Assembly: GCF_011299575.1 (NCBI RefSeq) | Contig: NZ_CP049863.1 | Span: forward strand, 1,116,001 to 1,180,000 | Direction of reading: 5' to 3' | Source: Leucobacter viscericola | GTDB taxonomy: Bacteria; Actinomycetota; Actinomycetes; Actinomycetales; Microbacteriaceae | DNA length: 64,000 nucleotides | Part shown: positions 1-64,000 of the stretch, in pieces | Layout of the letters: each line of letters begins with the position of its first letter | Position numbering within the stretch: position 1 is the first letter of the stretch | The notes under the pieces: generated by a model | Seen by the model: only the letters and a program-made list of their open reading frames with translations | Told to the model about the DNA's origin: nothing | The model's database searches: none | Program-made: the position numbers and the translations under genes

Positions 1-78
1 GAGGTTAAATAGTGGCTAATTTTGTGAAATATTGCGTGAAACCAAGTCCCAAATTCACCACTGTGCTAACTTCACCGT

Positions 79-774
79 ATGGTCACAAACCAGCCGCCCG
101 CAGCGTCAGCAAAAGACAATGCTCCCGAGAACTCGGTCGCCGCGATCCGCCGCCTCACCGAGAAGGGATACGACAGCACAACTGCCGAAGACCTCGCCGA
201 AGCCGTCGGCATGAGTCGCAGCACGTTCTTTCGCCGCTTTGGCAGCAAGGACGACGTGGTGTTCGCGGATCACGACCACGCGCTCACCCAGCTCGAGCGC
301 TTTCTCGATTCGACCACGCTGCCGCCAGCAGAGGCGGTGGTGGAGGGAACCGCCGACGTGCTTCGCCTTTTGGTTCGGGATCCAGAGGCCGCGCGGCTCC
401 GCTTCGAACTCATGCGTCTCACCCCCTCGCTGCGCGACCGCGAGCTTGTCATAACGCACCGCTACGAGCGGGTGTTTGCCCGCTACCTGCAGGCAGCGCT
501 ACCCGCCGAGGCAGCAGCATGGGCGACCCCAGCTCTGGCAGCGGGTCTTGTCGCCGTGCACAACACGACGCTGCGCCAGTGGCTGCGCGATCCCCACCCC
601 GATGTGGTGCCGCTGCTCTGCAGGGACCTCCGCCAGCTCGTGTCGTCGTTTACGCCGTGGCTTGCGAAGCCCGGCACTACCCCCGGCGCCAACCGGGTCA
701 TGGTGGCGGTCTACGACACGGCGGCTTCACCCGAGGAAGTACTTTCCTCGATAGCCGCCAAGCTCGGGGCGTAG
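79..774 (+). CDS. TetR/AcrR family transcriptional regulator
   Basis: A 231-residue TetR-type repressor. The N-terminal helix-turn-helix is visible around residues 18-60, with the family pattern TTAEDLAEAVGMSRSTFFRRFGSKDDV; the rest is an all-helical ligand-binding domain with no recognisable substrate signature. The ATG at 79 has no Shine-Dalgarno sequence in the 20 bases before it, so the message may be leaderless. It converges with the formaldehyde-detoxification pair to its right, 25 bp away, so it need not regulate that pair; the gene to its left lies outside the window. The target is unknown. Confidence 0.9.
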   Translation: MVTNQPPAASAKDNAPENSVAAIRRLTEKGYDSTTAEDLAEAVGMSRSTFFRRFGSKDDVVFADHDHALTQLERFLDSTTLPPAEAVVEGTADVLRLLVRDPEAARLRFELMRLTPSLRDRELVITHRYERVFARYLQAALPAEAAAWATPALAAGLVAVHNTTLRQWLRDPHPDVVPLLCRDLRQLVSSFTPWLAKPGTTPGANRVMVAVYDTAASPEEVLSSIAAKLGA

Positions 775-799
775 ACCACCCACCGCACAGAAGCGCCGC

Positions 800-1426
800 T
801 CAGTGACCCCGCGCGATCCACTCCGCTAGGTGCGGAGCCTCCGCCCCAATCGTGGTCGTGTCGCCGTGGCCCGTGTGCACGACGGTCTCGGGCGCCAGCA
901 CGAGCAGCCGATCCCGAATCGAATCGATGATCGTCGGGAAATCGCTGTACGAGCGACCCGTCGCGCCCGGCCCGCCCTGAAACAGGGTGTCTCCGGTAAA
1001 CACCGCGCCGAGCGCCGGCGCAACGAAACTCGTCGAGCCCGGCGAGTGCCCCGGCGTGTGCACGGCAGTCAGTTCGATCCCCGCGATCGGAATGACCTGA
1101 CCGTCGGCGAGCTCGGCGTCGGGAGCTTCCTCGTAGACGGCGTCCCACAGCATCCGGTCAGCGGGGTGCAGGTAGATCGGTGCCCGCAGCAGCTCTGCAG
1201 CCTCGCGCGCGGCACGAATGTGGTCGTCGTGCCCGTGCGTCAGTAGGATCGCGGCAACACGACGTGTGCCAACCGCGTCGGCGATCTCCGCGGCATCGTG
1301 CGCGGGGTCGATAACTACGACCTCGGAGTCGTCGCCGACGATCCAAACGTTATTGTCAACGTCCCAGGTGCCACCGTCGAGCGAGAACGTGCCGCTCGTA
1401 ACGTGGCCCTCAATTCGTGCCGCCAT
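800..1426 (-). CDS. MBL-fold metallohydrolase (mscR-associated)
   Basis: A 208-residue metallo-beta-lactamase-fold hydrolase. The metal motif HxHxDH reads HGHDDH at about residues 64-69, followed by the HTPGHS box near 117-122, GDTLF near 144-148 and a C-terminal HTGHGD, which together supply the ligands of a two-metal site. The ATG shares one base with the stop codon of mscR upstream, and a GGAG box sits inside the mscR end, so the two are translationally coupled. In mycobacteria a protein of this type is encoded next to the mycothiol-dependent formaldehyde dehydrogenase, and hydrolysis of the S-formylmycothiol product is the natural inferred role. Substrate not shown by sequence. Confidence 0.88.
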   Translation of the reverse strand: MAARIEGHVTSGTFSLDGGTWDVDNNVWIVGDDSEVVVIDPAHDAAEIADAVGTRRVAAILLTHGHDDHIRAAREAAELLRAPIYLHPADRMLWDAVYEEAPDAELADGQVIPIAGIELTAVHTPGHSPGSTSFVAPALGAVFTGDTLFQGGPGATGRSYSDFPTIIDSIRDRLLVLAPETVVHTGHGDTTTIGAEAPHLAEWIARGH

Positions 1427-2511
1427 TACAGCTCCACCACCGATCGCAGTACGGTGCCGTCGCCCATGCGGGCGAAGGCAGCTTCAACATCACCAAGACC
1501 AATGCGCTCGGTCACAAACCCATCGAGGTCGAGGCGACCCAGCTTGTACTGATCAATCAGCATGGCGAAGTCCCGACTCGGCAGGCAATCGCCGTACCAC
1601 GACGACTTCAGCGATCCGCCACGACCAAACACATCAAGCAGCGGCAGCTCAAGCTGCATCTCTGGGGTTGGCACGCCGACCAGCACCACCCGCCCCGCAA
1701 GATCCCGCGCGTAGAACGCCTGCTTGTAGGTTTCAGGGCGACCGACCGCGTCAATCACCACGTCGGCACCGAACCCGCCGGTGTGCTCCCGGATCGCCTC
1801 AACCGCGTCTAGCGAGCGCGAGTTGACGGTGTGCGTCGCGCCAAAGCGCTTCGCCTGCTCAAGCTTTGCGTCGTCGATGTCAACAGCGATGATGGTCGTG
1901 GCCCCTGCGAGCTGAGCGCCCGCAATCGCGGCCGTACCCACACCACCGCAGCCGATCACAGCGACGGACTCGCCTCGCTTGATCTCGCCCGTGTTCATCG
2001 CAGCGCCGATCCCGGCCATCACACCGCAGCCGAGCAGCCCGACTGCCGCGGCGTCCGACTCCTCATCGATCTTCGTGCACTGACCCGCCGCGACAAGCGT
2101 CTTCTCGATGAACGCACCAATGCCGAGTGCGGCAGACAATTCCGTGCCGTCTTCGAGCGTCATCTTCTGCTTAGCGTTGTGCGTTGCGAAGCAGTACTGC
2201 GGCTGGCCCTTGGCACACGCGCGGCACTGCCCACACACGGCACGCCAGTTGAGGATCACGCGATCCCCCACCGCGACCTCGGTCACACCCTCGCCAACCG
2301 CCGCAACCCGGCCGGTGGCCTCGTGGCCCAGCAGAAACGGGAACTCGTCGTTGATGCCGCCCTGCTTGTAGTGCAGGTCGGTGTGGCAGACGCCGCTCGT
2401 GATGATGTCAACGACGGCCTCCCCCGGGCCCGGATCCGGCACCAACACCGTTTCGATGGTCGCGGGCGCGTTTTTCTCGCGAACAACAACACCTTGAACT
2501 CGATACACCAT
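1426..2511 (-). CDS. mscR: S-(hydroxymethyl)mycothiol dehydrogenase
   Basis: A 361-residue zinc-dependent class III-type alcohol dehydrogenase that oxidises the formaldehyde-mycothiol adduct using NAD. The catalytic zinc site (CHTDLHY, and GHEATG near residue 65), the structural zinc cluster [15 protein letters not shown], and the Rossmann motif GCGGVG are all present. I chose the ATG at 2511 (MVYRVQG), where AAAGGA precedes it, over an in-frame start 39 bp upstream. It forms a two-gene operon with the MBL hydrolase. Mycothiol is confined to Actinomycetota, so this gene supports the taxonomic reading. An alternative is a less specific zinc ADH, but the pairing argues for the mycothiol enzyme. 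Confidence 0.9.
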
Positions 2512-2586
2512 AGGGATTCCTTTCGGGCAGATCTGTGCGCGGCGGCACACTCACCTCAGGCTATCGAGATTCCTTGCTTTGTGGGA

Positions 2587-4806
2587 CTACTCGGCACCCA
2601 TCACCCGGGTACGCCACAGCCGCCCAAGGTTCCTGGCAAAACGGTCTCCCGTGCTGCCAAAGGGATCATCGTGGGTCATGTAGGTCCAGGTTGCTGAGGG
2701 GCGGATCAGCCCAAGCTCTTCGACATCTTTTCCGACGTCTTCCGCGCTCAGCCCGAGCATAAATTCGGCGGCTCGTTCGAACGCGGCGTCAAAGAATCCC
2801 TCGAACGCCCGAAGCGCTGTGATGTGAAACTCCTGCACCGGATCCTGCCCGCCGAGCGAACGCAGGTGAATACCGTCGCGAACCTCTTGCAGCTCGGCTA
2901 GGTGCCGGGTCCACTCGCTGTCGAGAAAATGCAGTGTGGCGAGCCGCGTGGTCTCCGCAACGGCCTGCTCGCCGCGAGCAGCATCAAGCTCGGCGAGGTG
3001 CTCCGGGATCAACTCACCGAGCTTTGTCAGCCCAAGTCCGTGATGCTCGACCCTGTCGCGCACCGCGAGCACGGTGGCTCGCTGCTCCGATATCGCCCGG
3101 TTGTACTCCTGGGTTGCCCTGTGGCGATCCTGGCGAATGCCCTCTGCGATCCGCTGGGCGGTGTCGACGATCTGCCGCCGATCCCGCGGGGCAAGCGCAT
3201 CTCCCTGAGCCTCCACCTGCTTGAGCAGGTGATCTGGAGCGTTGTGCTGCACGAGATCATCTTCGAGCGACACAAAGACCGTGCTCGATCCGGGATCGCC
3301 CTGCCTGCCCGAGCGCCCGCGCAACTGAGCATCGAGCCGCCCGGACTCATCGCGCCCCGCGGCCAGCACCGCAAGACCGCCGAGGCTGACAACACGATCG
3401 CGGTCGTGCTCATCTGGCCCACCCAAACGGATGTCGGTTCCGCGGCCAGACATCTGGGTTGAAATGGTCACGGCACCGTATTCACCCGCTTTCGCAATGA
3501 CCGTCGCCTCTTCTGCGTCGTTCTTCGCGTTGAGAAGTCGGTTCGGGATCGCGGCCTCGCGGAGCCGCTCGGCGAGCTGCTCCGACTCGGCGACACTTCG
3601 GGTGCCGACGAGAATCGGCTGGCCGGTACCGTGCCTGCGGCTGATCTCGTCGACCAGAGCCGCCCACTTTTCGGCCTCCGTCAAAAACACGCGGTCTGGC
3701 TCGTCAACGCGCTGGTTGGGAACGTGCCGCTCGATCCTGCCAGATTTGAGTCCATAAGAATCTTCGAGCTCTTCCGCAACGGCGAGGATCGTGCCGCTCA
3801 TGCCCGAGAGGGTCTCGTAGCCACGCAGTAGTTCGTGCACGGTCATGGTGTCGAGCACCACTCCGGCGGGGGTGGCGGCGAGGCCCTCCTTCGCTTCGAG
3901 TGCCGCGTGTAACCCGTCTGGCCAGCGCTGCAGCTCGGAGACACGGCCTCTGCTCGCGTTGATAAGTCGGATGCTGCCGTTCTCCACGAGGTAATCGACG
4001 TCGCGAATCAGGGCAACTCGCGCGTGCAGAGCGAGATTAATGGCGGTTAGCCGATCCATGTGGGCCGCAGCGTACAGGCTAATGCCACCGAGGGCACCCT
4101 CGAGGTGTTCGAGCCCCTCGTCCGTGAGAGTCGCAACCGCCCTGTCTGAGCTGACCACAAAGTGTGTGTCCTGCTCCAAACCAGCGACCAGGTGGGTTGC
4201 CTCGGTGAACTCCTCAGCGACGTGCCCGCTGCTTCCGGCAAGCACCAGCGGAACCATCGCCTCGTCGATCATCACGGCGTCGGCCTCGTCAACGATCGCA
4301 ACGTCTCGGGTCGGGTTCACACGAGCTGCCTGCGAGACGGCGAACCTGTCACGCAGCACGTCGAACCCGATCTCGCTGACCGGTGCGTACACAACGTCGC
4401 ACTGGTAGGCCCGCTGGCGTTCTGCGTGGCTCGTCTGTTGCCCGATCCACGCGACCGTCATATTGAGGGCCGCGTAGAACGGCCCCATCCACTCCGCATC
4501 TCGCCGCGCGAGGTAGTCGTTGACGGACAGCACGTGCACGCTACGCCCGTTTTGAACGTGACCGGCCGCGGCGAGCGCACCGACCAGGGTCTTGCCCTCG
4601 CCCGTGTCCATCTCGATCGCGTGACCCGCGAGCAGGGCCCGGGTTGCCAACTGCTGCTCGGAGAAGGGCTGCAGACCGAGTGCTTCGGCCGCAACCTGAC
4701 TCGCTTCGGTGGTGAACGGTGTCGCCTTGGCGAAGCGCTTGAACGAGACGGACCCGGGCTTGCCGAGCAGGCGCGACGCCCAGGTCTGCGGCTTCGTGTT
4801 ACTCAC
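2587..4806 (-). CDS. secA2: Accessory Sec translocase ATPase SecA2
   Basis: A 739-residue SecA paralogue that drives export of a subset of proteins through the SecY channel. Walker A reads DTGEGKT at residues 67-73, Walker B is within IVDEADAVMIDEA, and the motor-2 region has TISTQMSGRGTDIRLGG and GRSGRQGDPG. It is clearly shorter than a housekeeping SecA (about 850-950 residues) and lacks the C-terminal zinc/SecB-binding tail, as expected for actinobacterial SecA2. The GTG start lies inside the end of the oxidoreductase gene upstream (8-bp overlap), so they are co-transcribed. No SecY2 or other accessory Sec component is visible in this window. Confidence 0.9.
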   Translation of the reverse strand: MSNTKPQTWASRLLGKPGSVSFKRFAKATPFTTEASQVAAEALGLQPFSEQQLATRALLAGHAIEMDTGEGKTLVGALAAAGHVQNGRSVHVLSVNDYLARRDAEWMGPFYAALNMTVAWIGQQTSHAERQRAYQCDVVYAPVSEIGFDVLRDRFAVSQAARVNPTRDVAIVDEADAVMIDEAMVPLVLAGSSGHVAEEFTEATHLVAGLEQDTHFVVSSDRAVATLTDEGLEHLEGALGGISLYAAAHMDRLTAINLALHARVALIRDVDYLVENGSIRLINASRGRVSELQRWPDGLHAALEAKEGLAATPAGVVLDTMTVHELLRGYETLSGMSGTILAVAEELEDSYGLKSGRIERHVPNQRVDEPDRVFLTEAEKWAALVDEISRRHGTGQPILVGTRSVAESEQLAERLREAAIPNRLLNAKNDAEEATVIAKAGEYGAVTISTQMSGRGTDIRLGGPDEHDRDRVVSLGGLAVLAAGRDESGRLDAQLRGRSGRQGDPGSSTVFVSLEDDLVQHNAPDHLLKQVEAQGDALAPRDRRQIVDTAQRIAEGIRQDRHRATQEYNRAISEQRATVLAVRDRVEHHGLGLTKLGELIPEHLAELDAARGEQAVAETTRLATLHFLDSEWTRHLAELQEVRDGIHLRSLGGQDPVQEFHITALRAFEGFFDAAFERAAEFMLGLSAEDVGKDVEELGLIRPSATWTYMTHDDPFGSTGDRFARNLGRLWRTRVMGAE

Positions 4807-5815
4807 CTGTTCGCACGAGCATCTTGCCCGTGTTGGCCCCGCGCATCATGTCGATAAACGCGTCGACCGTGTGCTCAATGCCGTCGACAACGGTCTCATC
4901 GTAGGCAATCTTGCCTGCAGCAAACCACTCGGTCATGCGAGCGTTGAACTCGGCGGACAGGTCGAGGTGCGCCGAGAGCGTGAAACCGCGAATCGAAAGT
5001 GCACGGGTGATGATGTTTGCCATGTTGTCGGGGCCCGGCACACGCTCGGTCGAGTTGTAGGCGGTGATTGCACCGCAGAGCGCGAGTCGTCCGCCGTCGT
5101 TCATCATGTCGAGCGCCGCCTCGAGGTGGTCTCCACCGACGTTGTCGAAGTACACGTCGATGCCCTCGGGTACCGCCTCAGCAAGCTGCTTGCGGATCGG
5201 CGCGTCCCTGTAGTTCAGGGCCGTGTCGTAGCCGTACTTCTCGGTGAGTAGCCGCACCTTTTCGGGGCTGCCCGCTGATCCGATGACCCGCTTCGCGCCC
5301 AGCAACCGCGCAATCTGTCCAGCGGCAGTGCCGACCGCACCGGCAGCCCCCGAGATAAACACGGTGTCGCCCTCGCGCATCTGCGCGATCCGAGTGAGAC
5401 CAACGTACGCCGTCAGCCCCGTCATCCCTAAGATGTGTAGGTAGAGCGAAAGGGGCACACCCTCTAGCTCGGGCACCGCGCGGAACGTTGCCGCATCGGC
5501 CTGGATCACGTCGGACCAACCGTGCTGGTGCAACACCACGGTTCCCACTGGAAGGGTGTCTGCGGCAGACGCGATGACCCGGCCGATTGCTCCCCCGGTG
5601 ATCCGCTCGCCAATCGCGTACGGGGCGACGTAGCTGCGCACGTCGTTCATGCGGCCACGCATGTAAGGATCAACGGAGACGTACGCGTTGGCAACACGCA
5701 CCTCGCCGGGTTTCAGATCGCCGAGTTCAACGGTCGCGACGTGAAAGTTGTCGTGCGTCGGCCACCCGGTGGGACGCGCTGCAAGCTGGATTTCGGTGCT
5801 GGTCATGGGCTGCAT
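4799..5815 (-). CDS. Zinc-independent MDR-family NADP-dependent oxidoreductase
   Basis: A 338-residue medium-chain reductase of the leukotriene-B4 dehydrogenase / curcumin-reductase group, which reduces activated double bonds with NADPH. Seen: the VSVDPYMRGRM segment near residue 45, the nucleotide-binding GAAGAVG near 155, and YFDNVGGDHL near 215, with no zinc-binding cysteines. The ATG at 5815 is preceded by AGAGG with 5 bp spacing; an internal ATG at 5806 has a poorer fit. Its stop codon overlaps the start of secA2. I know of no functional link between the two; substrate not predictable. Confidence 0.85.
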   Translation of the reverse strand: MQPMTSTEIQLAARPTGWPTHDNFHVATVELGDLKPGEVRVANAYVSVDPYMRGRMNDVRSYVAPYAIGERITGGAIGRVIASAADTLPVGTVVLHQHGWSDVIQADAATFRAVPELEGVPLSLYLHILGMTGLTAYVGLTRIAQMREGDTVFISGAAGAVGTAAGQIARLLGAKRVIGSAGSPEKVRLLTEKYGYDTALNYRDAPIRKQLAEAVPEGIDVYFDNVGGDHLEAALDMMNDGGRLALCGAITAYNSTERVPGPDNMANIITRALSIRGFTLSAHLDLSAEFNARMTEWFAAGKIAYDETVVDGIEHTVDAFIDMMRGANTGKMLVRTGE

Positions 5816-5867
5816 AAAAACCTCTGTTTCGACGTGGCGCGGTGCCGCCCGCGAGATCATTTCGAGC

Positions 5868-6254
5868 CTACATCGCAACGGCGATGATGAGCAGAATAAC
5901 CGCTACGAGCGGAATCGTGCCCTGTTTGAGGGCCGCTCCCCGTTTGTCTGGCGATGACAGCAGGAGCACTGTCGCCGCCGCGGCCATCGACCCAACACCG
6001 GCAAAAGTGAGTGCTGCGCCCGCAGGCACCTGTCCGATGGCGAGCAGGATCACCCCGACCGCGGTCACGATAGCGAGAAACAGGTTGTAGAACCCCTGGT
6101 TGAAGGCCATCTCGCGGGTGGCCTCGGCCTCTTGCTCGCTGATGCCGAAGGTCGCCCGGGTCTTGCGGCTCGTCCAGGTGATCGACTCCATCACAAAGAT
6201 GTAGACGTGCAAGAGTGCGGCGATCCCCGCCAAAATCATTGCTGCGATCAACAC
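5868..6254 (-). CDS. DUF1304 integral membrane protein
   Basis: A 128-residue membrane protein with about four transmembrane helices. The family signature ESITWTSRKTRATFGIS and REMAFNQGFYNLFLA is clear. The GTG start is preceded by a strong GGGGGAG box. It ends 53 bp before the start of the MDR oxidoreductase gene on the same strand and may be co-transcribed with it. DUF1304 has no established function. Confidence 0.85.
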   Translation of the reverse strand: MLIAAMILAGIAALLHVYIFVMESITWTSRKTRATFGISEQEAEATREMAFNQGFYNLFLAIVTAVGVILLAIGQVPAGAALTFAGVGSMAAAATVLLLSSPDKRGAALKQGTIPLVAVILLIIAVAM

Positions 6255-6312
6255 GATGCTCCCCCTCAGCGCTCGCCACCCCTGTTGTGGAGCGTTGCGT
6301 TCACTGTACCGC

Positions 6313-6336
6313 CACCTCCCCGTTCCGCGGGAGGTG
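6313..6336 (-). terminator. Hairpin after the ABC-F gene
   Basis: Inverted repeat CACCTCCC (6313-6320) and GGGAGGTG (6329-6336) with an 8-base loop, 15 bp beyond the stop codon of the ABC-F gene and upstream of the DUF1304 gene. There is no U-tract after it on the minus strand. Most likely a transcription boundary between the two genes. Confidence 0.5.
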
Positions 6337-6350
6337 TGAGACGTGAGGAG

Positions 6351-8174
6351 TCAGGAAAGCTGTTCCGAAATCTCCAGCCAGCGCTCTTCAAGCTCGCCGA
6401 CCTCAGTCTCGGTCGCTCGCAGCTCGTCACCAATCGCGCCGAGGCCCGCGTAGTCGCTCTGGTCGTGATCGGCCATGCGCGCGTGCAGCTTCTTGATCTC
6501 GCCGTCAAGTTTCGCGAGTCGACGCTCTACCGCCTGCTGTTCTTTCTCGACGGCGCGGCGCTCTGATCCGCCAAGTGCGAGGCTCGCGGATCCCGCTGTC
6601 GCTGTTGCTGCCGCTGCTGTGGGCGCGGCGACCTGGCCCGAGGCCTCGTTCGCCCGCTCTTCAGCATTCCGCAGCTTCAAGTATTCGTCGACGCCACCGG
6701 GCAAGTGCCGCAGGTGATGCTGCAGGATCGCGTACTGCTGATCAGTGACACGCTCCAAGAAGTAACGGTCGTGCGACACCACGATCAGGGTGCCGGGCCA
6801 AGAGTCGAGCAGATCCTCCATCGCCGCGAGCATGTCGGTGTCGAGGTCGTTGGTTGGCTCATCGAGAATGAGCACGTTGGGTTGATCGAGCAGGATCAGC
6901 AGCAGCTGCAGGCGTCGCTTCTGGCCACCCGAGAGATCCTTCACCGGGGTCGACAGCTGTGCGCTCGCGAAGCCCATCTGTTCAAGCAGCTGACCGGGGG
7001 TGAGCTCCTGAGCTTTCGAGCCGGTGCCAACGGTAAAGCTCGTGCGCAGTCGCGAGATCACCACGCGCACGGGATCGTTCAGGTGTTCTTCGAGCTCATC
7101 AAGCTGCTGCGTGAGCGTCGCGATCTTTACGGTCTTGCCGCGCTTTACTCGACCGGAAGTCGGCTCAACATCGCCCGAAATCAGCCCGAGCAGCGTTGAT
7201 TTGCCGGCACCGTTGACCCCGAGAATTCCGGTGCGCTCACCCGGCGCGAGTAGCCAGGTCACGTCTTCGAGCACCTGCCGCTCACCGTAGGCGACACCCG
7301 CGTCCACAATGTTCACCACCTCTTTGCCGAGGCGCGCAACGGCCATCGACTGCAGAGAAACACGATCCCGAATCTCGGGCACATCGGCGATGAGCTCGTT
7401 TGCCGCGTCGATACGGAATTTCGGCTTGGCCGTGCGTGCCGGAGCGCCACGGCGCAGCCAAGCTAGCTCCTTCCGAGCAAGGTTCTGTCGCTTCTGCTCG
7501 ATGGTCGCGGCCTGGCGATCCCGCTCGACCCGCTGCAGAATATACGCCGCGTAGCCGCCCTCAAACGGCTCGACGATGCGGTCGTGCACCTCCCAGGTTG
7601 CGTTGCAGACCTCGTCGAGAAACCAGCGATCGTGAGTGACGACCAACAGTGCACCCTGCCCGTTTGGCCAGCGGCGCTTCAGGTGGTTCGCGAGCCACGC
7701 AATCGCCTCAACGTCGAGGTGGTTCGTGGGCTCGTCAAGAGCAAGAATCTCCCAGTCCCCCACCAACAGGCGTGCGAGGGCAACACGGCGGCGCTGCCCG
7801 CCGGAGAGCGAGTCGACGGGTGCGTCCCAGGCGAGATCTTTTACGAGTCCAGCGATCACCTCGCGGGTGCGCGAATCTCCGGCCCACTCGTATTCGGGAC
7901 GGTCGCCAACGATGGCGTTCCCGACGGTCTCACCGCCCGCGAACACATCGGCCTGGTCGAGCACCCCGATCGTGGTGCCACCGCGCATAGTCACCTTGCC
8001 GCCGTCGGGATCGCGCCTCCCGGCCAGCATCATGAGCAGGCTAGATTTGCCGTCGCCGTTGCGGCCCACAATGCCGATGCGATCGCCCTCGGCAACGCCA
8101 AGCGTCACTGAGTCGAACACGACCTTCGTCGGAACCTCGAGATGTAGGGACTCTGCCCCAAGAAGATGTGCCAT
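6351..8174 (-). CDS. ABC-F family ATPase, Uup-like
   Basis: A 607-residue soluble protein with two ATP-binding cassettes and no membrane segments. Cassette 1 has Walker A GRNGDGKSS near residue 37 and signature LSGGQRRR; cassette 2 has GVNGAGKST near 320 and signature LSGGQKRR, each followed by an LDEPTNxLD Walker B. The C-terminal 80 residues are charged and predicted coiled coil (ERRLAKLDGEIKKLHARMADHD), as in the Uup subgroup. ABC-F proteins act on the ribosome or on DNA-related stalls rather than in transport. Uup-type housekeeping role is favoured; antibiotic resistance is less likely given the C-terminal domain. Confidence 0.87.
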   Translation of the reverse strand: MAHLLGAESLHLEVPTKVVFDSVTLGVAEGDRIGIVGRNGDGKSSLLMMLAGRRDPDGGKVTMRGGTTIGVLDQADVFAGGETVGNAIVGDRPEYEWAGDSRTREVIAGLVKDLAWDAPVDSLSGGQRRRVALARLLVGDWEILALDEPTNHLDVEAIAWLANHLKRRWPNGQGALLVVTHDRWFLDEVCNATWEVHDRIVEPFEGGYAAYILQRVERDRQAATIEQKRQNLARKELAWLRRGAPARTAKPKFRIDAANELIADVPEIRDRVSLQSMAVARLGKEVVNIVDAGVAYGERQVLEDVTWLLAPGERTGILGVNGAGKSTLLGLISGDVEPTSGRVKRGKTVKIATLTQQLDELEEHLNDPVRVVISRLRTSFTVGTGSKAQELTPGQLLEQMGFASAQLSTPVKDLSGGQKRRLQLLLILLDQPNVLILDEPTNDLDTDMLAAMEDLLDSWPGTLIVVSHDRYFLERVTDQQYAILQHHLRHLPGGVDEYLKLRNAEERANEASGQVAAPTAAAATATAGSASLALGGSERRAVEKEQQAVERRLAKLDGEIKKLHARMADHDQSDYAGLGAIGDELRATETEVGELEERWLEISEQLS

Positions 8175-8272
8175 AACGTCTCAAGCGTAGTTCACGCGGC
8201 TGACTTCGAAATCTGCCCGACACAGCTGGCGGAAAATATGGAAGAGTGAAGAGCGTTGGCTGATCGAAGGTA

Positions 8273-8284
8273 GGGGGGGGGATC
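8273..8284 (+). promoter_or_regulatory. G9 homopolymer serving as ribosome-binding site
   Basis: Nine consecutive G residues (8273-8281) lie three bases before the GTG start of the phosphoesterase gene and include its only plausible Shine-Dalgarno sequence. A tract like this can change length by slippage, which would alter the spacing to the start codon. The 110-bp gap it lies in separates two divergent genes and must hold both promoters. Confidence 0.45.
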
Positions 8285-10069
8285 GTGAGCGCATCGGAGC
8301 ACGAGGATGAGCCGCAACAAACTCTTGCCGACGCTCCCCCGGAGCAACCACAAGCGGCTTCCCCCAGCCGACGCGGGTTCCTGAAGACCGGCGGGATCCT
8401 CGCCGCGGGAATCGCAGTGGGTGGTGGGATCGGCGGCGCAGCTGTTCTCGCGTCCCAGCGCCAGTCCGGCGGATCTCCCTACATTCCTGAAGAGTTCGCG
8501 ATCCCTAAGCCCCGCAGCGAGCCAGGGTTTGACCATCTTGTCGTTGTGATGGGCGAGAATCGATCCTTCGATAACCTGCTCGGTCACCTGTACACCCCAG
8601 ACGATCCCCCGAAGAGCGGCGGTTTTGAGGGGCTGGCCTTTGGCAATTACTCCAACACCGCCGCAGACGGCACAGTGGTGCCCGCGCACACCTATCGCGG
8701 GCCGACCGATGTAATTATGGGGTTGCCGGATCCCGATCCCGGCGAAGAGTACCCTCACGTCAACACGCAACTCTTCGGTCGCCTCGACGAGCACAATCGC
8801 GGCAAAGAGGTCGTCGATATGACCGCGCCCTTCAACGCACCAAAGCCCGGCGCGAAGCCCGACATGCGGGGCTTTGTGCTCGACTACGAGGTCGATTTCG
8901 AGGGGCGCGAGCGGCGAAAACCGTCAGCGCGTGAGCGCGATCAGATCATGGGATCCTTCACACCCGAGATGCTGCCCGTAATTTCTACGCTCGCCCGCGA
9001 GTTTGGTGTCTACGACCACTGGCACTGTGCCGTGCCAAGCCAGACGTTCTGCAATCGCAGTTTCTTTCACGCGTCGACCTCGCACGGCTTTGTCACCAAC
9101 ATGGGTGGCGGCGGCTACCGGAAATGGCTAGACGCGCCCCCAACCCCCACCGTCTTCAACCGGCTTGAAGAAGCCGGACTCACCTGGCGGATCTACTTCG
9201 ACGAGATGCAGCTCGTCTCATTCACCGGCTTTATTCACGCGCCCGCACTGCGCGAGTTCTGGAACACCGAGCACTTCGCAACGATGCGGCAGTTTCATGA
9301 GGATGTGAAGTCCGGCAACCTGCCCGCGTATGCCTTTGTTGAGCCGCGCATGATCTTCGACCACAACGATTTTCACCCGCCCGTGGGGCGCATTCGCGAA
9401 GACGGCGTCGACGGGCACGAGATCTACAACGGGGCAGTGTCAGATGTGCGCGCGGGTGACGCACTCATTCACGAGATCTACTCTGCAATTCGCTCCTCAA
9501 CTGCCGAGGTCGGCTCGAACTACCTCAATACTGCGCTTCTCATTACCTTTGATGAGCACGGTGGCACCTACGACCACATTCCGCCACCAGAGGCAACGCC
9601 ACCCGACAGCAGCGGGGCGGGCGAAATGGGGTTCACTTTCGATCGGCTCGGCTGCCGTGTGCCAGCGATATTTGTGTCAGCGCACACCGAGCGCGGCACC
9701 GTGTTTTCTGAGCCGATGCACCACGGCGCTCTCGCCGCAACGCTCTCCGAGCGTTTTGGGCTCGAGCCGCTCACCCGGCGAGACAACGGGGCTCCCTCAC
9801 TGTTCGGGGCGTTCAATCGAAAGGTGCCCCGTCACATCGCAGACTGGCCGCAGACGCACCCCGCGTACGTGCCACCGAACCCCGAGGTTGGCCCGCATCC
9901 GGCTGACGCCTCCCCCGATCGCCCGTTGAGCCCGCCTGCCCGCGGACTCATTGGGTTACTCGTCGAGATGTTTGGCACCCCCGCAGAAAAGGCGCACCCG
10001 CCCCAGACCTTCGCCGAAGCTTACAAAGTGCTCACCAAGTACAGTAAGGGGCTGTTTGGGCCGCAGTAG
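8285..10069 (+). CDS. Tat-exported phosphoesterase (phospholipase C / acid phosphatase family)
   Basis: A 594-residue secreted hydrolase of the phosphoesterase family that contains phospholipase C and acid phosphatases. A twin-arginine signal, SRRGFLKTGG, begins near residue 28 and is followed by a Gly/Ala-rich hydrophobic stretch. The active-site motif ENRSFDNLLGH is near residue 96 and DEHGGTYDHIPPP near 424; the C-terminal HHGALAATLSERFGL is also typical. Start is GTG behind the G9 tract. It stands alone on the plus strand and converges with the acylase gene 7 bp away. Whether it cleaves phospholipids or small phosphomonoesters cannot be told from sequence; phosphate scavenging is plausible. 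Confidence 0.87.
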   Translation: MSASEHEDEPQQTLADAPPEQPQAASPSRRGFLKTGGILAAGIAVGGGIGGAAVLASQRQSGGSPYIPEEFAIPKPRSEPGFDHLVVVMGENRSFDNLLGHLYTPDDPPKSGGFEGLAFGNYSNTAADGTVVPAHTYRGPTDVIMGLPDPDPGEEYPHVNTQLFGRLDEHNRGKEVVDMTAPFNAPKPGAKPDMRGFVLDYEVDFEGRERRKPSARERDQIMGSFTPEMLPVISTLAREFGVYDHWHCAVPSQTFCNRSFFHASTSHGFVTNMGGGGYRKWLDAPPTPTVFNRLEEAGLTWRIYFDEMQLVSFTGFIHAPALREFWNTEHFATMRQFHEDVKSGNLPAYAFVEPRMIFDHNDFHPPVGRIREDGVDGHEIYNGAVSDVRAGDALIHEIYSAIRSSTAEVGSNYLNTALLITFDEHGGTYDHIPPPEATPPDSSGAGEMGFTFDRLGCRVPAIFVSAHTERGTVFSEPMHHGALAATLSERFGLEPLTRRDNGAPSLFGAFNRKVPRHIADWPQTHPAYVPPNPEVGPHPADASPDRPLSPPARGLIGLLVEMFGTPAEKAHPPQTFAEAYKVLTKYSKGLFGPQ

Positions 10070-10075
10070 CTCTCC

Positions 10076-12748
10076 CTAATCAGTTGCTGGGCGAAGCACG
10101 AGCGTGTTTGTGGTCGTGGCCTTCACCGCTCCTGGCGAGAAGGCCCACCCGTATTGTTCTCCCTTGGCCCAGCCCTCCGTCTGATCGGTGTAGTTCGAGC
10201 TGAAGGCGTGGCCGCTCTGCCCGGTGAGATTTTGCCAGGTCGAGGCGTCCCAGTCACTCGGATCCATAACGGTTCGCATCGACGGCACGGTGGTCGTCTC
10301 GTAGCCGTCATCGAGCGACCAGCCCGTCGCATTCACCACACCCGATCCTCCGCCGACGGAGTAGGGGCCGCGGTTGAACAGCCACTCGATCGGAGCGATA
10401 CCGCTCTGCCCGAAGGTTCCGCTCGTCAGCGACAGAGCGTGGAGTTTGCCCCAGTTCCAGTTTTTGGGGTTGTCGCCCTGTAGCTTGACGAGCTCTTTAT
10501 ACGCCTGCTTCGCGGCGAGTTCAAAGAACTCTTGCCGGTTGCTTGCGTTGCCATTCTTTGCGCTCTGCCACCACTTCGATTCGGGATCGTTCAGTTGTTG
10601 CTCGAACACAACCGCAAACCTCGATTGGCTGCTTCGCGGCACATCCACGTCAAACTCATCGACCATCTGCGCGGTCACGTGCCGCCAGAGAACGTTCGCA
10701 AATGCGGCAGCGGCGGAATCAGGATCGTTCTGCCCGTTCCAGTCTTTCAACATGCTGAGGGCCTTGTTCACGTCACCATCGTCAACCGAGACATTCGCGT
10801 AGGCCTGTTGCAGGGATTTCGCTGCCGGGAACTGGTTATCCATCTGGATCTGCGCCATGTCTTTTGCGGTCACTGGCCCCTTGTCGATCTTGTTTTCAAG
10901 GAGTTCCACGATGCGCGCGGCCCGGTAGCCGTAGTCCCAGTCACGGCTGAGGAAGTACGGGTAGTTGTCGTTCACGATCGCATTGTTTGCGGTGACGACA
11001 TACCCCGACTTGGGGTTGTAGGTGGTCGGTTGATCCTCAAACGGGATGAACCCCTGCCAGTCGTAGGCACTGTCCCAACCGGGTTGCGGCAGCCAGCCGT
11101 CCCCGGCTCCGCGTATTGGCAGCTTGCCCGGAGCCTGGTAACCGATGTTGCCCTCTAGGTCCGCGTAGATGAGATTCTGCGCTGGTACGTCAAAGAGCTT
11201 CGCGGCGGCCCGAAATTGAGTGAAGTTCGTGGCGGTGTTGAGCTTAAAGATCGCTTCAGGGGTGGTGGTCACGTCGAGAGCCGTCCAGCGAAGGCTGAGC
11301 GCGTATTCGTCGCCCTCCGACTGCGCCCCAGCTGACGGTTCCACGGCTTTCTCCGCCGCACCCACACCATCCCCCACACGCGGGTTGTCAGCGATCGCCG
11401 TGAAATCAGGTGTCAGCCCCGACACGATGGGTCCGTGCCCTGTCGAGCGCACCGTCAACGGCACATCTTTGCCGCCGGCCACCTTGATCGTTTCCTCGCG
11501 AGTTTCGATTGGGTGCTGTTTGCCGTCTTGCAAATAGTTCTCGCCCGACACCCTCTCGACATATAGGTCGGCGACGTCCGTGGTGAGGTTCGTGAAGCCC
11601 CAGGCAACGTGCTGGTTGTGCCCAATCACGATTCCGGGCAGACCCGAGAAACTAAACCCTGCAACGTCGAAGGGGCATTCCGCGGTGACGGTTTTGCACC
11701 GAAGCTGCATCTGCGTCCAGACCGATGGGAGGGCGGCCCCGAGGTGGGGATCGTTCGCCAGCAGGGGTTTACCGGTTGCGGTGTGCTCCCCGGCGACGAC
11801 CCAGGAGTTCGAACCCACCCCTTCGCCCTGGTCGGCCACCATCTCGTCAACCTGATCGACTGCGTCGGTCAGCGAGCTGACGTCTGCGGCCGCCACCGTT
11901 TCAACCCCGGAGGGCTCCTTTTTGGCTTCCGACATGACCGCGGCGCCCGCCGGGTCATCCGCAAGGATAACGGGGTGCTCGCCAAACGGGTACTCCGGAT
12001 ACAGCTGCTTGAGCGTTGGAGTGTCCAGCTTCTGGGCCAGCAGCGCGCGTTCGGTTTCGTCTTCGATGTTTGTGCGCAGATCCCAAGCCATCGCCTTAAA
12101 CCAGGCGACGGAGTCCGCCGGTGTCCACGGTTCGGGTGTGTAATCTGCGTTCTGCAGCCCGAGAACCGCGTACTCGAGAGACAACCCCGAACCTTGCCGT
12201 TCCTTCAGGTAGGCGTTCACCCCGTCTGCGTATGACTGATAGAAGGCGCGTGTTTCGGCGGGCAGCGCATCAACCTCTTTTTCGGCGATGCGATGCCAGC
12301 CAAGCGTGCGCAGAAACTTGTCAGTGCCGAGTTGGGACTCACCAAACAGCTCCGAGAGCCGCCCAGCGGTCATGTGCCTCCGGAAGTCCATCTCCCAGAA
12401 CCTATCCTGCGCGTGCACAAATCCCTGCGCAAAGAACAGGTCACCCGTGTTTTCTGCAGTGATCGTGGCAATGCCGCGCTCGTCCCTCTGCACGGTGACA
12501 TCAGATCGGAGTCCCTCACCGCCCTGTGCAGCGGCGACCGCGATTTCGCCCGATACCTGCGGAAAGGATCGCGTGACCGTCCACGTTCCAAACCCGATGG
12601 CGGCAAGTGCGATCACCACAACGGTGCTCAGCACAATCAGCAGTGCGCGCCGAAGCCTTCGTCGCGGTCGTTTTTTGGCTTTGGGGTTGCGGCTCGCGTC
12701 TTCGAGCTCGGGTGAATCGGTCGGTTGAGTTAGACCAGACGACTGCAT
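10076..12748 (-). CDS. Penicillin acylase family Ntn hydrolase, membrane anchored
   Basis: An 890-residue precursor of an N-terminal-nucleophile amidase. Residues 1-30 are basic and cytoplasmic, followed by one transmembrane helix (about 33-56), so the enzyme faces outward. The alpha part holds FFAQGFVHAQDRFWEMDFRRH; the self-processing site is GVGSNSWVV near residue 310, where Ser becomes the catalytic N-terminus of the beta chain, followed by GKPLLANDPHLG. Family members cleave penicillins, acyl-homoserine lactones or other N-acyl amides; the substrate here is unknown. ATG start with GGAGG 10 bp upstream. Single-gene unit. Confidence 0.88.
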   Translation of the reverse strand: MQSSGLTQPTDSPELEDASRNPKAKKRPRRRLRRALLIVLSTVVVIALAAIGFGTWTVTRSFPQVSGEIAVAAAQGGEGLRSDVTVQRDERGIATITAENTGDLFFAQGFVHAQDRFWEMDFRRHMTAGRLSELFGESQLGTDKFLRTLGWHRIAEKEVDALPAETRAFYQSYADGVNAYLKERQGSGLSLEYAVLGLQNADYTPEPWTPADSVAWFKAMAWDLRTNIEDETERALLAQKLDTPTLKQLYPEYPFGEHPVILADDPAGAAVMSEAKKEPSGVETVAAADVSSLTDAVDQVDEMVADQGEGVGSNSWVVAGEHTATGKPLLANDPHLGAALPSVWTQMQLRCKTVTAECPFDVAGFSFSGLPGIVIGHNQHVAWGFTNLTTDVADLYVERVSGENYLQDGKQHPIETREETIKVAGGKDVPLTVRSTGHGPIVSGLTPDFTAIADNPRVGDGVGAAEKAVEPSAGAQSEGDEYALSLRWTALDVTTTPEAIFKLNTATNFTQFRAAAKLFDVPAQNLIYADLEGNIGYQAPGKLPIRGAGDGWLPQPGWDSAYDWQGFIPFEDQPTTYNPKSGYVVTANNAIVNDNYPYFLSRDWDYGYRAARIVELLENKIDKGPVTAKDMAQIQMDNQFPAAKSLQQAYANVSVDDGDVNKALSMLKDWNGQNDPDSAAAAFANVLWRHVTAQMVDEFDVDVPRSSQSRFAVVFEQQLNDPESKWWQSAKNGNASNRQEFFELAAKQAYKELVKLQGDNPKNWNWGKLHALSLTSGTFGQSGIAPIEWLFNRGPYSVGGGSGVVNATGWSLDDGYETTTVPSMRTVMDPSDWDASTWQNLTGQSGHAFSSNYTDQTEGWAKGEQYGWAFSPGAVKATTTNTLVLRPATD

Positions 12749-12839
12749 CGGCTTCTGACCTCCGGGTTTGGAAGAGTGATGTGCTCAGCCTATCCATACC
12801 CTCGGACATTCAGGGTGCCACCCAGCAGAACCCTATTCG

Positions 12840-13022
12840 CTAGACGCTGCAGCAGCCCCCACCGCAGCAGGATCCGCCCTCGCTGTCACTCAGCAGGTTC
12901 AAGATCTCCTGGCTCTCTGCACTCGCGAAGGCCGCCGCCGAGGCAAGACCGGCCTCCGCGTCCAAAACCGGAGCCGCTGCTGCAGCAGCCTTGGTATCAA
13001 CCGCACTATCCTGATTTGTCAT
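12840..13022 (-). CDS. Small Ala-rich protein with CCGGGCC C-terminus
   Basis: A 60-residue protein I do not recognise. The first 45 residues are Ala-rich and acidic with no cysteine; the last twelve are GGSCCGGGCCSV, with two adjacent cysteine pairs separated by three glycines. The ATG at 13022 has a GGGAG box 7 bp upstream, and the gene lies 19 bp after the stop of the DsbA-like frnE gene, so it is probably the last gene of that operon. The tail could bind a metal ion, act as a redox switch or be a substrate of the upstream oxidoreductase. No signal peptide is visible. Function unknown. Confidence 0.72.
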   Translation of the reverse strand: MTNQDSAVDTKAAAAAAPVLDAEAGLASAAAFASAESQEILNLLSDSEGGSCCGGGCCSV

Positions 13023-13041
13023 ATTGAACTCCCGTATCAAC

Positions 13042-13722
13042 TTACTTCTGAACTGTTTCTTCGCCGCGCACGAGTCCGAGCACCTGCTCGAATGCTCCCG
13101 CAAAAGCTTCCGCTGACTGCGCGCCAGACACACCGTACTTTTCCTCGATCAGAAAGAAGGGCACCCCGGTTACCCCGAGCATCTGGGCCCGAGTGATGTC
13201 GCGGTCAACGGCCTCACCGTATTCCTCGCTGTCGAGCGCAGCGCGTACCTCTTCTGGATCAAGTCCAACCTCTGCACCAAGACGGGCAAGCGAGTCGGGA
13301 TCCGACATGTCTTCGCCCTGCTCAAAATAGGCGCGGAAGAGGCGCTCCTTCATCGGCTCCTGCAGCCCACGATCCTTCGCGAGATGCAGCACCCGGTGGG
13401 CACGCCTGGTGTTCGCGTGCTTCACTTTACTGAAGTCAAAGACGGTCTCTTCGCTGGCAGCCATCTCGGTCATCTGAGTGAGCATCTGCTCGACCTGCGC
13501 GGCGGGCATGCCCTTGTGCTTCACAAGGAAGTCGACCTCACTCCCCGCGAAGTCGAGCGGCGTATCGGGTGCCAGCTCGAAGCTGTGGCTTTCAACCACA
13601 ACGTTGACGTCGGGGTGCTGCTCTTGGAACGCAGCTACGCCGTTCTCAAAGCGGTGCTTGCCCAGGTAGCACCAGGGGCAGGCAATGTCGGACCAGATAT
13701 CAACGCGGATCGTTTCACTCAC
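13042..13722 (-). CDS. DsbA-family oxidoreductase, FrnE-like
   Basis: A 226-residue thioredoxin-fold protein of the FrnE/DsbA group, acting in the cytoplasm (no signal peptide). The active site CPWC is at about residues 14-17 in WSDIACPWCYLGKHRFE, and the cis-proline loop is GVTGVPFFLIEEKYGVSGAQ near 160-180. I place the start at the GTG at 13722 (VSETIRVDIW), with AGGTGG upstream; longer in-frame starts would run into ispE. It follows ispE by 43 bp and precedes the Cys-rich small protein. FrnE proteins are linked to oxidative-stress tolerance in other bacteria; role here inferred only. Confidence 0.85.
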   Translation of the reverse strand: MSETIRVDIWSDIACPWCYLGKHRFENGVAAFQEQHPDVNVVVESHSFELAPDTPLDFAGSEVDFLVKHKGMPAAQVEQMLTQMTEMAASEETVFDFSKVKHANTRRAHRVLHLAKDRGLQEPMKERLFRAYFEQGEDMSDPDSLARLGAEVGLDPEEVRAALDSEEYGEAVDRDITRAQMLGVTGVPFFLIEEKYGVSGAQSAEAFAGAFEQVLGLVRGEETVQK

Positions 13723-13765
13723 GCCAGGTGCAACCACCTGGCGCGTGTCACTATTCCCGGGTTTC

Positions 13766-14701
13766 TCAGTGAGTGTCGAGCACCCGAGCACCCACGACGG
13801 GGCCCGTGACGGTGAGTGCGCGGTGACCGGCACGGGTCAGCACTCCCTTAAGTTCTGCTGCCTCTTGCGCGTCACTCACGAGAAAGGCCAGGGTCGGCCC
13901 GGATCCAGACACAATGCCAGAGAGCGCCCCGCGCGACTCCCCCAGTTCGAGCACTTCGATCAGTTCAGGGGCCAGCCGCAGCGCGGCAACCTGCAGGTCG
14001 TTGTGCATCGCCTCGGCGAGCGTCGCGGCATCGCCAACACGCACGGCCTGCAGCACCTCGGTGTCGACCTTCACGTACTCGGGCTGCGGGCCCAGGTCGC
14101 CATAGTGATCTTCGCGGTGCTGGTCGAGCGTGCGGTACACGACCGGCGTGCTGAGACCCGTGTCGGGAAGCGCAAGTACCCAGTGAAAGCTGCCCTTTGC
14201 GAGCGCCGGGCTCAGCTCATCACCGCGACCGGTTCCGACGGCGGTGCCGCCCTCGAGCGCAAACGGCACGTCGGCTCCGAGCTTCGCGGCCAGAGCATGC
14301 AGCGTGGATCGGCCGACCCCCGTACCCCACAGCTCGTCGCAGGCAAGCAGCGCAGCTGCTGCGTCAGCGGATCCACCCCCCATGCCGCCAGCGACGGGGA
14401 CTCGTTTGAGTACACTCAATTCGACTCCCCCGGTGTAACCGGTGTGCGCGGCAAGCATTTTGGCCGCGCGAAGCGCCAGGTTGGAATCGTCGAGTGGGAT
14501 CCCGCTCACGTCTACGGGGCCACCGAACCGAACCGAGAACTCATTCGACTCGGTCGCGGTGACCTCTTCGAACAGCGAGACAGCCTGATACAGGGAAGCG
14601 ACATCGTGGTAGCCGTCGTCTTGCAGGGCCCCCACTCGAAAAAACACATTGATCTTGCCCGGTGCCCTCACGGTCACTGATCGTCGCTGTTTTGTCCCCA
14701 T
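13766..14701 (-). CDS. ispE: 4-diphosphocytidyl-2-C-methyl-D-erythritol kinase
   Basis: A 311-residue GHMP kinase that phosphorylates CDP-methylerythritol in the non-mevalonate isoprenoid pathway. N-terminal [12 protein letters not shown] with the catalytic Lys, the ATP-binding loop [17 protein letters not shown] near residue 103, and the C-terminal [15 protein letters not shown] box are all present. A GTG nine bases upstream (14710) is an equally possible start; neither has a good Shine-Dalgarno. It follows rsmA by 29 bp, the usual actinobacterial order rsmA-ispE. Confidence 0.93.
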
Positions 14702-14730
14702 AGCTACCACGCTAGCGCAATGCTGACTGC

Positions 14731-15663
14731 CTAAATGACCAGAGCGTGCGCTCGGGCGATTGCTAGAAACTCGACGATGCTGAGTTGCTCCGCGCGGGCA
14801 GTCGGCTCAACCCCCGCGGCCTCTAGTACCGAAACGGTTTGCTCCAGTTGACCGAGCACGGGCTGCAGCGCCTGCCTCAACATTTTGCGACGCTGCGCAA
14901 AAGCTGCGTTGACGAGCTCGAACGTGAGCTGACGCTCCGCTTTCGTGCCCCGCGGCTCGCCACGCCGCTCATACGAGACCAGAACCGAGTCGACGCCGGG
15001 CACCGGCCAGAAGATGCGCCTGCTGACCGTTCCGGCGATCCGCCACTCGCCGTACCACGCCGCTTTGGCGCTGGGCGATCCGTACTCCTTTGAGCCCGGG
15101 CCGGCGGCGATGCGATGCCCGACTTCGGCCTGCACCATCACGAGTCCGCCGCGAAGCGCGGGGATCAGTTCGAGCAGGTGCATCAGAATCGGCACCGAGA
15201 CGTTGTAGGGCAGGTTAGCGACGAGAATCTCGGGGCCCGCCTGGGCCGCCTCACCCGTGCCTGCCAGTTCCAGCTGTTCAGCGGTGACTTCCAGCGCATC
15301 ACTGCGGATGACCCGCAGTCGCTTCGCAGCGTCCGGCTGCATCTGACTCACGGTTGTGGGCAGTTCGGCGGCCAGACGGTGATCGATCTCTACCGCTGTT
15401 ACGTTGGCGCCGGCCTCGGTGATCCCGAGTGTGAGCGATCCGAGTCCCGGACCAACCTCAATGACCTGGTCACCAGCCTGTACCCCCGCAAGCCGCACGA
15501 TTTTGCGGACAGTGTTGGGGTCGATGACGAAGTTCTGACCGAGTTTTTTGGTCGGCGAAACGCCGAGGCGCTCTGCAAGTTCGCGAACCTCGCGGGGACC
15601 CAGCAACGCGGCAGCGCTGTCAGCCCCCTCCTGGCTGGCGGCTACGCTCGGCTCATCGCTCAT
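14731..15663 (-). CDS. rsmA: 16S rRNA dimethyladenosine transferase
   Basis: A 310-residue SAM-dependent methyltransferase that dimethylates two adjacent adenines near the 3' end of 16S rRNA. Seen: [18 protein letters not shown] near residue 40, the SAM loop [14 protein letters not shown] near 70, and the catalytic [11 protein letters not shown] near 150. The ATG at 15663 overlaps the stop of tatD (ATGA), which decides the start over a longer in-frame option. Loss of this methylation classically gives kasugamycin resistance. Confidence 0.94.
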
Positions 15664-16574
15664 GCGGCGACCTCCCCCGCCTCCGCGGGATCCCAGCTGC
15701 CATACACGCGCTCGGTGTTGGCCGCGACGCGCGCGCACACGGCCTCAAGGTCTTCGTCGAGGGTGTCGGCCATGCGCCTGACGGTGTGCGGCAACAGGTA
15801 GGGGGCATTTGGCCGGCCGCGGAACGGTTCTGGCGTCAAGAACGGCGAGTCGGTCTCAGTGAGGGTCAGCTCGGGTTTTGCAACGCTGAGCGCTTCGCGC
15901 AGCGTCGGTGCGTTCTTGAAGGTCATGGTTCCCGCAAACGACATGTACCAGCCGTTGTCGTTGCAGATGCGGGCGAGTTTGGCATCACCCGAGAAGCAGT
16001 GGAACACCGTCTTTTCGGGGGCACCAACACGCTTCAGCGTCGCCACAACCTCGTCGTGCGCATCACGGTCGTGAATCTGCAGCGCAATCTTGTTGGCCTT
16101 CGCAATCTCGATGTGGGTCTCGAAGGACTCGATCTGCGCGGCACGACCGTCTTCTCCCGTGCGGAAGAAATCGAGTCCCGTCTCGCCAACAGCTCGCACG
16201 CGCGGCTGTGCTGCAAGACGAGAGATCTCGGAAAGGTGCGCGCTCAGTTGCCCCTGCTCAAAGAGCTTTGGCGCCTCGTTCGGGTGCAGCGCAACCGCGG
16301 CGAGCACTCGCGGGTCGTGCTGCGCGAGCGCAGCGCTCCATCGGCTCGTCTCCAGGTCTGTACCGACCTGTACGACGCCGCGCACTCCAACGGCAGCCGC
16401 CAGGTCCAGCGACTCCGTTGGGTCAAGCTGGTCGAAACCGTCCTCGAACTCGAGGTGAGCGTGGTTGTCGTAGACCGCAAAGGGCAAGGGCTCAGGGCTG
16501 GCGGGCCGAGTCAAATCTCGGCCTTCCGTCTGGTGTCGCTTGCGCAGCCCCGCGGGAGGCATCTCGCTACTCAC
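15660..16574 (-). CDS. TatD-family metal-dependent hydrolase
   Basis: A 304-residue TIM-barrel hydrolase. Metal ligands are visible in DNHAHLE near residue 36 (the usual xHxH), VGETGLDFF near 131, QIHDRDAH near 162 and FHCFSG near 190, with TETDSPFL near 238. Family members are 3'-5' exonucleases or D-aminoacyl-tRNA deacylases. The GTG start overlaps the metG stop (GTGA), so metG-tatD-rsmA are translationally coupled; this order is common in bacteria. An N-terminal 30-residue extension before the barrel is longer than usual. Confidence 0.92.
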   Translation of the reverse strand: MSSEMPPAGLRKRHQTEGRDLTRPASPEPLPFAVYDNHAHLEFEDGFDQLDPTESLDLAAAVGVRGVVQVGTDLETSRWSAALAQHDPRVLAAVALHPNEAPKLFEQGQLSAHLSEISRLAAQPRVRAVGETGLDFFRTGEDGRAAQIESFETHIEIAKANKIALQIHDRDAHDEVVATLKRVGAPEKTVFHCFSGDAKLARICNDNGWYMSFAGTMTFKNAPTLREALSVAKPELTLTETDSPFLTPEPFRGRPNAPYLLPHTVRRMADTLDEDLEAVCARVAANTERVYGSWDPAEAGEVAA

Positions 16575-18184
16575 TCTTTTGCCTCGGTCTCGATGCGCGG
16601 GAAGAGCACGGCAAGCGAGTGCTGAGTGGTGCCCGGCACAAGCTTGCCCCAGACTCCTGCCTCGCGAATCGGCTGCGCAGACAGTGCGCCCAGGGTCTCT
16701 TTAGCCCCAAGCGCGAACCACAGCTTCGCCGTTGCCTCGGGCAGCACGGGCGAGAGCAGCACGGCAAGCGCACGAAGCCCCTCGGTGGTCGTGTACAGCA
16801 CGCGGGCCAGACGATCACGCTGCGCGGGATCTTTAGCGAGCACCCACGGCTCTTGCTCGGTGATGTACCCGTTGAGTGCATCGACCAGCTCCCACACGGC
16901 CGCAATGGACTCGTGGATCGCAAACGCCTCGATGTGCGCGTCGGCCCGGGTGGCCGCGGAGGCCGCGAGCTCCCGAATCGCCGCGTCTGCCGCGAGCTCT
17001 TCGCCCGGCTCGGGCACACGACCCTCGAAGTACTTCGCGTTCATCGCGAGCACACGACTGGCAAGGTTGCCGAAACCGTTCGCGAGTTCTGCCTGGTAGC
17101 GAGCAGCAAGGTCTTCCCAACTGAACGAGCCGTCGTGACCAAACGAGATCGCGCGCATGAAGTAGTAGCGGAACGCGTCTGCCCCGAATGTGTCGGTGAT
17201 CTCGTTGGGAGCAATACCCGTGAGCTTCGACTTCGACATCTTCTCGCCGCCAACGAGCAGCCAGCCATGAGCGAAGACGTGATCCGGCACCTCAAGCCCC
17301 GCAGCCATCAGCATCGCAGGCCAGATGACCGCGTGGAAGCGCAGGATGTCTTTGCCCACGATGTGGGTGCCTGGCCAGCGCCTCGCAAACTCTTCGTCGT
17401 TGGCACCGTAACCGGTCGCGGTGACGTAGTTGAGCAGCGCGTCGAACCAGACATAGGTGACGTGGGCGTCGTCCCACGGAATCGGAATTCCCCAGTCGAA
17501 CGAGGTGCGTGAGATCGAGAGATCTTCAAGGCCCTGCTGCACAAACGCGACAACCTCGTTGCGCGCGCTCGCGGGCTGCACGAAGTCAGGGCGCTCTTCG
17601 TAAAGCGCGAGCAGCCGATCCTGAAACGCGCTCATCTTGAAGAAGTAGTTCTTCTCCTGCAGCAGTTCGAGAGGCTTCGAGTGGATCGCGCAGACCTTCT
17701 GGCCTTCGAATTCTCCTGTGCCGTCGACGATCTCACTCTTCGGCTTGAATTCCTCACAGCCGACGCAGTACAGCGCCTCGAACTCGCCCGCGTACACGTG
17801 CCCGTCGTCGTAGAGCTTCTGCAGGAACTTGGCAACGCCGGCCTCGTGCCGCGGCTCTGTCGTGCGAATGAAGTCGTCGTTCGAGATGTTGATCGTGTTC
17901 AGCAGGGGTTTCCACGATGACTCGACGAGGCGATCCGCCCACTCCTTCGGCTCAACACCGTTTGCCGTTGCCGTGCGCAGGATCTTCTGCCCGTGCTCGT
18001 CAGTGCCGGTCAAGAACCAGGTGTCGTCACCCGCCTGACGGTGCCAGCGTGCGAGCACGTCTGCCGCGACCTCCGTGTAGGCGTGCCCAATGTGCGGGGC
18101 ATCATTCACGTAGAAGATGGGCGTGGTGAGGAAGAACGAATCGGGCTTGGCCATGGGGTCCATTGTATTGGGAACCACCGACAC
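16571..18184 (-). CDS. metG: Methionyl-tRNA synthetase
   Basis: A 537-residue class I synthetase that charges tRNA-Met. The HIGH motif is PHIGHAYTE near residue 30, the zinc knuckle starts at YCVGCEEF near 135, and the KMSKSK loop is near 310. It lacks the C-terminal tRNA-binding dimerisation domain found in longer forms. Three starts are possible: GTG at 18184 (CGGAG 5 bp upstream, used here), ATG at 18163 and ATG at 18154. First gene of the metG-tatD-rsmA-ispE-frnE run. Confidence 0.94.
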   Translation of the reverse strand: MSVVPNTMDPMAKPDSFFLTTPIFYVNDAPHIGHAYTEVAADVLARWHRQAGDDTWFLTGTDEHGQKILRTATANGVEPKEWADRLVESSWKPLLNTINISNDDFIRTTEPRHEAGVAKFLQKLYDDGHVYAGEFEALYCVGCEEFKPKSEIVDGTGEFEGQKVCAIHSKPLELLQEKNYFFKMSAFQDRLLALYEERPDFVQPASARNEVVAFVQQGLEDLSISRTSFDWGIPIPWDDAHVTYVWFDALLNYVTATGYGANDEEFARRWPGTHIVGKDILRFHAVIWPAMLMAAGLEVPDHVFAHGWLLVGGEKMSKSKLTGIAPNEITDTFGADAFRYYFMRAISFGHDGSFSWEDLAARYQAELANGFGNLASRVLAMNAKYFEGRVPEPGEELAADAAIRELAASAATRADAHIEAFAIHESIAAVWELVDALNGYITEQEPWVLAKDPAQRDRLARVLYTTTEGLRALAVLLSPVLPEATAKLWFALGAKETLGALSAQPIREAGVWGKLVPGTTQHSLAVLFPRIETEAKE

Positions 18185-18196
18185 AGACGCTCCGTG

Positions 18197-18697
18197 TTAC
18201 AGCGGGCTGGAATCTGAGTCGTTTTCTGGGCCCGCCACCACGATCTCGGGCTCGTGACGCACCGGAAAGTTTACGGAGTTTGCAATGAAGCAGTGCTCGC
18301 GGGCTTCGGCATGGGCGGCACGCGCTGCTTCCACCATCGACACGTCTGCAACCGTGACCCGTGGCCGAAGCACCACCTCGGTAAAGGCACCACCCAGGCC
18401 TCGCTGCTGCATGGTTCCCGTTGCCTCGTCGGTGTAACCGGTCACCACAACTCCCTCGCGCACGGCCATGTGCAGGTAAGATAGCATGTGGCACTGGGCG
18501 AGCGCGGCCACGAGCAGTTCCTCGGGATTCCACCGCTCGGCGTTCCCGTGAAAGGTGGGATCGGCCGATCCTTCCAGCGGCTCTTTGTTCGCGGCGTGGA
18601 TCAACAACTCGCGACCGTAATCCCGATACCCGCTTGTGCCGGTGCCACGATTGCCACGCCACTCAACGCCGACCCTGTACTCGTGCAGCCCGTTCAT
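18197..18697 (-). CDS. OsmC-family protein
   Basis: A 166-residue OsmC/Ohr-fold protein. The two conserved cysteines are in LAQCHMLSYLH near residue 75 and EHCFIANSVNFP near 140, the pattern of thiol-dependent peroxide reductases of this fold. The ATG at 18697 or the GTG two codons upstream could be used. It lies 12 bp before metG on the same strand. Organic hydroperoxide detoxification is the family role; the exact subgroup (YhfA-like) is not certain. Confidence 0.85.
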   Translation of the reverse strand: MNGLHEYRVGVEWRGNRGTGTSGYRDYGRELLIHAANKEPLEGSADPTFHGNAERWNPEELLVAALAQCHMLSYLHMAVREGVVVTGYTDEATGTMQQRGLGGAFTEVVLRPRVTVADVSMVEAARAAHAEAREHCFIANSVNFPVRHEPEIVVAGPENDSDSSPL

Positions 18698-18785
18698 GCT
18701 CACAGTCTAGAGATTCAGCGGCGAACAGAACTTTGTAGGAACAAACTCACCGTTGCCCCTGTACTCCCGGAGTAGGATCGATCTC

Positions 18786-20146
18786 ATGACTGAAGCGACC
18801 CTAAGCCCTACAGTTCCTACCGACCAAGACTCGATCCCACAGGAGCGTCGTCTGGTCACCGAGATTCCCGGGCCTCGCTCTCGCGAGCTCCAGGAACGCC
18901 GCAAGGCCGTTGTGCCACCGGGTGTGCACAGTGTGCTGCCGGTGTACATCGACCGCGCGCACGACTCGATCATCGTCGACGTTGACGGTAACCACATCAT
19001 CGATGTGTGCGGCGGGATCGGCGTCACCACTATCGGCCACACCGACGACGCGGTGGTTGCAGCAGCTACAGCGCAGCTCAACAAGGTCACCCACACCCTG
19101 TTTACGATGACCCCCTACGAGCCCTACGTGCAGGTCGCCGAGCACCTCGCCGCGAGTGTGGCCGGCGGCGAGGGCTACAAAACGCTCCTCATGAACTCGG
19201 GCGCCGAGGCCGTCGAGAACGGCGTCAAGATCGCCCGCAAGTACACCGGCCGTCCCGGTGTTGCCGTGCTCGAGCAGGCCTACCACGGCCGCACCATGCT
19301 GACCTCAACCATGAACTTCAAGGCAGCCCCCTACGCACTCGGCTATGGCCCCCGCGCGAGCGACGTCTACAAGGCCCCGAACTCGTACCCGCTGCACGAC
19401 GGGCTGAGCGGCGCAGAGGCCGCTGCACGCACGATTGCCTACCTCGAAAAGACAGCAGGGGCTGAGGATCTCGCCTGCCTCGTCGTCGAACCGATCCAGG
19501 GCGAGGGCGGCTTCATTGTTCCCGCAGACGGTTACCTTCCGGCGCTCGCCGAGTGGTGCCGCGCAAACGGCATCGTGTTCATCGCAGACGAGGTGCAGGC
19601 TGGCATGGCTCGCACCGGCACCATGTTCTCGATCGAGCAGTTTGGTGTCACCCCAGACATCGTGCTCTCGGCAAAGGGCATCGCGGGTGGACTCCCCTCG
19701 CAGGCATCACCGGTCGCGCCGAGATCATGGACAAGTCGCAGCCCGGCGGTCTGGGCGGCACCTTCGGTGGCAACCCGGTCTCGTGCGCCGCGGCTGTCGC
19801 GGTGTTTGAACAGATCGAGGAGCTGAATCTGCTTGAAGAGGCGAAGCGCATCGAGGCTACCTTCGGCGCCGGGCTGAAGCAGCTGCAGGCAAAATACAGC
19901 TGCATCGCAGAGGTCCGCGGCAAGGGCGCAATGCTCGCCGTCGAAATCGTAAAGCCCGGCACACTCGAGGCCGATCCTGACATGGTTGCCAGCGTGATCA
20001 ACGCTGCCGCCCAACGTGGCGTACTGCTGCTCAGCACGGGCGCTTACAACCAGGGCATCCGCTTCTTGCCCTCGCTCAAGATGAGCGACGAGCTGATCCA
20101 CGATGTCATCTCAGTGCTCGACGAAGCGTTTGCCGCTAGCGCGTAG
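18786..20146 (+). pseudogene. gabT: 4-aminobutyrate--2-oxoglutarate transaminase, frameshifted
   Basis: A class III PLP-dependent aminotransferase that converts 4-aminobutyrate to succinic semialdehyde. The first frame gives the PLP-phosphate site NSGAEAVENGVKIARK, the FIADEVQAGMARTG box and the lysine segment LSAKGIAGGLP; the reading then jumps at a run of four C (19694-19697). Adding one C restores GLPLAGITGRAEIMD and the rest of the protein to the stop at 20146, including GGTFGGNPVSCAAA. Full length would be about 454 residues. Start ATG at 18786 with AGGA upstream. It is either a recent pseudogene or a base lost in sequencing; see findings. Confidence 0.9.
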
Positions 20147-20169
20147 TCCACGCGATGCACTCTCGGCAC

Positions 20170-20243
20170 GTCAGCCGGTACTGACAGCTCAGCCGGTTGG
20201 GATCCTGGGATCCCAACCGGCTGACGTGTCTGTACCGGCTGAC
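20170..20243. repeat. Nested palindromic intergenic repeat, family A, copy 1
   Basis: A perfect 17-bp inverted repeat (20189-20205 and 20208-20224, two-base centre) lies inside an outer perfect 12-bp inverted repeat GTCAGCCGGTAC / GTACCGGCTGAC (20170-20181 and 20232-20243). It fills the gap between gabT and the PP2C gene, which converge. A second copy with the same arm length and centre, but different inner-stem sequence, is at 41481-41560. Possible bidirectional terminator or REP-like element. Confidence 0.85.
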
Positions 20244-20267
20244 ATGAAACCAGCGCTGGGTCTCCAG

Positions 20268-21101
20268 CTAGTCGAGCTCGATCCCCGCAGCCTCAATGCT
20301 GCCGGTATCGATCACGTCACCCACCGCGTGCACGTCGATCACAATCACGGTCACGTTGTCGCGCCCAGCGTTGTCAAGCGCCTGCTTCACGAGGGACCGA
20401 GCAGCCCCCTCAGCGGTACGCGCGTTCGCGAGAAAGTGCTGGATCCCGATATCGGTGAGCTCTTTGGTGAGCCCGTCTGAGCAGATGAGGATCCGCTGGC
20501 CAGGGATCAGTGCAAGCGAGGTGTAATCGGGCACGGGAGCCTCATTAAACCCGACTGCGCGGGTAATCACGTTGGCGTGCGGGTGAACCTCTGCCTCTTC
20601 TTCGGTGATCGCACCGGTGTCGATGAGGTGCTGGACGACCGAGTGGTCAACAGTGACCTGGCTCAGCGCGCCCTTAAAGTACTGGTACACACGCGAGTCT
20701 CCGATATTGAAGACCTTCCACGTCGGCTCACTGGCCTCGGTGCCGATAACAACGCCCGTAACGGTCGTTCCCGCACCCAGCTCGGTCTCGCCCGCGTCGA
20801 GTTCGATGTCGTCTACCGCGTCACCGAGCACACCATCAATATCCTTTTCGGATACGGTTCTGCTCCCACCGAGCTCAGCGAGGCGCCGAACGACCGCGGC
20901 CGACGCAATCTCGCCCGCGGAGTGGCCGCCCATACCATCGGCTACCGCAAAAATCGGCGGAATGGTCACGAAGCTGTCTTGGTTCGTCTCGCGACGGAGG
21001 CCTACGTCGGTGAGCCCAAACCACGAAAGCTCGATCTCAAGATCGCAGTTTTCGCGATAGCGCAGCCGCTTACGGGTGGCGTTCTCACCCCGCGCAGTCA
21101 C
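20268..21101 (-). CDS. PP2C-family serine/threonine protein phosphatase
   Basis: A 277-residue metal-dependent phosphatase. Metal-binding motifs are visible: NQDSF near residue 40, ADGMGGHSAGEIAS near 54, GDSRVY near 133, LICSDGLT near 203 and AGRDNVTVIVI near 242. It lacks a transmembrane domain, unlike PstP, so it is cytosolic. GTG start. It stands apart from any kinase gene in this window. Targets unknown. Confidence 0.88.
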   Translation of the reverse strand: MTARGENATRKRLRYRENCDLEIELSWFGLTDVGLRRETNQDSFVTIPPIFAVADGMGGHSAGEIASAAVVRRLAELGGSRTVSEKDIDGVLGDAVDDIELDAGETELGAGTTVTGVVIGTEASEPTWKVFNIGDSRVYQYFKGALSQVTVDHSVVQHLIDTGAITEEEAEVHPHANVITRAVGFNEAPVPDYTSLALIPGQRILICSDGLTKELTDIGIQHFLANARTAEGAARSLVKQALDNAGRDNVTVIVIDVHAVGDVIDTGSIEAAGIELD

Positions 21102-21130
21102 AGTAGATTCCCCTTAGGCACCCGAGTATC

Positions 21131-21934
21131 CTATCGCGACCCGGTCGTTGCCCGGTCATTCGACCCTGAAACAGGGGCCCCGAGGTCGGTTAACAGGGTG
21201 AGCTGGCCGTCGAGTCCGCTTCTCGTCAGATCTATTCCAGCTTCCACAGCCCAGGCGACGAGGTCGTCCTCTCCCGCAATCTCAGGCCGGGCAAGCGCGA
21301 GCCGACGCACCAGATCCCCCTTCGCTGCCTTATTGAAGTGATTCAGGGCGCGCACCTCTCCGTCCGCACCACGCTGAGCCACGTGCAGCGCAGCGCCGGC
21401 TCCCTCGGGCAGCGGCGCGAGTTCCGCGTAGTCTTTGGAACGCAGGTCAAGGATCCAGCCCTGCGCAGCCCAATCGATTCCCTGATGAGCAACGCGCCAG
21501 GCGGCCTTCAGACTAGTGTCCAGGCCTGGCAGCCGCGAGCTCGCGGAAAGCCGGTACGCGGGAATCGGATCCCCCGCACCAACAAGCCCGAAGAGCGCGG
21601 ACTGCACGAAAACGTGCGCGTTCAGCCAGCCACGGGCGTCAGCTTCGAGACTCGACACATCGAGGGCGTCATAGAGTACGCCCGTGTAACGCTCGATGGC
21701 GGGCATCACCCCGCTCTCCCGCAGCCTGAGATTGTGCTCGAGTTCATCGCGGTTCTTCACCCCGAGCTTGAGTGGCTTCACAGCGGCCTCTGCGTCTGAG
21801 CTGAGGGCCTCAAGTGCGGCGCGAACACTCTCACGAGCGTCACCCAGCACACCGGCGGCGCGCAGGTCACTGAGGTTCAGGATCCCTACTCCCCCGGGGC
21901 GCTTAGTCTCAGAGGGCGGGAGAAGAATCTGCAT
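21131..21934 (-). CDS. yaaA: YaaA-family peroxide-stress protein (UPF0246)
   Basis: A 267-residue protein beginning MQILLPPSETKRPGG, the hallmark N-terminus of the YaaA/DUF328 family, with RYTGVLYDALD, SALFGLVGAGDPIPAYRLSA and HFNKAAKGDLVR further on. Family members limit oxidative damage by binding intracellular iron or DNA during peroxide stress. Precedes the PP2C gene by 29 bp on the same strand. The C-terminal 20 residues are Ser/Thr-rich and not conserved in the family as I know it. Confidence 0.85.
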   Translation of the reverse strand: MQILLPPSETKRPGGVGILNLSDLRAAGVLGDARESVRAALEALSSDAEAAVKPLKLGVKNRDELEHNLRLRESGVMPAIERYTGVLYDALDVSSLEADARGWLNAHVFVQSALFGLVGAGDPIPAYRLSASSRLPGLDTSLKAAWRVAHQGIDWAAQGWILDLRSKDYAELAPLPEGAGAALHVAQRGADGEVRALNHFNKAAKGDLVRRLALARPEIAGEDDLVAWAVEAGIDLTRSGLDGQLTLLTDLGAPVSGSNDRATTGSR

Positions 21935-21974
21935 GGTGCCTCCAGGCTATCGGCAACTGCTGAGTCAAAGACGA

Positions 21975-22006
21975 AAGGCCGCACGCTCCGAGGAGCGTGC
22001 GGCCTT
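21975..22006 (-). terminator. Rho-independent-type hairpin ending the atp operon
   Basis: Perfect 15-bp arms AAGGCCGCACGCTCC (21975-21989) and its complement (21992-22006) with a two-base centre. On the minus strand the stem is followed by a pyrimidine-rich stretch with several T residues (TTTCGTCTTT). It separates atpC from yaaA and is the best terminator in the window. Confidence 0.8.
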
Positions 22007-22053
22007 CACCACCATCGACGGCTTTAAGCCGCGACCTGGCGCAGTGGCGCCAC

Positions 22054-22101
22054 CAGCTGTCGCAGCAAAACGCTGGCGCGTTTTGCTCTAAGCGACAGCT
22101 G
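22054..22101 (-). terminator. Second hairpin spanning the atpC stop codon
   Basis: Outer arms CAGCTGTCGC (22054-22063) / GCGACAGCTG (22092-22101) and inner arms AGCAAAACGC (22064-22073) / GCGTTTTGCT (22078-22087), twenty paired positions with a four-base bulge made of the atpC stop codon plus one base. It precedes the terminator at 21975-22006. It could protect the atp mRNA 3' end or help terminate transcription. Confidence 0.6.
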
Positions 22102-22348
22102 CCTTACCGGCGACAATAGTCACTGTGTTGTGGTCAACCGAGAGGAATCCTCCCGCTGCGTCCACGGCGATCTTCTCTCCGCTGGCAGTGGTCACACGAA
22201 TCTCACCCTCGGCGAGGATCGCAAGCATGGGCTGGTGCCCCGCAAGAATACCGATCTCGCCTTCAGTGGTCTTCGCAATGATCTGGGTGGCAGCGCCCTC
22301 CCAGACACGTCGCTCAGCTGAGACGACACTCACGTTGAGTTCGGCCAT
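22088..22348 (-). CDS. atpC: ATP synthase F1 subunit epsilon
   Basis: An 86-residue epsilon subunit of the F1 central stalk. Contains ERRVWEGAATQIIAKTTEGEIGILAGHQPMLAIL near the N-terminus, then ends after the beta-sandwich domain: the C-terminal helical hairpin of the longer (about 130 residue) form is missing, as in other short actinobacterial epsilons. Without that hairpin, epsilon inhibition of ATP hydrolysis must differ from E. coli. Last gene of the atp operon, 2 bp after atpD. Confidence 0.93.
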   Translation of the reverse strand: MAELNVSVVSAERRVWEGAATQIIAKTTEGEIGILAGHQPMLAILAEGEIRVTTASGEKIAVDAAGGFLSVDHNTVTIVAGKAAVA

Positions 22349-22350
22349 GA

Positions 22351-23823
<1,473 letters not shown>

Positions 23824-24714
23824 TTAGCCGGACAGCGCGTCAGCGCCGCCCACAATCTCGGAAATCTGCTGGGTGATCTCTGCCTGGCGCGCGTTGTTTG
23901 CGAGGCGAGTGTAGTCGCGAATAAGCGTGTCTGCGTTGTCGCTCGCGGACTTCATCGCCTTCTGCGTTGCAGCGTGCTTTGCGGCAGCCGACTCGAGCAT
24001 CGCGTTGAACACGCGCGACTCGATGTAGGCGGGCAGAAGCTGCCCAAGAACCGCGTCCGCGTCTGGCTCGAACTCGTACAGCGGCTCGGGCGCGTCAGTG
24101 GCCTCGGCAACACCCTCGACGATCTGCAGGGGCAGAAGTCGGTGCACCTGAGGCAGCTGGGTGACCATGCTGATGAGGCGGTTGTACACGAGGTGAATCT
24201 CTTGTGCACCGCCTTCTTCAGCCGAACGCGCAAAGACGTCAAGAAGCGCGTCAGCAACCTCTTTACCTGTCTCGAAGCCCGGGTTCTCGGTGTCACCCGT
24301 CCATACACGCTCGGAAGCGCGACGGCGGAACGAGAAGTACCCCTGAGCCTTACGGCCGATCAGGTAGTACACCACGTCTTTGCCCTCTTCGCGAAGCAGC
24401 TCGCTGAGCTCCTCTGCTTCCCGCAGAACCTGCGAGTTGAAGGCGCCGGCGAGGCCGCGATCCGAGGTGAAAATAACGACGGCTGCCCGCTCGACCTTCT
24501 CTGCCTCAACGAGTAGAGGATGATCCGTGTTCGAGTGTGTGGCGACGGCCGAGACGGCGCGAGTGATCGCGGTCGCGTACGGCGTCGAAGCCTCAACACG
24601 CGCCTTCGCCTTTTGAATGCGAGATGCCGCGATCAGCTCCATCGCACGGGTAATCTTCTTGGTCGTCTGGGCAGAACGAATCTTCTGCCGGTAGACCCGA
24701 AGTTGCGCTCCCAT
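23824..24714 (-). CDS. atpG: ATP synthase F1 subunit gamma
   Basis: A 296-residue rotor subunit. N-terminal coiled-coil helix [34 protein letters not shown] and the C-terminal helix [41 protein letters not shown] are both clear. Actinobacterial gammas are slightly longer than those of E. coli, as here. 79-bp gap to atpA contains no gene. Confidence 0.96.
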
Positions 24715-24793
24715 GTCTCTCCTGTTTCGGTCGGGGCTGGCTGGTAATCAAAGGTTCGGGATCGGTGGGGGCTTTCACCCCCACCGAGATTCC

Positions 24794-26422
24794 CTACTTC
24801 TTGGAAACGACCAGCTGCTCCTGCTTGATCTCGGCCTCATCGAGCGTGTCGAACTGCTCAGCAAGCGACTGACCTGCCGAGGTGCGGAACTCGCTCTTGA
24901 ACTTCTCGATCTTTGCCTCGAGCTCAGCGACGATGTCGTCGTCGAGCACGTTGGTCTTACGCAGCGTGTTCAGCGCTTCTGAGTTGCGCGACAGGTAGTC
25001 GAGGAACTCACGCTCGAAGCGGAGAATATCTTCCACTGGGACGTCATCAAGGAAGCCCTTGGTGCCAGCCCAGATCGACACAGTCTGCTCTTCAACCGGG
25101 TACGGAGTGTACTGCGGCTGCTTGAGTAGCTCGGTGAGGCGAGCACCGCGTGCAAGCTGGCGACGGCTCGTCGGGTCAAGGTCGGATGCGAACATCGCGA
25201 AGGCCTCGAGCGAACGGTACTGAGCGAGCTCAAGCTTGAGCGTGCCGGATACCTTCTTGATCGACTTCACCTGAGCGTCGCCACCAACACGAGACACCGA
25301 GATGCCAACGTCAACGGCGGGGCGCTGGTTCGCGTTGAAGAGGTCCGACTGCAGGAAGATCTGGCCGTCGGTGATCGAGATCACGTTGGTCGGAATGTAC
25401 GCAGAAACGTCGTTTGCCTTGGTCTCGATGATTGGGAGTCCCGTCATCGAGCCTGCACCGAGCTCGTCGGAGAGCTTTGCACAACGCTCCAGCAGGCGCG
25501 AGTGCAAGTAGAAGACGTCACCGGGGTAAGCCTCGCGGCCCGGCGGACGACGCAGCAGAAGCGATACCGCACGGTAGGCCTCAGCCTGCTTGGAGAGATC
25601 ATCAAAAATGATGAGTACGTGCTTGCCGTCGTACATCCAGTGCTGGCCGATAGCCGAGCCGGTGTAGGGAGCAAGGTACTTGAAGCCTGCGGGGTCTGAC
25701 GCGGGAGAAGCCACGATCGTGGTGTACTCCATGGCGCCTGCGTCTTCCAGTGCGCCCTTTACGGAAGCAATGGTCGAGCCCTTCTGGCCGATCGCAACGT
25801 AGATGCAACGTACCTGCTTGGTGACGTCGCCCGACTCCCAGTTCGCCTTCTGGTTGATGATGGTGTCGATCGCGATAGCGGTCTTACCGGTCTGGCGGTC
25901 ACCAATGATCAGCTGACGCTGACCGCGGCCGACGGGGATCATGGCGTCGATTGCCTTGATACCGGTCTGCAGCGGCTCGTGAACCGACTTACGCTGCATA
26001 ACGCCGGGCGCCTGCAGCTCGAGTGCACGACGGCCCTCGATGTTTGCGATCTCGCCAAGGCCGTCAATCGGCTTGCCGAGGGGGTCAACCACGCGGCCGA
26101 GGTAACCCTCGCCCACGGGAACCGAGAGCACCTCACCGGTGCGGGTGACCGGCTGTCCCTCGGCGACGTCGGTGAACTCACCGAGTACAACAACGCCGAT
26201 TTCGTCTTCGTCAAGGTTCTGCGCAAGGCCAAGCGTGCCGTCTGCAAAGCGGACGAGCTCGTTGGCCATGACGCCGGGAAGGCCTGCAACGTGTGCAATG
26301 CCGTCGGCAGCGTCTACGACTGTTCCGACCTCGGTCTTGTCAGCCTGAGCCGGTTCGTATGACGCTGCGAAGTCTTTCAGCGCGTCGCGGATCTCGTCCG
26401 GGCTGATTGAGAGTTCTGCCAT
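24794..26422 (-). CDS. atpA: ATP synthase F1 subunit alpha
   Basis: A 542-residue non-catalytic nucleotide-binding subunit. Walker [16 protein letters not shown] near residue 170 and the signature [14 protein letters not shown] near 365 are intact. The C-terminus is extended past the usual end by about 30 charged residues ([17 protein letters not shown] ...), a feature of actinobacterial alpha subunits. Follows atpH by 54 bp. Confidence 0.97.
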
Positions 26423-26476
26423 TTCGTTTCCTCTGTCTGTTCCGGAGGTTTCGCCCCCGGTAATTGAAGTAAAGGC

Positions 26477-27253
26477 CTAAGCCGCGAGCTGCTGTCGGAG
26501 GTCGTCCAAGCGTGCCCGGACGCTGCCGTCGATGATGTCGTCAGCGAGCTGAATACGCACACCGCCAAGAAGATCGGGTTCGATCACAGTGGTGACCTTA
26601 ACCGGGCGACCTGCAGATTGCTGCAGAAGACGTGCGAGACGCTCCTGCTGCTCAGCTGAAAGCGGGGCTGCAACGGTGACGGTGGCGAGCTCGAAGCCCT
26701 CCTGATCCGCCGCGACACGAGCAGCCTGGCGCAGTGCTACGTCGAGACGACGACCACGCGGGTTGGCTGCAAGGTGACTTACCACCGAGATTGCGGAGGC
26801 AGAAGCCTTGCCCGCGAGCAGACGCTGTACGAGGCTGACCTTGCCTTCTGCTTCGATCAGCTTGCTGCCGAGGCTGAGCTGGAGCTCGTGGCTGCGATCA
26901 ACCAGATCGGCAACCGCGAGCAACTCTTCAGGAAGTTCGGCGTTGGTGAGAGCCTCGGCGCGAAGGCCAAGCTCTTCGACACCGGCGACGAACTCATCAG
27001 TGTTTGACCAGGCTTCAGTGACCGCAGCGACGAGAACGCCACGCGCGCCAGCTGAGAGCGACCCAAAGAGGCGCTCTACAAGCTGGGTCTTGCTCTCGGT
27101 CGTTGCCGAAGCATCACCCAGCACAGCTACGAGAGCGGGTGCCTGAGCGATACGGTCGGCAGCCTCGAGCAATTCGCTGCCGGCAGTCTTGCTGAGCCGC
27201 CCCTGCAGCGAGGCCCGGGCCTTGGCGAGAGCCTCGCGTGACGCGCTGCCCAT
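26477..27253 (-). CDS. atpH: ATP synthase F1 subunit delta
   Basis: A 258-residue peripheral-stalk subunit. Recognisable by the C-terminal half (VTVAAPLSAEQQERLARLLQQSAGRPVKVTTVIEPDLLGGVRIQLADDIIDGSVRARLDDLRQQL). It is longer than E. coli delta (about 177) because of an N-terminal extension, but is not fused to subunit b as in mycobacteria. Its ATG shares one base with the atpF stop. Confidence 0.94.
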   Translation of the reverse strand: MGSASREALAKARASLQGRLSKTAGSELLEAADRIAQAPALVAVLGDASATTESKTQLVERLFGSLSAGARGVLVAAVTEAWSNTDEFVAGVEELGLRAEALTNAELPEELLAVADLVDRSHELQLSLGSKLIEAEGKVSLVQRLLAGKASASAISVVSHLAANPRGRRLDVALRQAARVAADQEGFELATVTVAAPLSAEQQERLARLLQQSAGRPVKVTTVIEPDLLGGVRIQLADDIIDGSVRARLDDLRQQLAA

Positions 27254-27807
27254 TACTTGGCTGCCTTCTCTGAAGCTTCGAGATCAGCGAGGAAGCGATC
27301 AACCAGCGCGGAGGCCTTCTGATCGTCCGAGAGAGACACGCCGACAACGCCGGAGGCGAGGTCGATTGCGAGCGATCCGACGTCCTTGCGCAGCGAGACA
27401 GCGGCGCTCTGGCGCTCTGCCTCAATCTGAGCCTGGGCGGCCTGGGTGATGCGTGCCTGCTCGACAGTCGCATCTTCCTTGGCCTTTGCCACGATCTTGG
27501 TGGCGTCGGAGCGAGCTGAATCGCGGATCTCGCCAGCTTCCTGGCGAGCACCTGCGAGCTGCGCGGTGTACTCCTGCAGCGCGGCTTCGGCCTTAGCCTG
27601 TGCCTCGTCTGCCTTAGCGATGTTACCTTCGATGGCTTCTGCGCGTGCGTCGAGCATCGCCGTGAGCTTCGGAAGGAAGATCTTCCAGAACGCAACGAGA
27701 ATGATGACGAAGCAGACTGCCGACCAGACGATGTCGTATGTAGCCGGAAGCAGCGGGTTTTGAGCCGCGCCTTCCTCAGCAGCGGCAAAGATCACTGCGT
27801 TGAGCAT
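27253..27807 (-). CDS. atpF: ATP synthase F0 subunit b
   Basis: A 184-residue stator subunit with one transmembrane helix (about 25-45, IVWSAVCFVIILVAFWKIF) followed by a long charged coiled coil. The LPKLTAMLDARAEAIEGNIAKADEAQAKAEAAL segment is typical. Single copy, so the stalk is a b2 homodimer. Precedes atpH with a one-base overlap. Confidence 0.95.
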   Translation of the reverse strand: MLNAVIFAAAEEGAAQNPLLPATYDIVWSAVCFVIILVAFWKIFLPKLTAMLDARAEAIEGNIAKADEAQAKAEAALQEYTAQLAGARQEAGEIRDSARSDATKIVAKAKEDATVEQARITQAAQAQIEAERQSAAVSLRKDVGSLAIDLASGVVGVSLSDDQKASALVDRFLADLEASEKAAK

Positions 27808-27840
27808 CAGTGCCTCCCTTTCGAGACTTGAGGAGGTGGA

Positions 27841-28119
<279 letters not shown>

Positions 28120-28944
28120 TTAGTGCTCTTCAGCCAGCGCGAGCTGGATGTAGACAGCGGTGAGAAGTGTAAAGACGTAGGCCTGCAGCGCGGCAACCAG
28201 GATCTCAAAGAGGGTGAAGGCAAACCCAAAGGCGAAGGTGCCAACACCGAACAGCTTGAAGAGCCCGTCTGCGCTGAAGAGGAAGAACTGCGTCGCCGCG
28301 AAGAACAGCACCAGCAGGAGGTGGCCGACGAGCATGTTCATGAGGAGTCGCAGTGCGAGCGTGATTGGACGCATAATGAACGTCGACAGCAGCTCGATCG
28401 GGGTCACGATGATGTACATGACCCATGGCACACCGGCCGGGAACAGCGAGTTCTTGAAGAACTTGCCGGGGCTCTTCTTGACGCCTGCATAAATGAACAT
28501 GACGTAAGAGATCACGGCAAGCACGATCGGGAAGCCAACGACCGAAGAACCGGCGATATTCATGAACGGGATGATGCCCGTGATGTTGAACGCCAGGATC
28601 AGGAAGAACATCGTCATCAAGAGCGGCAGGAAGCGGCGGCCATCTTTCTTGCCGAGGAGATCCTCTGCAATATTGATGCGCACGAAGTCCATCGCCATTT
28701 CGGTGAGCGACTGGCCGCGGGTCGGAATCACGCGCATGCGGCGGGTTCCGAGCCAGAACAGCACGAGCAGCACCACTGTCATGATGATGCGGATCAGCAT
28801 GATCCGGTTGATTTCAAAGGGGGTGCCCTCGAACCAAAGCGCCTCGGGGTAGAACTCGCTCAGAGACGGCGGATGGAACTCACCATCCCCAGAGGCCAGC
28901 AGACTGGAGGTCACGAATTGCGTAGCGTTTGCGAACAGCGCCAT
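28120..28944 (-). CDS. atpB: ATP synthase F0 subunit a
   Basis: A 274-residue membrane subunit forming the proton half-channels. Five to six hydrophobic helices are visible; the essential arginine lies in ALRLLMNMLVGHLLL, and the family signature in that helix is intact. First gene of the atpBEFHAGDC block; the 143-bp gap upstream separates it from atpI and probably holds the main atp promoter. Confidence 0.96.
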   Translation of the reverse strand: MALFANATQFVTSSLLASGDGEFHPPSLSEFYPEALWFEGTPFEINRIMLIRIIMTVVLLVLFWLGTRRMRVIPTRGQSLTEMAMDFVRINIAEDLLGKKDGRRFLPLLMTMFFLILAFNITGIIPFMNIAGSSVVGFPIVLAVISYVMFIYAGVKKSPGKFFKNSLFPAGVPWVMYIIVTPIELLSTFIMRPITLALRLLMNMLVGHLLLVLFFAATQFFLFSADGLFKLFGVGTFAFGFAFTLFEILVAALQAYVFTLLTAVYIQLALAEEH

Positions 28945-29087
28945 TCTCCTGATTCGGGGTACAGCTCAAGTCTGCACTTCGTCGAACGATGGTCGTGCCC
29001 CCGGCACTTCTAGACACACCACTATTCAGCGGCCTGGCAGGGACAAGCACAATCCTAACAATGTTTTGAGGTCAAACGAAACCGAAA
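28945..29087 (-). promoter_or_regulatory. Gap between atpI and atpB with likely atp promoter
   Basis: A 143-bp non-coding gap whose distal part is AT-richer than its surroundings. Read on the minus strand it has TAGGAT near 29055 with TTGACC 12 bp before it, too close for a standard spacing, or TTTCGT at 18 bp. I cannot fix the start point. No other structure seen. Confidence 0.35.
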
Positions 29088-29564
29088 TCAGGATTCGGGT
29101 GCGTCAGAAACGTAAGGAATGCGTGATTTCGTCACCACGAGCACGTCAATGATGACCGAAACAAGCACTCCGGAGATGATTCCAAAGAACATAATCGTCG
29201 GATCAAGCCAGGGCTGATCGCGCAGAAGAACGGCTGCGACGATAAATCCAATAAACTTCACGACCCACGAGCCCAGCACAATGCTGAAGAAAATGATGAT
29301 GTACGAGGGGCTCTCGATAAACCGATTCGCGAATGCGATGCTGCCGACCGTAATGCCAAGCAGCACACCTCCGATGGCGGCACCGAGCACCCCACCGATA
29401 AGTCCTCGGGAGTCGGCCACGAGCCACCCAATCACAGCAAAAATTACGATGAGCGCAACGGTGGCAATGATGCCCCAGCGCAGCGCGCGCAACAGGATCG
29501 GCTGGGAGGTGGGCATCGTCCCGGTTCCCGACTCATTCGACTCGGGCAGCGCGGGAGTAGTCAC
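29088..29564 (-). CDS. AtpI-like membrane protein upstream of ATP synthase
   Basis: A 158-residue protein with four predicted transmembrane helices (about 30-50, 58-78, 92-113 and 127-148). Little sequence signature, but position between wecA and atpB is that of the actinobacterial atpI-like gene (in M. tuberculosis the gene before atpB). AtpI proteins help assemble the c-ring. The GTG start overlaps the wecA stop (GTGA). Confidence 0.75.
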   Translation of the reverse strand: MTTPALPESNESGTGTMPTSQPILLRALRWGIIATVALIVIFAVIGWLVADSRGLIGGVLGAAIGGVLLGITVGSIAFANRFIESPSYIIIFFSIVLGSWVVKFIGFIVAAVLLRDQPWLDPTIMFFGIISGVLVSVIIDVLVVTKSRIPYVSDAPES

Positions 29565-30751
29565 TCGACGGTCCTTTCGTTTGCGGAGCCGGGTGCGGGC
29601 TTCGCGAGCTTCTGTGGTTTTGTGCGCTTCAACGTTATCAAGCCCCGCTGAGCAGCTGCGTCACGCACTCGCTCGGCGGGGAACAGCAGCATCAGCAGAG
29701 TCGCCACTCCCCCAACGACGAGCACAATAATCGGCCAGAGGAAGGCCTGCGTCGTAAACACGAGCAACATGGCCACGGAGAGAGCCGCAGTGCCGAGGTA
29801 GAAGATCAGCACCGCTTGCAGCGGCGAGTGACCCATATCGAGCAATCGGTGGTGCAGGTGAAGGCGATCCGCGGTGAACGGGCTCTTGCCCGCCTTCAGG
29901 CGCCGGATCACAGCGAGCGAGAAGTCGATGAGAGGCAGCGCGAGTACGGCAATCGGAAGAATGATCGGCACGTAGCTCGCGAGCACCAGATTCATATCGA
30001 GAACGCCGGGGGTGAGCTGTCCCGTAACTGAGACTGTCGAGGTCGCCATGAGCAGGCCAACGAGGAGCGCACCGGTGTCTCCCATAAACATGCGCGCCCG
30101 GTGCCAATTGAAGGGGATGAAACCAACGCAGATTCCGACCAGTACGGCGGCGATAAGGCTGGCAAACGTGACGGACTCGTCAGCCCCAACCTGCTGGGTC
30201 AGCAGCCTCGTGTAGATAAAGAAGACCGAGTTTGCGATGATCGCGACGCCCGCCACTAAACCGTCAAGGCCATCAACAAAGTTCACCGCGTTCATGACGA
30301 GCGTCATCAAGAAAACTGTGAGCACAAAGTTCACGGCAGGGGACGCGACAACCCTCGTGTCGCCAAACGGCAGCGAGATGATCTGCAAGCCGTTCACGGC
30401 AAGCAACCCCGTGGCCGCAAGCTGGGCCGCAAGCTTGATCATCCAGTCGAGGTCAAGCAAGTCGTCGAGAATTCCGACCCCGGCAACAATGGCGCAGGCG
30501 CCCATGAGCGCCCAGACCTCGCTGCTTCCCTCGAAGAGAGAGGCGAATTCGCTCTGCGTTCCAGCGATCCCGAACGCGGCGAAGACTCCGAGCAGCATGG
30601 CGATGCCGCCGAGCCGGGGCGTGGGAGTGCTGTGTACGTCGCGGGCCCTCACCTCGGGCGCGAGCTTGAAGCGTCGGCTGAGGCGGAGCACCACAAAGGA
30701 TGCCACCGCGGTCACAGCCGCCGCTATCAAAAACGCGATGAGGTACGCCAT
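29561..30751 (-). CDS. wecA: WecA/TagO-type undecaprenyl-phosphate sugar-1-phosphate transferase
   Basis: A 396-residue polytopic enzyme of the MraY/WecA family that transfers a sugar-1-phosphate from UDP-sugar to undecaprenyl or decaprenyl phosphate, starting cell-wall glycopolymer synthesis. Seen: DDLLDLDW near residue 99, NAVNFVDGLDGLVAG near 158, GFIPFNWHRARMFMGDTGALLVGLL near 208, and a cytoplasmic HLHHRLLDMGHS box near 290. About 11 transmembrane helices. Usual partner of sua5 and atpI in actinobacteria. Confidence 0.9.
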   Translation of the reverse strand: MAYLIAFLIAAAVTAVASFVVLRLSRRFKLAPEVRARDVHSTPTPRLGGIAMLLGVFAAFGIAGTQSEFASLFEGSSEVWALMGACAIVAGVGILDDLLDLDWMIKLAAQLAATGLLAVNGLQIISLPFGDTRVVASPAVNFVLTVFLMTLVMNAVNFVDGLDGLVAGVAIIANSVFFIYTRLLTQQVGADESVTFASLIAAVLVGICVGFIPFNWHRARMFMGDTGALLVGLLMATSTVSVTGQLTPGVLDMNLVLASYVPIILPIAVLALPLIDFSLAVIRRLKAGKSPFTADRLHLHHRLLDMGHSPLQAVLIFYLGTAALSVAMLLVFTTQAFLWPIIVLVVGGVATLLMLLFPAERVRDAAAQRGLITLKRTKPQKLAKPAPGSANERTVE

Positions 30752-30753
30752 GG

Positions 30754-31419
30754 TTACTCTTCGATCGTCACCTTTGGCAGCAGCTCAGCGATCGCCTCGC
30801 GACTGACGGCCCCTTGGCGCAAGACGCGCAGACTACCGCCCTCTTCAGTGAGCTTGGTTGCATCGATGATCGTCGAGGCGAGACCGTCGCCGTCGCTCTC
30901 ACCAGCTTCGAGGTAGACCGCAACCGAATCTCCGAGCATTTCGCGCGCGGCCTCGGCGGTGCGCCCGGCCGGTTCGCCGTTTTTGTTTGCGGACGAGACC
31001 GCGAGAGGCCCGGTTTCCCGCAGCAGCTCAAGCGCGAGGGGGTGGTTCGGGATCCGCAGCGCCACCGTGCCGCCCGTGTCACCGAGATCCCAGCTCAGCG
31101 ATGGGTTTGCCTGCGTAATGATGGTGAGCGCACCGGGCCAGAAGGCCTCGGCCAGCTGACTCAGAGGAGTTGTCACCTCTGCCGCGAGCGCTGCGAGCGT
31201 CGCAGAGTTCGGGATCAGTACCGGCGGCGGCGACTGCCTGCCGCGCCCCTTCGCGTCGAGCAGCCGCTGCACGGCGTCGGGACTGAACGCGTCAGCCGCG
31301 ACCCCGTACACAGTGTCGGTGGGGAGAACAACAAGTTCACCCCGCCCAAGGGCGTGCCGCGCAGTGCGGGTACCCGAAAGCAGCTGGGAACTATCAGAGC
31401 AGTCAAAGACCTCGGCCAT
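30754..31419 (-). CDS. L-threonylcarbamoyladenylate synthase
   Basis: A 221-residue YrdC/Sua5-fold enzyme that makes threonylcarbamoyl-AMP for the t6A modification of tRNAs reading ANN codons. Contains LVVLPTDTVYGVAADAFSPDAVQRLLDAKGR, the nucleotide and ion site, and GPLAVSSANKNGEPAGRT. This is the short form without the C-terminal Sua5 domain. ATG at 31419 chosen over an in-frame start 33 bp upstream. Lies 39 bp after prmC and 2 bp before wecA. Confidence 0.92.
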   Translation of the reverse strand: MAEVFDCSDSSQLLSGTRTARHALGRGELVVLPTDTVYGVAADAFSPDAVQRLLDAKGRGRQSPPPVLIPNSATLAALAAEVTTPLSQLAEAFWPGALTIITQANPSLSWDLGDTGGTVALRIPNHPLALELLRETGPLAVSSANKNGEPAGRTAEAAREMLGDSVAVYLEAGESDGDGLASTIIDATKLTEEGGSLRVLRQGAVSREAIAELLPKVTIEE

Positions 31420-31458
31420 AACTCGCAAGTTTAGGGCACGTTGCTTATGCAAATCCCT

Positions 31459-32367
31459 TTAGTCGTCGTTTGCAATTGCAGTAGTGGTGCGATCGCGGCC
31501 GGTGAGGTCCTGGTGGGTCGCGGCCGCGCGCCAGCCATCAGCGGTAAGCAGATCCCGGATCATGCGCCCCTGCAGTTCAGCGTGCTCAAGCACGAGCAGG
31601 CCTCCCGGCACGAGCAGATCCCGCGCTACACGACTAATAATGCGCACAATATCGAGGCCGTCGGCGCCTCCGTAGAGCGCGAGCTCGGGGTCGTGATCCC
31701 GAACTTCAGGATCCCGGGGCACCATGTCTGCCGGCACGTATGGCGGGTTCGAAACGAGCACATTGACTCGACCCCGCAGCGGCGCGAAGGATCGACTAAG
31801 CTGCGTGGATTCCCAGTCTCGGCGGTCGAGATCCGCAATGTCGCCCAGCGTCAGTTCGACGCGGCCCCCACCGAGCGCGGTCACGTTGCGACTGGCCCAG
31901 GCGTGCGCTTCGACGCTCTTCTCGACTGCCCACACTCGAGCGGTGGGCACCTCGTTCGCGAGTGAGAGCGCGATCGCGCCGCTGCCGGTGCAGAGGTCCA
32001 CGGCGATGGGTTCAGCGCTTGGAACCTGCTGCAGCGCATCGATGGCGAACTGCGCGACAGACTCCGTTTCTGGCCTCGGGATAAACACCCCTGGCCCAAC
32101 CGCCAGCTCGATACCGCGGAACGGCGCCTTTCCAGTGAGGTGCTGGAGCGGCACGCGGTAAGCGCGCTCCCCTGCGAGATCGCGGATCGCGTCCGCCTGC
32201 TGGGCAGTCACTGCGGACCCCATCACGGCGAGCGCCTGCACACGACCGCGAGATTCTTGCAGCACGTGTCCGACGATGAGCTCGGCGTCGGCTACCGGAT
32301 CCTCGATGCCGGCTTCGGCCAGTTCAGCACGGATTTCTTCGAGCAGCGTGTTCAGGTCGTGTGTCAC
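31459..32367 (-). CDS. prmC: Peptide chain release factor N5-glutamine methyltransferase
   Basis: A 302-residue SAM-dependent enzyme that methylates the GGQ glutamine of release factors. The N-terminal helical domain is followed by PRPETE, the SAM site AVDLCTGSGAIALSLA near residue 122 and the catalytic NPPYVP near 206. GTG start. In most actinobacteria it directly follows prfA; here a 9-kb block separates the two. Confidence 0.94.
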   Translation of the reverse strand: MTHDLNTLLEEIRAELAEAGIEDPVADAELIVGHVLQESRGRVQALAVMGSAVTAQQADAIRDLAGERAYRVPLQHLTGKAPFRGIELAVGPGVFIPRPETESVAQFAIDALQQVPSAEPIAVDLCTGSGAIALSLANEVPTARVWAVEKSVEAHAWASRNVTALGGGRVELTLGDIADLDRRDWESTQLSRSFAPLRGRVNVLVSNPPYVPADMVPRDPEVRDHDPELALYGGADGLDIVRIISRVARDLLVPGGLLVLEHAELQGRMIRDLLTADGWRAAATHQDLTGRDRTTTAIANDD

Positions 32368-32444
32368 CGCTCCACTCTGCCATATCCCAGGTCATGCTTC
32401 GTCACAGTACATAACGTGGGAATAATCCTCAGATAAGCTGACGC

Positions 32445-32450
32445 TATAGT
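32445..32450 (+). promoter_or_regulatory. Candidate -10 box for cysK
   Basis: TATAGT at 32445-32450, 40 bp before the cysK start, in the only AT-rich part of the 123-bp gap between the divergent prmC and cysK genes. No clear -35 hexamer at 16-18 bp; upstream bases read ATAATC. A strong Shine-Dalgarno AAGGAG (32479-32484) precedes the ATG. Confidence 0.45.
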
Positions 32451-32490
32451 TTGTGAAGGATTTTTGGTCGAGCACTCGAAGGAGCCTCTC

Positions 32491-33425
32491 ATGGCACGGA
32501 CGTACGAAAACATTACGCAGGCATTCGGCAACACCCCACTGGTGCGGCTGAACCGCGTCACCGACGGCGCGGCCGCTGACGTCTACGCAAAGCTCGAGTT
32601 CTACAACCCGGCGGGCAGCGTGAAGGATCGCATCGGCATCGCAATTATTGATGCGGCCGAGGCCTCGGGCGAGTTGAAGCCCGGCGGCACGATCGTCGAG
32701 GGCACGAGTGGCAACACCGGAATCGCGCTCGCGTTTGTCGGAGCCGCCCGCGGTTACCGCGTGATCCTGACCATGCCCGAGACCATGAGCGTTGAGCGCC
32801 GCAAGCTGCTCGCAGCGTACGGCGCCGAGATTGTGCTCACCGAGGGCCCCCTCGGCATGAAGGGCGCGGTTGCGAAGGCCGAGGAGATCGCGGCGAACAC
32901 TCCGGGCGCAGTGCTCGCGAAGCAGTTTGGCAACCCGGCGAACCCCGCGATCCACCGCGCCACCACTGGCCCAGAGATCTGGAACGACACCGACGGCAGC
33001 GTCGACATCTTTGTTGCAGGCATCGGCACCGGTGGCACCATTACCGGAGCGGGTGGGTATCTCAAGGAGCAGAACCCGAACGTCAAGGTGATCGCGGTTG
33101 AGCCCATCGACTCGCCCCTGCTGACCGAGGGCAAGGCCGGCCCCACAAGATTCAGGGGCTGGGCGCGAACTTTGTGCCCGACATTCTGGATCGCGACGTG
33201 TACGACGAGGTCATCGATGTGACACTCGCCGATTCAATCGCGAAGGCTCGTGCACTCGGTACCGATGAGGGCATCCTCGCGGGCATCTCGGGTGGTGCCG
33301 CGGTGTGGGCTGCGACCGAGGTCGCAAAGCGCCCCGAGAATGCTGGCAAGAAGATCGTTGTGGTTGTGCCAGACTTTGGCGAGCGCTACTTCTCGACGGT
33401 ACTCTTCGAGGATCTCGCGGTTTAA
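32491..33425 (+). pseudogene. cysK: Cysteine synthase A, frameshifted
   Basis: A PLP-dependent O-acetylserine sulfhydrylase, last step of cysteine synthesis. The PLP lysine is in NPAGSVKDR near residue 43, the substrate loop [11 protein letters not shown] near 70, and the PLP-phosphate loop [10 protein letters not shown] near 178. After residue about 217 the frame breaks at a run of four C (33141-33144); adding one C gives [18 protein letters not shown] and the rest to the stop at 33425. Full length would be about 311 residues. Next gene is cysE, the partner that makes O-acetylserine. Either mutated or a base-calling loss. Confidence 0.92.
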
Positions 33426-33431
33426 CCGCTT

Positions 33432-33504
33432 GTCATTCTGCGCGAGGGACGAGTCGCAGAATCAGGTGGTAGATCCTGCGACTCGCAAGCTCGCGCAGGA
33501 TGAC
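33432..33504. repeat. Palindromic intergenic repeat, family B, copy 1
   Basis: A 73-bp element that folds back on itself: 33432-33446 pairs with 33490-33504 (15 bp, one G-U type difference), and GAGTCGCAGAAT (33451-33462) pairs with ATCCTGCGACTC (33473-33484, one mismatch) around a 10-base loop. It occupies most of the gap between cysK and cysE. A diverged copy keeping the TCATTCTGC / GCAGAA / ATCCTGC / GCAGGATG blocks is at 42661-42736. Confidence 0.8.
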
Positions 33505-33526
33505 GGAAGCATTTGAAAAGGACCAT

Positions 33527-34093
33527 GTGAGCATTTTTTCTCGCATTCGCGAAGACATCTCGGCGGCCCGCGCGCACGATCCTGCAGCGCGCGGGTCGCT
33601 TGAGGTGTTTTTTGTGTACTCCGGGTTGCACGCCGTGTGGTGGCACCGGGTGTCGCACAAGCTCTGGAACCGCGGCCGTCGGTTCTTGCCGCGAGCGATC
33701 TCGCAGGTCACAAGATTCTTTACCGGGATTGAAATTCACCCCGGTGCCACGATCGGTCGCCGACTGTTCATCGACCACGGCATGGGTGTTGTTATCGGCG
33801 AGACCGCGGTTGTTGGCGACGACGTACTCATTTACCACGGGGTCACACTCGGCGGAACGGGCCACCACGGCGGCAAACGCCACCCCACAATTGGGGATCG
33901 CGTGATCCTCGGGGCTGGCGCAAAGCTACTCGGCAATATCGAGCTCGGCCACGACAGCGCTGTGGGCGCCAACGCGGTTGTGGTGCACTCGGCTCCCCCA
34001 TGGACGACGCTCGTAGGGATCCCGGCCCACGGTCGCCCGCGCCGCGGCGCCCCGGCCGAGATGCCCGACGCCGCGGACTTTTACGTAATCTAG
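33527..34093 (+). CDS. cysE: Serine O-acetyltransferase (EpsC/CysE type)
   Basis: A 188-residue left-handed beta-helix acetyltransferase making O-acetylserine from serine and acetyl-CoA. The hexapeptide-repeat domain starts near residue 65 ([43 protein letters not shown]) with the catalytic histidines and GKRHPTIGD. It is the short form lacking the N-terminal helical extension of E. coli CysE. Start is GTG at 33527 with AAAAGGA just upstream; a longer in-frame ATG would begin inside the repeat at 33432-33504 and is rejected. Forms a cysteine-synthesis pair with cysK. Confidence 0.92.
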
Positions 34094-34099
34094 CGCGCC

Positions 34100-34696
34100 C
34101 TAGCCCGGGTTCAGCATGCCGCGCCAGGCGACTCTCAGGGCCGCTCGGCAGCGGTCGCGGGTCGCGGGGTCACTGAGCGAGTCGCCCCGCACCACGACCT
34201 GGTAGTAAAACACGCCGGTGATCAGGTCGCAGCACGCGTCGAAATCGAGATCCGCTCGCAGCTCCCCTCTCGCGACGCCGAGCTGCAGCAGTTCCAGCAG
34301 GCCCGCCCGTCGTCGAGTGATGTGAGAGTTCCAATAGGTCTGCTGCAGATCCCGATCCGCGAGCGAAAGCCGTAGCCTTGTGCGCAGCCTCTCCTCGGAG
34401 TAGCCAACCTCGGCGCCATCGCTTGAAAACGCCTCAAGCAGATTCTCGAGGAGGTCTCCCGAAAGACTGATGCCGTAGGGCGTGCGGCCACGATCCAGTG
34501 CCGCCGCGATCAGCTCTGTGATTCCCGGCCACCTGCGATAGATCGCCGCTTTACTCACTCCGCTCGCCTCAACTACTCTTCGCACAGATAGCGTCTCGCC
34601 CGATTCGAGCAAGGCCGAGACGCCCTCCAGCACACGCTCGTCGAGCGTCTGCGTTCGAGGCCGTCCCGGGCGACGCTCAACAGCCGTGTCAGCCAC
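34100..34696 (-). CDS. TetR family regulator of the phosphonate-transport operon
   Basis: A 198-residue TetR repressor. After a short basic N-terminus (ERRPGRPRTQTLDERVLEG) the helix-turn-helix is at about 33-55 with GVSKAAIYRRWPGITELI; the C-terminal half is the TetR_C type seen with this arginine-rich start. The GTG at 34696 overlaps the phosphatase gene by 8 bp, so it is the last gene of the phnD-phnC-phnE-phosphatase operon and probably controls it. A candidate operator is at 38192-38210. Confidence 0.85.
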   Translation of the reverse strand: MADTAVERRPGRPRTQTLDERVLEGVSALLESGETLSVRRVVEASGVSKAAIYRRWPGITELIAAALDRGRTPYGISLSGDLLENLLEAFSSDGAEVGYSEERLRTRLRLSLADRDLQQTYWNSHITRRRAGLLELLQLGVARGELRADLDFDACCDLITGVFYYQVVVRGDSLSDPATRDRCRAALRVAWRGMLNPG

Positions 34697-35537
34697 GCGC
34701 TGGCGCGAGTGCTCGTGCACGCAGGGCCTCAACCAGCGTGTCAGTGAGACCCTCTGCTCGCAGCGGCTGAAGCGGATCCCCGTAGCGCTCGGTGAGTGTG
34801 TCGAGCGCCTCGTGCATGGGAGCCTCCGAGAAAGCCTTACGGGTTGCCGCGCGAACGGCCTCATTCAGGTCAAACCCCATCCGCTGAATAAGCGGCGCAA
34901 GCACGGGCGAGATGCGCTGCTGGATCGCCTCGGAATTCTGACCGGTTACCACATAGTCGGCAACCACACTTTCCCGGCTCGCGCCGAGCGCCAGCAACAG
35001 CGAAGCTGCCAGCACACCCGTGCGATCCTGACCTGCGGCGCAGTGGAACGCGACGGCCCCCGGCGCATGAGCGATGACCGCGAGTGCGGTCACGATCTGC
35101 GGTGCGGCGGTCTCAAACATTCGCAGGTACATGGATCCGTAGGTGCTTTGATCCATCATGTTTTTGTGAGCATCAGTGCTGTTGGAGCCGCCCACGCCAC
35201 CCGCGGCGCTTCCGATGTTCGCCATCAGTGGCACGTGGTGGTGGCTCACCGCGCTCTGCGCGCCAAGCGGGCCGCGCCCGGTAATGTCAAGCTCGTCCTG
35301 CGAGCGCAGATCGATCACGGCCCGCAACCCACCGTTTACGAGCCCGTCAACGTAACCCGCGCTTGCTGTTGCGAGGTCATCGGCGCGGATCGCGAACCCT
35401 TCACGGACTCGGCCTCCCAGTACCGGAATCCCTCCCAGATCACGCAGGTTGACGGGCGGGGTGAGTGGGATCTCGCGCGATCCCGTCTCCGAGCTTTTGA
35501 GCAGAGAGTGAGCAGTGGTGTTGTCGATGAGTGTCAT
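34689..35537 (-). CDS. Tyrosine-phosphatase-family protein (Y_phosphatase3 type)
   Basis: A 282-residue protein of the bacterial PtpB-like group. N-terminal NLRDLGGIPVLGGRVREGFAIRADDL is the family start; the active-site P-loop reads HCAAGQDRTGV near residue 175 (HCxxGxDRT). Such enzymes act on phosphotyrosine, phosphoinositides or other phosphoesters. The ATG overlaps the phnE stop (ATGA) and has AAGGAAG upstream, so it is made together with the transporter. In this setting a small imported phosphoester is as likely a substrate as a protein. Confidence 0.87.
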   Translation of the reverse strand: MTLIDNTTAHSLLKSSETGSREIPLTPPVNLRDLGGIPVLGGRVREGFAIRADDLATASAGYVDGLVNGGLRAVIDLRSQDELDITGRGPLGAQSAVSHHHVPLMANIGSAAGGVGGSNSTDAHKNMMDQSTYGSMYLRMFETAAPQIVTALAVIAHAPGAVAFHCAAGQDRTGVLAASLLLALGASRESVVADYVVTGQNSEAIQQRISPVLAPLIQRMGFDLNEAVRAATRKAFSEAPMHEALDTLTERYGDPLQPLRAEGLTDTLVEALRARALAPARG

Positions 35538-36382
35538 GTGATCTTCCTTCGAATGATGGCGCTCAGCTGGTCGATGACCGTCACGAGCACGATGATGCAG
35601 ATAACGATGGCGCTGAGGTGACCGTAGTCATACATCTTCATCGCCGTGGTGAGTTCGAGGCCGATGCCTCCGGCGCCCACCATGCCGAGGATCGTCGCGC
35701 CGCGCACGTTGCCCTCAAAGAGCAGGAGTGTGTAGGAGACCAGAAGCGGGGCCGCCTGCGGCAGCACACCGTACTGGGTGATCTGACGCTGTGAGGCTCC
35801 CACCGCGCGCATCGCGGTCATCGGTCCGTCGTCAACGGATTCCATCGCTTCGGCGAAAACCTTGCCGATCGATCCGATCGATCCAACGGTCATTGCGAGA
35901 ATGCCCGCGAACGGGCCGAGCCCGACCGCCGAGACGAACATCAGCGCAAACACCAGGTCTGGCAGGGAGCGGATGACGTTCATTAACCAGCGTGTTGGGT
36001 AGTACAGCCACTTGGGTGCGATGTTGGAGGCCGCCCCAAATGCGACCACCAAAGACAGCACGGCTCCGAGCGCAGTGCCCACAACCGCCATCTGCAGGGT
36101 CTCAATGAGCAGCGACACGATCGTGCCGAATTTCTCCCACGTCGGCGGAAACATGCGCGAGATGAACGTCACCATGTTCACGGAGCCCTCACCGAGCTTG
36201 GCGAAGTCGAACTTTGCTCCGACGAACGACCAGATGAGGATCAGCACAACCAGTGGCAGCCCGAGCATAAAGCGAGCGCGCGGCACCCGGAAGGCGCGCT
36301 CGAGGCGCACACGCTTGGCAGCATCAAGCTGCGGGCGCTGGGATTTGTTCTTACGATCCGTGTCAGGCGGCGAGAGCACCAT
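35534..36382 (-). CDS. phnE: Phosphonate-type ABC transporter permease
   Basis: A 282-residue inner-membrane permease with about six helices. The EAA-loop is AMESVDDGPMTAMRAVGASQRQITQYGVLPQAAPLLVSYTLLLFEGNVRGATILGMVGAGGIG, characteristic of PhnE. The ATG at 36382 lies inside the phnC end (20-bp overlap), and GGAGG is 9 bp upstream. Confidence 0.9.
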   Translation of the reverse strand: MVLSPPDTDRKNKSQRPQLDAAKRVRLERAFRVPRARFMLGLPLVVLILIWSFVGAKFDFAKLGEGSVNMVTFISRMFPPTWEKFGTIVSLLIETLQMAVVGTALGAVLSLVVAFGAASNIAPKWLYYPTRWLMNVIRSLPDLVFALMFVSAVGLGPFAGILAMTVGSIGSIGKVFAEAMESVDDGPMTAMRAVGASQRQITQYGVLPQAAPLLVSYTLLLFEGNVRGATILGMVGAGGIGLELTTAMKMYDYGHLSAIVICIIVLVTVIDQLSAIIRRKIT

Positions 36383-37217
36383 CAGCGTCACCCTCCTCAG
36401 CATCGTGCTCGTAGAGCGGCTGGAGTGCCGCTGCGTCGAGCTGACGGGTAGGGGCCGAGACGAGCACCTCGCCGTGCCGGAGGCCGATGATGCGGTCCGA
36501 GTGCTGCAGCGCGAGCGGCAGCACGTGGAGGCTCACCAGCACGGGGATGCCGTCTTCACGGGCGATCTGCTGTAACAGCTCGAGCACCGAGTGGGACATC
36601 TTCGGATCGAGCGAGGCGACCGGCTCATCAGCAAGAATGAGCTTCGGGCTCTGCATGAGGGCTCGAGCGATGGCGACCCGCTGCTGCTGGCCTCCCGAGA
36701 GCGTTCGGGCCTGATCCTTTGCTTTGTGTGCGATCCCGACCCGATCCAACAGTTCCAGCGCCCGCTTACGGTGTGCGCTCGTAAAACCACCGACGAGGTT
36801 CAGCGGACCCGCGTTGTGCAGTGCACCCGTCAGCACGTTCGTGAGCACACTCAGCCGACCGACGAGATTGAATTGCTGGAACACCTGTCCGACCGAGGCC
36901 CGCACGTCGCGCAACTGTCCACGCTGCAGGTTCTTGAGGTCAAACCCCACGACCCGCGCTTCGCCACCACTGACGGGTGCGAATCCGGTGAGGCTCTTCA
37001 TCAGGGTTGACTTGCCGGATCCCGAAGAGCCCAACAGGGCGACCATCTCACCGGGAAACAGTTCGAGGTCGACGCCGTCAAGCACCACAGCGTCTTCGTT
37101 GTAGGCAACCTTGAGGTTGCGCACGGAAACCAGCGGAAGCTGCTGCCTGATCTCATCGGTGTTGGGGTTTGGGGCGTGCACGTCGTTAGCCACGGGCTTG
37201 CTGAGTGTCATAGACAT
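36363..37217 (-). CDS. phnC: Phosphonate-type ABC transporter ATP-binding protein
   Basis: A 284-residue cassette. Walker [10 protein letters not shown] near residue 63, signature [15 protein letters not shown] near 168 and Walker [13 protein letters not shown] are intact. Start ATG with GAGGGA 6 bp upstream, 15 bp after phnD. The family imports phosphonates, phosphite or phosphate esters. Confidence 0.9.
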
Positions 37218-37232
37218 TGTGGATCCCTCGAC

Positions 37233-38153
37233 CTATCCGAGGTCCGAGATATCTACGCCGGCGATTGCGGCGATGTCAACGAACGGCTGGAACATCTCTT
37301 TCTTCGGCTCGAGCACAGGCTTTGTACCCTGCATGGCCTCCATCATCGCGCCGAGACGCTTGCTGTTTTTTGTGGTAAAGACATCGGGCAGGGACTTGAG
37401 CAGCAGTTCGCGCTTGTCGCTCGCGAGGTTTTGGTCGGCGAGCACCGCCACCGAAACGGGCATCGAGGCGCTCTCACCGATGGACCGAGTCTCTCCCTTT
37501 GCAAAGGGGAACATCGCGTTACCCTGCCCCGCCATCTTCGGGAAGATCGTCGAGGTGCAGGCAACGTCAGCCTGGCCCTCTTTGAGCGCGGTAAAGCTCA
37601 TGTCGTGTCCGCCGGAGAACATCGCCTTGTAGTCTTTGTCTTTTTCCAGGCCCGCCTCGTGCAGCATCGCCACCGGCATGAAGTAGCCCGAGCTTGACGC
37701 GGGATCCGCGAACGCAACCACCGTTTCTGGGGTGATGTCCTTGAGCGTCTTCAGTTTTGAGTTATCGAGCACCAGACAGGTTGACACCGGTTCGTCATTG
37801 CCGGGCCAGGCAATGAGCGCGTCGACTTCACCGGTGTTGACGGCGAGAGCAGAGGGAAAGCCGCTCATGAAACCGATGTCAACGTGGTGGTTGCGGATGG
37901 CCTCAACAACCGCGGTGTAGTCGGGCACGTCAACGATTTCGACCTTGCGCCCGGTCTCCTCCTCGACGAGTGCAGCGAACGCCTGAATGGGGTTCTCCGC
38001 TGTTGGATCGTCGCCCAGCGGCGTCGCGGCAAAGGTGATGGGAGCGTTCGGATCGGAGGCTGACGGGTCTGCCTCGGCGGGAGTTGAACACGCGGTGAGT
38101 GCGAGGGCGCCAATGGCGAGGATTCCGAGGGCGCTCGTGAAACGGATACGCAT
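37233..38153 (-). CDS. phnD: Phosphonate/phosphite ABC transporter substrate-binding lipoprotein
   Basis: A 306-residue lipoprotein. The signal peptide ends in the lipobox LTAC (Cys at about 21). The mature part has ITFAATPLGDDP, NHHVDIGFMSGFPSALAVNTG and SSSGYFMPVAMLHEAG, the PhnD-family ligand loop. First gene of the transporter operon. No C-P lyase, phosphite dehydrogenase or phosphonatase gene is nearby, so the true ligand could be another phosphorus ester. ATG 38153 follows a long G-rich leader. Confidence 0.88.
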   Translation of the reverse strand: MRIRFTSALGILAIGALALTACSTPAEADPSASDPNAPITFAATPLGDDPTAENPIQAFAALVEEETGRKVEIVDVPDYTAVVEAIRNHHVDIGFMSGFPSALAVNTGEVDALIAWPGNDEPVSTCLVLDNSKLKTLKDITPETVVAFADPASSSGYFMPVAMLHEAGLEKDKDYKAMFSGGHDMSFTALKEGQADVACTSTIFPKMAGQGNAMFPFAKGETRSIGESASMPVSVAVLADQNLASDKRELLLKSLPDVFTTKNSKRLGAMMEAMQGTKPVLEPKKEMFQPFVDIAAIAGVDISDLG

Positions 38154-38191
38154 AGGTGTGCCTTTCGGGGGAGGCGGGTTGTCCCGCTGCG

Positions 38192-38210
38192 GTGTCGAAA
38201 TTTGCGACAC
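38192..38210. promoter_or_regulatory. Palindromic operator candidate upstream of phnD
   Basis: GTGTCG-aaatttg-CGACAC, perfect 6-bp arms with a 7-bp AT-rich centre, 39 bp upstream of the phnD start. Size and position suit a TetR dimer, and the operon ends with a TetR gene. No other copy seen nearby. Confidence 0.5.
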
Positions 38211-38299
38211 TCACAGCACACCAGGTGAAGGTGTCCGGCAATTACGAGAACGGCATACTCGGAATAGAACGAATAATGAACAGTCGTTGAACTCGTGAG

Positions 38300-39721
38300 C
38301 TAGCGCAGCTTGCGGCCGTGCTCCTGCATCCAGCGTTTGGTTTTTCGCTGCTCCACAACAATCATCGTGAGGCCCAGCGCCCAGAGAGGGATCTGCACGG
38401 CGAACGCGACCTTAAACGCGCCGAGCGAGTAGTTCTCGGGTGATCCTGCCCCCTGCCAGTCGAGCACCAGACCGATGAACAGAATCACAAGCAGCGAGGC
38501 GGTGAAACCGGCCGTGTTGACGAGGCCGGTACCGAACCCGATAAAGCTGCGAGGTGTGTGGGATCGCGACACCTCGAACGCGATCATCGAGGCAGGCCCG
38601 CCCAGTGGCATCACCACGAGCAGCACAATCAAGACCCAGACGGGCGGGGCACCATCCCACAGGATGACGGTGATCCACACTGCTGCGATGGCGAGTGTGA
38701 TGCCGACGTTGATCCACACTCTGCGCTCGATAAAGCGGGAGCTAATCGGGCCGAGGAGCAGCCCCGCGAACATCGATGACAGCACCGTCAGCGAGAGCAA
38801 ACCACTCGCCGCGGCGGGGCTGAGCCCCACACCGCCCGTCAGGAACGGGGTGCCCCACAGCAGCAGAAACACGTTGGCGGCGAACGGTGAGGTGAAGTGA
38901 ACCCAATACGACAGCCGCACTCCGGGCAGGCTCAGCAGCCGGCGGGTCTTCACCCAGAACCGCACGGGACCGTCCCAGATGCGCTTCGGTTTGGGGTTGG
39001 CGGCGTCAGCGGTCTGAATCGCCATCATTTCTGTGGCGGGAGGGCCGATGAGCGAGGTGCCCGTGGTCGGCGAGTTGGCCAGCGAGCGCGCCTCATTGGT
39101 GAGTCGCCCTCGGCGCCCTGTCATTCGTTCAAACGCGGTTCCTTCACCGGGCCGATCCCGCAGCACGACAGTGGCAAGCAGAGTGACCAACAGGCCAGTC
39201 GCCGCGATCCCACCAAAGCCTGTCACCCAGCCAAAGGTGCTGACCGCCCACGCGAGTGGGATCACCGAAATAAGCTGCCCCGCCTGCCCGATGAGACCCG
39301 TGAGCTGCCCGAGCGTTGCAAGCTGGCGCAGCGCAAACCACTCCGGCAACAACCGCATCACGCTGATAAACGTGCACGCATCCCCCGCTCCGACGAGCAC
39401 GCGGGCGAGGATCGCAAGGCGCACATCGGCAACGGTCGCCATGACGACCTGGCCGACGATCATGAGCACACCACCCGACAGGATCAACACCGTCGAACCC
39501 CAGCGATCGAGCATCACGCCGACAGGGATCTGCAATCCCGCATACACAATCAGCTGGATGACGGGGAACGCCGCGAGTGTCGTGGCGTCGATGCCGAAGT
39601 GATCCTGAGCCGCCGGGCCAAGGGCCGCGAGCGAGGAACGGTTGATGATCGCAACCGCGTATGCGATCGCCGCAACACCCCAGACCACCCACGGGAGCAG
39701 GGGTCGGGTGGCGGTTCGCAT
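38300..39721 (-). CDS. MFS transporter
   Basis: A 473-residue major facilitator with 12 predicted helices, split by a long cytoplasmic loop at about residues 200-255 (RMTGRRGRLTNEARSLANSP). The loop-2 motif LDRWGSTVLILSGG near residue 70 matches the MFS motif. It resembles the phthalate/sugar-acid or nitrate-nitrite side of the superfamily only loosely; substrate not assigned. Stands 90 bp upstream of the phnD leader on the same strand but with its own start region. Confidence 0.82.
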   Translation of the reverse strand: MRTATRPLLPWVVWGVAAIAYAVAIINRSSLAALGPAAQDHFGIDATTLAAFPVIQLIVYAGLQIPVGVMLDRWGSTVLILSGGVLMIVGQVVMATVADVRLAILARVLVGAGDACTFISVMRLLPEWFALRQLATLGQLTGLIGQAGQLISVIPLAWAVSTFGWVTGFGGIAATGLLVTLLATVVLRDRPGEGTAFERMTGRRGRLTNEARSLANSPTTGTSLIGPPATEMMAIQTADAANPKPKRIWDGPVRFWVKTRRLLSLPGVRLSYWVHFTSPFAANVFLLLWGTPFLTGGVGLSPAAASGLLSLTVLSSMFAGLLLGPISSRFIERRVWINVGITLAIAAVWITVILWDGAPPVWVLIVLLVVMPLGGPASMIAFEVSRSHTPRSFIGFGTGLVNTAGFTASLLVILFIGLVLDWQGAGSPENYSLGAFKVAFAVQIPLWALGLTMIVVEQRKTKRWMQEHGRKLR

Positions 39722-39784
39722 TCTGGCTATCTTACTCCGGTCGGTGGCGGTGCGGGGCTAGCGTGACCTCTCGGTCGGAATGTT

Positions 39785-40336
39785 TCAATCGCGCGGTGGC
39801 ATTGGCGGCCCCTGGGGAAAGTCGCTGCGGGTCAGGTCCATGAAGAGCGCGTCTTCGAGGTGCCCGCCGGGCCGCACCTGATAGTCGCGCAGAATGCCGA
39901 TGCGCTGGAATCCGAGCCGCTCGTAACTGCGAATGGCCCCCGCGTTGTTGGCGTTTGGATCGAGGGTGACGCGCGTGATCCCGTCGGCAAACTCGCTGCG
40001 GATCGCGAGCGCGAGGGCTTCCTCGCCGATGCGGCGGCCGCGGAAGCGGGTTCCGATGAACAGGTGCATGACCGTCGTCGGGTACTCGGGATCATCTCCC
40101 CGAAGCACAAACATGGCGCCCGCGCACTCCCCCTCGACCTCGATGATGCGGGAGATTTCGGGCTCGTCGATGAACTCCGCTTGCACCCGCTCCGGGTTGT
40201 AGCCGACCCACCACAGCGACACCTCGGGCTCGGCGAGGATCGCGGTGAGCGGCGCGAGGTCGCTGCTTTGTGGTGCGCGAAGCGTGACGAGTGGGCCCAC
40301 GAGCGGGGCCTTGGTCGTTGAGGATGCGTCTGACAT
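39785..40336 (-). CDS. GNAT family N-acetyltransferase
   Basis: A 183-residue acetyltransferase. VTLRAPQSSDLAPLTAIL at the N-terminus, the acetyl-CoA loop HLFIGTRFRGRRIGEEALALAI near 90-110, and NANNAGAIRSYERLGFQRIGILRDY near 128-150 are typical of the RimJ/AAC(6')-like subgroup. Substrate unknown; aminoglycoside modification cannot be excluded. ATG start. Confidence 0.83.
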   Translation of the reverse strand: MSDASSTTKAPLVGPLVTLRAPQSSDLAPLTAILAEPEVSLWWVGYNPERVQAEFIDEPEISRIIEVEGECAGAMFVLRGDDPEYPTTVMHLFIGTRFRGRRIGEEALALAIRSEFADGITRVTLDPNANNAGAIRSYERLGFQRIGILRDYQVRPGGHLEDALFMDLTRSDFPQGPPMPPRD

Positions 40337-40426
40337 GGATTCAGCGTAGCGGGTGGGTCAGACACCGACCAGACCAATTCTGCGAGAACTAGACACCCCA
40401 TCCTCAGAAGCCAATATGGTGACACT

Positions 40427-41479
40427 ATGGCCCCTCAACAGTTTGCCTCTCTCCCAAAGGCCTCCCCCGGAGATCGAGTCGCGATCCTTTCCCCCGCGTT
40501 TGCCGCCCCAGCAGTTTCAGAAGCCGTGCACGAGCAAGCAATGACGCGCCTTCGCGAGGCGACCGGACTGATCCCGGTCGAGTACCCCACGACCCGTCAA
40601 CTGGGCGCGAGCGCCGAGGCTCGGGCCGCCGACTTCACCGCTGCCTTTGCGGACACCAGTATCAAGGCGGTACTCGCGACGATTGGCGGTGACGACCAGA
40701 TCACGGTGATCCCACATCTCGACACTCGGGTACTCGCAGAGAACCCCAAACCTTTTCTTGGGTACAGCGACAACACAAACCTGCACAACTTGCTCTGGCA
40801 ACTCGGGGTGCCCAGCTACTACGGCGGGTCCACGCAGGTGCATCTCGGTGCAGGGCCCAGGATCGATGAGGTGCATCTGCGTTCGTTGCGCGCGGCGCTG
40901 CTCGACGGCGGAAGCATTGACCTGACCGAACCGGGCGATTCCGAAGACTTTGGCATTGACTGGGCGGATCCCCGAGCGCTCCGAGAGAGCGGCACTCGCG
41001 AGGCAACTGAGCCGTGGGTGTGGGCTGGACCCCAACGCGTCGTGGAGGGTTCGACCTGGGGTGGCTGCATCGAGGTTATTGATCAGATCGCAATTGCGGG
41101 TCGCTTACCTTCCGCAGCCGATCTCGAGGGCACAATCCTGCTGCTCGAGACAAGCGAGGTGCTCCCCGATGCCGACCAGGTCATGCGTTGGGTTCGCGCG
41201 CTCGGCGAACGTGGCATTCTCGAGGTTGTCGCCGGAGTCATGGTGGCACGACCTCCGGTGGCAGGTCTAGACGCGGCTCGTGGCGCCAGACAGCAGCGGA
41301 ATCAGCTGCGCGCAGCACAGCGCGACACCATCATCGATCAGGTGGCGAGGTACAACTCCGAGGCAGTGATCTGTGTTGGAGTGCCGTTTGGGCACACGAG
41401 GCCCCAGTGGATCGTGCCGCACGGTGGCAGGATCACCTTAGATGGGGTCACCAAAGCAGTGACCGCCGACTACAGCTAG
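40427..41479 (+). CDS. S66 family LD-carboxypeptidase-like protein
   Basis: A 350-residue member of the S66 family, which includes the muramoyltetrapeptide LD-carboxypeptidase and MccF. The catalytic triad is visible: Ser in FLGYSDNTNLH near residue 115, Glu in ILLLETSEVLP near 245, His in PFGHTRPQW near 325. No signal peptide, so cytoplasmic, acting on recycled wall peptides or on peptide-nucleotide antibiotics in MccF types. A second S66 gene begins at 63258. It is the last gene of the inserted block, just before the repeat at 41481. Confidence 0.87.
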   Translation: MAPQQFASLPKASPGDRVAILSPAFAAPAVSEAVHEQAMTRLREATGLIPVEYPTTRQLGASAEARAADFTAAFADTSIKAVLATIGGDDQITVIPHLDTRVLAENPKPFLGYSDNTNLHNLLWQLGVPSYYGGSTQVHLGAGPRIDEVHLRSLRAALLDGGSIDLTEPGDSEDFGIDWADPRALRESGTREATEPWVWAGPQRVVEGSTWGGCIEVIDQIAIAGRLPSAADLEGTILLLETSEVLPDADQVMRWVRALGERGILEVVAGVMVARPPVAGLDAARGARQQRNQLRAAQRDTIIDQVARYNSEAVICVGVPFGHTRPQWIVPHGGRITLDGVTKAVTADYS

Positions 41480-41480
41480 G

Positions 41481-41560
41481 CACCCCAGCCGGTACAGACA
41501 CGTCAGCCGGTCAGAATCGAGCGATTCTGACCGGCTGAGATGTGAGCACCGGCTGAGGTG
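41481..41560. repeat. Nested palindromic intergenic repeat, family A, copy 2
   Basis: Perfect 17-bp arms TCAGCCGGTCAGAATCG (41503-41519) and complement (41522-41538) with a two-base centre, inside an outer CAGCCGGT (41486-41493) / ACCGGCTG (41548-41555) pair extended by CACC/GGTG. Same geometry as copy 1 at 20170-20243; the first nine bases of the inner arm, TCAGCCGGT, are identical and the rest of the stem differs but remains paired. It lies between the convergent S66 and prfA genes. Confidence 0.85.
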
Positions 41561-41573
41561 CGGCGAAAACGCG

Positions 41574-42647
41574 CTACGAACCCAGGTCCGCCAGGCGCGC
41601 CTCTTCGTCGGCCTGAATGCAGGAGTCGATGACGGGGCCAAGGGCGCCGTCCATGACCGCGTCAAGGTTGTAGGCCTTGAATCCGGTGCGGTGATCCGCG
41701 ATGCGGTTCTCCGGGAAGTTGTAGGTGCGAATGCGCTCAGAACGATCCATGGTGCGGATCTGGCTCGAGCGGTGTGCGCTTGCCTCTGCCGCAGCCTCTT
41801 CCTGCTTGCGGGCGAGCAGGCGGGCGCGGAGCACGCGCATGCCGGCTTCACGGTTCTGCAGCTGCGACTTTTCGTTCTGCATTGCGACAACGATGCCGGT
41901 CGGGACGTGGGTGATGCGCACGGCTGAGTCCGTCGTGTTCACGGACTGGCCACCAGGGCCGCTCGAGCGGTAGACATCGATCTTCAGATCGTTCTGGCTA
42001 ATCTCGACCTCTTCGGGAGCGTCAACCTCGGGGTAGACCAGCACACCGGTCGTAGAGGTGTGAATGCGTCCCTGCGACTCAGTGACGGGCACACGCTGCA
42101 CGCGGTGCACACCACCCTCGTACTTCAGGTGAGCCCACACGCCCTGCGACGGGTCGGTCGCGTTCGACTTGATCGCGATCTGCACGTTCTTGTAACCACC
42201 AAGATCGCTCTCATCTTTCTCGAGCATCTCGGTTTTCCAGCCCTTGGACTCCGCGTAGTACATGTACATACGCAGCAGGTCAGCGCCGAACAGCGCCGAC
42301 TCGGCGCCGCCCTCGCCACCCTTGATCTCGAGGATCACGTCGCGGGCGTCGTCGGGGTCGCGCGGAATGAGGAGGCGGCGGACCTTCTCTTGGGCCTCAG
42401 CAAGCGACGTCTCCAGCTCAGGAATCTCTTCGGCAAACGCCTCGTCTTCCTTCGCGAGCTCGCGCGCTGCCTCAAGGTCCTCACCAAGCTGCTGCCAGCT
42501 CTCGTGCGCAGCCTTGATCTTGCTCAGCTCGGCGTAGCGGCGGTTGACCTTCTTCGCGCGCGCTGCGTCAGCGTGCAGCGCGGGATCGGCAAGTTCTTCC
42601 TGCAGCTGAGCGTGTTCAGCGAGCAGCGTTTCGACCTGTTCAAACAT
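41574..42647 (-). CDS. prfA: Peptide chain release factor 1
   Basis: A 357-residue class I release factor reading UAA and UAG. The peptidyl-hydrolase motif GGQ is in [16 protein letters not shown] near residue 228, and the anticodon-like tripeptide region and [12 protein letters not shown]-terminus match the family. ATG at 42647 with GAGAGG upstream; an in-frame start 42 bp further up lies inside the repeat region. Follows rho with a 132-bp gap in which rpmE, usual in actinobacteria, is absent. Confidence 0.95.
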
Positions 42648-42660
42648 TGGTGGCCTCTCA

Positions 42661-42736
42661 TCATTCTGCAGCGGCGGGCGCAGAACCAATTATGTTTCTA
42701 TTCTCTACCGTTAATCCTGCGACTTCATGCAGGATG
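42661..42736. repeat. Palindromic intergenic repeat, family B, copy 2 (diverged)
   Basis: Contains TCATTCTGC (42661-42669), GCAGAA (42680-42685), ATCCTGC (42714-42720), GACTTCAT loop and GCAGGATG (42729-42736), the same blocks in the same order as copy 1 at 33432-33504 but with a diverged, AT-rich centre. ATCCTGC / GCAGGAT still forms a 7-bp hairpin. Located between rho and prfA. Confidence 0.65.
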
Positions 42737-42769
42737 GCCCTGGGCAGCTCGCGTGAGCTGCCCAGGGCC
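42736..42769 (-). terminator. Strong hairpin directly after rho
   Basis: Perfect 15-bp arms GGCCCTGGGCAGCTC (42736-42750) and complement (42755-42769) around a four-base loop, 10 bp past the rho stop codon. No T-tract follows on the minus strand. It would end or pause transcription between rho and prfA, or stabilise the rho mRNA. Confidence 0.7.
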
Positions 42770-42779
42770 AGGGAAAGAA

Positions 42780-44798
42780 CTAAGAGAGTCGCCCGGAGCG
42801 CTGAATATCGGCGAGCAGCGCAGCGTTTGAAGACGCCGCACGAACGCGCTCAAGCACCTTGGCGGAGGCACCGTTCTCAGCGAGAGCGATCCTCACCGTG
42901 CCGAGGGCCTTTGCCTCGTCCTCGCCGAGCATCGCGCTCGCGTGCTGGGTGTGTGACGCAGCGATGTCAACCATCGGGGTCTGGCCGATGGCAGTCTCAA
43001 CGAAACGAACCTCGCTGTTGACCACCTGGCGAACCTCACGCAACAGCACCTTGTCGGAGTCGACCTTCGTCTTGGTGAGCGCGGTCGCGAGGATGGTGAG
43101 TGACCCACCGTTCTCAACGTTGCGAGCAGCGGAGAGCAGGCGCTTGATCTGTGCGAGTGCGTACTCATCGGCGGACTCGCTGGTTCCGCGTCCGCCACCG
43201 GGCTGGGTCTGCGCGTAGGCGCGGGCCAGACGGTTGAGCGAGTCGAGCAGAATAACAACGTCGTGCCCAAGCTCCACGAGTCGACGCGCGCGATCTACAG
43301 CGAGCTCGGCGATCGTGGTGTGGTCTTCAGCCGAGCGGTCGAACGTTGCCGCGATAACCTCGCCGCGGATCGTGCGCTGCAGCTGCGTGACCTCTTCGGG
43401 CAGAGCGTTGGAGAGCACCATCATCAGGTGAGCATCCGGCTTGTTTTCGGTGACCGCTGCTGCGATCTCGTCGAAGACGCGGGTTGCCGGGATCTGCGCC
43501 GGCAGAATGAGCACTCCGCGCTGGCCGAGGCCGATCGGCGCAACGAGATCAACGCTGCGGCCGATCATCTGGTGCGGAGCCAGCTCCATGCGCAGGCGCT
43601 CCTGCGGGAAGATCGGCGTCATGTCGGCAATGTCGACGCGCTTCTCGTCCTCGTCAACGGCACGACCGTTGATCGAGTCGACCTTAACGATCGCGTTGTA
43701 CTTCTGGCGGCTGCTGCCCTCGCCCTCGCGGGGCTGGCGGATCGAGCCGACCACTGCATCACCGCGGCGCAGGCTGTACTTCTTCACCTGACCAAGCGAG
43801 ACGTAGACGTCGCTCGTGCCGGGCAGGTAGCCGCTCGTGCGCACAAACGCGTAGTTATCGAGCACGTCAAGAATGCCCGCGATGGGCAGCAGCACGTCGT
43901 CTTCTGCGATCTCGGGCTCGAAGTCGTCGCCCTGGCCACGGCGCTTGCGGTCACGCTGACGGGTGCGGCTGGAGCGCGTCGCGCTTTCGTCCGCAGCCTT
44001 ATCGCTGTTGCGACCCGCGTTGCCGTTGCGGTTACCGTTCTGGCCCTGGTTGCGATTCTTGCTGTCGTCGGAATCACCCGAAGCCTGCTCGGAGTCTGCG
44101 GCGGGGGCCTCAGCCTCGGCCTTCTGCCCGCGTCCACGACGGTTGCGTGTGCGACCACCATCGGAGCCGGACTCGGACTCGTTCGCGGCGTTCTTCGAAG
44201 CGGCGGCTTCGCCCTCGGTGTCAGAGGAAGCGGCCTGCTCCTTGTCTGAAGCGTCTTCGTTCTTCGCGGCCTCTTCTGCGGCAGCGGCCTCAGCCGCGGG
44301 AGCCTCAGCCTGAACACGGCGGCCACGGGTGCGGCGCGCGGGTGCGGCGGGAGCCTCCGCGGTCTCGGCGGCGGGCGCAGCCTCAGCAGCAGGCGCCTCA
44401 GTCGCAGCAGCCTCAGCGGCGGGAGCCGCATCCTCAGCAGGAGCCTCAACGGCTTTCTTGCGAGTGCGAGTCACGCGCTTCTTCGGAGCCTCCTCAGCGG
44501 GCGCAGCCTCAGCAGCAGGTGCCTCGGTCGCAGCAGCCTCGGCGGCGGGAGCCGCGTCCTCAGCAGGAGCCTCAACAGCCTTCTTGCGAGTGCGAGTCAC
44601 ACGCTTCTTCGGAGCCTCCTCAGCGGGCGCAGCCTCAGCAGCGGGAGCTGCCTGAGCCTCAGCGGCCGCATCGGCAGCGGGGGTTCCCGCGGATGCCGTT
44701 GCGCGACGCGACGTGCGACGACGCACGGGCGCGGCCTCCGTTGCCTCTGCAGGCTCAGCCGCGGGAGTGGAGTTTGTGTCTTCGGTAGTTTGTTCCAT
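42780..44798 (-). CDS. rho: Transcription termination factor Rho, with degenerate ATPase motifs
   Basis: A 672-residue protein in the usual actinobacterial rho position. Residues 1-290 are a low-complexity Ala/Glu/Pro and Arg/Asn/Gly-rich extension; the RNA-binding domain (LDVLDNYAFVRTSGYLPGTSDVYVSLGQVKKYSLRRGD) starts near 315, followed by the motor domain. Many Rho landmarks remain: PIGLGQRG, RTIRGEVIAATFDRSAEDH, LLDSLNRLARAY with Walker B Asp519, AARNVENGGSLTILATAL. However, the P-loop (PPKAGKT in other Rho proteins) reads PAQIPATR at 433-440; the catalytic Glu segment DERPEEV is NALPEEV at 464-470; and the arginine finger (KRVFPAID) is replaced by GQTPMVDI. The reading frame is intact. 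ATG 44798 with AGAGGA upstream. Probably no ATP hydrolysis. Confidence 0.85.
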   Translation of the reverse strand: MEQTTEDTNSTPAAEPAEATEAAPVRRRTSRRATASAGTPAADAAAEAQAAPAAEAAPAEEAPKKRVTRTRKKAVEAPAEDAAPAAEAAATEAPAAEAAPAEEAPKKRVTRTRKKAVEAPAEDAAPAAEAAATEAPAAEAAPAAETAEAPAAPARRTRGRRVQAEAPAAEAAAAEEAAKNEDASDKEQAASSDTEGEAAASKNAANESESGSDGGRTRNRRGRGQKAEAEAPAADSEQASGDSDDSKNRNQGQNGNRNGNAGRNSDKAADESATRSSRTRQRDRKRRGQGDDFEPEIAEDDVLLPIAGILDVLDNYAFVRTSGYLPGTSDVYVSLGQVKKYSLRRGDAVVGSIRQPREGEGSSRQKYNAIVKVDSINGRAVDEDEKRVDIADMTPIFPQERLRMELAPHQMIGRSVDLVAPIGLGQRGVLILPAQIPATRVFDEIAAAVTENKPDAHLMMVLSNALPEEVTQLQRTIRGEVIAATFDRSAEDHTTIAELAVDRARRLVELGHDVVILLDSLNRLARAYAQTQPGGGRGTSESADEYALAQIKRLLSAARNVENGGSLTILATALTKTKVDSDKVLLREVRQVVNSEVRFVETAIGQTPMVDIAASHTQHASAMLGEDEAKALGTVRIALAENGASAKVLERVRAASSNAALLADIQRSGRLS
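44370..44650. repeat. 126-bp in-frame tandem repeat within rho
   Basis: About 2.2 copies of a 126-bp unit (42 codons); for example the TTCTTGCGAGTGCGAGTCAC block recurs at 44455 and 44581 with few differences. It encodes two copies of APKKRVTRTRKKAVEAPAED within the Ala/Glu-rich arm. Near-identity at the DNA level implies recent duplication or ongoing slippage. It adds a second Lys/Arg-rich patch to the disordered N-terminus. Confidence 0.85.
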
Positions 44799-45018
44799 GG
44801 TTTTCTTCCTCTCGGAACGCCGCCAGAAGAAAGCACTCACTTGGCTTCTCCTCCAGACGGGGGTGCACAGATGTGCGTCGGGATCACCGAGCTAATAGTC
44901 GGTGAGGAAAACGATTCACCACCCTGAGTGTCAAACAAACACCACATACATGGAGTTCTTCACTCTCGCTGACGCCGCCCCAAGAAGGGTTGGCACACAA
45001 CTCATCGTGAGTGCGCAG
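44799..45018 (-). promoter_or_regulatory. 220-bp leader between thrB and rho
   Basis: A non-coding gap between thrB and rho, both on the minus strand. Its middle (44900-44960) is the AT-richer part and most likely holds a rho promoter. I see no terminator with a T-tract and no conserved leader peptide. Rho genes are often autoregulated through such a leader, but nothing here proves it. Confidence 0.3.
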
Positions 45019-45948
45019 CTACGCGGGAATCGTCTCCACTGTAGCACCCTTGGAGTCAACCGCAAGGAGCAAAACCCGCCAATCGTCTCCACGTGCGGCC
45101 ACCAGGTCGGCGGCGGCAAGTCGCTCAGCGGGCCCGTTCGCCAGCACCAGCACTGACGGACCGGCACCAGACACAACCGCCGGATACCCTGCCGCGCGCA
45201 ACTCAGAAATAAGGTCACGCGTCTGCGGCATGGCCTCGCCGCGGTAGTTCTGATGCAGGCGATCCTCGGTTGCTTCAAGCAGCAATTCGGGGCTCTGCGT
45301 GAGTGCGGCGATCAGCAGCGCGGATCGCGACACGTTAAACACCGCGTCCTCGTGAGGCACCTGCTTTGGCTGCAGGCTGCGCGCGAGGGCTGTCGACATG
45401 GTGAAGCTGGGAACGAGCACAAGTGGGAAGACCCCGCGATGCACCATGAGTCGCTTGAACTTCGGACCGGTTTCGTTTGTCCAGGCAATAGTCAGCCCGC
45501 CGAAGAGTGCCGGGGCGACGTTGTCTGGGTGCCCCTCAAGCTCCGTCGCGAACGCCAACAGCTCTTCCTCGCTCAGCACGAGCGGCTGATCCGGGTCGCT
45601 CTCGAGCAAACCCTTCGCGATCATCACACCGGAGACGATGGCGGAACCCGAGGATCCCATGCCGCGGCCGTGCGGAATGCGATTGTGGGCCGAGATGTTG
45701 AGCCCGGGCATGTCGCGCCCCAGGCTTTCGAAGACGTGAGCCACGGCACGCACCACAAGGTTCGTCTCGTCGGTGGGCACCTCGCCCTCCCCTACCCCCG
45801 TTACGGTGACGGTTGCACCGGGAGTGTCGCGGGTCACCGCGGTCAGCTCGTCGCCGTACGCGAGCGCGATACCGAGTGTGTCGAAACCGGGCCCGAGGTT
45901 CGCGCTCGTCGCGGGAACGTAGGTCTTTACCGTGCGGGGGGCGCTCAT
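45019..45948 (-). CDS. thrB: Homoserine kinase
   Basis: A 309-residue GHMP kinase phosphorylating homoserine in threonine synthesis. Seen: VPATSANLGPGFDTLGIAL at the N-terminus, the ATP loop HGRGMGSSGSAIVSG near residue 91, and the C-terminal AVVSGAGPSVLVLA box. The ATG overlaps the hom stop (ATGA). thrC, which lies between hom and thrB in mycobacteria, is absent from the operon. Confidence 0.94.
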   Translation of the reverse strand: MSAPRTVKTYVPATSANLGPGFDTLGIALAYGDELTAVTRDTPGATVTVTGVGEGEVPTDETNLVVRAVAHVFESLGRDMPGLNISAHNRIPHGRGMGSSGSAIVSGVMIAKGLLESDPDQPLVLSEEELLAFATELEGHPDNVAPALFGGLTIAWTNETGPKFKRLMVHRGVFPLVLVPSFTMSTALARSLQPKQVPHEDAVFNVSRSALLIAALTQSPELLLEATEDRLHQNYRGEAMPQTRDLISELRAAGYPAVVSGAGPSVLVLANGPAERLAAADLVAARGDDWRVLLLAVDSKGATVETIPA

Positions 45949-47255
45949 GCCTGGCCCTCGAGACGCAGCATGCTGGTCACACCTACAACAAAGCTGCTTG
46001 CGCGCAGCGCTTCAACGGTGGCAGCGAGGTCAGCCTCGCGTGCGACGTGCGTGCCGATCACCAGGGTTGCCTGGCCAGCGGCGTCTTCGGCGACGGACTG
46101 GGTCACGCTCGCCGCGGAGACGCCGTGCTCGGCCAAGATGCCGGCGATTGCCGCGAGCACACCCGGCTGATCCTGAACATCAAGCATGATCTGGTAGGCG
46201 GTACTCACCTCGCCAACCGGAAGGATCGGCAGTTCGGCGTGCAGCGATCCGGGCAGCCCTGGGCCACCAATCACGTGGCGTCGCGCGGCTGAAACCAGAT
46301 CGCCCATCACGGCCGATGCGGTCTCGGCGCCACCGGCGCCGGCACCGTAGAACATCAGCTCTCCAGCGGCCTCGGCCTCAACGAACACCGCGTTTTTGCC
46401 GCCGTGCACGGCAGCGAGCGGGTGATCGCGGTTGATCAGCGCCGGGTAGACCCGAGCGGAGACTCCGTCGGTGCCGTCAGCGGAGGTGATGCGCTCGGCG
46501 ATCGCGAGCAGCTTGATCACGTAGCCCGCCTGCTTTGCGGTCTCGATCTGCGCCAGGGTGATGTCGGCGATGCCCTCGCGGTACACGGCCTCAACAGGAA
46601 CCTCGGTGTGGAACGCGATGCTCGCGAGGATCGTCGCCTTCTGCGCAGCGTCGTAGCCCTCGACGTCGAGGGTGGGATCCGCCTCGAGGTAACCGAGCTC
46701 AGCAGCCACCCGCATCGCGTCTTCGGCGCTGTCACCGAAGCGATCCATGCGGTCGAGAATGTAGTTGGTGGAGCCGTTGACGATGCCGAGCAGCCGGGTG
46801 ATGTGGTCACCAGCGAGGCTCTCGCGCAGTGGGCGCAGGATCGGGATCGCTGCGGCGACCGCGGCCTCGTAGGAGAGCTGGGCACCGACCTGCTCTGCGG
46901 CGTCCGCGAGTTCGCGGCCGTGCGCGGCAAGCAGCGCCTTGTTCGCCGTGACCACATCGGCACCGCCCTGCAGCGCCTCAAGGATCAGCGTCTTGGCGGG
47001 CTCAATGCCGCCCATCAGCTCGATCACGATGTCGGCGCTCTGCACGAGCCTCTCAGCGTCGGTTGTGAAGAGCTCCCGCGGCAGGTCCACGTCACGCGGA
47101 GAATCGATATTGCGCACCGCGATTCCGGCGAGCGTCAGCCGAGCCCCGGCACGAGCGGCAAGCTCATCACCGTGCTCTAGGATCAGCCTGGCTACCTGGG
47201 CTCCGACCGAGCCACAGCCCAGCAGTGCCACGCGAAGATCGCGGTATCCGTTCAA
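45945..47255 (-). CDS. hom: Homoserine dehydrogenase
   Basis: A 436-residue enzyme reducing aspartate semialdehyde to homoserine. N-terminal Rossmann LLGCGSVGAQVARLI, the VVTANKALLAAHG and GIVNGSTNYIL motifs, GYLEADPTLDVEGYDAAQKATILASIAF, and a C-terminal ACT domain (AYQIMLDVQDQPGVLAAIAGILAEHGVS) that should give threonine feedback control. Start is an unusual TTG at 47255 with GGAG 8 bp upstream. Follows lysA; diaminopimelate/lysine and threonine branches are thus co-located. Confidence 0.94.
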   Translation of the reverse strand: MNGYRDLRVALLGCGSVGAQVARLILEHGDELAARAGARLTLAGIAVRNIDSPRDVDLPRELFTTDAERLVQSADIVIELMGGIEPAKTLILEALQGGADVVTANKALLAAHGRELADAAEQVGAQLSYEAAVAAAIPILRPLRESLAGDHITRLLGIVNGSTNYILDRMDRFGDSAEDAMRVAAELGYLEADPTLDVEGYDAAQKATILASIAFHTEVPVEAVYREGIADITLAQIETAKQAGYVIKLLAIAERITSADGTDGVSARVYPALINRDHPLAAVHGGKNAVFVEAEAAGELMFYGAGAGGAETASAVMGDLVSAARRHVIGGPGLPGSLHAELPILPVGEVSTAYQIMLDVQDQPGVLAAIAGILAEHGVSAASVTQSVAEDAAGQATLVIGTHVAREADLAATVEALRASSFVVGVTSMLRLEGQA

Positions 47256-47334
47256 TTCGTTTCTCCGTTCTTCACCAGCATCTGAACTCAGACGCTCCGT
47301 GCAAGTAAATCGTCTTCGGTCTCGCCGCGCACGA

Positions 47335-48702
47335 TCACGCGGGCTTCGCCGTCACGCAGTGCAACAACCGGGGGCGAGGCACGTAGTTGTAGTTGCTCGC
47401 GAGTGACCAGCAGTAGGCGCCGGTCGCGGCAACCGCGAGGACGTCTCCGGGCTGCACATCACCGGGAAGCACATCACGCTGCACCACAACATCGCCGGAC
47501 TCGCAGTGCTTTCCGACAACCCGCACGAGCGCGGGAGCGGCGTCGCTGACCCGGTTCGCGATGCGCACCTGGTAGTCGGCACCGTAGAGAGCGGGGCGGG
47601 CGTTGTCGCTCATGCCGCCGTCGACACTCACGTACAGTCGTTGCTCGTAACCCGCGTCGGCGGGATCTTGTTCGGCGTCGCTGCCGGCAAGCTGCACCGG
47701 CTTTGTCGTGCCGACCGTGTAGAGCGTGACGCCAGCCTGGCCGATGACGGCGCGGCCCGGCTCAAACGCGAGCTTCGGCAGAGCAATACCGAGATCCTGC
47801 GCGCTCTGCGCCACGATGTCAGCGAGCTCGCGCGCGATCACGGCTACCTCGGGGGCGTTGTCTGCTTCGTCGCTGGTGTAGGCGATGCCAAAGCCGCCAC
47901 CCAGGTTGAGTTCGGGGATCGGGCGGCCCGCAATCTCGGCGAGTTCGCCGTAGACGCTGAGCAGGCGACGGGCGGATTCTCTGAACCCCTCCGTCGCGAA
48001 AATCTGGGAGCCGATGTGGCAGTGCAGGCCAACAAAGTCGAGGCTGCTGTGGTTCAGGATCGCACTCACCAGACGCGGGGCTTCGGCGAGCGGCTGACCA
48101 AACTTCTGGTCCTCGTGAGAGGTCGCGAGGAACGCGTGGGTTGACGCGTGCACACCGCTGTTCACACGCAGGCGGACTCGCTGCACACGGCCAGCCGCGG
48201 CAGCTGCCTCTGCAACGCGCTCGGTCTCGATCTCGCTGTCGATCACAATCGTGCCGACGCCGGCGTTGACAGCGCGCACGATCTCGTCGACCGACTTGTT
48301 GTTGCCGTGGAAGCCGATCCTCGCGGGATCAACCCCCGCTTTGAGCGCAACTGCGAGTTCGCCGCCGCTCGCAACGTCGATGGCGAGGCCTTCCTCAGCC
48401 ATCCAGCGGGCAACCTCAACGCACAAGAATGCCTTGCTGGCGTAGTAGACAGTGGCCTCGGTGCCGACACGACGGGCCTCGGACTGCAACGCCTCACGAA
48501 TTTCGCGAGCACGAGCGCGGGCGGCGTCTTCGTCGACCACATAGAGCGGCGAGCCAAACTGCTGGGTCAGCTCGGTTGCGCGGATGCCACCGAGCTTCAG
48601 CTGCTGGCACTCACGGCCACGACGCGCGGTCGGCGGGAATACGCGCGGGTCAATGGCGTTGGGGTCAGTCACAAGCTGGACCGGATTCGCTTCAAGAGTC
48701 AT
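47335..48702 (-). CDS. lysA: Diaminopimelate decarboxylase, C-terminus frameshifted
   Basis: A PLP-dependent fold III decarboxylase, last step of lysine synthesis. The PLP lysine is in YYASKAFLC near residue 80, the GGGFG phosphate loop near 270, and ATGAYCWSLASNYNYVPRP near the end. As read, the frame shifts at five G (47370-47374) and stops at 47335; one more G gives RPPVVALRDGEARVIVRGETEDDLLARSV and a stop at 47288, the normal C-terminus. ATG 48702 chosen, with AAGGAAA upstream; an in-frame ATG at 48732 is possible. argS, the usual upstream neighbour, is missing. Confidence 0.9.
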   Translation of the reverse strand: MTLEANPVQLVTDPNAIDPRVFPPTARRGRECQQLKLGGIRATELTQQFGSPLYVVDEDAARARAREIREALQSEARRVGTEATVYYASKAFLCVEVARWMAEEGLAIDVASGGELAVALKAGVDPARIGFHGNNKSVDEIVRAVNAGVGTIVIDSEIETERVAEAAAAAGRVQRVRLRVNSGVHASTHAFLATSHEDQKFGQPLAEAPRLVSAILNHSSLDFVGLHCHIGSQIFATEGFRESARRLLSVYGELAEIAGRPIPELNLGGGFGIAYTSDEADNAPEVAVIARELADIVAQSAQDLGIALPKLAFEPGRAVIGQAGVTLYTVGTTKPVQLAGSDAEQDPADAGYEQRLYVSVDGGMSDNARPALYGADYQVRIANRVSDAAPALVRVVGKHCESGDVVVQRDVLPGDVQPGDVLAVAATGAYCWSLASNYNYVPRPRLLHCVTAKPA

Positions 48703-48904
48703 GAGTCTGAGTTTCCTTGGGTGGGTTCCCATAGTCTCGGCAAGGCAACGCGCCTGACGCACTGTTTGTGCGGCGCAGAAATTGGCGAGCGGACCCGGAT
48801 TGGCCCCTGAAGCCGTGCGGCAGCGGGGTTCACCCGCGGTCGAACGAAATAATTCTAGTGGATGCCGCGCCCGGAGCTGGGAATATGAATCGGTGTGGGT
48901 ATGG
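48703..48904 (-). promoter_or_regulatory. Leader and candidate promoter of lysA-hom-thrB
   Basis: A 202-bp gap between the dadA-like gene and lysA, both on the minus strand. On the minus strand TAGAAT (48852-48857) is a good -10 candidate, giving a leader of about 145 nt before lysA; no convincing -35. I see no recognisable riboswitch or leader peptide. Confidence 0.35.
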
Positions 48905-50170
48905 CTAGCGGTTAATGGCGAACGGACGCAGGTCGAGTGGCTTGCCCGCGACAACCGGTTCTCGGCCTGCGACGAGGTCAGCGAGCACCTCTCCCGTGAC
49001 AGGTCCGAGCGAGAGGCCGTGCATGTTGTGTCCGGCGGCCACCAGCACCTCGTGGCGGTTGGGGATCGCGCCAAGCAGCGGCATCCCGTCGGCGGTCATT
49101 GGGCGAGCACCGACCCACTCCTCCGTGCGGTTCTGCCAATCGGCACCGGAGATAACACCCGAGGCCGCCCGGGTGAGCACCTCAAGTTTTTGGCGGTTCA
49201 GGTGTTCGGGGTGGCTGCCGAACTCCATCATGCCGACGATGCGCAGGCGACCGTGCATCGGAATCGCAACGCAGTGGCGATCCATTGAGTGCACGAGCGT
49301 GTTTGGCATCTGCTCAACCGGAACCGTGAAGCTGTAGCCCTTGCCCGAAACCACCGGGGCCGAGCGCACGCGTGATTTGCGCAGGATCGGGGTCGTCCAG
49401 GCGCCCGCAGCGAGCACAAGCTTGTCTCCGCGGATGGTTGTTTTGCTGCCGTCAAAGGCCCGGCACACAACACTGGCACCATCACCGAGTCGCTCGGCAG
49501 TGAGCCCCTCACGAATCTCAGCGCCGTTGGTTTTGAGGTGCGCGATGAGGCTCTCAACAAACGTGATCGGATCGAGCGAGAACTCGCCCGGCAGCATGAA
49601 TCCGGCAGCAACGCCTGATGCGAGCGCGGGTTCTTGATCCGCGAGTTGTGTGCCGCGAAGAATCGCGCCGGGCGCCTCGCCCCAGCCTTTTTCTGCGCGA
49701 CGACGGTAGGAGGCGTGCGCCGCCTGCAGCTCTGCCTCGACCGAGCTGGTCATGAGGTAGCCGTCACCACCGCCAGAAACGTCGATCCCGTCCGCGGCCA
49801 TGCGCTGCAGTGAAGGGAGAATTTCGCCCGAGAACTGGGCGAGCGCGGCGGCACCCCTCGCCGATCGGGTGGCGCCGGAGGCACGAAGGAACCCCAGACC
49901 GAAGAGCGCTAGGCGCGGCAGTTGCAGGGGCTCAATAGAGAGATACGAGGTGCGAGTAAACACCCCACGGATGATGTCTTTTGCGGTGTGGGGTGAGGCG
50001 AGCGGCCCCACCTGCTGCGGTGTGAGTTCACCGGCGTTGCCCTTCGCGGCGCCACTGCCGAGCCTGTCCCTATCAATGATGGTGACGCGGTGCCCGTCCC
50101 TCAGCAGGGCATACGCAGTGCTCAGACCGATGAGCCCTCCGCCAACCACAACTACGTGTTGAGTCTTCAT
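48905..50170 (-). CDS. FAD-dependent D-amino-acid dehydrogenase (DadA-like)
   Basis: A 421-residue DAO-family flavoprotein. The FAD-binding VVVVGGGLIGLSTAYALLRDGHRVTIIDRD is at residues 6-35, with AAKGNAGELTPQQVGPLASP after it (DadA-like), LVLAAGAWTTPILR near 262, and the C-terminal GARPMTADGMPLLGAIPNRHEVLVAAGHNMHGLSLGPVTGEVLADLV. Such enzymes deaminate D-amino acids to keto acids and pass electrons to the respiratory chain. The ATG overlaps the preceding serine hydrolase stop. It is the last of seven coupled genes and fits a D-amino-acid salvage role. Confidence 0.87.
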   Translation of the reverse strand: MKTQHVVVVGGGLIGLSTAYALLRDGHRVTIIDRDRLGSGAAKGNAGELTPQQVGPLASPHTAKDIIRGVFTRTSYLSIEPLQLPRLALFGLGFLRASGATRSARGAAALAQFSGEILPSLQRMAADGIDVSGGGDGYLMTSSVEAELQAAHASYRRRAEKGWGEAPGAILRGTQLADQEPALASGVAAGFMLPGEFSLDPITFVESLIAHLKTNGAEIREGLTAERLGDGASVVCRAFDGSKTTIRGDKLVLAAGAWTTPILRKSRVRSAPVVSGKGYSFTVPVEQMPNTLVHSMDRHCVAIPMHGRLRIVGMMEFGSHPEHLNRQKLEVLTRAASGVISGADWQNRTEEWVGARPMTADGMPLLGAIPNRHEVLVAAGHNMHGLSLGPVTGEVLADLVAGREPVVAGKPLDLRPFAINR

Positions 50171-51654
50171 ATCGTTGCATTCTCCTTCGGGAGTGGTTGG
50201 CTTTGGGCAGCGACGGTGAGCGTTTGCACGAGTGGGTTACTCAGGCCAACGAGTCGGATGAAGCACTCAAGATTGCCGCGCTCACACGCGATGACCCAGC
50301 GCAGTTCAGCGGGCATCGCCGAGCTTCGCGCTCTCGCGCTGAGTTCGTTCTGCGCCGGCAAGACCGCACCGAGCTGTTCGAGAGCCTCGCTCAGCTGCCG
50401 CTCGCGCACCTCAGGGGGCAGGTCTCGCATCACGTTCTCGGCGAAGACTTCGCCGACCTCGGAGAACGACGACCCCGCCTGCAGTGCGCGGTCAATGCGT
50501 GCGGCGGCCTCGAGTGTGGCCGCCCAGGGTTGCACGGTGTCGGCGGGTGCGTCCGCGCTCGTGAGCGTCTCAGTGAGCGCACGAGTGGCGAGGCCCCAGG
50601 CTTCGAAACGATCCGAGTTGCCAAACGCCACCACTCCGAGACCAGTTGCGAGATGCCACCGCATGTGCGAGGAAAAACCCGGTAGACCGCCGGAGTGCTG
50701 CACGATTCGCCCAAAGCGCCGGTCGTGCTCAATAACGAGCCCCATGCCGTAACCGACTGCCTCGAGCTGGCGATCCGGCCGATCCTCGCCGTCAGGAATG
50801 ACCGTTGCGATGCGCTGCATCTCGCGGCGGCTGCGCGCAGAAAGCACCTCGGTGTGCTGCGGCCGATCGGTGAACGCTGACGCCACAAAAGCCGCCCACC
50901 GAGCAACGTCGTCGACAGTGCTGAAGAGCCCACCGATGCAGGCAAGGGCCCCCGATCCGACAAACGGCTCCTCTATATAGGTCTCGCCGTCATCGAAGTT
51001 GCGAAATCCCGCGGCAACCGATGTGCCGTCCACGTAAGCCTCGACGTCATATCTCGTGTTGGAAAGCCCCAGCGGCTCGAGAAACCGCGACTCTACAAAC
51101 TGTTCAAGCGTCTGGCCACTCACCGTTTCGATCGCCCGCGCGACAAAAGACATTCCAAGGTTGGAATACTGATACTTCTCCCCTGGCTCCGCCGTCAGCA
51201 GCAGTCCTTCGGCGGCGAGCGCAGCGATGTCTTCCCGACGCGCGCCGAGCATACGGTCGCCCCAGGCATTGTCTTCGGCAAGCCCCGAGCAGTTGGTGAT
51301 GAGCTGCCTAAGCGAAACCGATTCCTCGTTTCCGTTCAGCACACATCGGATTCCCGGGACGTAATCGGTCACGGCGCGATCGAGATCCAACGCCCCCTCA
51401 TCACGAAGCGCGAGCAGCGCCGCGGCGAGAAAACTCTTCGACATCGAGGCGATTCGAAAAACCGTGTCGCGCGAGGTTGGCACACCGTCGTTTCGTGGTG
51501 ATCCCGAAGCCTTCCAGGCGATGACGCCGCTCTCGTCGAACACGGCGGCGAGCGCAGCTGGAGAAGAACGCAGATTGTGCGCTTCGAAGGCCGCAAGAAG
51601 AGCAGACTCGGCCAGCTGAGGGGCAATCGTTCGATCGAGCTGGGTCGCCGTCAC
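50167..51654 (-). CDS. Serine hydrolase, beta-lactamase/PBP class C (S12) family
   Basis: A 495-residue penicillin-recognising hydrolase without a signal peptide. SxxK reads SMSK near residue 71, YxN is YSNLG near 162, and HSGG near 320 stands for the third motif. About 130 extra residues after the catalytic domain are not typical for simple esterases and recall D-aminopeptidases or D-amino-acid amidases. GTG at 51654 overlaps the GATase stop. Substrate probably a peptide or amide with a D-residue, from context. Confidence 0.83.
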   Translation of the reverse strand: MTATQLDRTIAPQLAESALLAAFEAHNLRSSPAALAAVFDESGVIAWKASGSPRNDGVPTSRDTVFRIASMSKSFLAAALLALRDEGALDLDRAVTDYVPGIRCVLNGNEESVSLRQLITNCSGLAEDNAWGDRMLGARREDIAALAAEGLLLTAEPGEKYQYSNLGMSFVARAIETVSGQTLEQFVESRFLEPLGLSNTRYDVEAYVDGTSVAAGFRNFDDGETYIEEPFVGSGALACIGGLFSTVDDVARWAAFVASAFTDRPQHTEVLSARSRREMQRIATVIPDGEDRPDRQLEAVGYGMGLVIEHDRRFGRIVQHSGGLPGFSSHMRWHLATGLGVVAFGNSDRFEAWGLATRALTETLTSADAPADTVQPWAATLEAAARIDRALQAGSSFSEVGEVFAENVMRDLPPEVRERQLSEALEQLGAVLPAQNELSARARSSAMPAELRWVIACERGNLECFIRLVGLSNPLVQTLTVAAQSQPLPKENATI

Positions 51655-52379
51655 GCTTGGCTCCGAGCCCACTCGTGTACCTCGCGAGCAAACGCGTCGA
51701 TCATCTCGCGGCTGGCAGCGGTGTTGGCGGCGTCGTTTGCCTGTGCGAGCGCGGCGAGCTGGGCGGGATCGTAGCCCTCCTCGCTCAGTGCTGCGTCGTC
51801 CCAGTTCGCGAGATCCGCCGCGGCAGCCTCCGGGTGGTACTGCACCCCTCGCACGTGCTCGCCAATAACAAACGCCTGGTTCTCGATGGCGTCGCTCGAG
51901 GCCAGCAGGGTCGCGGTCTCGGGCAGACGCGTGATCATGTCTTGGTGATTCTCGATCATCGGCGCGCCACTGCCAAGCGAGCGGAGCAGCGGATCACTCG
52001 CGCCCGCAGCGTTTGTGTAGATCATGGTGCTGCCGCGCTCCTTTGGCCCGAAGTTGGCGCGCACTTCTCCCCCGGCTACGTCGGCGATCACCTGCGCGCC
52101 CAGGCAAATGCCGAGGGTTGGCAGATCCCGAGCGATAGCCTCGTCAACCAGTTTTCGCTCGGTGTGCAACCACGGCGCCTGTTCGTAGTCGTCGGGCATG
52201 AGGCCACCACCAAGAAGCACGAGGCCGTGCACACCGCTGAGGGTTTCAGAGAGCCCGTCTTTGCCCACCTCCGTGACAATCTCGATGCCGGCTTCCGTCA
52301 ACCAGGTAGCGAGGCGCCGCGGCCCCGATCCCGGAGAGTTCACTACAACGAGCACTCGGGGTGCAGTTACCACGGTCAT
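51651..52379 (-). CDS. Class I glutamine amidotransferase-like protein
   Basis: A 242-residue GATase1 domain protein. The nucleophile elbow is LGICLGAQVIAD (Cys at about 93) and the catalytic His-Glu pair is in GVQYHPEA near 180. It resembles stand-alone GMP-synthase-like amidotransferases and gamma-glutamyl hydrolases. Overlaps both neighbours by 4 bp. In this operon a gamma-glutamyl amide or peptide hydrolase is plausible; a synthetase partner is not visible. Confidence 0.8.
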   Translation of the reverse strand: MTVVTAPRVLVVVNSPGSGPRRLATWLTEAGIEIVTEVGKDGLSETLSGVHGLVLLGGGLMPDDYEQAPWLHTERKLVDEAIARDLPTLGICLGAQVIADVAGGEVRANFGPKERGSTMIYTNAAGASDPLLRSLGSGAPMIENHQDMITRLPETATLLASSDAIENQAFVIGEHVRGVQYHPEAAAADLANWDDAALSEEGYDPAQLAALAQANDAANTAASREMIDAFAREVHEWARSQA

Positions 52380-53470
52380 CCTTCTTTCAAAGTTGTTGTG
52401 TCGATCGCGGGCGCAATCACGAGAGGTTCAGGATCACCCGCGTTACCGGCAATGAAGTCTCGATAGTCGCCGTCAGAAGCTTCGAGGACCCGCAACACGT
52501 TGTCGCGGCCCAGCCCGAGAAGTTCGCTCTCGTTCCAGCCACGGCGTTCAAGCTCCGCAAAGAGTCGCGGGTACCCCGAAACGTCTTCGAGACCAACCGG
52601 CATCGCGTCGGTTCCGTCGTAATCGGCGCCGAGACCCACGGCGTGCACGCCAGCGACCTCACGCACGTGGTCAATGTGGTCGGCGAGATCAGAGATGCCG
52701 ACGGGCGGTGCGGCGCCCTCTTGGCCCGCCTCCACCCACAGTCGGCGTTCTTCAGAGAGGAACGAGGGAACAAAGGCAACCATCACGACTCCGTCGCGCT
52801 CACCAATGCTGGTCAACACGTCATCGGGAACGTTTCGATTGTGTTTGCACAGCGCCCAGGCCGCAGAGTGACTCACCATGACGGGGCGCTCGCTGACCTC
52901 AAGCGCGTCGCGCATGGTTGCGGGAGCAACGTGAGCAAGATCGACGAGCATGCCGATGCGGTTCATCTCGCGAACCACACCTCGCCCGAAATCCGTGAGG
53001 CCCTCGTGCTGAGCGGTATCGGTCGCGGAGTCCGCCCAGTCGATTGTGCGGGACCACGTGAGTGTGAGGTACCTCGCACCGAGACGAGCGTACTGGCGAA
53101 GCGTGGCGAGCGATCCACCAAGCTGCGCACCGCCTTCGACACCGATCAAAGACGCGATCCGTCGGCTTGACATCGCCTCCCGCGCCTCGGCAGCCGTGTT
53201 CACCAGCCGCAGCTGGTCGGGGTAGGCATTGACGAAGCGCTGCACGAAGTCGATCTGTTCGAGCGTCGCAACAACCTGCTCGGCGCCCTCAAGCACCGGA
53301 TCCACCCACACCGACCAGAACTGGCCCGCGACGTTGCCTGCGCGGAGGCGCGGCAGGTCGGTATGGAGTGTTGGTACCGCACCGTCAAGACCTGCGACCG
53401 CGTAATCGCGCGTCTCTCGGCAGGCCCAGGCGAGGTCGTTGTGGCCATCGATAACGGGATAGCGGGTCAT
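52376..53470 (-). CDS. Membrane-dipeptidase family (M19) metallopeptidase
   Basis: A 364-residue renal-dipeptidase-type enzyme with a TIM-barrel and two zinc ions. VIDGHNDLAW at the N-terminus (HxD ligands), VEGGAQLGG near 125, NRIGMLVDLAHVAP near 197, VMVSHSAA near 222 and GLGADYDGTD near 300 are the family motifs. M19 enzymes accept dipeptides with a D-residue at the C-terminus. No signal peptide, so cytosolic, where it would split imported L-D dipeptides. ATG 53470 overlaps the upstream gene stop. Confidence 0.9.
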   Translation of the reverse strand: MTRYPVIDGHNDLAWACRETRDYAVAGLDGAVPTLHTDLPRLRAGNVAGQFWSVWVDPVLEGAEQVVATLEQIDFVQRFVNAYPDQLRLVNTAAEAREAMSSRRIASLIGVEGGAQLGGSLATLRQYARLGARYLTLTWSRTIDWADSATDTAQHEGLTDFGRGVVREMNRIGMLVDLAHVAPATMRDALEVSERPVMVSHSAAWALCKHNRNVPDDVLTSIGERDGVVMVAFVPSFLSEERRLWVEAGQEGAAPPVGISDLADHIDHVREVAGVHAVGLGADYDGTDAMPVGLEDVSGYPRLFAELERRGWNESELLGLGRDNVLRVLEASDGDYRDFIAGNAGDPEPLVIAPAIDTTTLKEG

Positions 53471-54627
53471 GAGGCCACTCCGATCAGCAGTGCCGCGTTC
53501 TTTGTTTCGGCTGCATCCGCCGAGTCGAACACCCAGCCAGCGTTTTCGAGCATCCACTCGCTGTCAACGGTGAGGCCGATCCCTGGATTCGTTGGCACGG
53601 GCACAACCCCCTCGCTCGCTCGGATGGGAGGCTCCACGATGTCGCGAGCAAAATACTTGTCGGAACCAGACACGTCAGATGGAAACAGAAAGTTAGGCAG
53701 GGAGGAGATGGCGAGGTTGGCCGAGCGCCCGATCCCAAATTCGTGCATGCCTCCGCACCACACGGGTATCCCGGCGTTAGCGGTGACGTCGTGCGCCCGT
53801 CGCGCCTGGGTGAGCCCAGCCATACGCGACACTTTGATGTTCACAACGCGCCCCGCATCGAGCCGAAGCATCGTTTCAATATCTTCGATGGTCACAATCG
53901 ACTCATCAAGGCAGATTGGTGTCTCCACCCGCTGCTGCAGTTCCGCATGCGCAAGAAAGTCACGCATCGCAAAGGGCTGTTCAAACATGGTGAGACCAAA
54001 CGCATCAAGCGCTTGGAAGGTCTGGAATGATTGCTCCGTGCTCGGGTACGCCGCGTTTGCGTCAACGTGGAGATCAACATCGGGAAAAGCAGAACGCACG
54101 GCGGTGATGACATCGACGTCCCACCCGGGCGCGATCTTGAGCTTCACCCGACCGTATCCCGCGTCCAACTGCGCCTGAACCTGGGCGAGCAGTTCATCGA
54201 TCGTTTTTTCGATCCCGAGCGACACCCCGGCAACAACCTCGCTGCGTGTGCCCCCGAGCGCCTTCGACAGCGAAACACCGTCGCGCTTCGCAACGAGATC
54301 CCAGGCGGCCCCCGAAAAGCCCGCCTTCGCAAACTCGTGCCCGCGCACCTTCGACCAGGCGGCCTCGAGCTGCTCGGGGTGATCCCACTCGACTCCAAGA
54401 ACGAGGGGCACAAGGTAGCGCTCAGCGACAAACCAGGTAGTCTCGGTCGTTTCGGAACAGAAGAATGGATCGTTGGGAGAGGCGATCTCACCCCACCCGA
54501 TCGTTCCGTCGGCGTCACTGAACTCAACAAGAATGTGTTCGATGCCCGATTTCCGGTGGGAACTGGTCTCGAAGCTGTGCAGCAGCGGAATTCGGAGCTT
54601 CAGCAGCCGGACTCGTTCAATTCGCAT
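53467..54627 (-). CDS. Enolase-superfamily N-succinylamino acid racemase / o-succinylbenzoate synthase
   Basis: A 386-residue enolase-superfamily enzyme of the NSAR/OSBS group. The catalytic KxK is in RVKLKIAPGWDVD near residue 160, metal ligands in HVDANAAY near 186, FEQPF near 213 and CLDES near 238, and the second lysine in NIKVSRMAGL near 262; PVWCGGMHEFGIGRSANLAISSLPNF is close to actinobacterial N-acylamino acid racemases. With a GNAT gene two positions upstream and an M20 hydrolase divergent from it, N-succinylamino acid racemase is favoured; a menaquinone role (MenC) is less likely as no men genes are near. Confidence 0.87.
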   Translation of the reverse strand: MRIERVRLLKLRIPLLHSFETSSHRKSGIEHILVEFSDADGTIGWGEIASPNDPFFCSETTETTWFVAERYLVPLVLGVEWDHPEQLEAAWSKVRGHEFAKAGFSGAAWDLVAKRDGVSLSKALGGTRSEVVAGVSLGIEKTIDELLAQVQAQLDAGYGRVKLKIAPGWDVDVITAVRSAFPDVDLHVDANAAYPSTEQSFQTFQALDAFGLTMFEQPFAMRDFLAHAELQQRVETPICLDESIVTIEDIETMLRLDAGRVVNIKVSRMAGLTQARRAHDVTANAGIPVWCGGMHEFGIGRSANLAISSLPNFLFPSDVSGSDKYFARDIVEPPIRASEGVVPVPTNPGIGLTVDSEWMLENAGWVFDSADAAETKNAALLIGVAS

Positions 54628-55326
54628 TTATTTACCCTCCTGGTCGTCTTCGGGCAGGTACAGCGCGAGATCAGCTGCGTAGCGGTCACGATCAGCGAGT
54701 CGGCGGCGCGCACCCTTTGCGCTTGCCGTCGTGAGTGTGCTGAGCAGGTGGCAGACAGCTGCGACTGCGGTTGGCGAGTCGGCGTAGGATGCCGACTCGG
54801 TGTGCACGCGGATCAGTGCGCTCGCGAGACCTGCAAGCGGAGCGTCGTCGCTATCGGTGATCACCACAAGCTGCCCGCCTGCCTCGTGAAAGAGGCGGCC
54901 GAGACGCACGGTTTCTTTGCGATAGCGCCTCATTGAAAAGACCACGAGCACATCACTCGCGCGCACATCGGTCAGCACGGTGAGGGGGGTGAGGCCTCTA
55001 TTGTCAATCACAAACACGTTCGACAGCGTCGCCGACAGGTCAGCGTTGAGGAGCTGCGCGTACGCCGCACCCTTTCCCTCTCCGCCGATGTAGCGGCGTC
55101 GAGCCCCCAGTATGAGCGCGGCGGCTCGCGGCACTTCTCCGGTCGCCGCCAGTTCTTCAAGCGTGAGTTTGAGCGATCGCAGCTCGCTTTCGATGACCCG
55201 CGACTGAATATTCTCAGCCGAGAGATTCGCGCGAAACTGCTCCCCGAACCGATCCCCCGGGGAGCTGAGCGATCGGCCTACCTTGCCCGGGGCGGCTGCA
55301 CCTGCGCCGGGTGTTTTTTCAGTCAT
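54628..55326 (-). CDS. SIS-domain protein related to MurR/RpiR regulators but without HTH
   Basis: A 232-residue protein. From about residue 60 it matches the SIS sugar-phosphate-binding domain of RpiR-type regulators (ALILGARRRYIGGEGKGAAYAQLL, VLTDVRASDVLVVFSMRRYRKETVRLGRLFHEAGGQLVVITDS). The N-terminal 45 residues are too short and unlike the RpiR helix-turn-helix, so it may not bind DNA by itself. Overlaps the GNAT gene and abuts the racemase gene with no gap. It could sense a muramic-acid or other sugar phosphate. Confidence 0.75.
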   Translation of the reverse strand: MTEKTPGAGAAAPGKVGRSLSSPGDRFGEQFRANLSAENIQSRVIESELRSLKLTLEELAATGEVPRAAALILGARRRYIGGEGKGAAYAQLLNADLSATLSNVFVIDNRGLTPLTVLTDVRASDVLVVFSMRRYRKETVRLGRLFHEAGGQLVVITDSDDAPLAGLASALIRVHTESASYADSPTAVAAVCHLLSTLTTASAKGARRRLADRDRYAADLALYLPEDDQEGK

Positions 55327-56147
55327 ACGGTTTCCTCCCGTGTTCCTGGCACAGCGAGGTACGCTGCGGTATCGTCGTTGAGTCGAGCGCATCGGATCAG
55401 CACTCGACCCGATAAAAATGCCTGCTGAAGCGCCTTTGCCAGCCGTTCACTCACGCGGGCAGCCTCAGCCTCATTCTGCACGGGAACAGCGGGAAAGGCG
55501 ATCCACTGAGCCTCGCCGTCCTCGCGAACAAATCCCCAATCAGCTGCTCCGAGGGAGGGCGCAACGTGTGCTCCCGGTGCCTGCGCGGGCACACGCAGTG
55601 TCTGGCGCCCGGCGAGCGTCCACTCAACAAGAATGCGGTCAGAACCCGGCCGCGAGTAATAGCTCGGCAGAAAATCGATGCCCACTGCACCGAGCGAGTC
55701 AAAATTAAAGTGAGCATTTCGGGCCAGCGTCGGGTCGAACGTCCAGCGCATTGTCTGATGGCCCCACCGCTCAGCAACTCGAGCCTGCTGAAGTTTGAGC
55801 AGGCGCCCCACACCCTTTCCCTGGAAACGGGGATCTACGGTCGCGGCCTGCGAATAATGAAAGTCGTTCTGATGCGCGTCTCGCCCGGCAAAGCCGTATG
55901 CGAAGCCGATCATCTCGTCCCGCGGGGTGAAGACACCCACGGCTGACCCGCCGTTTTGGGCAATCGCGCTCAAGAGATTTGGATTCAGGGCGAACTCGGG
56001 AGCGCGGTACTGGAATACTCTGACGTACAGCTCCGCAGCAGCTCGAAACTCCTCGTGACCGCGCAGTTCGCGACTCACAAGAGCACCCGCAGAGTCACCC
56101 ACAGCCGATGCTTCAGATGCGAAATTGGCTACTGCTGGTAACAACAT
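55323..56147 (-). CDS. GNAT-family acyltransferase (D-amino acid N-succinyltransferase candidate)
   Basis: A 274-residue GNAT protein of the group with HYSQAATVDPRFQGKGVGRLLKLQQARVAERWGHQTMRWTFDPTLARNAHFNFDSLGAVG; the acyl-CoA loop is RFQGKGVG near residue 107. First gene of the coupled operon containing the racemase. In Bacillales a GNAT enzyme next to N-succinylamino acid racemase succinylates D-amino acids; the same role is inferred. ATG 56147 has AGGA 6 bp upstream; an ATG at 56162 is an alternative. Confidence 0.8.
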   Translation of the reverse strand: MLLPAVANFASEASAVGDSAGALVSRELRGHEEFRAAAELYVRVFQYRAPEFALNPNLLSAIAQNGGSAVGVFTPRDEMIGFAYGFAGRDAHQNDFHYSQAATVDPRFQGKGVGRLLKLQQARVAERWGHQTMRWTFDPTLARNAHFNFDSLGAVGIDFLPSYYSRPGSDRILVEWTLAGRQTLRVPAQAPGAHVAPSLGAADWGFVREDGEAQWIAFPAVPVQNEAEAARVSERLAKALQQAFLSGRVLIRCARLNDDTAAYLAVPGTREETV

Positions 56148-56237
56148 ACGTTTCCTATACATCCAGATTCTTCAGTGAATATGTCGATGCTATAAGGGAG
56201 TTGCACCACAAGCAAGCCTAAGATACGTTTCATAACC
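56148..56237. promoter_or_regulatory. Divergent promoter region with ATACGTTTC repeats
   Basis: AT-rich gap between the minus-strand salvage operon and the plus-strand M20 gene. ATACGTTTC occurs at 56146-56154 and 56223-56231, flanking the gap in direct orientation. TATAAG (56193-56198) on the plus strand is a possible -10. Related ATACGnnnC sites lie upstream of the dipeptide-binding protein gene, suggesting one shared regulator. Confidence 0.45.
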
Positions 56238-57374
56238 ATGAGCACAATGCAGGCAATGGTGGCCGCAGTTACTTCCGAGTTCGAGTTTCTCCGAACCCTC
56301 GTAGAGATCGAGTCGCCCTCTTACGACCGGGAGCGCAGCGCTCAGGTCACGGCCCCCATCGCCGAACGCCTCCGTCGCATCGGAGGCTCAGTGCGACTCC
56401 TGGAAACCGAGGCGGGCACCAACCTGGTCGCCGATTTTCCGGGCGAGGGCCGCCCCCTTCTGCTCGTTGGGCACACCGACACGGTCTGGCCGGTGGGAAC
56501 CCTGGATTCCCAGATCCCGTGGCACGTGGGTGAGGGCACCATCACGGGCCCCGGGATCTACGACATGAAGAGCGGGATCGCCGTCATGTGTGCGGCACTC
56601 GAACACGTCGGCGGCAGGCCCAAACACCCCGTCAGAATCATTCTCACCTGCGATGAGGAGGTGGGCTCCCCCACCTCGCAGCACTTTATTCGAGAGCACG
56701 TCGCCGACGCACGGGCGGCAATCGGCTTTGAGTCGCCCCACCCCGACGGGGCACTCAAGGTGGGAAGACGCGGGAGCACACGACTGATGCTGCGAGTGTT
56801 CGGGCGATCCGCACACGCCGCGCTCAACCCGGAGCTCGGGGCTTCGGCCATCGATGAACTAGTTGACCAGCTACTCGCGATCCGCGCGCTCACCGCAGAC
56901 CCCACGCTCGATACTCCAGTGCTCTGCAACGTCGGCACGATACAGGGGGGCCGCCTCGCAAACGTCGTTCCGGAGGAGGCGCGCGCTGAGATCGGGCTCA
57001 GGTTTGTCGACGCCGCCACGGAAGCCCAGGTGCTGACAGCCATCAGAACCCTCCCGACCATTCGAGCACACACACGCATCGAGGTCGAAACCCTGAGTAG
57101 TCGACCGGCGTGGAGCGCTTCTCTAGAAGATCAAGCGCTCCTTGGCGCCATCCACACGGCTGGCGAGAGGATCGGGCAGACAGTCGAAGGGCGCCCGGCC
57201 GCGGGCGCTGGCGACACAAATCTCATTGGCAGTCTCGGAGTCCCCACCGTTGACGGCTTTGGCCCGCTCGGCGGCGGCGCCCACGCACTCAACGAGCACA
57301 TTGTCACGGAGTCTTTGCCCCAGCGAATCAAACTGCTCACGGAGGTGCTGCGCTCCCCTCTGACCGAATACTGA
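56238..57374 (+). CDS. M20-family metallohydrolase (N-succinyl-L-amino acid hydrolase candidate)
   Basis: A 378-residue di-zinc amidohydrolase of the carboxypeptidase G2 type. Ligands in LLVGHTDTVWP near residue 79, GIYDMKSGIA near 110, CDEEVGSPTS near 143, FESPHPD near 165 and GGGAHALNEH near 350. Divergent from the GNAT-racemase operon, it supplies the third activity expected for a D-to-L amino acid route: removal of succinate from the L-product. An alternative is a general acyl-amino acid or folate-glutamate hydrolase. No Shine-Dalgarno is evident before the ATG. Confidence 0.87.
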   Translation: MSTMQAMVAAVTSEFEFLRTLVEIESPSYDRERSAQVTAPIAERLRRIGGSVRLLETEAGTNLVADFPGEGRPLLLVGHTDTVWPVGTLDSQIPWHVGEGTITGPGIYDMKSGIAVMCAALEHVGGRPKHPVRIILTCDEEVGSPTSQHFIREHVADARAAIGFESPHPDGALKVGRRGSTRLMLRVFGRSAHAALNPELGASAIDELVDQLLAIRALTADPTLDTPVLCNVGTIQGGRLANVVPEEARAEIGLRFVDAATEAQVLTAIRTLPTIRAHTRIEVETLSSRPAWSASLEDQALLGAIHTAGERIGQTVEGRPAAGAGDTNLIGSLGVPTVDGFGPLGGGAHALNEHIVTESLPQRIKLLTEVLRSPLTEY

Positions 57375-57704
57375 CGGTCGGTGTTTTTATACGAAACATA
57401 AAAGCAAACACATGAAGCATCATACGTAACGCATCATGCACATTATTTCGCGCAACATACAGGCCAACTCGAAATCAATCGCACATGTTTCTTTGTGGCC
57501 ATTTTGTTAGACAACCCAGCTTTTTAAACAATTTCTCGCACCTGCTCTTCACAAGATAAGACCAATACCCATACCCGCAACAACTTCATCAAACCAACAA
57601 GATACGACTCAAATAACTTGACCATTTCGAATTTTTAGGGTTGCATGGTGTCCACCGGCCCCACATCAATGTCGAATGCGGTCGAAACCGAAGGGATGCA
57701 ACGA
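57375..57704 (+). promoter_or_regulatory. 330-bp AT-rich control region of the dipeptide transporter
   Basis: No gene. It is much richer in A and T than the rest of the window. ATACGAAAC (57389-57397), ATACGTAAC (57422-57430) and ATACGACTC (57602-57610) share the ATACGnnnC pattern with sites at 56146 and 56223. CATCAT-containing short repeats lie at 57416-57440. No strong hairpin after the M20 gene. The transporter promoter is presumably in the last 100 bp. Confidence 0.45.
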
Positions 57705-59543
57705 ATGCACACTCCTCTAAAGAAAAAACGGCTCCGCTTGCTCGCCGCTGGTGCAGCAATCGCATGCGGGGCCCTGGCAGTCGCACCAGCAACGGCCTTC
57801 GCCTCGCCCGTGGTTCAGGCTGAAACAACATCAGACGCGGACGCCTCAACGTTCCGTATCGCGACCTCCGGGTTTGTCGACTCCTTCAACCCGTTCATTT
57901 CGATCTACCTCCTCCCCACAAACACGATCCGCTACATGTACGAGTCGCTCGTGCAGAACAGCGCGGAAGACGGCTCCCCCACCGAGGGCCTCGCCGAAAA
58001 ATGGTCCACCGAAGACGGCGGCAAGAAGTGGGTCTACACCCTCCACAAAGACATGAAGTGGTCGGACGGCAAGCCCATCACCTCGGCCGACGTCAAGTAC
58101 ACCTACGAGCAGATGATGAACGTGCCCGAGCTCGGCACCGCAAACGGCAACCTCGTCACAAACTTCGCCTCCGTTGAGGCCCCCGACGACTTGACCGTCG
58201 TTATCAACATGAAGGAGCCCCAGGCCCCCAACCCGGGTTCCGAGATCCCGATCGTGCCAAAGCACGTCTGGGAGAAGATCGATAAGCCCGCAGAGTTTAT
58301 GAACGATTCCGATGTAGTTGGCTCAGGATCATTCCTGCTTGAGAGCTACAAGGCAAACGAGTCGATCACACTGAAGGCCAACCCCAACTTCTGGCGCGGC
58401 GCCCCCAAGGTCGACAAGCTGCAGTACGTCTATTACACGAGCTCTGACGCGAAGGTGCAGGCGCTCAAGGCGGGCGACGTCGACTTCGTCTCCGATCTCG
58501 AACCGACTCAGTTCAAGGCACTCGAGGGTGTCGACGGCATCACAACACACTCGGGTCTTGGCCGCCGCTACGCTTCCCTCACCATCAACCCCGGCTACAA
58601 GACTCGTGATGGCAAGGAGTACGGCACCGGCAATCCGGCACTGCGCGACGTCGAAGTTCGCCAGGCCATCCGCCTCGGCACCGACACCAAAACGCTGCTC
58701 GACAAGGTGTTGGATGGGCAGGGCGTCAGCGCAACCAGCTTCATTCCGTCATCGTTCCCAAAGTGGCACCTTTCCGACGATGATCCGGCAATCGTGAAGT
58801 TCGATCCCGCAGCCGCCAAGGCAAAGCTCGACAAGGCCGGCTGGGTTGTCGGTTCCGACGGCATCCGGGAAAAGGACGGCAAGAAGCTCGAGATTAACTT
58901 CCTCGTCACCGCGACCGAACCGGTCGAGCAGGCCACCGCAGAGTTCCTCGTGCCGTGGATGAAAGACATTGGCATCAAGCTGAACGTCGAGTCCACCGAC
59001 AGCGACACCTCAAGCACGCGATCGATGAAGGCCGACTTCGACATGATGTTTACCGGCTGGTCCGTGAACCCCGATCCCGATTACCAGCTCGGCATCAACA
59101 CCTGCATGAACCTGCCGACCAACGAAGACGGCACCGGCGGCACCACGCAGGACGGCTACTGCAATCCCGAGTTCGACAAGCTCTACAAGGAGCAGCGTTC
59201 CGAGCTCGACGAGGGCAAGCGCCAGAAGATTGTGCACGACATGCTCGCGATGAACTACACCGACACGGTGCAGATTGCGACCTGGTACAAGAACGGGCTT
59301 GAGGCCTACCGCTCCGACCGTTTCGATGGGTTCACGACGCAGCCAAAGGACGGCGGCATCATCGCAAACCAGGCTGGCTACTGGGGCTTCTTGACGGTTG
59401 CTCCGGTTGAGGGCAGCTCCTCGACCTCCGGTCAGGGCGCCACCACCGGGCTTCTGATCGCCGGCGGAGTCGTTCTCGTCGTCGTCATCGGCGGTGTCAT
59501 CTTCTACCTCGTCCGTCGCAAGAACAGCGCAGACGTCGAGTAA
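57705..59543 (+). CDS. Dipeptide/oligopeptide ABC transporter substrate-binding protein, C-terminally anchored
   Basis: A 612-residue SBP_bac_5 (DppA/OppA) protein. A basic N-terminus (KKKRLRLL) and hydrophobic segment ending AFASP form a Sec signal; there is no convincing lipobox. The binding domain runs from about 50 to 560 (SFNPFISIYLLPTNTIRYMYESLV, VGSGSFLLESYKANESITLKANPNFW). A transmembrane helix near the C-terminus (GLLIAGGVVLVVVIGGVIFYLV) followed by RRKN anchors it instead of a lipid. ATG 57705 chosen for AAGGGA 8 bp upstream; ATG 57696 is too close to that box. Confidence 0.87.
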   Translation: MHTPLKKKRLRLLAAGAAIACGALAVAPATAFASPVVQAETTSDADASTFRIATSGFVDSFNPFISIYLLPTNTIRYMYESLVQNSAEDGSPTEGLAEKWSTEDGGKKWVYTLHKDMKWSDGKPITSADVKYTYEQMMNVPELGTANGNLVTNFASVEAPDDLTVVINMKEPQAPNPGSEIPIVPKHVWEKIDKPAEFMNDSDVVGSGSFLLESYKANESITLKANPNFWRGAPKVDKLQYVYYTSSDAKVQALKAGDVDFVSDLEPTQFKALEGVDGITTHSGLGRRYASLTINPGYKTRDGKEYGTGNPALRDVEVRQAIRLGTDTKTLLDKVLDGQGVSATSFIPSSFPKWHLSDDDPAIVKFDPAAAKAKLDKAGWVVGSDGIREKDGKKLEINFLVTATEPVEQATAEFLVPWMKDIGIKLNVESTDSDTSSTRSMKADFDMMFTGWSVNPDPDYQLGINTCMNLPTNEDGTGGTTQDGYCNPEFDKLYKEQRSELDEGKRQKIVHDMLAMNYTDTVQIATWYKNGLEAYRSDRFDGFTTQPKDGGIIANQAGYWGFLTVAPVEGSSSTSGQGATTGLLIAGGVVLVVVIGGVIFYLVRRKNSADVE

Positions 59544-59609
59544 TTCAGCGGTGGGGTCGCGGCAGACAAGCTGCGGCCCCTCCGCCACCACTCTTTCAGG
59601 AGCCCTCAC

Positions 59610-60653
59610 ATGTCAAACTCAGTGCCGCCCTCCACAACGGCCATAGCCACCAGCGCTCACGCAGAAGAGCACACCCGCGACACATCTGCGATCCGCTACC
59701 TGTTTTCGAAGCTGGGCGGAGCAGCAATCAGCCTGGGAATGGTTATCGTCCTCGGGTTCTTCGCGTTCAAAATCTTGCCGGGTGATCCCGTCGCGTCGAT
59801 CGCAAAACAGCGTTCGATGTCACCGGAACAGATGGACATGCTGCGCGAGCAGTTTGGTCTGAACAAACCGCTCTGGCAGCAGTTCATCGACTACCTCGTC
59901 AACGTGTTCACTCTCAACTTTGGTGAGAGCTACGTCTACAAGACCTCGGTCTCGAGCCTCATTGCTCAATACTTCTGGCCAACGATTCTGCTCACCGGCA
60001 CCGCCGCGATCCTCGCGATTGTACTTGGTCTCTGGCTTGGCCAGAAGGCCGCGTGGAAGCACGGCTCGCGCTTCGACAAGTTCGTCTCGTCAAGCTCACT
60101 CGTGCTGTGGTCGGTTCCGACGTTCTGGCTCGGTCTGATCCTGCTCATGGTGTTTGGTGGCACCCTGCACTGGTTCCCAACCGGCGGCATGCGATCCCCA
60201 AACCCGCCAACCGACTTTTTGGGTGCGAGCATCGACATCGCATCGCACATGGTGCTGCCGGTCATCACGATGGTCGCGGTGGTTTACGCGCAGTACCTGA
60301 TGGTGATGCGCAGCTCGCTCGTGGAAGAGATGAGCGCCGACTACCTCACGACCGCACGCGCAAAGGGCCTGCGTGACGTGCAGGTTCGTCGCCGCCACGC
60401 GGTGCCCAACGCCATGCTGCCAACGGTGACCCTCATCTTCATGCATTTAGGTGGCCTCATTGCCGGGGCGGTGACCGTTGAGACCGTCTTCTCGTGGCCC
60501 GGCCTTGGCAAGCTCACGTTTGAGGCCATAACCGGCCCCGACCTGCCACTGCTGCAGGGCACCTTTGTTGTGTTCTCAACCATCATCATCGCCATGAATT
60601 TCATTGCTGATCTCATTTACCGTCAGCTTGACCCGAGAGTGAGGCGAGCATGA
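59610..60653 (+). CDS. Dipeptide ABC transporter permease, DppB type
   Basis: A 347-residue permease with six helices. Contains GDPVASIAKQRSMSPEQMDMLREQFGLNKPLWQQFIDYL after helix 1 and the EAA loop MSADYLTTARAKGLRDVQVRRRHAVPNAMLPTVTL, then AGAVTVETVFSWPGLGKLTFEAI. AGGAG precedes the ATG. Its stop overlaps the start of the second permease. Confidence 0.92.
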   Translation: MSNSVPPSTTAIATSAHAEEHTRDTSAIRYLFSKLGGAAISLGMVIVLGFFAFKILPGDPVASIAKQRSMSPEQMDMLREQFGLNKPLWQQFIDYLVNVFTLNFGESYVYKTSVSSLIAQYFWPTILLTGTAAILAIVLGLWLGQKAAWKHGSRFDKFVSSSSLVLWSVPTFWLGLILLMVFGGTLHWFPTGGMRSPNPPTDFLGASIDIASHMVLPVITMVAVVYAQYLMVMRSSLVEEMSADYLTTARAKGLRDVQVRRRHAVPNAMLPTVTLIFMHLGGLIAGAVTVETVFSWPGLGKLTFEAITGPDLPLLQGTFVVFSTIIIAMNFIADLIYRQLDPRVRRA

Positions 60654-61612
60654 CCATCATCGCCACTAAACCAGAACCCTCCGCCCCCGAGGGGTCACCT
60701 CAGCAGCGCTCCTCGCGACAGCGCTCCCCACGGCAGATCACCTGGGCCAGGCGCCGAGATGCGCTCCTCAACTTCTGGCGGCAATTTCGGCACCACCGCG
60801 CCGGCATGATTGGCCTCGGCTTCCTTGTGCTCGTGGCGCTCATCGCCATTCTCGCACCAGTCATCGCACCCGTGCAGATGCTCGATGTCACGAAGCTTGT
60901 TGACCAGGAGCGCTTCGCTCCCCCGTCGTGGGAGCACCTGCTCGGCACCGACCACCAGGGGCGCGAGCTCTGGGTGCGCATGGTGTGGGGCGCTCGCGTC
61001 TCGCTGCTGGTTGGCCTCGCAGCTACCGCGATGTCAATGCTCATCGGCACACTCGTGGGCATCGCCGCCGGTCACTTCACCGGCTTCACTGGGAGCGTGC
61101 TGATGCGCGGCATCGACTTCTTCCTCGTGCTGCCCGCACTGATCCTCGCGATTGTGCTTTCTTCCGTGCTGAGCCGGGGTGTGCTCACCATCATCATCGC
61201 GATTGGCCTCACCTCGTGGGCGGGCACCGCGCGTGTGGTGCGCTCGCAGACCCTTACGGTCGAGTCCCGAGATTACATCGAGCGATCCCGGGCACTGGGC
61301 GCGGGCCACTGGCACATCATCGTGAAGCACCTCCTGCCCGGTGTGCTGCCGCTGGTTCTGGCAAACACGACGCTGACCGTGGGTTCCGCAATCATCGCAG
61401 AGTCAACGCTGTCATTCCTGGGACTCGGCGATCCCACCGTGCAGTCGTGGGGCTCGATCCTGAAAAACTCGATGGATGTCTCAGCTGCAACAAGCGGCTA
61501 CTGGTGGTACGTGCTGACCCCCGGTATCGCCATTGTGCTGGTTGTGCTCGCGTTTACCCTCATGGGGCGCGCGGTCGAGAACATCGTCAACCCAACGCTG
61601 AGGAGCCGCTAA
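60650..61612 (+). CDS. Dipeptide ABC transporter permease, DppC type
   Basis: A 320-residue permease. The DppC landmark HLLGTDHQGRELWVRMVWGARVSLLVGL is near residue 98 and the EAA loop SRDYIERSRALGAGHWHIIVKHLLPGVLPL near 200, followed by ESTLSFLGLGDPTVQSWG. About six helices and a 50-residue basic N-terminus. ATGA overlap with the first permease gene. Confidence 0.92.
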   Translation: MTIIATKPEPSAPEGSPQQRSSRQRSPRQITWARRRDALLNFWRQFRHHRAGMIGLGFLVLVALIAILAPVIAPVQMLDVTKLVDQERFAPPSWEHLLGTDHQGRELWVRMVWGARVSLLVGLAATAMSMLIGTLVGIAAGHFTGFTGSVLMRGIDFFLVLPALILAIVLSSVLSRGVLTIIIAIGLTSWAGTARVVRSQTLTVESRDYIERSRALGAGHWHIIVKHLLPGVLPLVLANTTLTVGSAIIAESTLSFLGLGDPTVQSWGSILKNSMDVSAATSGYWWYVLTPGIAIVLVVLAFTLMGRAVENIVNPTLRSR

Positions 61613-61615
61613 GCC

Positions 61616-63261
61616 ATGCCGAAGCTCACATTTGAAGACGTTTCGATCACCTATCGCACCTCCGGCGAGAACGGCCGCGGTGAGGTTTCCGCAGTAAAGT
61701 CGGTGTCGCTTGAGTTGCCCGCTGGTGGCACACTCGGGATCGCGGGCGAATCTGGGTCGGGCAAGTCAACGCTCGCGATGAGCGCGCTGCGCCTGCTGCC
61801 AAAGAATGCGCGCCTCGACGGTCGTGTGCTCATCGGCGACACCGACGTGGCCAAGCTCAACTTTGGCGAACTGCGCGCCGTGCGCTGGGCGCAGGCCTCC
61901 ATCGTGTTCCAGGGCGCCATGCACTCGCTCAACCCGGTGCACACCGTTGGCGATCAGATTCTTGAGGCTCTCGAGACCCACGTCACCGACCGTTGGCGCA
62001 CCTCGCAGGCGCGCGAGTCCCGGGTGCGCGAGCTCCTCGAGATCGTCGATCTGCCAACGCAGAAGATGAAGTCGTACCCGCACGAGCTCTCGGGCGGCCA
62101 AAAACAGCGCATCATGATCGCGATGGCGCTCGCCTGCGAACCCGAGATCATCATCGCCGACGAGCCAACGACGGCGCTCGACGTGATCGTGCAGAAGCAG
62201 ATCCTCGATATGATCTCGCGGCTCGTTGCCGAGCGCGGCATCTCGCTGCTCATGATCAGCCACGATCTCTCGGTGCTCGCCACCGCCTGCGACCGCATCG
62301 CGGTCATGCGCAACGGTGAGCTCGTTGAGGTGGGCGAGGCGCGCATGATCTGTACGGAGCCCAACGAGCCGTACACCCGCAAACTCGCGGACGCGTTCCC
62401 GACGATCGGTGATCCCGCCTCGCGCTTGCGGCCGGTCACTCGACACGGTGCCGGGGCAGAGGAACCGGGCGAATCGAAACCCAGCGACGAGGTGCTGCTC
62501 TCTGCCAAGGGCGTGAACGTCACCTACCACGGTTCGGGCGGCCATCACGCGGTGCGCGACGTTGATCTTGAGGTGCACCGCGGTGAGATTGTGGTGCTCG
62601 TTGGTCAGTCAGGATCGGGCAAGACCACGCTCGCCCGCGCGCTCATGGGCCTGCAACCGACAGACCAGGGCAGCGACATTCGCTTCCTGGGCAAACCCCT
62701 GCCCGAGAAGGGGAAGGCGCTGAAGCTCTTCCGCCGCAGTGTGCAGCTCGTGCTGCAGGATCCCTCTGCCGCGCTCAACCCGAAGCTCAGCGTCTACGAG
62801 TCGGTGGCAGAGGGTCTGCGAGTTCAGGGCCTGACCACCGACGAAAAGGCACGCGTCGCGCAGAGCCTCGTTGATGCGGAGTTATCGCCACCCGAACAGT
62901 ACTTTGGGGCGATCCCGCAAGAGCTCTCGGGTGGGCAGCGGCAGCGTGTGGTCATCGCCGGTGCGCTCGCGCTGCACCCCGAGATGCTCATCGCCGACGA
63001 ACCCGTGGCGTCGCTTGACGCTTCGGTGCGCGGCGAGATTCTCGGCCTGCTGCTCTCACTCAAGAAGCGACTCGGGCTCTCCGCGCTCGTCATCACCCAC
63101 GACCTCGGTCTCGCGTGGAACATCGCGGACCGTGTTGCGGTGATGTATCACGGCGAAATCGTGGAGCAGGGCACCACGGAAGAGGTGCTGCTGAGCCCGA
63201 AGCACCCGTACACTCGCGAACTACTCGCCGCTGCCCCAGCGTTTTGGAGAAGGTGTCATGA
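61616..63261 (+). CDS. Fused dipeptide ABC transporter ATP-binding protein (DppD-DppF), frameshifted at end
   Basis: Two ATPase cassettes in one chain of about 548 residues. Cassette 1: Walker A GESGSGKST near 43, signature LSGGQKQR near 158; cassette 2: GQSGSGKTT near 335, signature LSGGQRQR near 442, each with IIADEP/LIADEP Walker B. As read, the frame runs on to 63730 over the next gene. Adding one C to the run of four at 63234-63237 gives AAAPSVLEKVS and a stop at 63259-63261 that overlaps the next ATG (ATGA). I take that as the true end. Confidence 0.88.
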
Positions 63262-64000
63262 CCCTAGACCGCCACGCCTACCTCGAGTCCGCTCCGCTTC
63301 AAGCGGGCGACACGGTCGCCATCATCGGCGCCTCGGGCCCCAGCACCCGAACGAGCCTCAACCGCACGGTCAAGTACCACGAAGCGTGGGGACTCAACGT
63401 GGTTGTCGGCGAGCACGTGCTCGACCGGCACCCGCGCTCGCGGCACCTCGCGGGCACCGACGCCAACCGCAGGGCCGACCTGGTGAACGCCTGGTGCGAT
63501 CCCAATATCGACGCCGTGGTCTGCCTGCGCGGCGGTTACGGCGCCATGCGGCTGCTCGACGGCATCAACTGGGACGACATGGCGGCCGGAGCTACGCGGC
63601 GCGACGGGCGACCGAAGTTACTCACCGGTTCTTCGGACGTCACAGCGCTGCACGAGGCGTTCAGCGCGCACCTCGATGTAGCCGGCCTCTTCTGCCCGAT
63701 GGCTGGCACGGATGTGTTTCGCAACTCTGAGTTTGTTCGCGAAGACGTGCACCGCTGGCTGTTCGAACCCTGGGGCGGCCGCGAAATCATCGGCCCAAAG
63801 ACCGAGATTCTCGCGCCGGGTGTTGCGGAGGCTCGCTTCACCGGAGGCAATCTCAGTCTGCTCGGGGCAGGGATCGGCGCACTTCTCACACCGGAAAAGG
63901 CGCCCGGAATCCTGTTTCTGGAGGACATCAGCGAGGAGGTCTACAGACTCGACAACCTGCTGATTCAGCTGGAGCGCGCTGGGCGCCTCGCTGCGGCCGA
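63258..64000 (+). CDS. S66 family LD-carboxypeptidase (partial, runs off the window)
   Basis: At least 247 residues, with no stop codon before the window ends. N-terminal LQAGDTVAIIGASGPS and CLRGGYGAMRLLDGINWD match LD-carboxypeptidase A; the nucleophile Ser is in LLTGSSDVTALH near residue 136, and GGNLSLLGAGIG and ILFLEDISEEVYRLDNLL follow. GGAGAAGG lies just before the ATG, which overlaps the repaired stop of the ABC ATPase gene. LdcA cleaves the terminal D-Ala from wall tetrapeptides, which fits the peptide-salvage context. It differs from the S66 gene at 40427. Confidence 0.88.
   Translation, partial: MTLDRHAYLESAPLQAGDTVAIIGASGPSTRTSLNRTVKYHEAWGLNVVVGEHVLDRHPRSRHLAGTDANRRADLVNAWCDPNIDAVVCLRGGYGAMRLLDGINWDDMAAGATRRDGRPKLLTGSSDVTALHEAFSAHLDVAGLFCPMAGTDVFRNSEFVREDVHRWLFEPWGGREIIGPKTEILAPGVAEARFTGGNLSLLGAGIGALLTPEKAPGILFLEDISEEVYRLDNLLIQLERAGRLAAA

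Follow-up and report, generated by a model that had tools for sequence, protein, structure and literature searches.

Rho is described as essential in many species, with ATP-site residues that are highly conserved even among divergent species (both PMC8828861), and its depletion rapidly kills M. tuberculosis (PMC5379054). The 64,000-nucleotide stretch of the Leucobacter viscericola genome analyzed here (hereafter the window) carries an intact rho gene in which the sequence elements of the ATP-driven motor are largely replaced. The locus raises the question of whether its product can still be a motor and, if not, what selection preserves in it.

Gene Structure and Residue Changes

The rho frame begins with ATG, has no internal stop, and lies between two conserved neighbors that we take to be prfA and thrB (table 1), bearing out the original prediction of an intact gene at the usual rho place. 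The order hom-thrB-rho-prfA on one strand was found at 60 of 61 loci as judged by frame midpoints, the odd locus being L181, where the thrB frame is overlong. A basic patch lies within 40 aa of the OB fold in 24/24 P-loop-less loci (L100-L131 only, L086-L099 being left out), in 13/13 loci that keep the P-loop, and in 72/75 canonical loci.

Table 1. Features of the rho locus in the window
Feature	Position	Strand	Basis
Putative motorless (pseudo-ATPase) rho gene, 672 aa	42780..44798	-	ORF list, profile matches, genome search
N-terminal low-complexity extension, probably disordered, rich in Ala/Pro/Glu/Arg/Asn	43911..44798	-	Sequence; cross-group composition comparison
Basic patch RTRQRDRKRRGQG, directly ahead of the OB fold	43929..43967	-	Sequence
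OB fold, primary RNA-binding site, RNA-contact residues intact	43656..43880	-	PF07497, 85.6 bits; alignment
Former Walker A / P-loop, reads LPAQIPATR	43479..43505	-	Alignment
Former catalytic-Glu segment, VDERPEEV to SNALPEEV; Glu211 equivalent is Ala	43389..43412	-	Alignment
Walker B segment ILLDSLNR, Asp retained	43230..43253	-	Alignment
Former Q-loop (RNA channel), reads QPGGGRGTSESAD	43167..43205	-	Alignment
Former R-loop and next segment; Lys326 equivalent is Asp; EEFKGTGN to REVRQVVN	43011..43067	-	Alignment
Former Arg-valve / Arg-finger region, reads GQTPMVDIAASHTQHASAM	42930..42986	-	Alignment
prfA (release factor 1; label assumed), conserved neighbor downstream of rho	41574..42689	-	
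thrB (homoserine kinase; label assumed), conserved neighbor upstream of rho	45019..45948	-	

By alignment, window Rho lacks the Walker A Gly and Lys, the catalytic Glu, the Q- and R-loop residues, the Arg valve, and the Arg finger, and it retains the Walker B Asp (E. coli 265) together with the equivalents of Arg269 and Arg272. The original prediction had correctly read PAQIPATR at the P-loop and NALPEEV for DERPEEV, and had not listed the loss of the Q- and R-loops. Its statement that all core ATPase residues are missing holds for the P-loop Gly and Lys and the catalytic Glu but is slightly too strong, since the Walker B Asp is kept, as are the two arginines. Arg353, the Arg valve, and Arg366, the Arg finger (both names as in PMC8828861), correspond to a gap and a Gln, respectively. 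The finger had rightly been called lost, but the segment assigned to it, KRVFPAID, holds the valve, and the Arg366 site sits 13 residues beyond. Loss of Lys326 by itself is not diagnostic, as M. tuberculosis Rho has Thr at this position and still works (PMC8828861, PMC4499133).

The motif GK[ST] is absent from all three coding-strand frames of 42780-44898, and [AG]xxxxGK[ST] from the three plus-strand frames of the same interval. No Walker A being present in the frames checked, a frameshift concealing the P-loop is ruled out. The sequencing slip that had been argued against is likewise at odds with a loss found in 38 of 52 genus genomes.

Window Rho scores 359.5 bits against TIGR00767, under the equivalog cut-off of 509.45, and 321.9 bits against NF006886 (PRK09376), above the cut-off of 315, so that an automatic pipeline based on the latter would still label it Rho. 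Both domains exceed their thresholds (PF07497 OB fold, cut-off 27; PF00006, the RecA-type ATP synthase alpha/beta-like fold, 44.9 bits, cut-off 29.5), and the match to the short form NF041509 (paralog_Rho2) reaches 334.8 bits, with a cut-off of 628. An AlphaFold model of the core has a mean pLDDT of 78.9, the OB part being weak (about 50), and is best matched by Rho structures (7oqh, TM 0.82). From the alignment we infer that window Rho does not hydrolyze ATP.

The Single Rho of Most Sampled Leucobacter Lacks the P-Loop

A whole-genome search found no second Rho in the genome of origin; the next-best TIGR00767 scores are 38.7, 18, and 9.9 bits, the two highest coming from ORFs that resemble ATP synthase genes. 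Among 54 Leucobacter genomes searched, each of the 52 with a match has exactly one, the two others being 72% and 76% complete. The second canonical Rho that had been envisaged elsewhere is thereby excluded in this genome and was not seen in the genus. A plasmid-borne relative was also rejected, since plasmid matches in 54 records were below 60% identity and none bears on this genome.

Of the 52 genus genomes having Rho, 38 are without the P-loop, a loss far beyond chance. Lys184 and Lys326 are retained in 0/38 of these; Glu211 is Ala in 37/38 and Thr in one, and the Walker B Asp is present in 37/38, with His in the other. Arg353 and Arg366 are retained in 1/33 and 14/33 P-loop-less alignment rows, respectively. 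All 14 P-loop-keeping congeners have both Lys184 and Glu211, and only 3/14 have Lys326; judged by these residues they represent an intermediate state. Ser230Ala separates the groups completely (38/38 P-loop-less, 0/14 keepers), and Glu333Arg is not private to the P-loop-less clade, one keeper having it too. The former P-loop segment varies between species. Records of L. luti, L. chromiiresistens, L. chromiireducens, L. salsicius, and one Leucobacter MAG have also lost the P-loop, and a 96%-identical relative carries the same P-loop residues as window Rho.

The core is an open frame in all 38 P-loop-less genomes. Five of the 52 genus matches contain a stop and 47 contain none; the stop falls on the final or penultimate residue or on residue 320 of 331, so that these five look like gene ends. 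One locus group has a shorter C-terminus (about 50 vs 104 residues beyond GGSLT), which could reflect slow decay. In the Rho tree the 33 P-loop-less rows form one clade with support 1.0; in the species tree from flanking genes the node joining P-loop-less species has a support of only 0.12, and the deep branches of the two trees disagree.

Beyond the genus, all 75 named non-Leucobacter loci retained for comparison carry PPKAGKT. As far as tested, there are no relatives with proven ATPase activity that share the residues of window Rho, and Glu211Ala abolishes hydrolysis where it has been assayed (PMC4499133). The P-loop has also been lost repeatedly in other genera and families, and a further genus, g13, retains GKS yet has Glu211Ala.

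Inverted Constraint between OB Fold and RecA Domain

The OB-fold contacts Tyr62 (Phe in E. coli), Phe64, Arg66, Asp78, Tyr80, and Tyr110 are invariant in 52/52 genus genomes, and from these conserved residues we infer that a motorless Rho would still bind RNA. Columns at least 95% invariant number 51/70 in the OB fold of both the 20 canonical and the 33 P-loop-less rows, against a drop from 103/132 to 41/132 in RecA-N and from 98/125 to 16/125 in RecA-C. Pooled over 11 pairs each, dN/dS is 0.049 (OB) and 0.102 (RecA) in P-loop-less Rho vs 0.105 and 0.051 in canonical Rho. dN of the OB fold is below that of RecA in 10/11 P-loop-less and 1/11 canonical pairs (Mann-Whitney p = 0.0004), the P-loop-less exception being G037/G038, in which the OB fold evolves faster. 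These values are from a final run of 11, 3, and 11 pairs; an earlier run, in which pairs overlapped and domain borders were drawn less tightly, agrees in direction. Constraint is inverted in P-loop-less Rho, having moved from RecA to the OB fold, a pattern that favors the RNA-binding role first suggested for this protein.

Pooled dN/dS of P-loop-less Rho as a whole is 0.094, far below 1, and the 11 pairs range from 0.023 to 0.207. The proposal that selection acts on the fold with ATP hydrolysis presumably lost thus gains support from the sole-copy status, this pooled ratio, and an OB fold conserved as in canonical Rho.

Proposed Role and Alternatives

We consider it probable that this single, vertically inherited rho encodes a pseudo-ATPase Rho, stripped of the residues needed to hydrolyze ATP and translocate RNA, which selection maintains as an RNA-binding protein that works without ATP. 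The OB folds, aided by the basic low-complexity N-terminus, would bind exposed C-rich untranslated RNA, and the RecA domain may act as a static assembly scaffold. Such a Rho would hold or package RNA as it is being made, perhaps while attached to RNA polymerase, and, as it would not thread along RNA, Rho-type transcript release would not follow. Laboratory mutants offer a precedent: Glu211Ala in E. coli and Glu386Ala in M. tuberculosis leave oligomerization and ATP binding intact and abolish hydrolysis, and the M. tuberculosis mutant still binds RNA with no significant unwinding and no efficient transcript release (PMC4499133). Within the genus, the channel loops would have decayed first, with the ATP site still present, and the ATP site would then have disappeared in a single event, in the ancestor from which most sampled species descend. 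The clear purifying selection on RecA speaks against a pure OB-fold RNA binder, for which the need of that domain is not obvious, and retention of the Walker B Asp hints at a residual structural or nucleotide role.

By logic, loss of the motor would imply the Rho-independent termination raised in the original prediction, but the expected signature did not appear. A hairpin comparison limited to six genomes offered too few gene ends (6 to 29 in each class), and their coding-strand purine content (0.485 to 0.502) yielded nothing usable. For a larger comparison, made with a crude gene caller, sequence was pooled from 33 P-loop-less, 10 P-loop-keeping, 25 canonical, and 13 other sources, some of which supplied just one locus of 11 or 20 kb, and many of the stretches are orthologous. 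At convergent ends the hairpin excess of these groups was, in this order, -2.37, -2.70, -2.91, and -3.08 kcal/mol, and in same-direction gaps -3.18, -2.50, -2.53, and -1.59 kcal/mol; in this small pooled sample of low power, no compensating rise in hairpin terminators was seen in the P-loop-less group.

The main rival, an unlikely one, is termination without translocation, in which a motorless Rho would use its NTD, NusA, and NusG to dock on RNA polymerase and would allosterically inactivate or slow the elongation complex without ATP. NusG is present in 30/30 genomes searched, its KOW stretch SLFERETPVEL is intact in all 21 aligned Leucobacter sequences, and the best-kept part of this Rho, the NTD, also bears contacts to RNA polymerase (PMC8828861). 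Structural work on E. coli Rho and RNA polymerase suggests that the elongation complex is altered allosterically, with the ring open, before RNA is engaged, but its authors postulate that release finally requires ring closure and translocation (PMC9908020), and the M. tuberculosis Glu386Ala result points the same way. NusG also fails to track motor loss: 19 differences are fixed between 5 canonical and 15 P-loop-less species, but 14 of them, including all four in the KOW core, are fully common to 6 P-loop keepers, and NusG was therefore rejected as a tracker.

The scrambled motor motifs, the shorter tail of one locus group, and a roughly two-fold weakening of RecA constraint relative to canonical Rho would also fit a gene that has become useless and is slowly being lost. 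This is improbable given cores open in 38/38 P-loop-less genomes, the end-like position of the five genus stops, the low dN/dS in every pair, and an OB fold under tighter constraint than in canonical Rho; neutrality would predict about 166 nonsense changes over the 11 pairs, whose compared cores were chosen as open frames. Still less probable is a working ATPase with a rebuilt, noncanonical ATP site: the Walker B Asp (37/38), the modeled RecA fold, and purifying selection on RecA are compatible with one, but GK[ST] is missing from every coding-strand frame, the catalytic Glu is Ala in 37/38, and the former P-loop varies between species, so that no new conserved motif has taken its place. A mixed-ring subunit dependent on a second, active Rho or another ATPase would account for the retained scaffold but is very improbable where this genome has no second Rho and each of 52 genus genomes has one Rho match. 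An assembly or sequencing error in this genome is negligible, nothing having been found in its favor and the loss being common to 38 genomes, the further Leucobacter records, and the 96%-identical relative.

With the pseudo-ATPase reading preferred for Leucobacter, we regard a wider claim as evenly balanced: that Actinomycetota have repeatedly converted their sole Rho from an ATP-driven motor into a motorless RNA-binding protein, the Leucobacter route passing through decay of the RNA-channel loops and then of the ATP site, with the OB fold finally the most constrained part.

Comparison with Known Systems

In most sampled Leucobacter, a well-known molecular motor seems to have become an RNA-binding protein that no longer has its motor. 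Our search found no earlier report of a motorless Rho, two surveys of Rho across bacteria lying beyond its reach; these (D'Heygere 2013, Moreira 2024) are reportedly not centered on ATPase-dead Rho. Presence/absence surveys would score these genomes as having Rho-dependent termination. A GC-rich actinobacterial genus with a motorless rho would be a natural experiment separating the RNA-binding role from the termination role, with the 14 P-loop-keeping congeners as a before-and-after series, and it makes the old question of Rho action without translocation directly testable.

Window Rho shares with canonical Rho (TIGR00767; PF07497 plus PF00006; M. tuberculosis 7oqh, E. coli) the domain order, the OB fold and its RNA contacts, the RecA fold, the N-terminal low-complexity extension, and the place between thrB and prfA. 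It differs in the missing Walker A Lys and Gly, catalytic Glu, Q/R-loop residues, and Arg valve and finger, in its score below the TIGR00767 cut-off, and in the shift of constraint from RecA to the OB fold. The ATPase-dead mutants E211A and E386A carry the same Glu-to-Ala change but are point mutants made in the laboratory, in which the P-loop is intact, whereas the change here is natural, nearly fixed in the clade, and joined to the loss of both P-loop and channel loops. The short form of Rho has the same Rho-like OB and RecA core, but window Rho scores far under its cut-off and, there being no second Rho here, is not a paralogue beside a working one. Pseudoenzymes in general keep the fold and lose catalytic residues, and window Rho resembles them in its scrambled catalytic residues and preserved scaffold and ligand-binding part; unlike them, it derives from a motor present in one copy and not from a duplicate freed from duty.

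Degeneration of the Rho motor

The protein encoded between thrB and prfA (672 residues) was originally predicted to be a Rho missing all core ATPase residues. The P-loop, the catalytic-glutamate segment and the arginine finger are indeed lost (PPKAGKT reads PAQIPAT and DERPEEV reads NALPEEV, as first described), but the Walker B aspartate remains. Alignment showed the loss to include the Q-loop, the R-loop lysine and the arginine valve besides the arginine finger. GK[ST] is absent from every coding-strand frame of the rho stretch, in agreement with the claim that no other frame supplies a P-loop, and a second rho, previously raised as a possibility, was not found in the 3,697,133-base genome (one contig, 99.72% complete). 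The next-best TIGR00767 matches in this genome both fall inside the window, in ORFs that look like ATP synthase subunit genes.

The protein scored 359.5 bits against TIGR00767, below the cut-off of 509.45, and narrowly passed NF006886 (321.9 bits vs. a cut-off of 315). Profile search placed the Rho core, comprising the RNA-binding OB fold and the RecA domain, at residues 308–672. The first ~296 residues form an extension rich in Ala, Pro, Glu, Arg, and Asn, similar to that of canonical relatives, and within it lie two exact 41-aa copies of EAPKKRVTRTRKKAVEAPAEDAAPAAEAAATEAPAAEAAPA, 1 residue apart. The core as modelled by AlphaFold, with pLDDT averaging 78.9 (80–96 over most of RecA, about 50 in OB), best matched Rho chains (7oqh, TM 0.82), and the Rho scaffold is therefore still recognizable in the predicted structure.

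Features in and around the Leucobacter viscericola rho locus
Feature	Position	Strand	Score or remark	Basis
rho ORF	42780-44798	-		
OB fold, PF07497	Rho core		85.6 bits	profile search
RecA domain, PF00006	Rho core		44.9 bits	profile search
41-aa copies in N-terminal extension	44370-44492 and 44496-44618	-		sequence
Inverted repeat	42736-42769		no T-run behind it on - strand	sequence
TIGR00767 matches	22627-23394 and 25868-25960	-	38.7 and 18 bits	profile search

Motor loss across Leucobacter

Among the best 80 of 577 relatives compared, the closest named ones were Leucobacter (5 of 80), and PPKAGKT was present in all 75 named non-Leucobacter loci. One record in the comparison, L021 (JASDDH010000002.1), is titled Planococcus sp. 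and has a rho locus ranking among those of Microbacterium; it is probably a mislabelled genome. Exactly one Rho match was found in each of 52 of 54 Leucobacter genomes, the two without a match being 72% and 76% complete. The P-loop is gone in 38 of the 52, with Lys184 (E. coli numbering) replaced by Gly (25), Ala (11) or Ser (2), Glu211 by Ala (37) or Thr (1), and Lys326 retained in none. The remaining 14 (keepers) have both Lys184 and Glu211 in every case, with Lys326 in only three and an eroded Q-loop. Seven Leucobacter loci (L119, L120, L122, L124, L125, L130, and L131) have Rho tails of ~50 residues after GGSLT, compared with 104 in the window; these short tails may reflect further erosion after motor loss.

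Selection on the motorless Rho

Pooled dN/dS for OB and RecA was 0.049 and 0.102 in 11 close P-loop-less pairs, 0.115 and 0.137 in three keeper pairs, and 0.105 and 0.051 in 11 canonical pairs. The OB fold had a smaller dN than RecA in 10/11 P-loop-less, 3/3 keeper and 1/11 canonical pairs (P-loop-less vs. canonical, Mann–Whitney p = 0.0004). Counting columns at least 95% invariant in 20 canonical vs. 33 P-loop-less rows, OB had 51/70 in both, the N half of RecA fell from 103/132 to 41/132 and its C half from 98/125 to 16/125. Tyr62, Phe64, Arg66, Asp78, Tyr80, and Tyr110 of the OB fold, which we take to be RNA contacts, are invariant in all 52 genomes. A non-canonical residue is at least 90% fixed in P-loop-less rows at 12 columns, several common to keepers; across all 52 genomes the changes counted were Ser230Ala (38/38 P-loop-less vs. 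0/14 keepers), Glu211Ala (37/38 vs. 0/14), His239Gln (36/38 vs. 0/14), and Glu333Arg (38/38 vs. 1/14). The motorless Rho is thus under selection, the target of constraint having moved from RecA to OB. It is unlike a pseudogene, because ~166 nonsense changes would be expected under neutrality over the 11 P-loop-less pairs and in the five Leucobacter matches that contain a stop it lies at the match end or close to it.

Other lineages

Across the family, 294 of 299 genomes had a Rho match, 256 above the TIGR00767 cut-off, and some lower matches were mere contig-edge fragments. Thirty of the 31 low-scoring genomes examined had a match. Lys184 is lost in 5/5 genomes of genus g6 (G058, G140, G202, G252, and G296; 1.3–1.9 Mb), a genus that the flanking-gene tree places as sister to Leucobacter plus g51. 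It is Arg in 5/5 genomes of g67, in one 0.9-Mb genome of g15 and in one of g27, which are weaker cases of motor loss because Arg may leave some nucleotide binding. The g67 genomes are small (G119, G182, G234, G280, and G320; loci L159 and L162–L165; 1.2–1.6 Mb), and their only Rho match stops near profile position 316 of 415, leaving the C-terminal part unmatched in open frames of 412–444 aa. The single g18 genome with a match keeps GKT and has lost Glu211; both g13 loci (L145 and L146) combine an intact GKS P-loop with Glu211Ala, possibly an ATP-binding, non-hydrolyzing form. Genera g30 (3) and g51 (2) keep GK[ST] and Glu211 with changed loops. All 20 rows listed for these genera keep Phe64, Arg66, Asp78, and Tyr80; 19 keep Tyr62, the exception being g15 with Cys, and 16 keep Tyr110.

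In the flanking-gene tree, P-loop-bearing lineages lie between g6, g67, and Leucobacter, so their losses of the P-loop lysine are likely independent; g15 forms a long branch arising at the root, and g27 is outside the tree. At order level (182 of 198 genomes from other families), 195 matched and 194 exceeded the cut-off, the sole matched genome below it being that of the window. At phylum level 112 of 118 matched, 105 above the cut-off. Four of the six other sub-cut-off matches were read (all save G611 and G624): L320 and L321 keep GKT, and L318 and L319 (G565 and G578), each a lone Rho from two other Actinomycetota families, have lost the Walker A lysine.

Locus and history

The order hom-thrB-rho-prfA on one strand, judged by frame midpoints, was found in 60 of 61 loci (the window and L168–L227), that of L181 being blurred by an overlong thrB frame. 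Directly after the rho stop and before prfA lies a perfect 15-bp inverted repeat, GGCCCTGGGCAGCTC / GAGCTGCCCAGGGCC, with a 4-nt loop, which could act as a U-less terminator or as a processing hairpin. In the Rho tree, the deep branches of which are unreliable, all 33 rows of P-loop-less Leucobacter group in one clade with support of 1.0; the flanking-gene tree shows this clade too, with support of only 0.12. The simplest history would be decay of the channel loops, a single loss of the ATP site, and long retention of the motorless Rho.

Function and comparison with known Rho proteins

E. coli Glu211Ala and M. tuberculosis Glu386Ala Rho retain oligomerization and ATP binding with hydrolysis abolished, and the Glu386Ala protein still binds RNA, with no significant unwinding and inefficient transcript release (PMC4499133). 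We infer that the motorless Leucobacter Rho very likely does not hydrolyze ATP and likely retains RNA binding. A static role is preferred, in which it would hold or package untranslated nascent RNA; the main rival is that it inactivates RNA polymerase without ATP. NusG was found in 30/30 genomes searched, with the KOW stretch SLFERETPVEL intact in 21/21 aligned Leucobacter sequences. Gene-end hairpins were not clearly stronger than in canonical relatives in a low-power comparison. In the CC0, CC BY, and CC BY-SA literature no paper was found linking Rho to Leucobacter or Microbacteriaceae, and titles and abstract openings on degenerate or ATPase-dead Rho and Rho distribution, together with a Tropheryma paper on the regulation of amino acid genes and a paper on cyanobacteria, mentioned no natural motorless Rho; any claim of novelty extends only to that literature, the two main Rho surveys lying outside it. 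Three genomes of the same class (G552, G620, and G637; 7.9–9.7 Mb) carry two Rho genes each, the second scoring 470.6–494.4 bits, below the TIGR00767 cut-off; these second copies are paralogues, unlike the sole Rho of the window.
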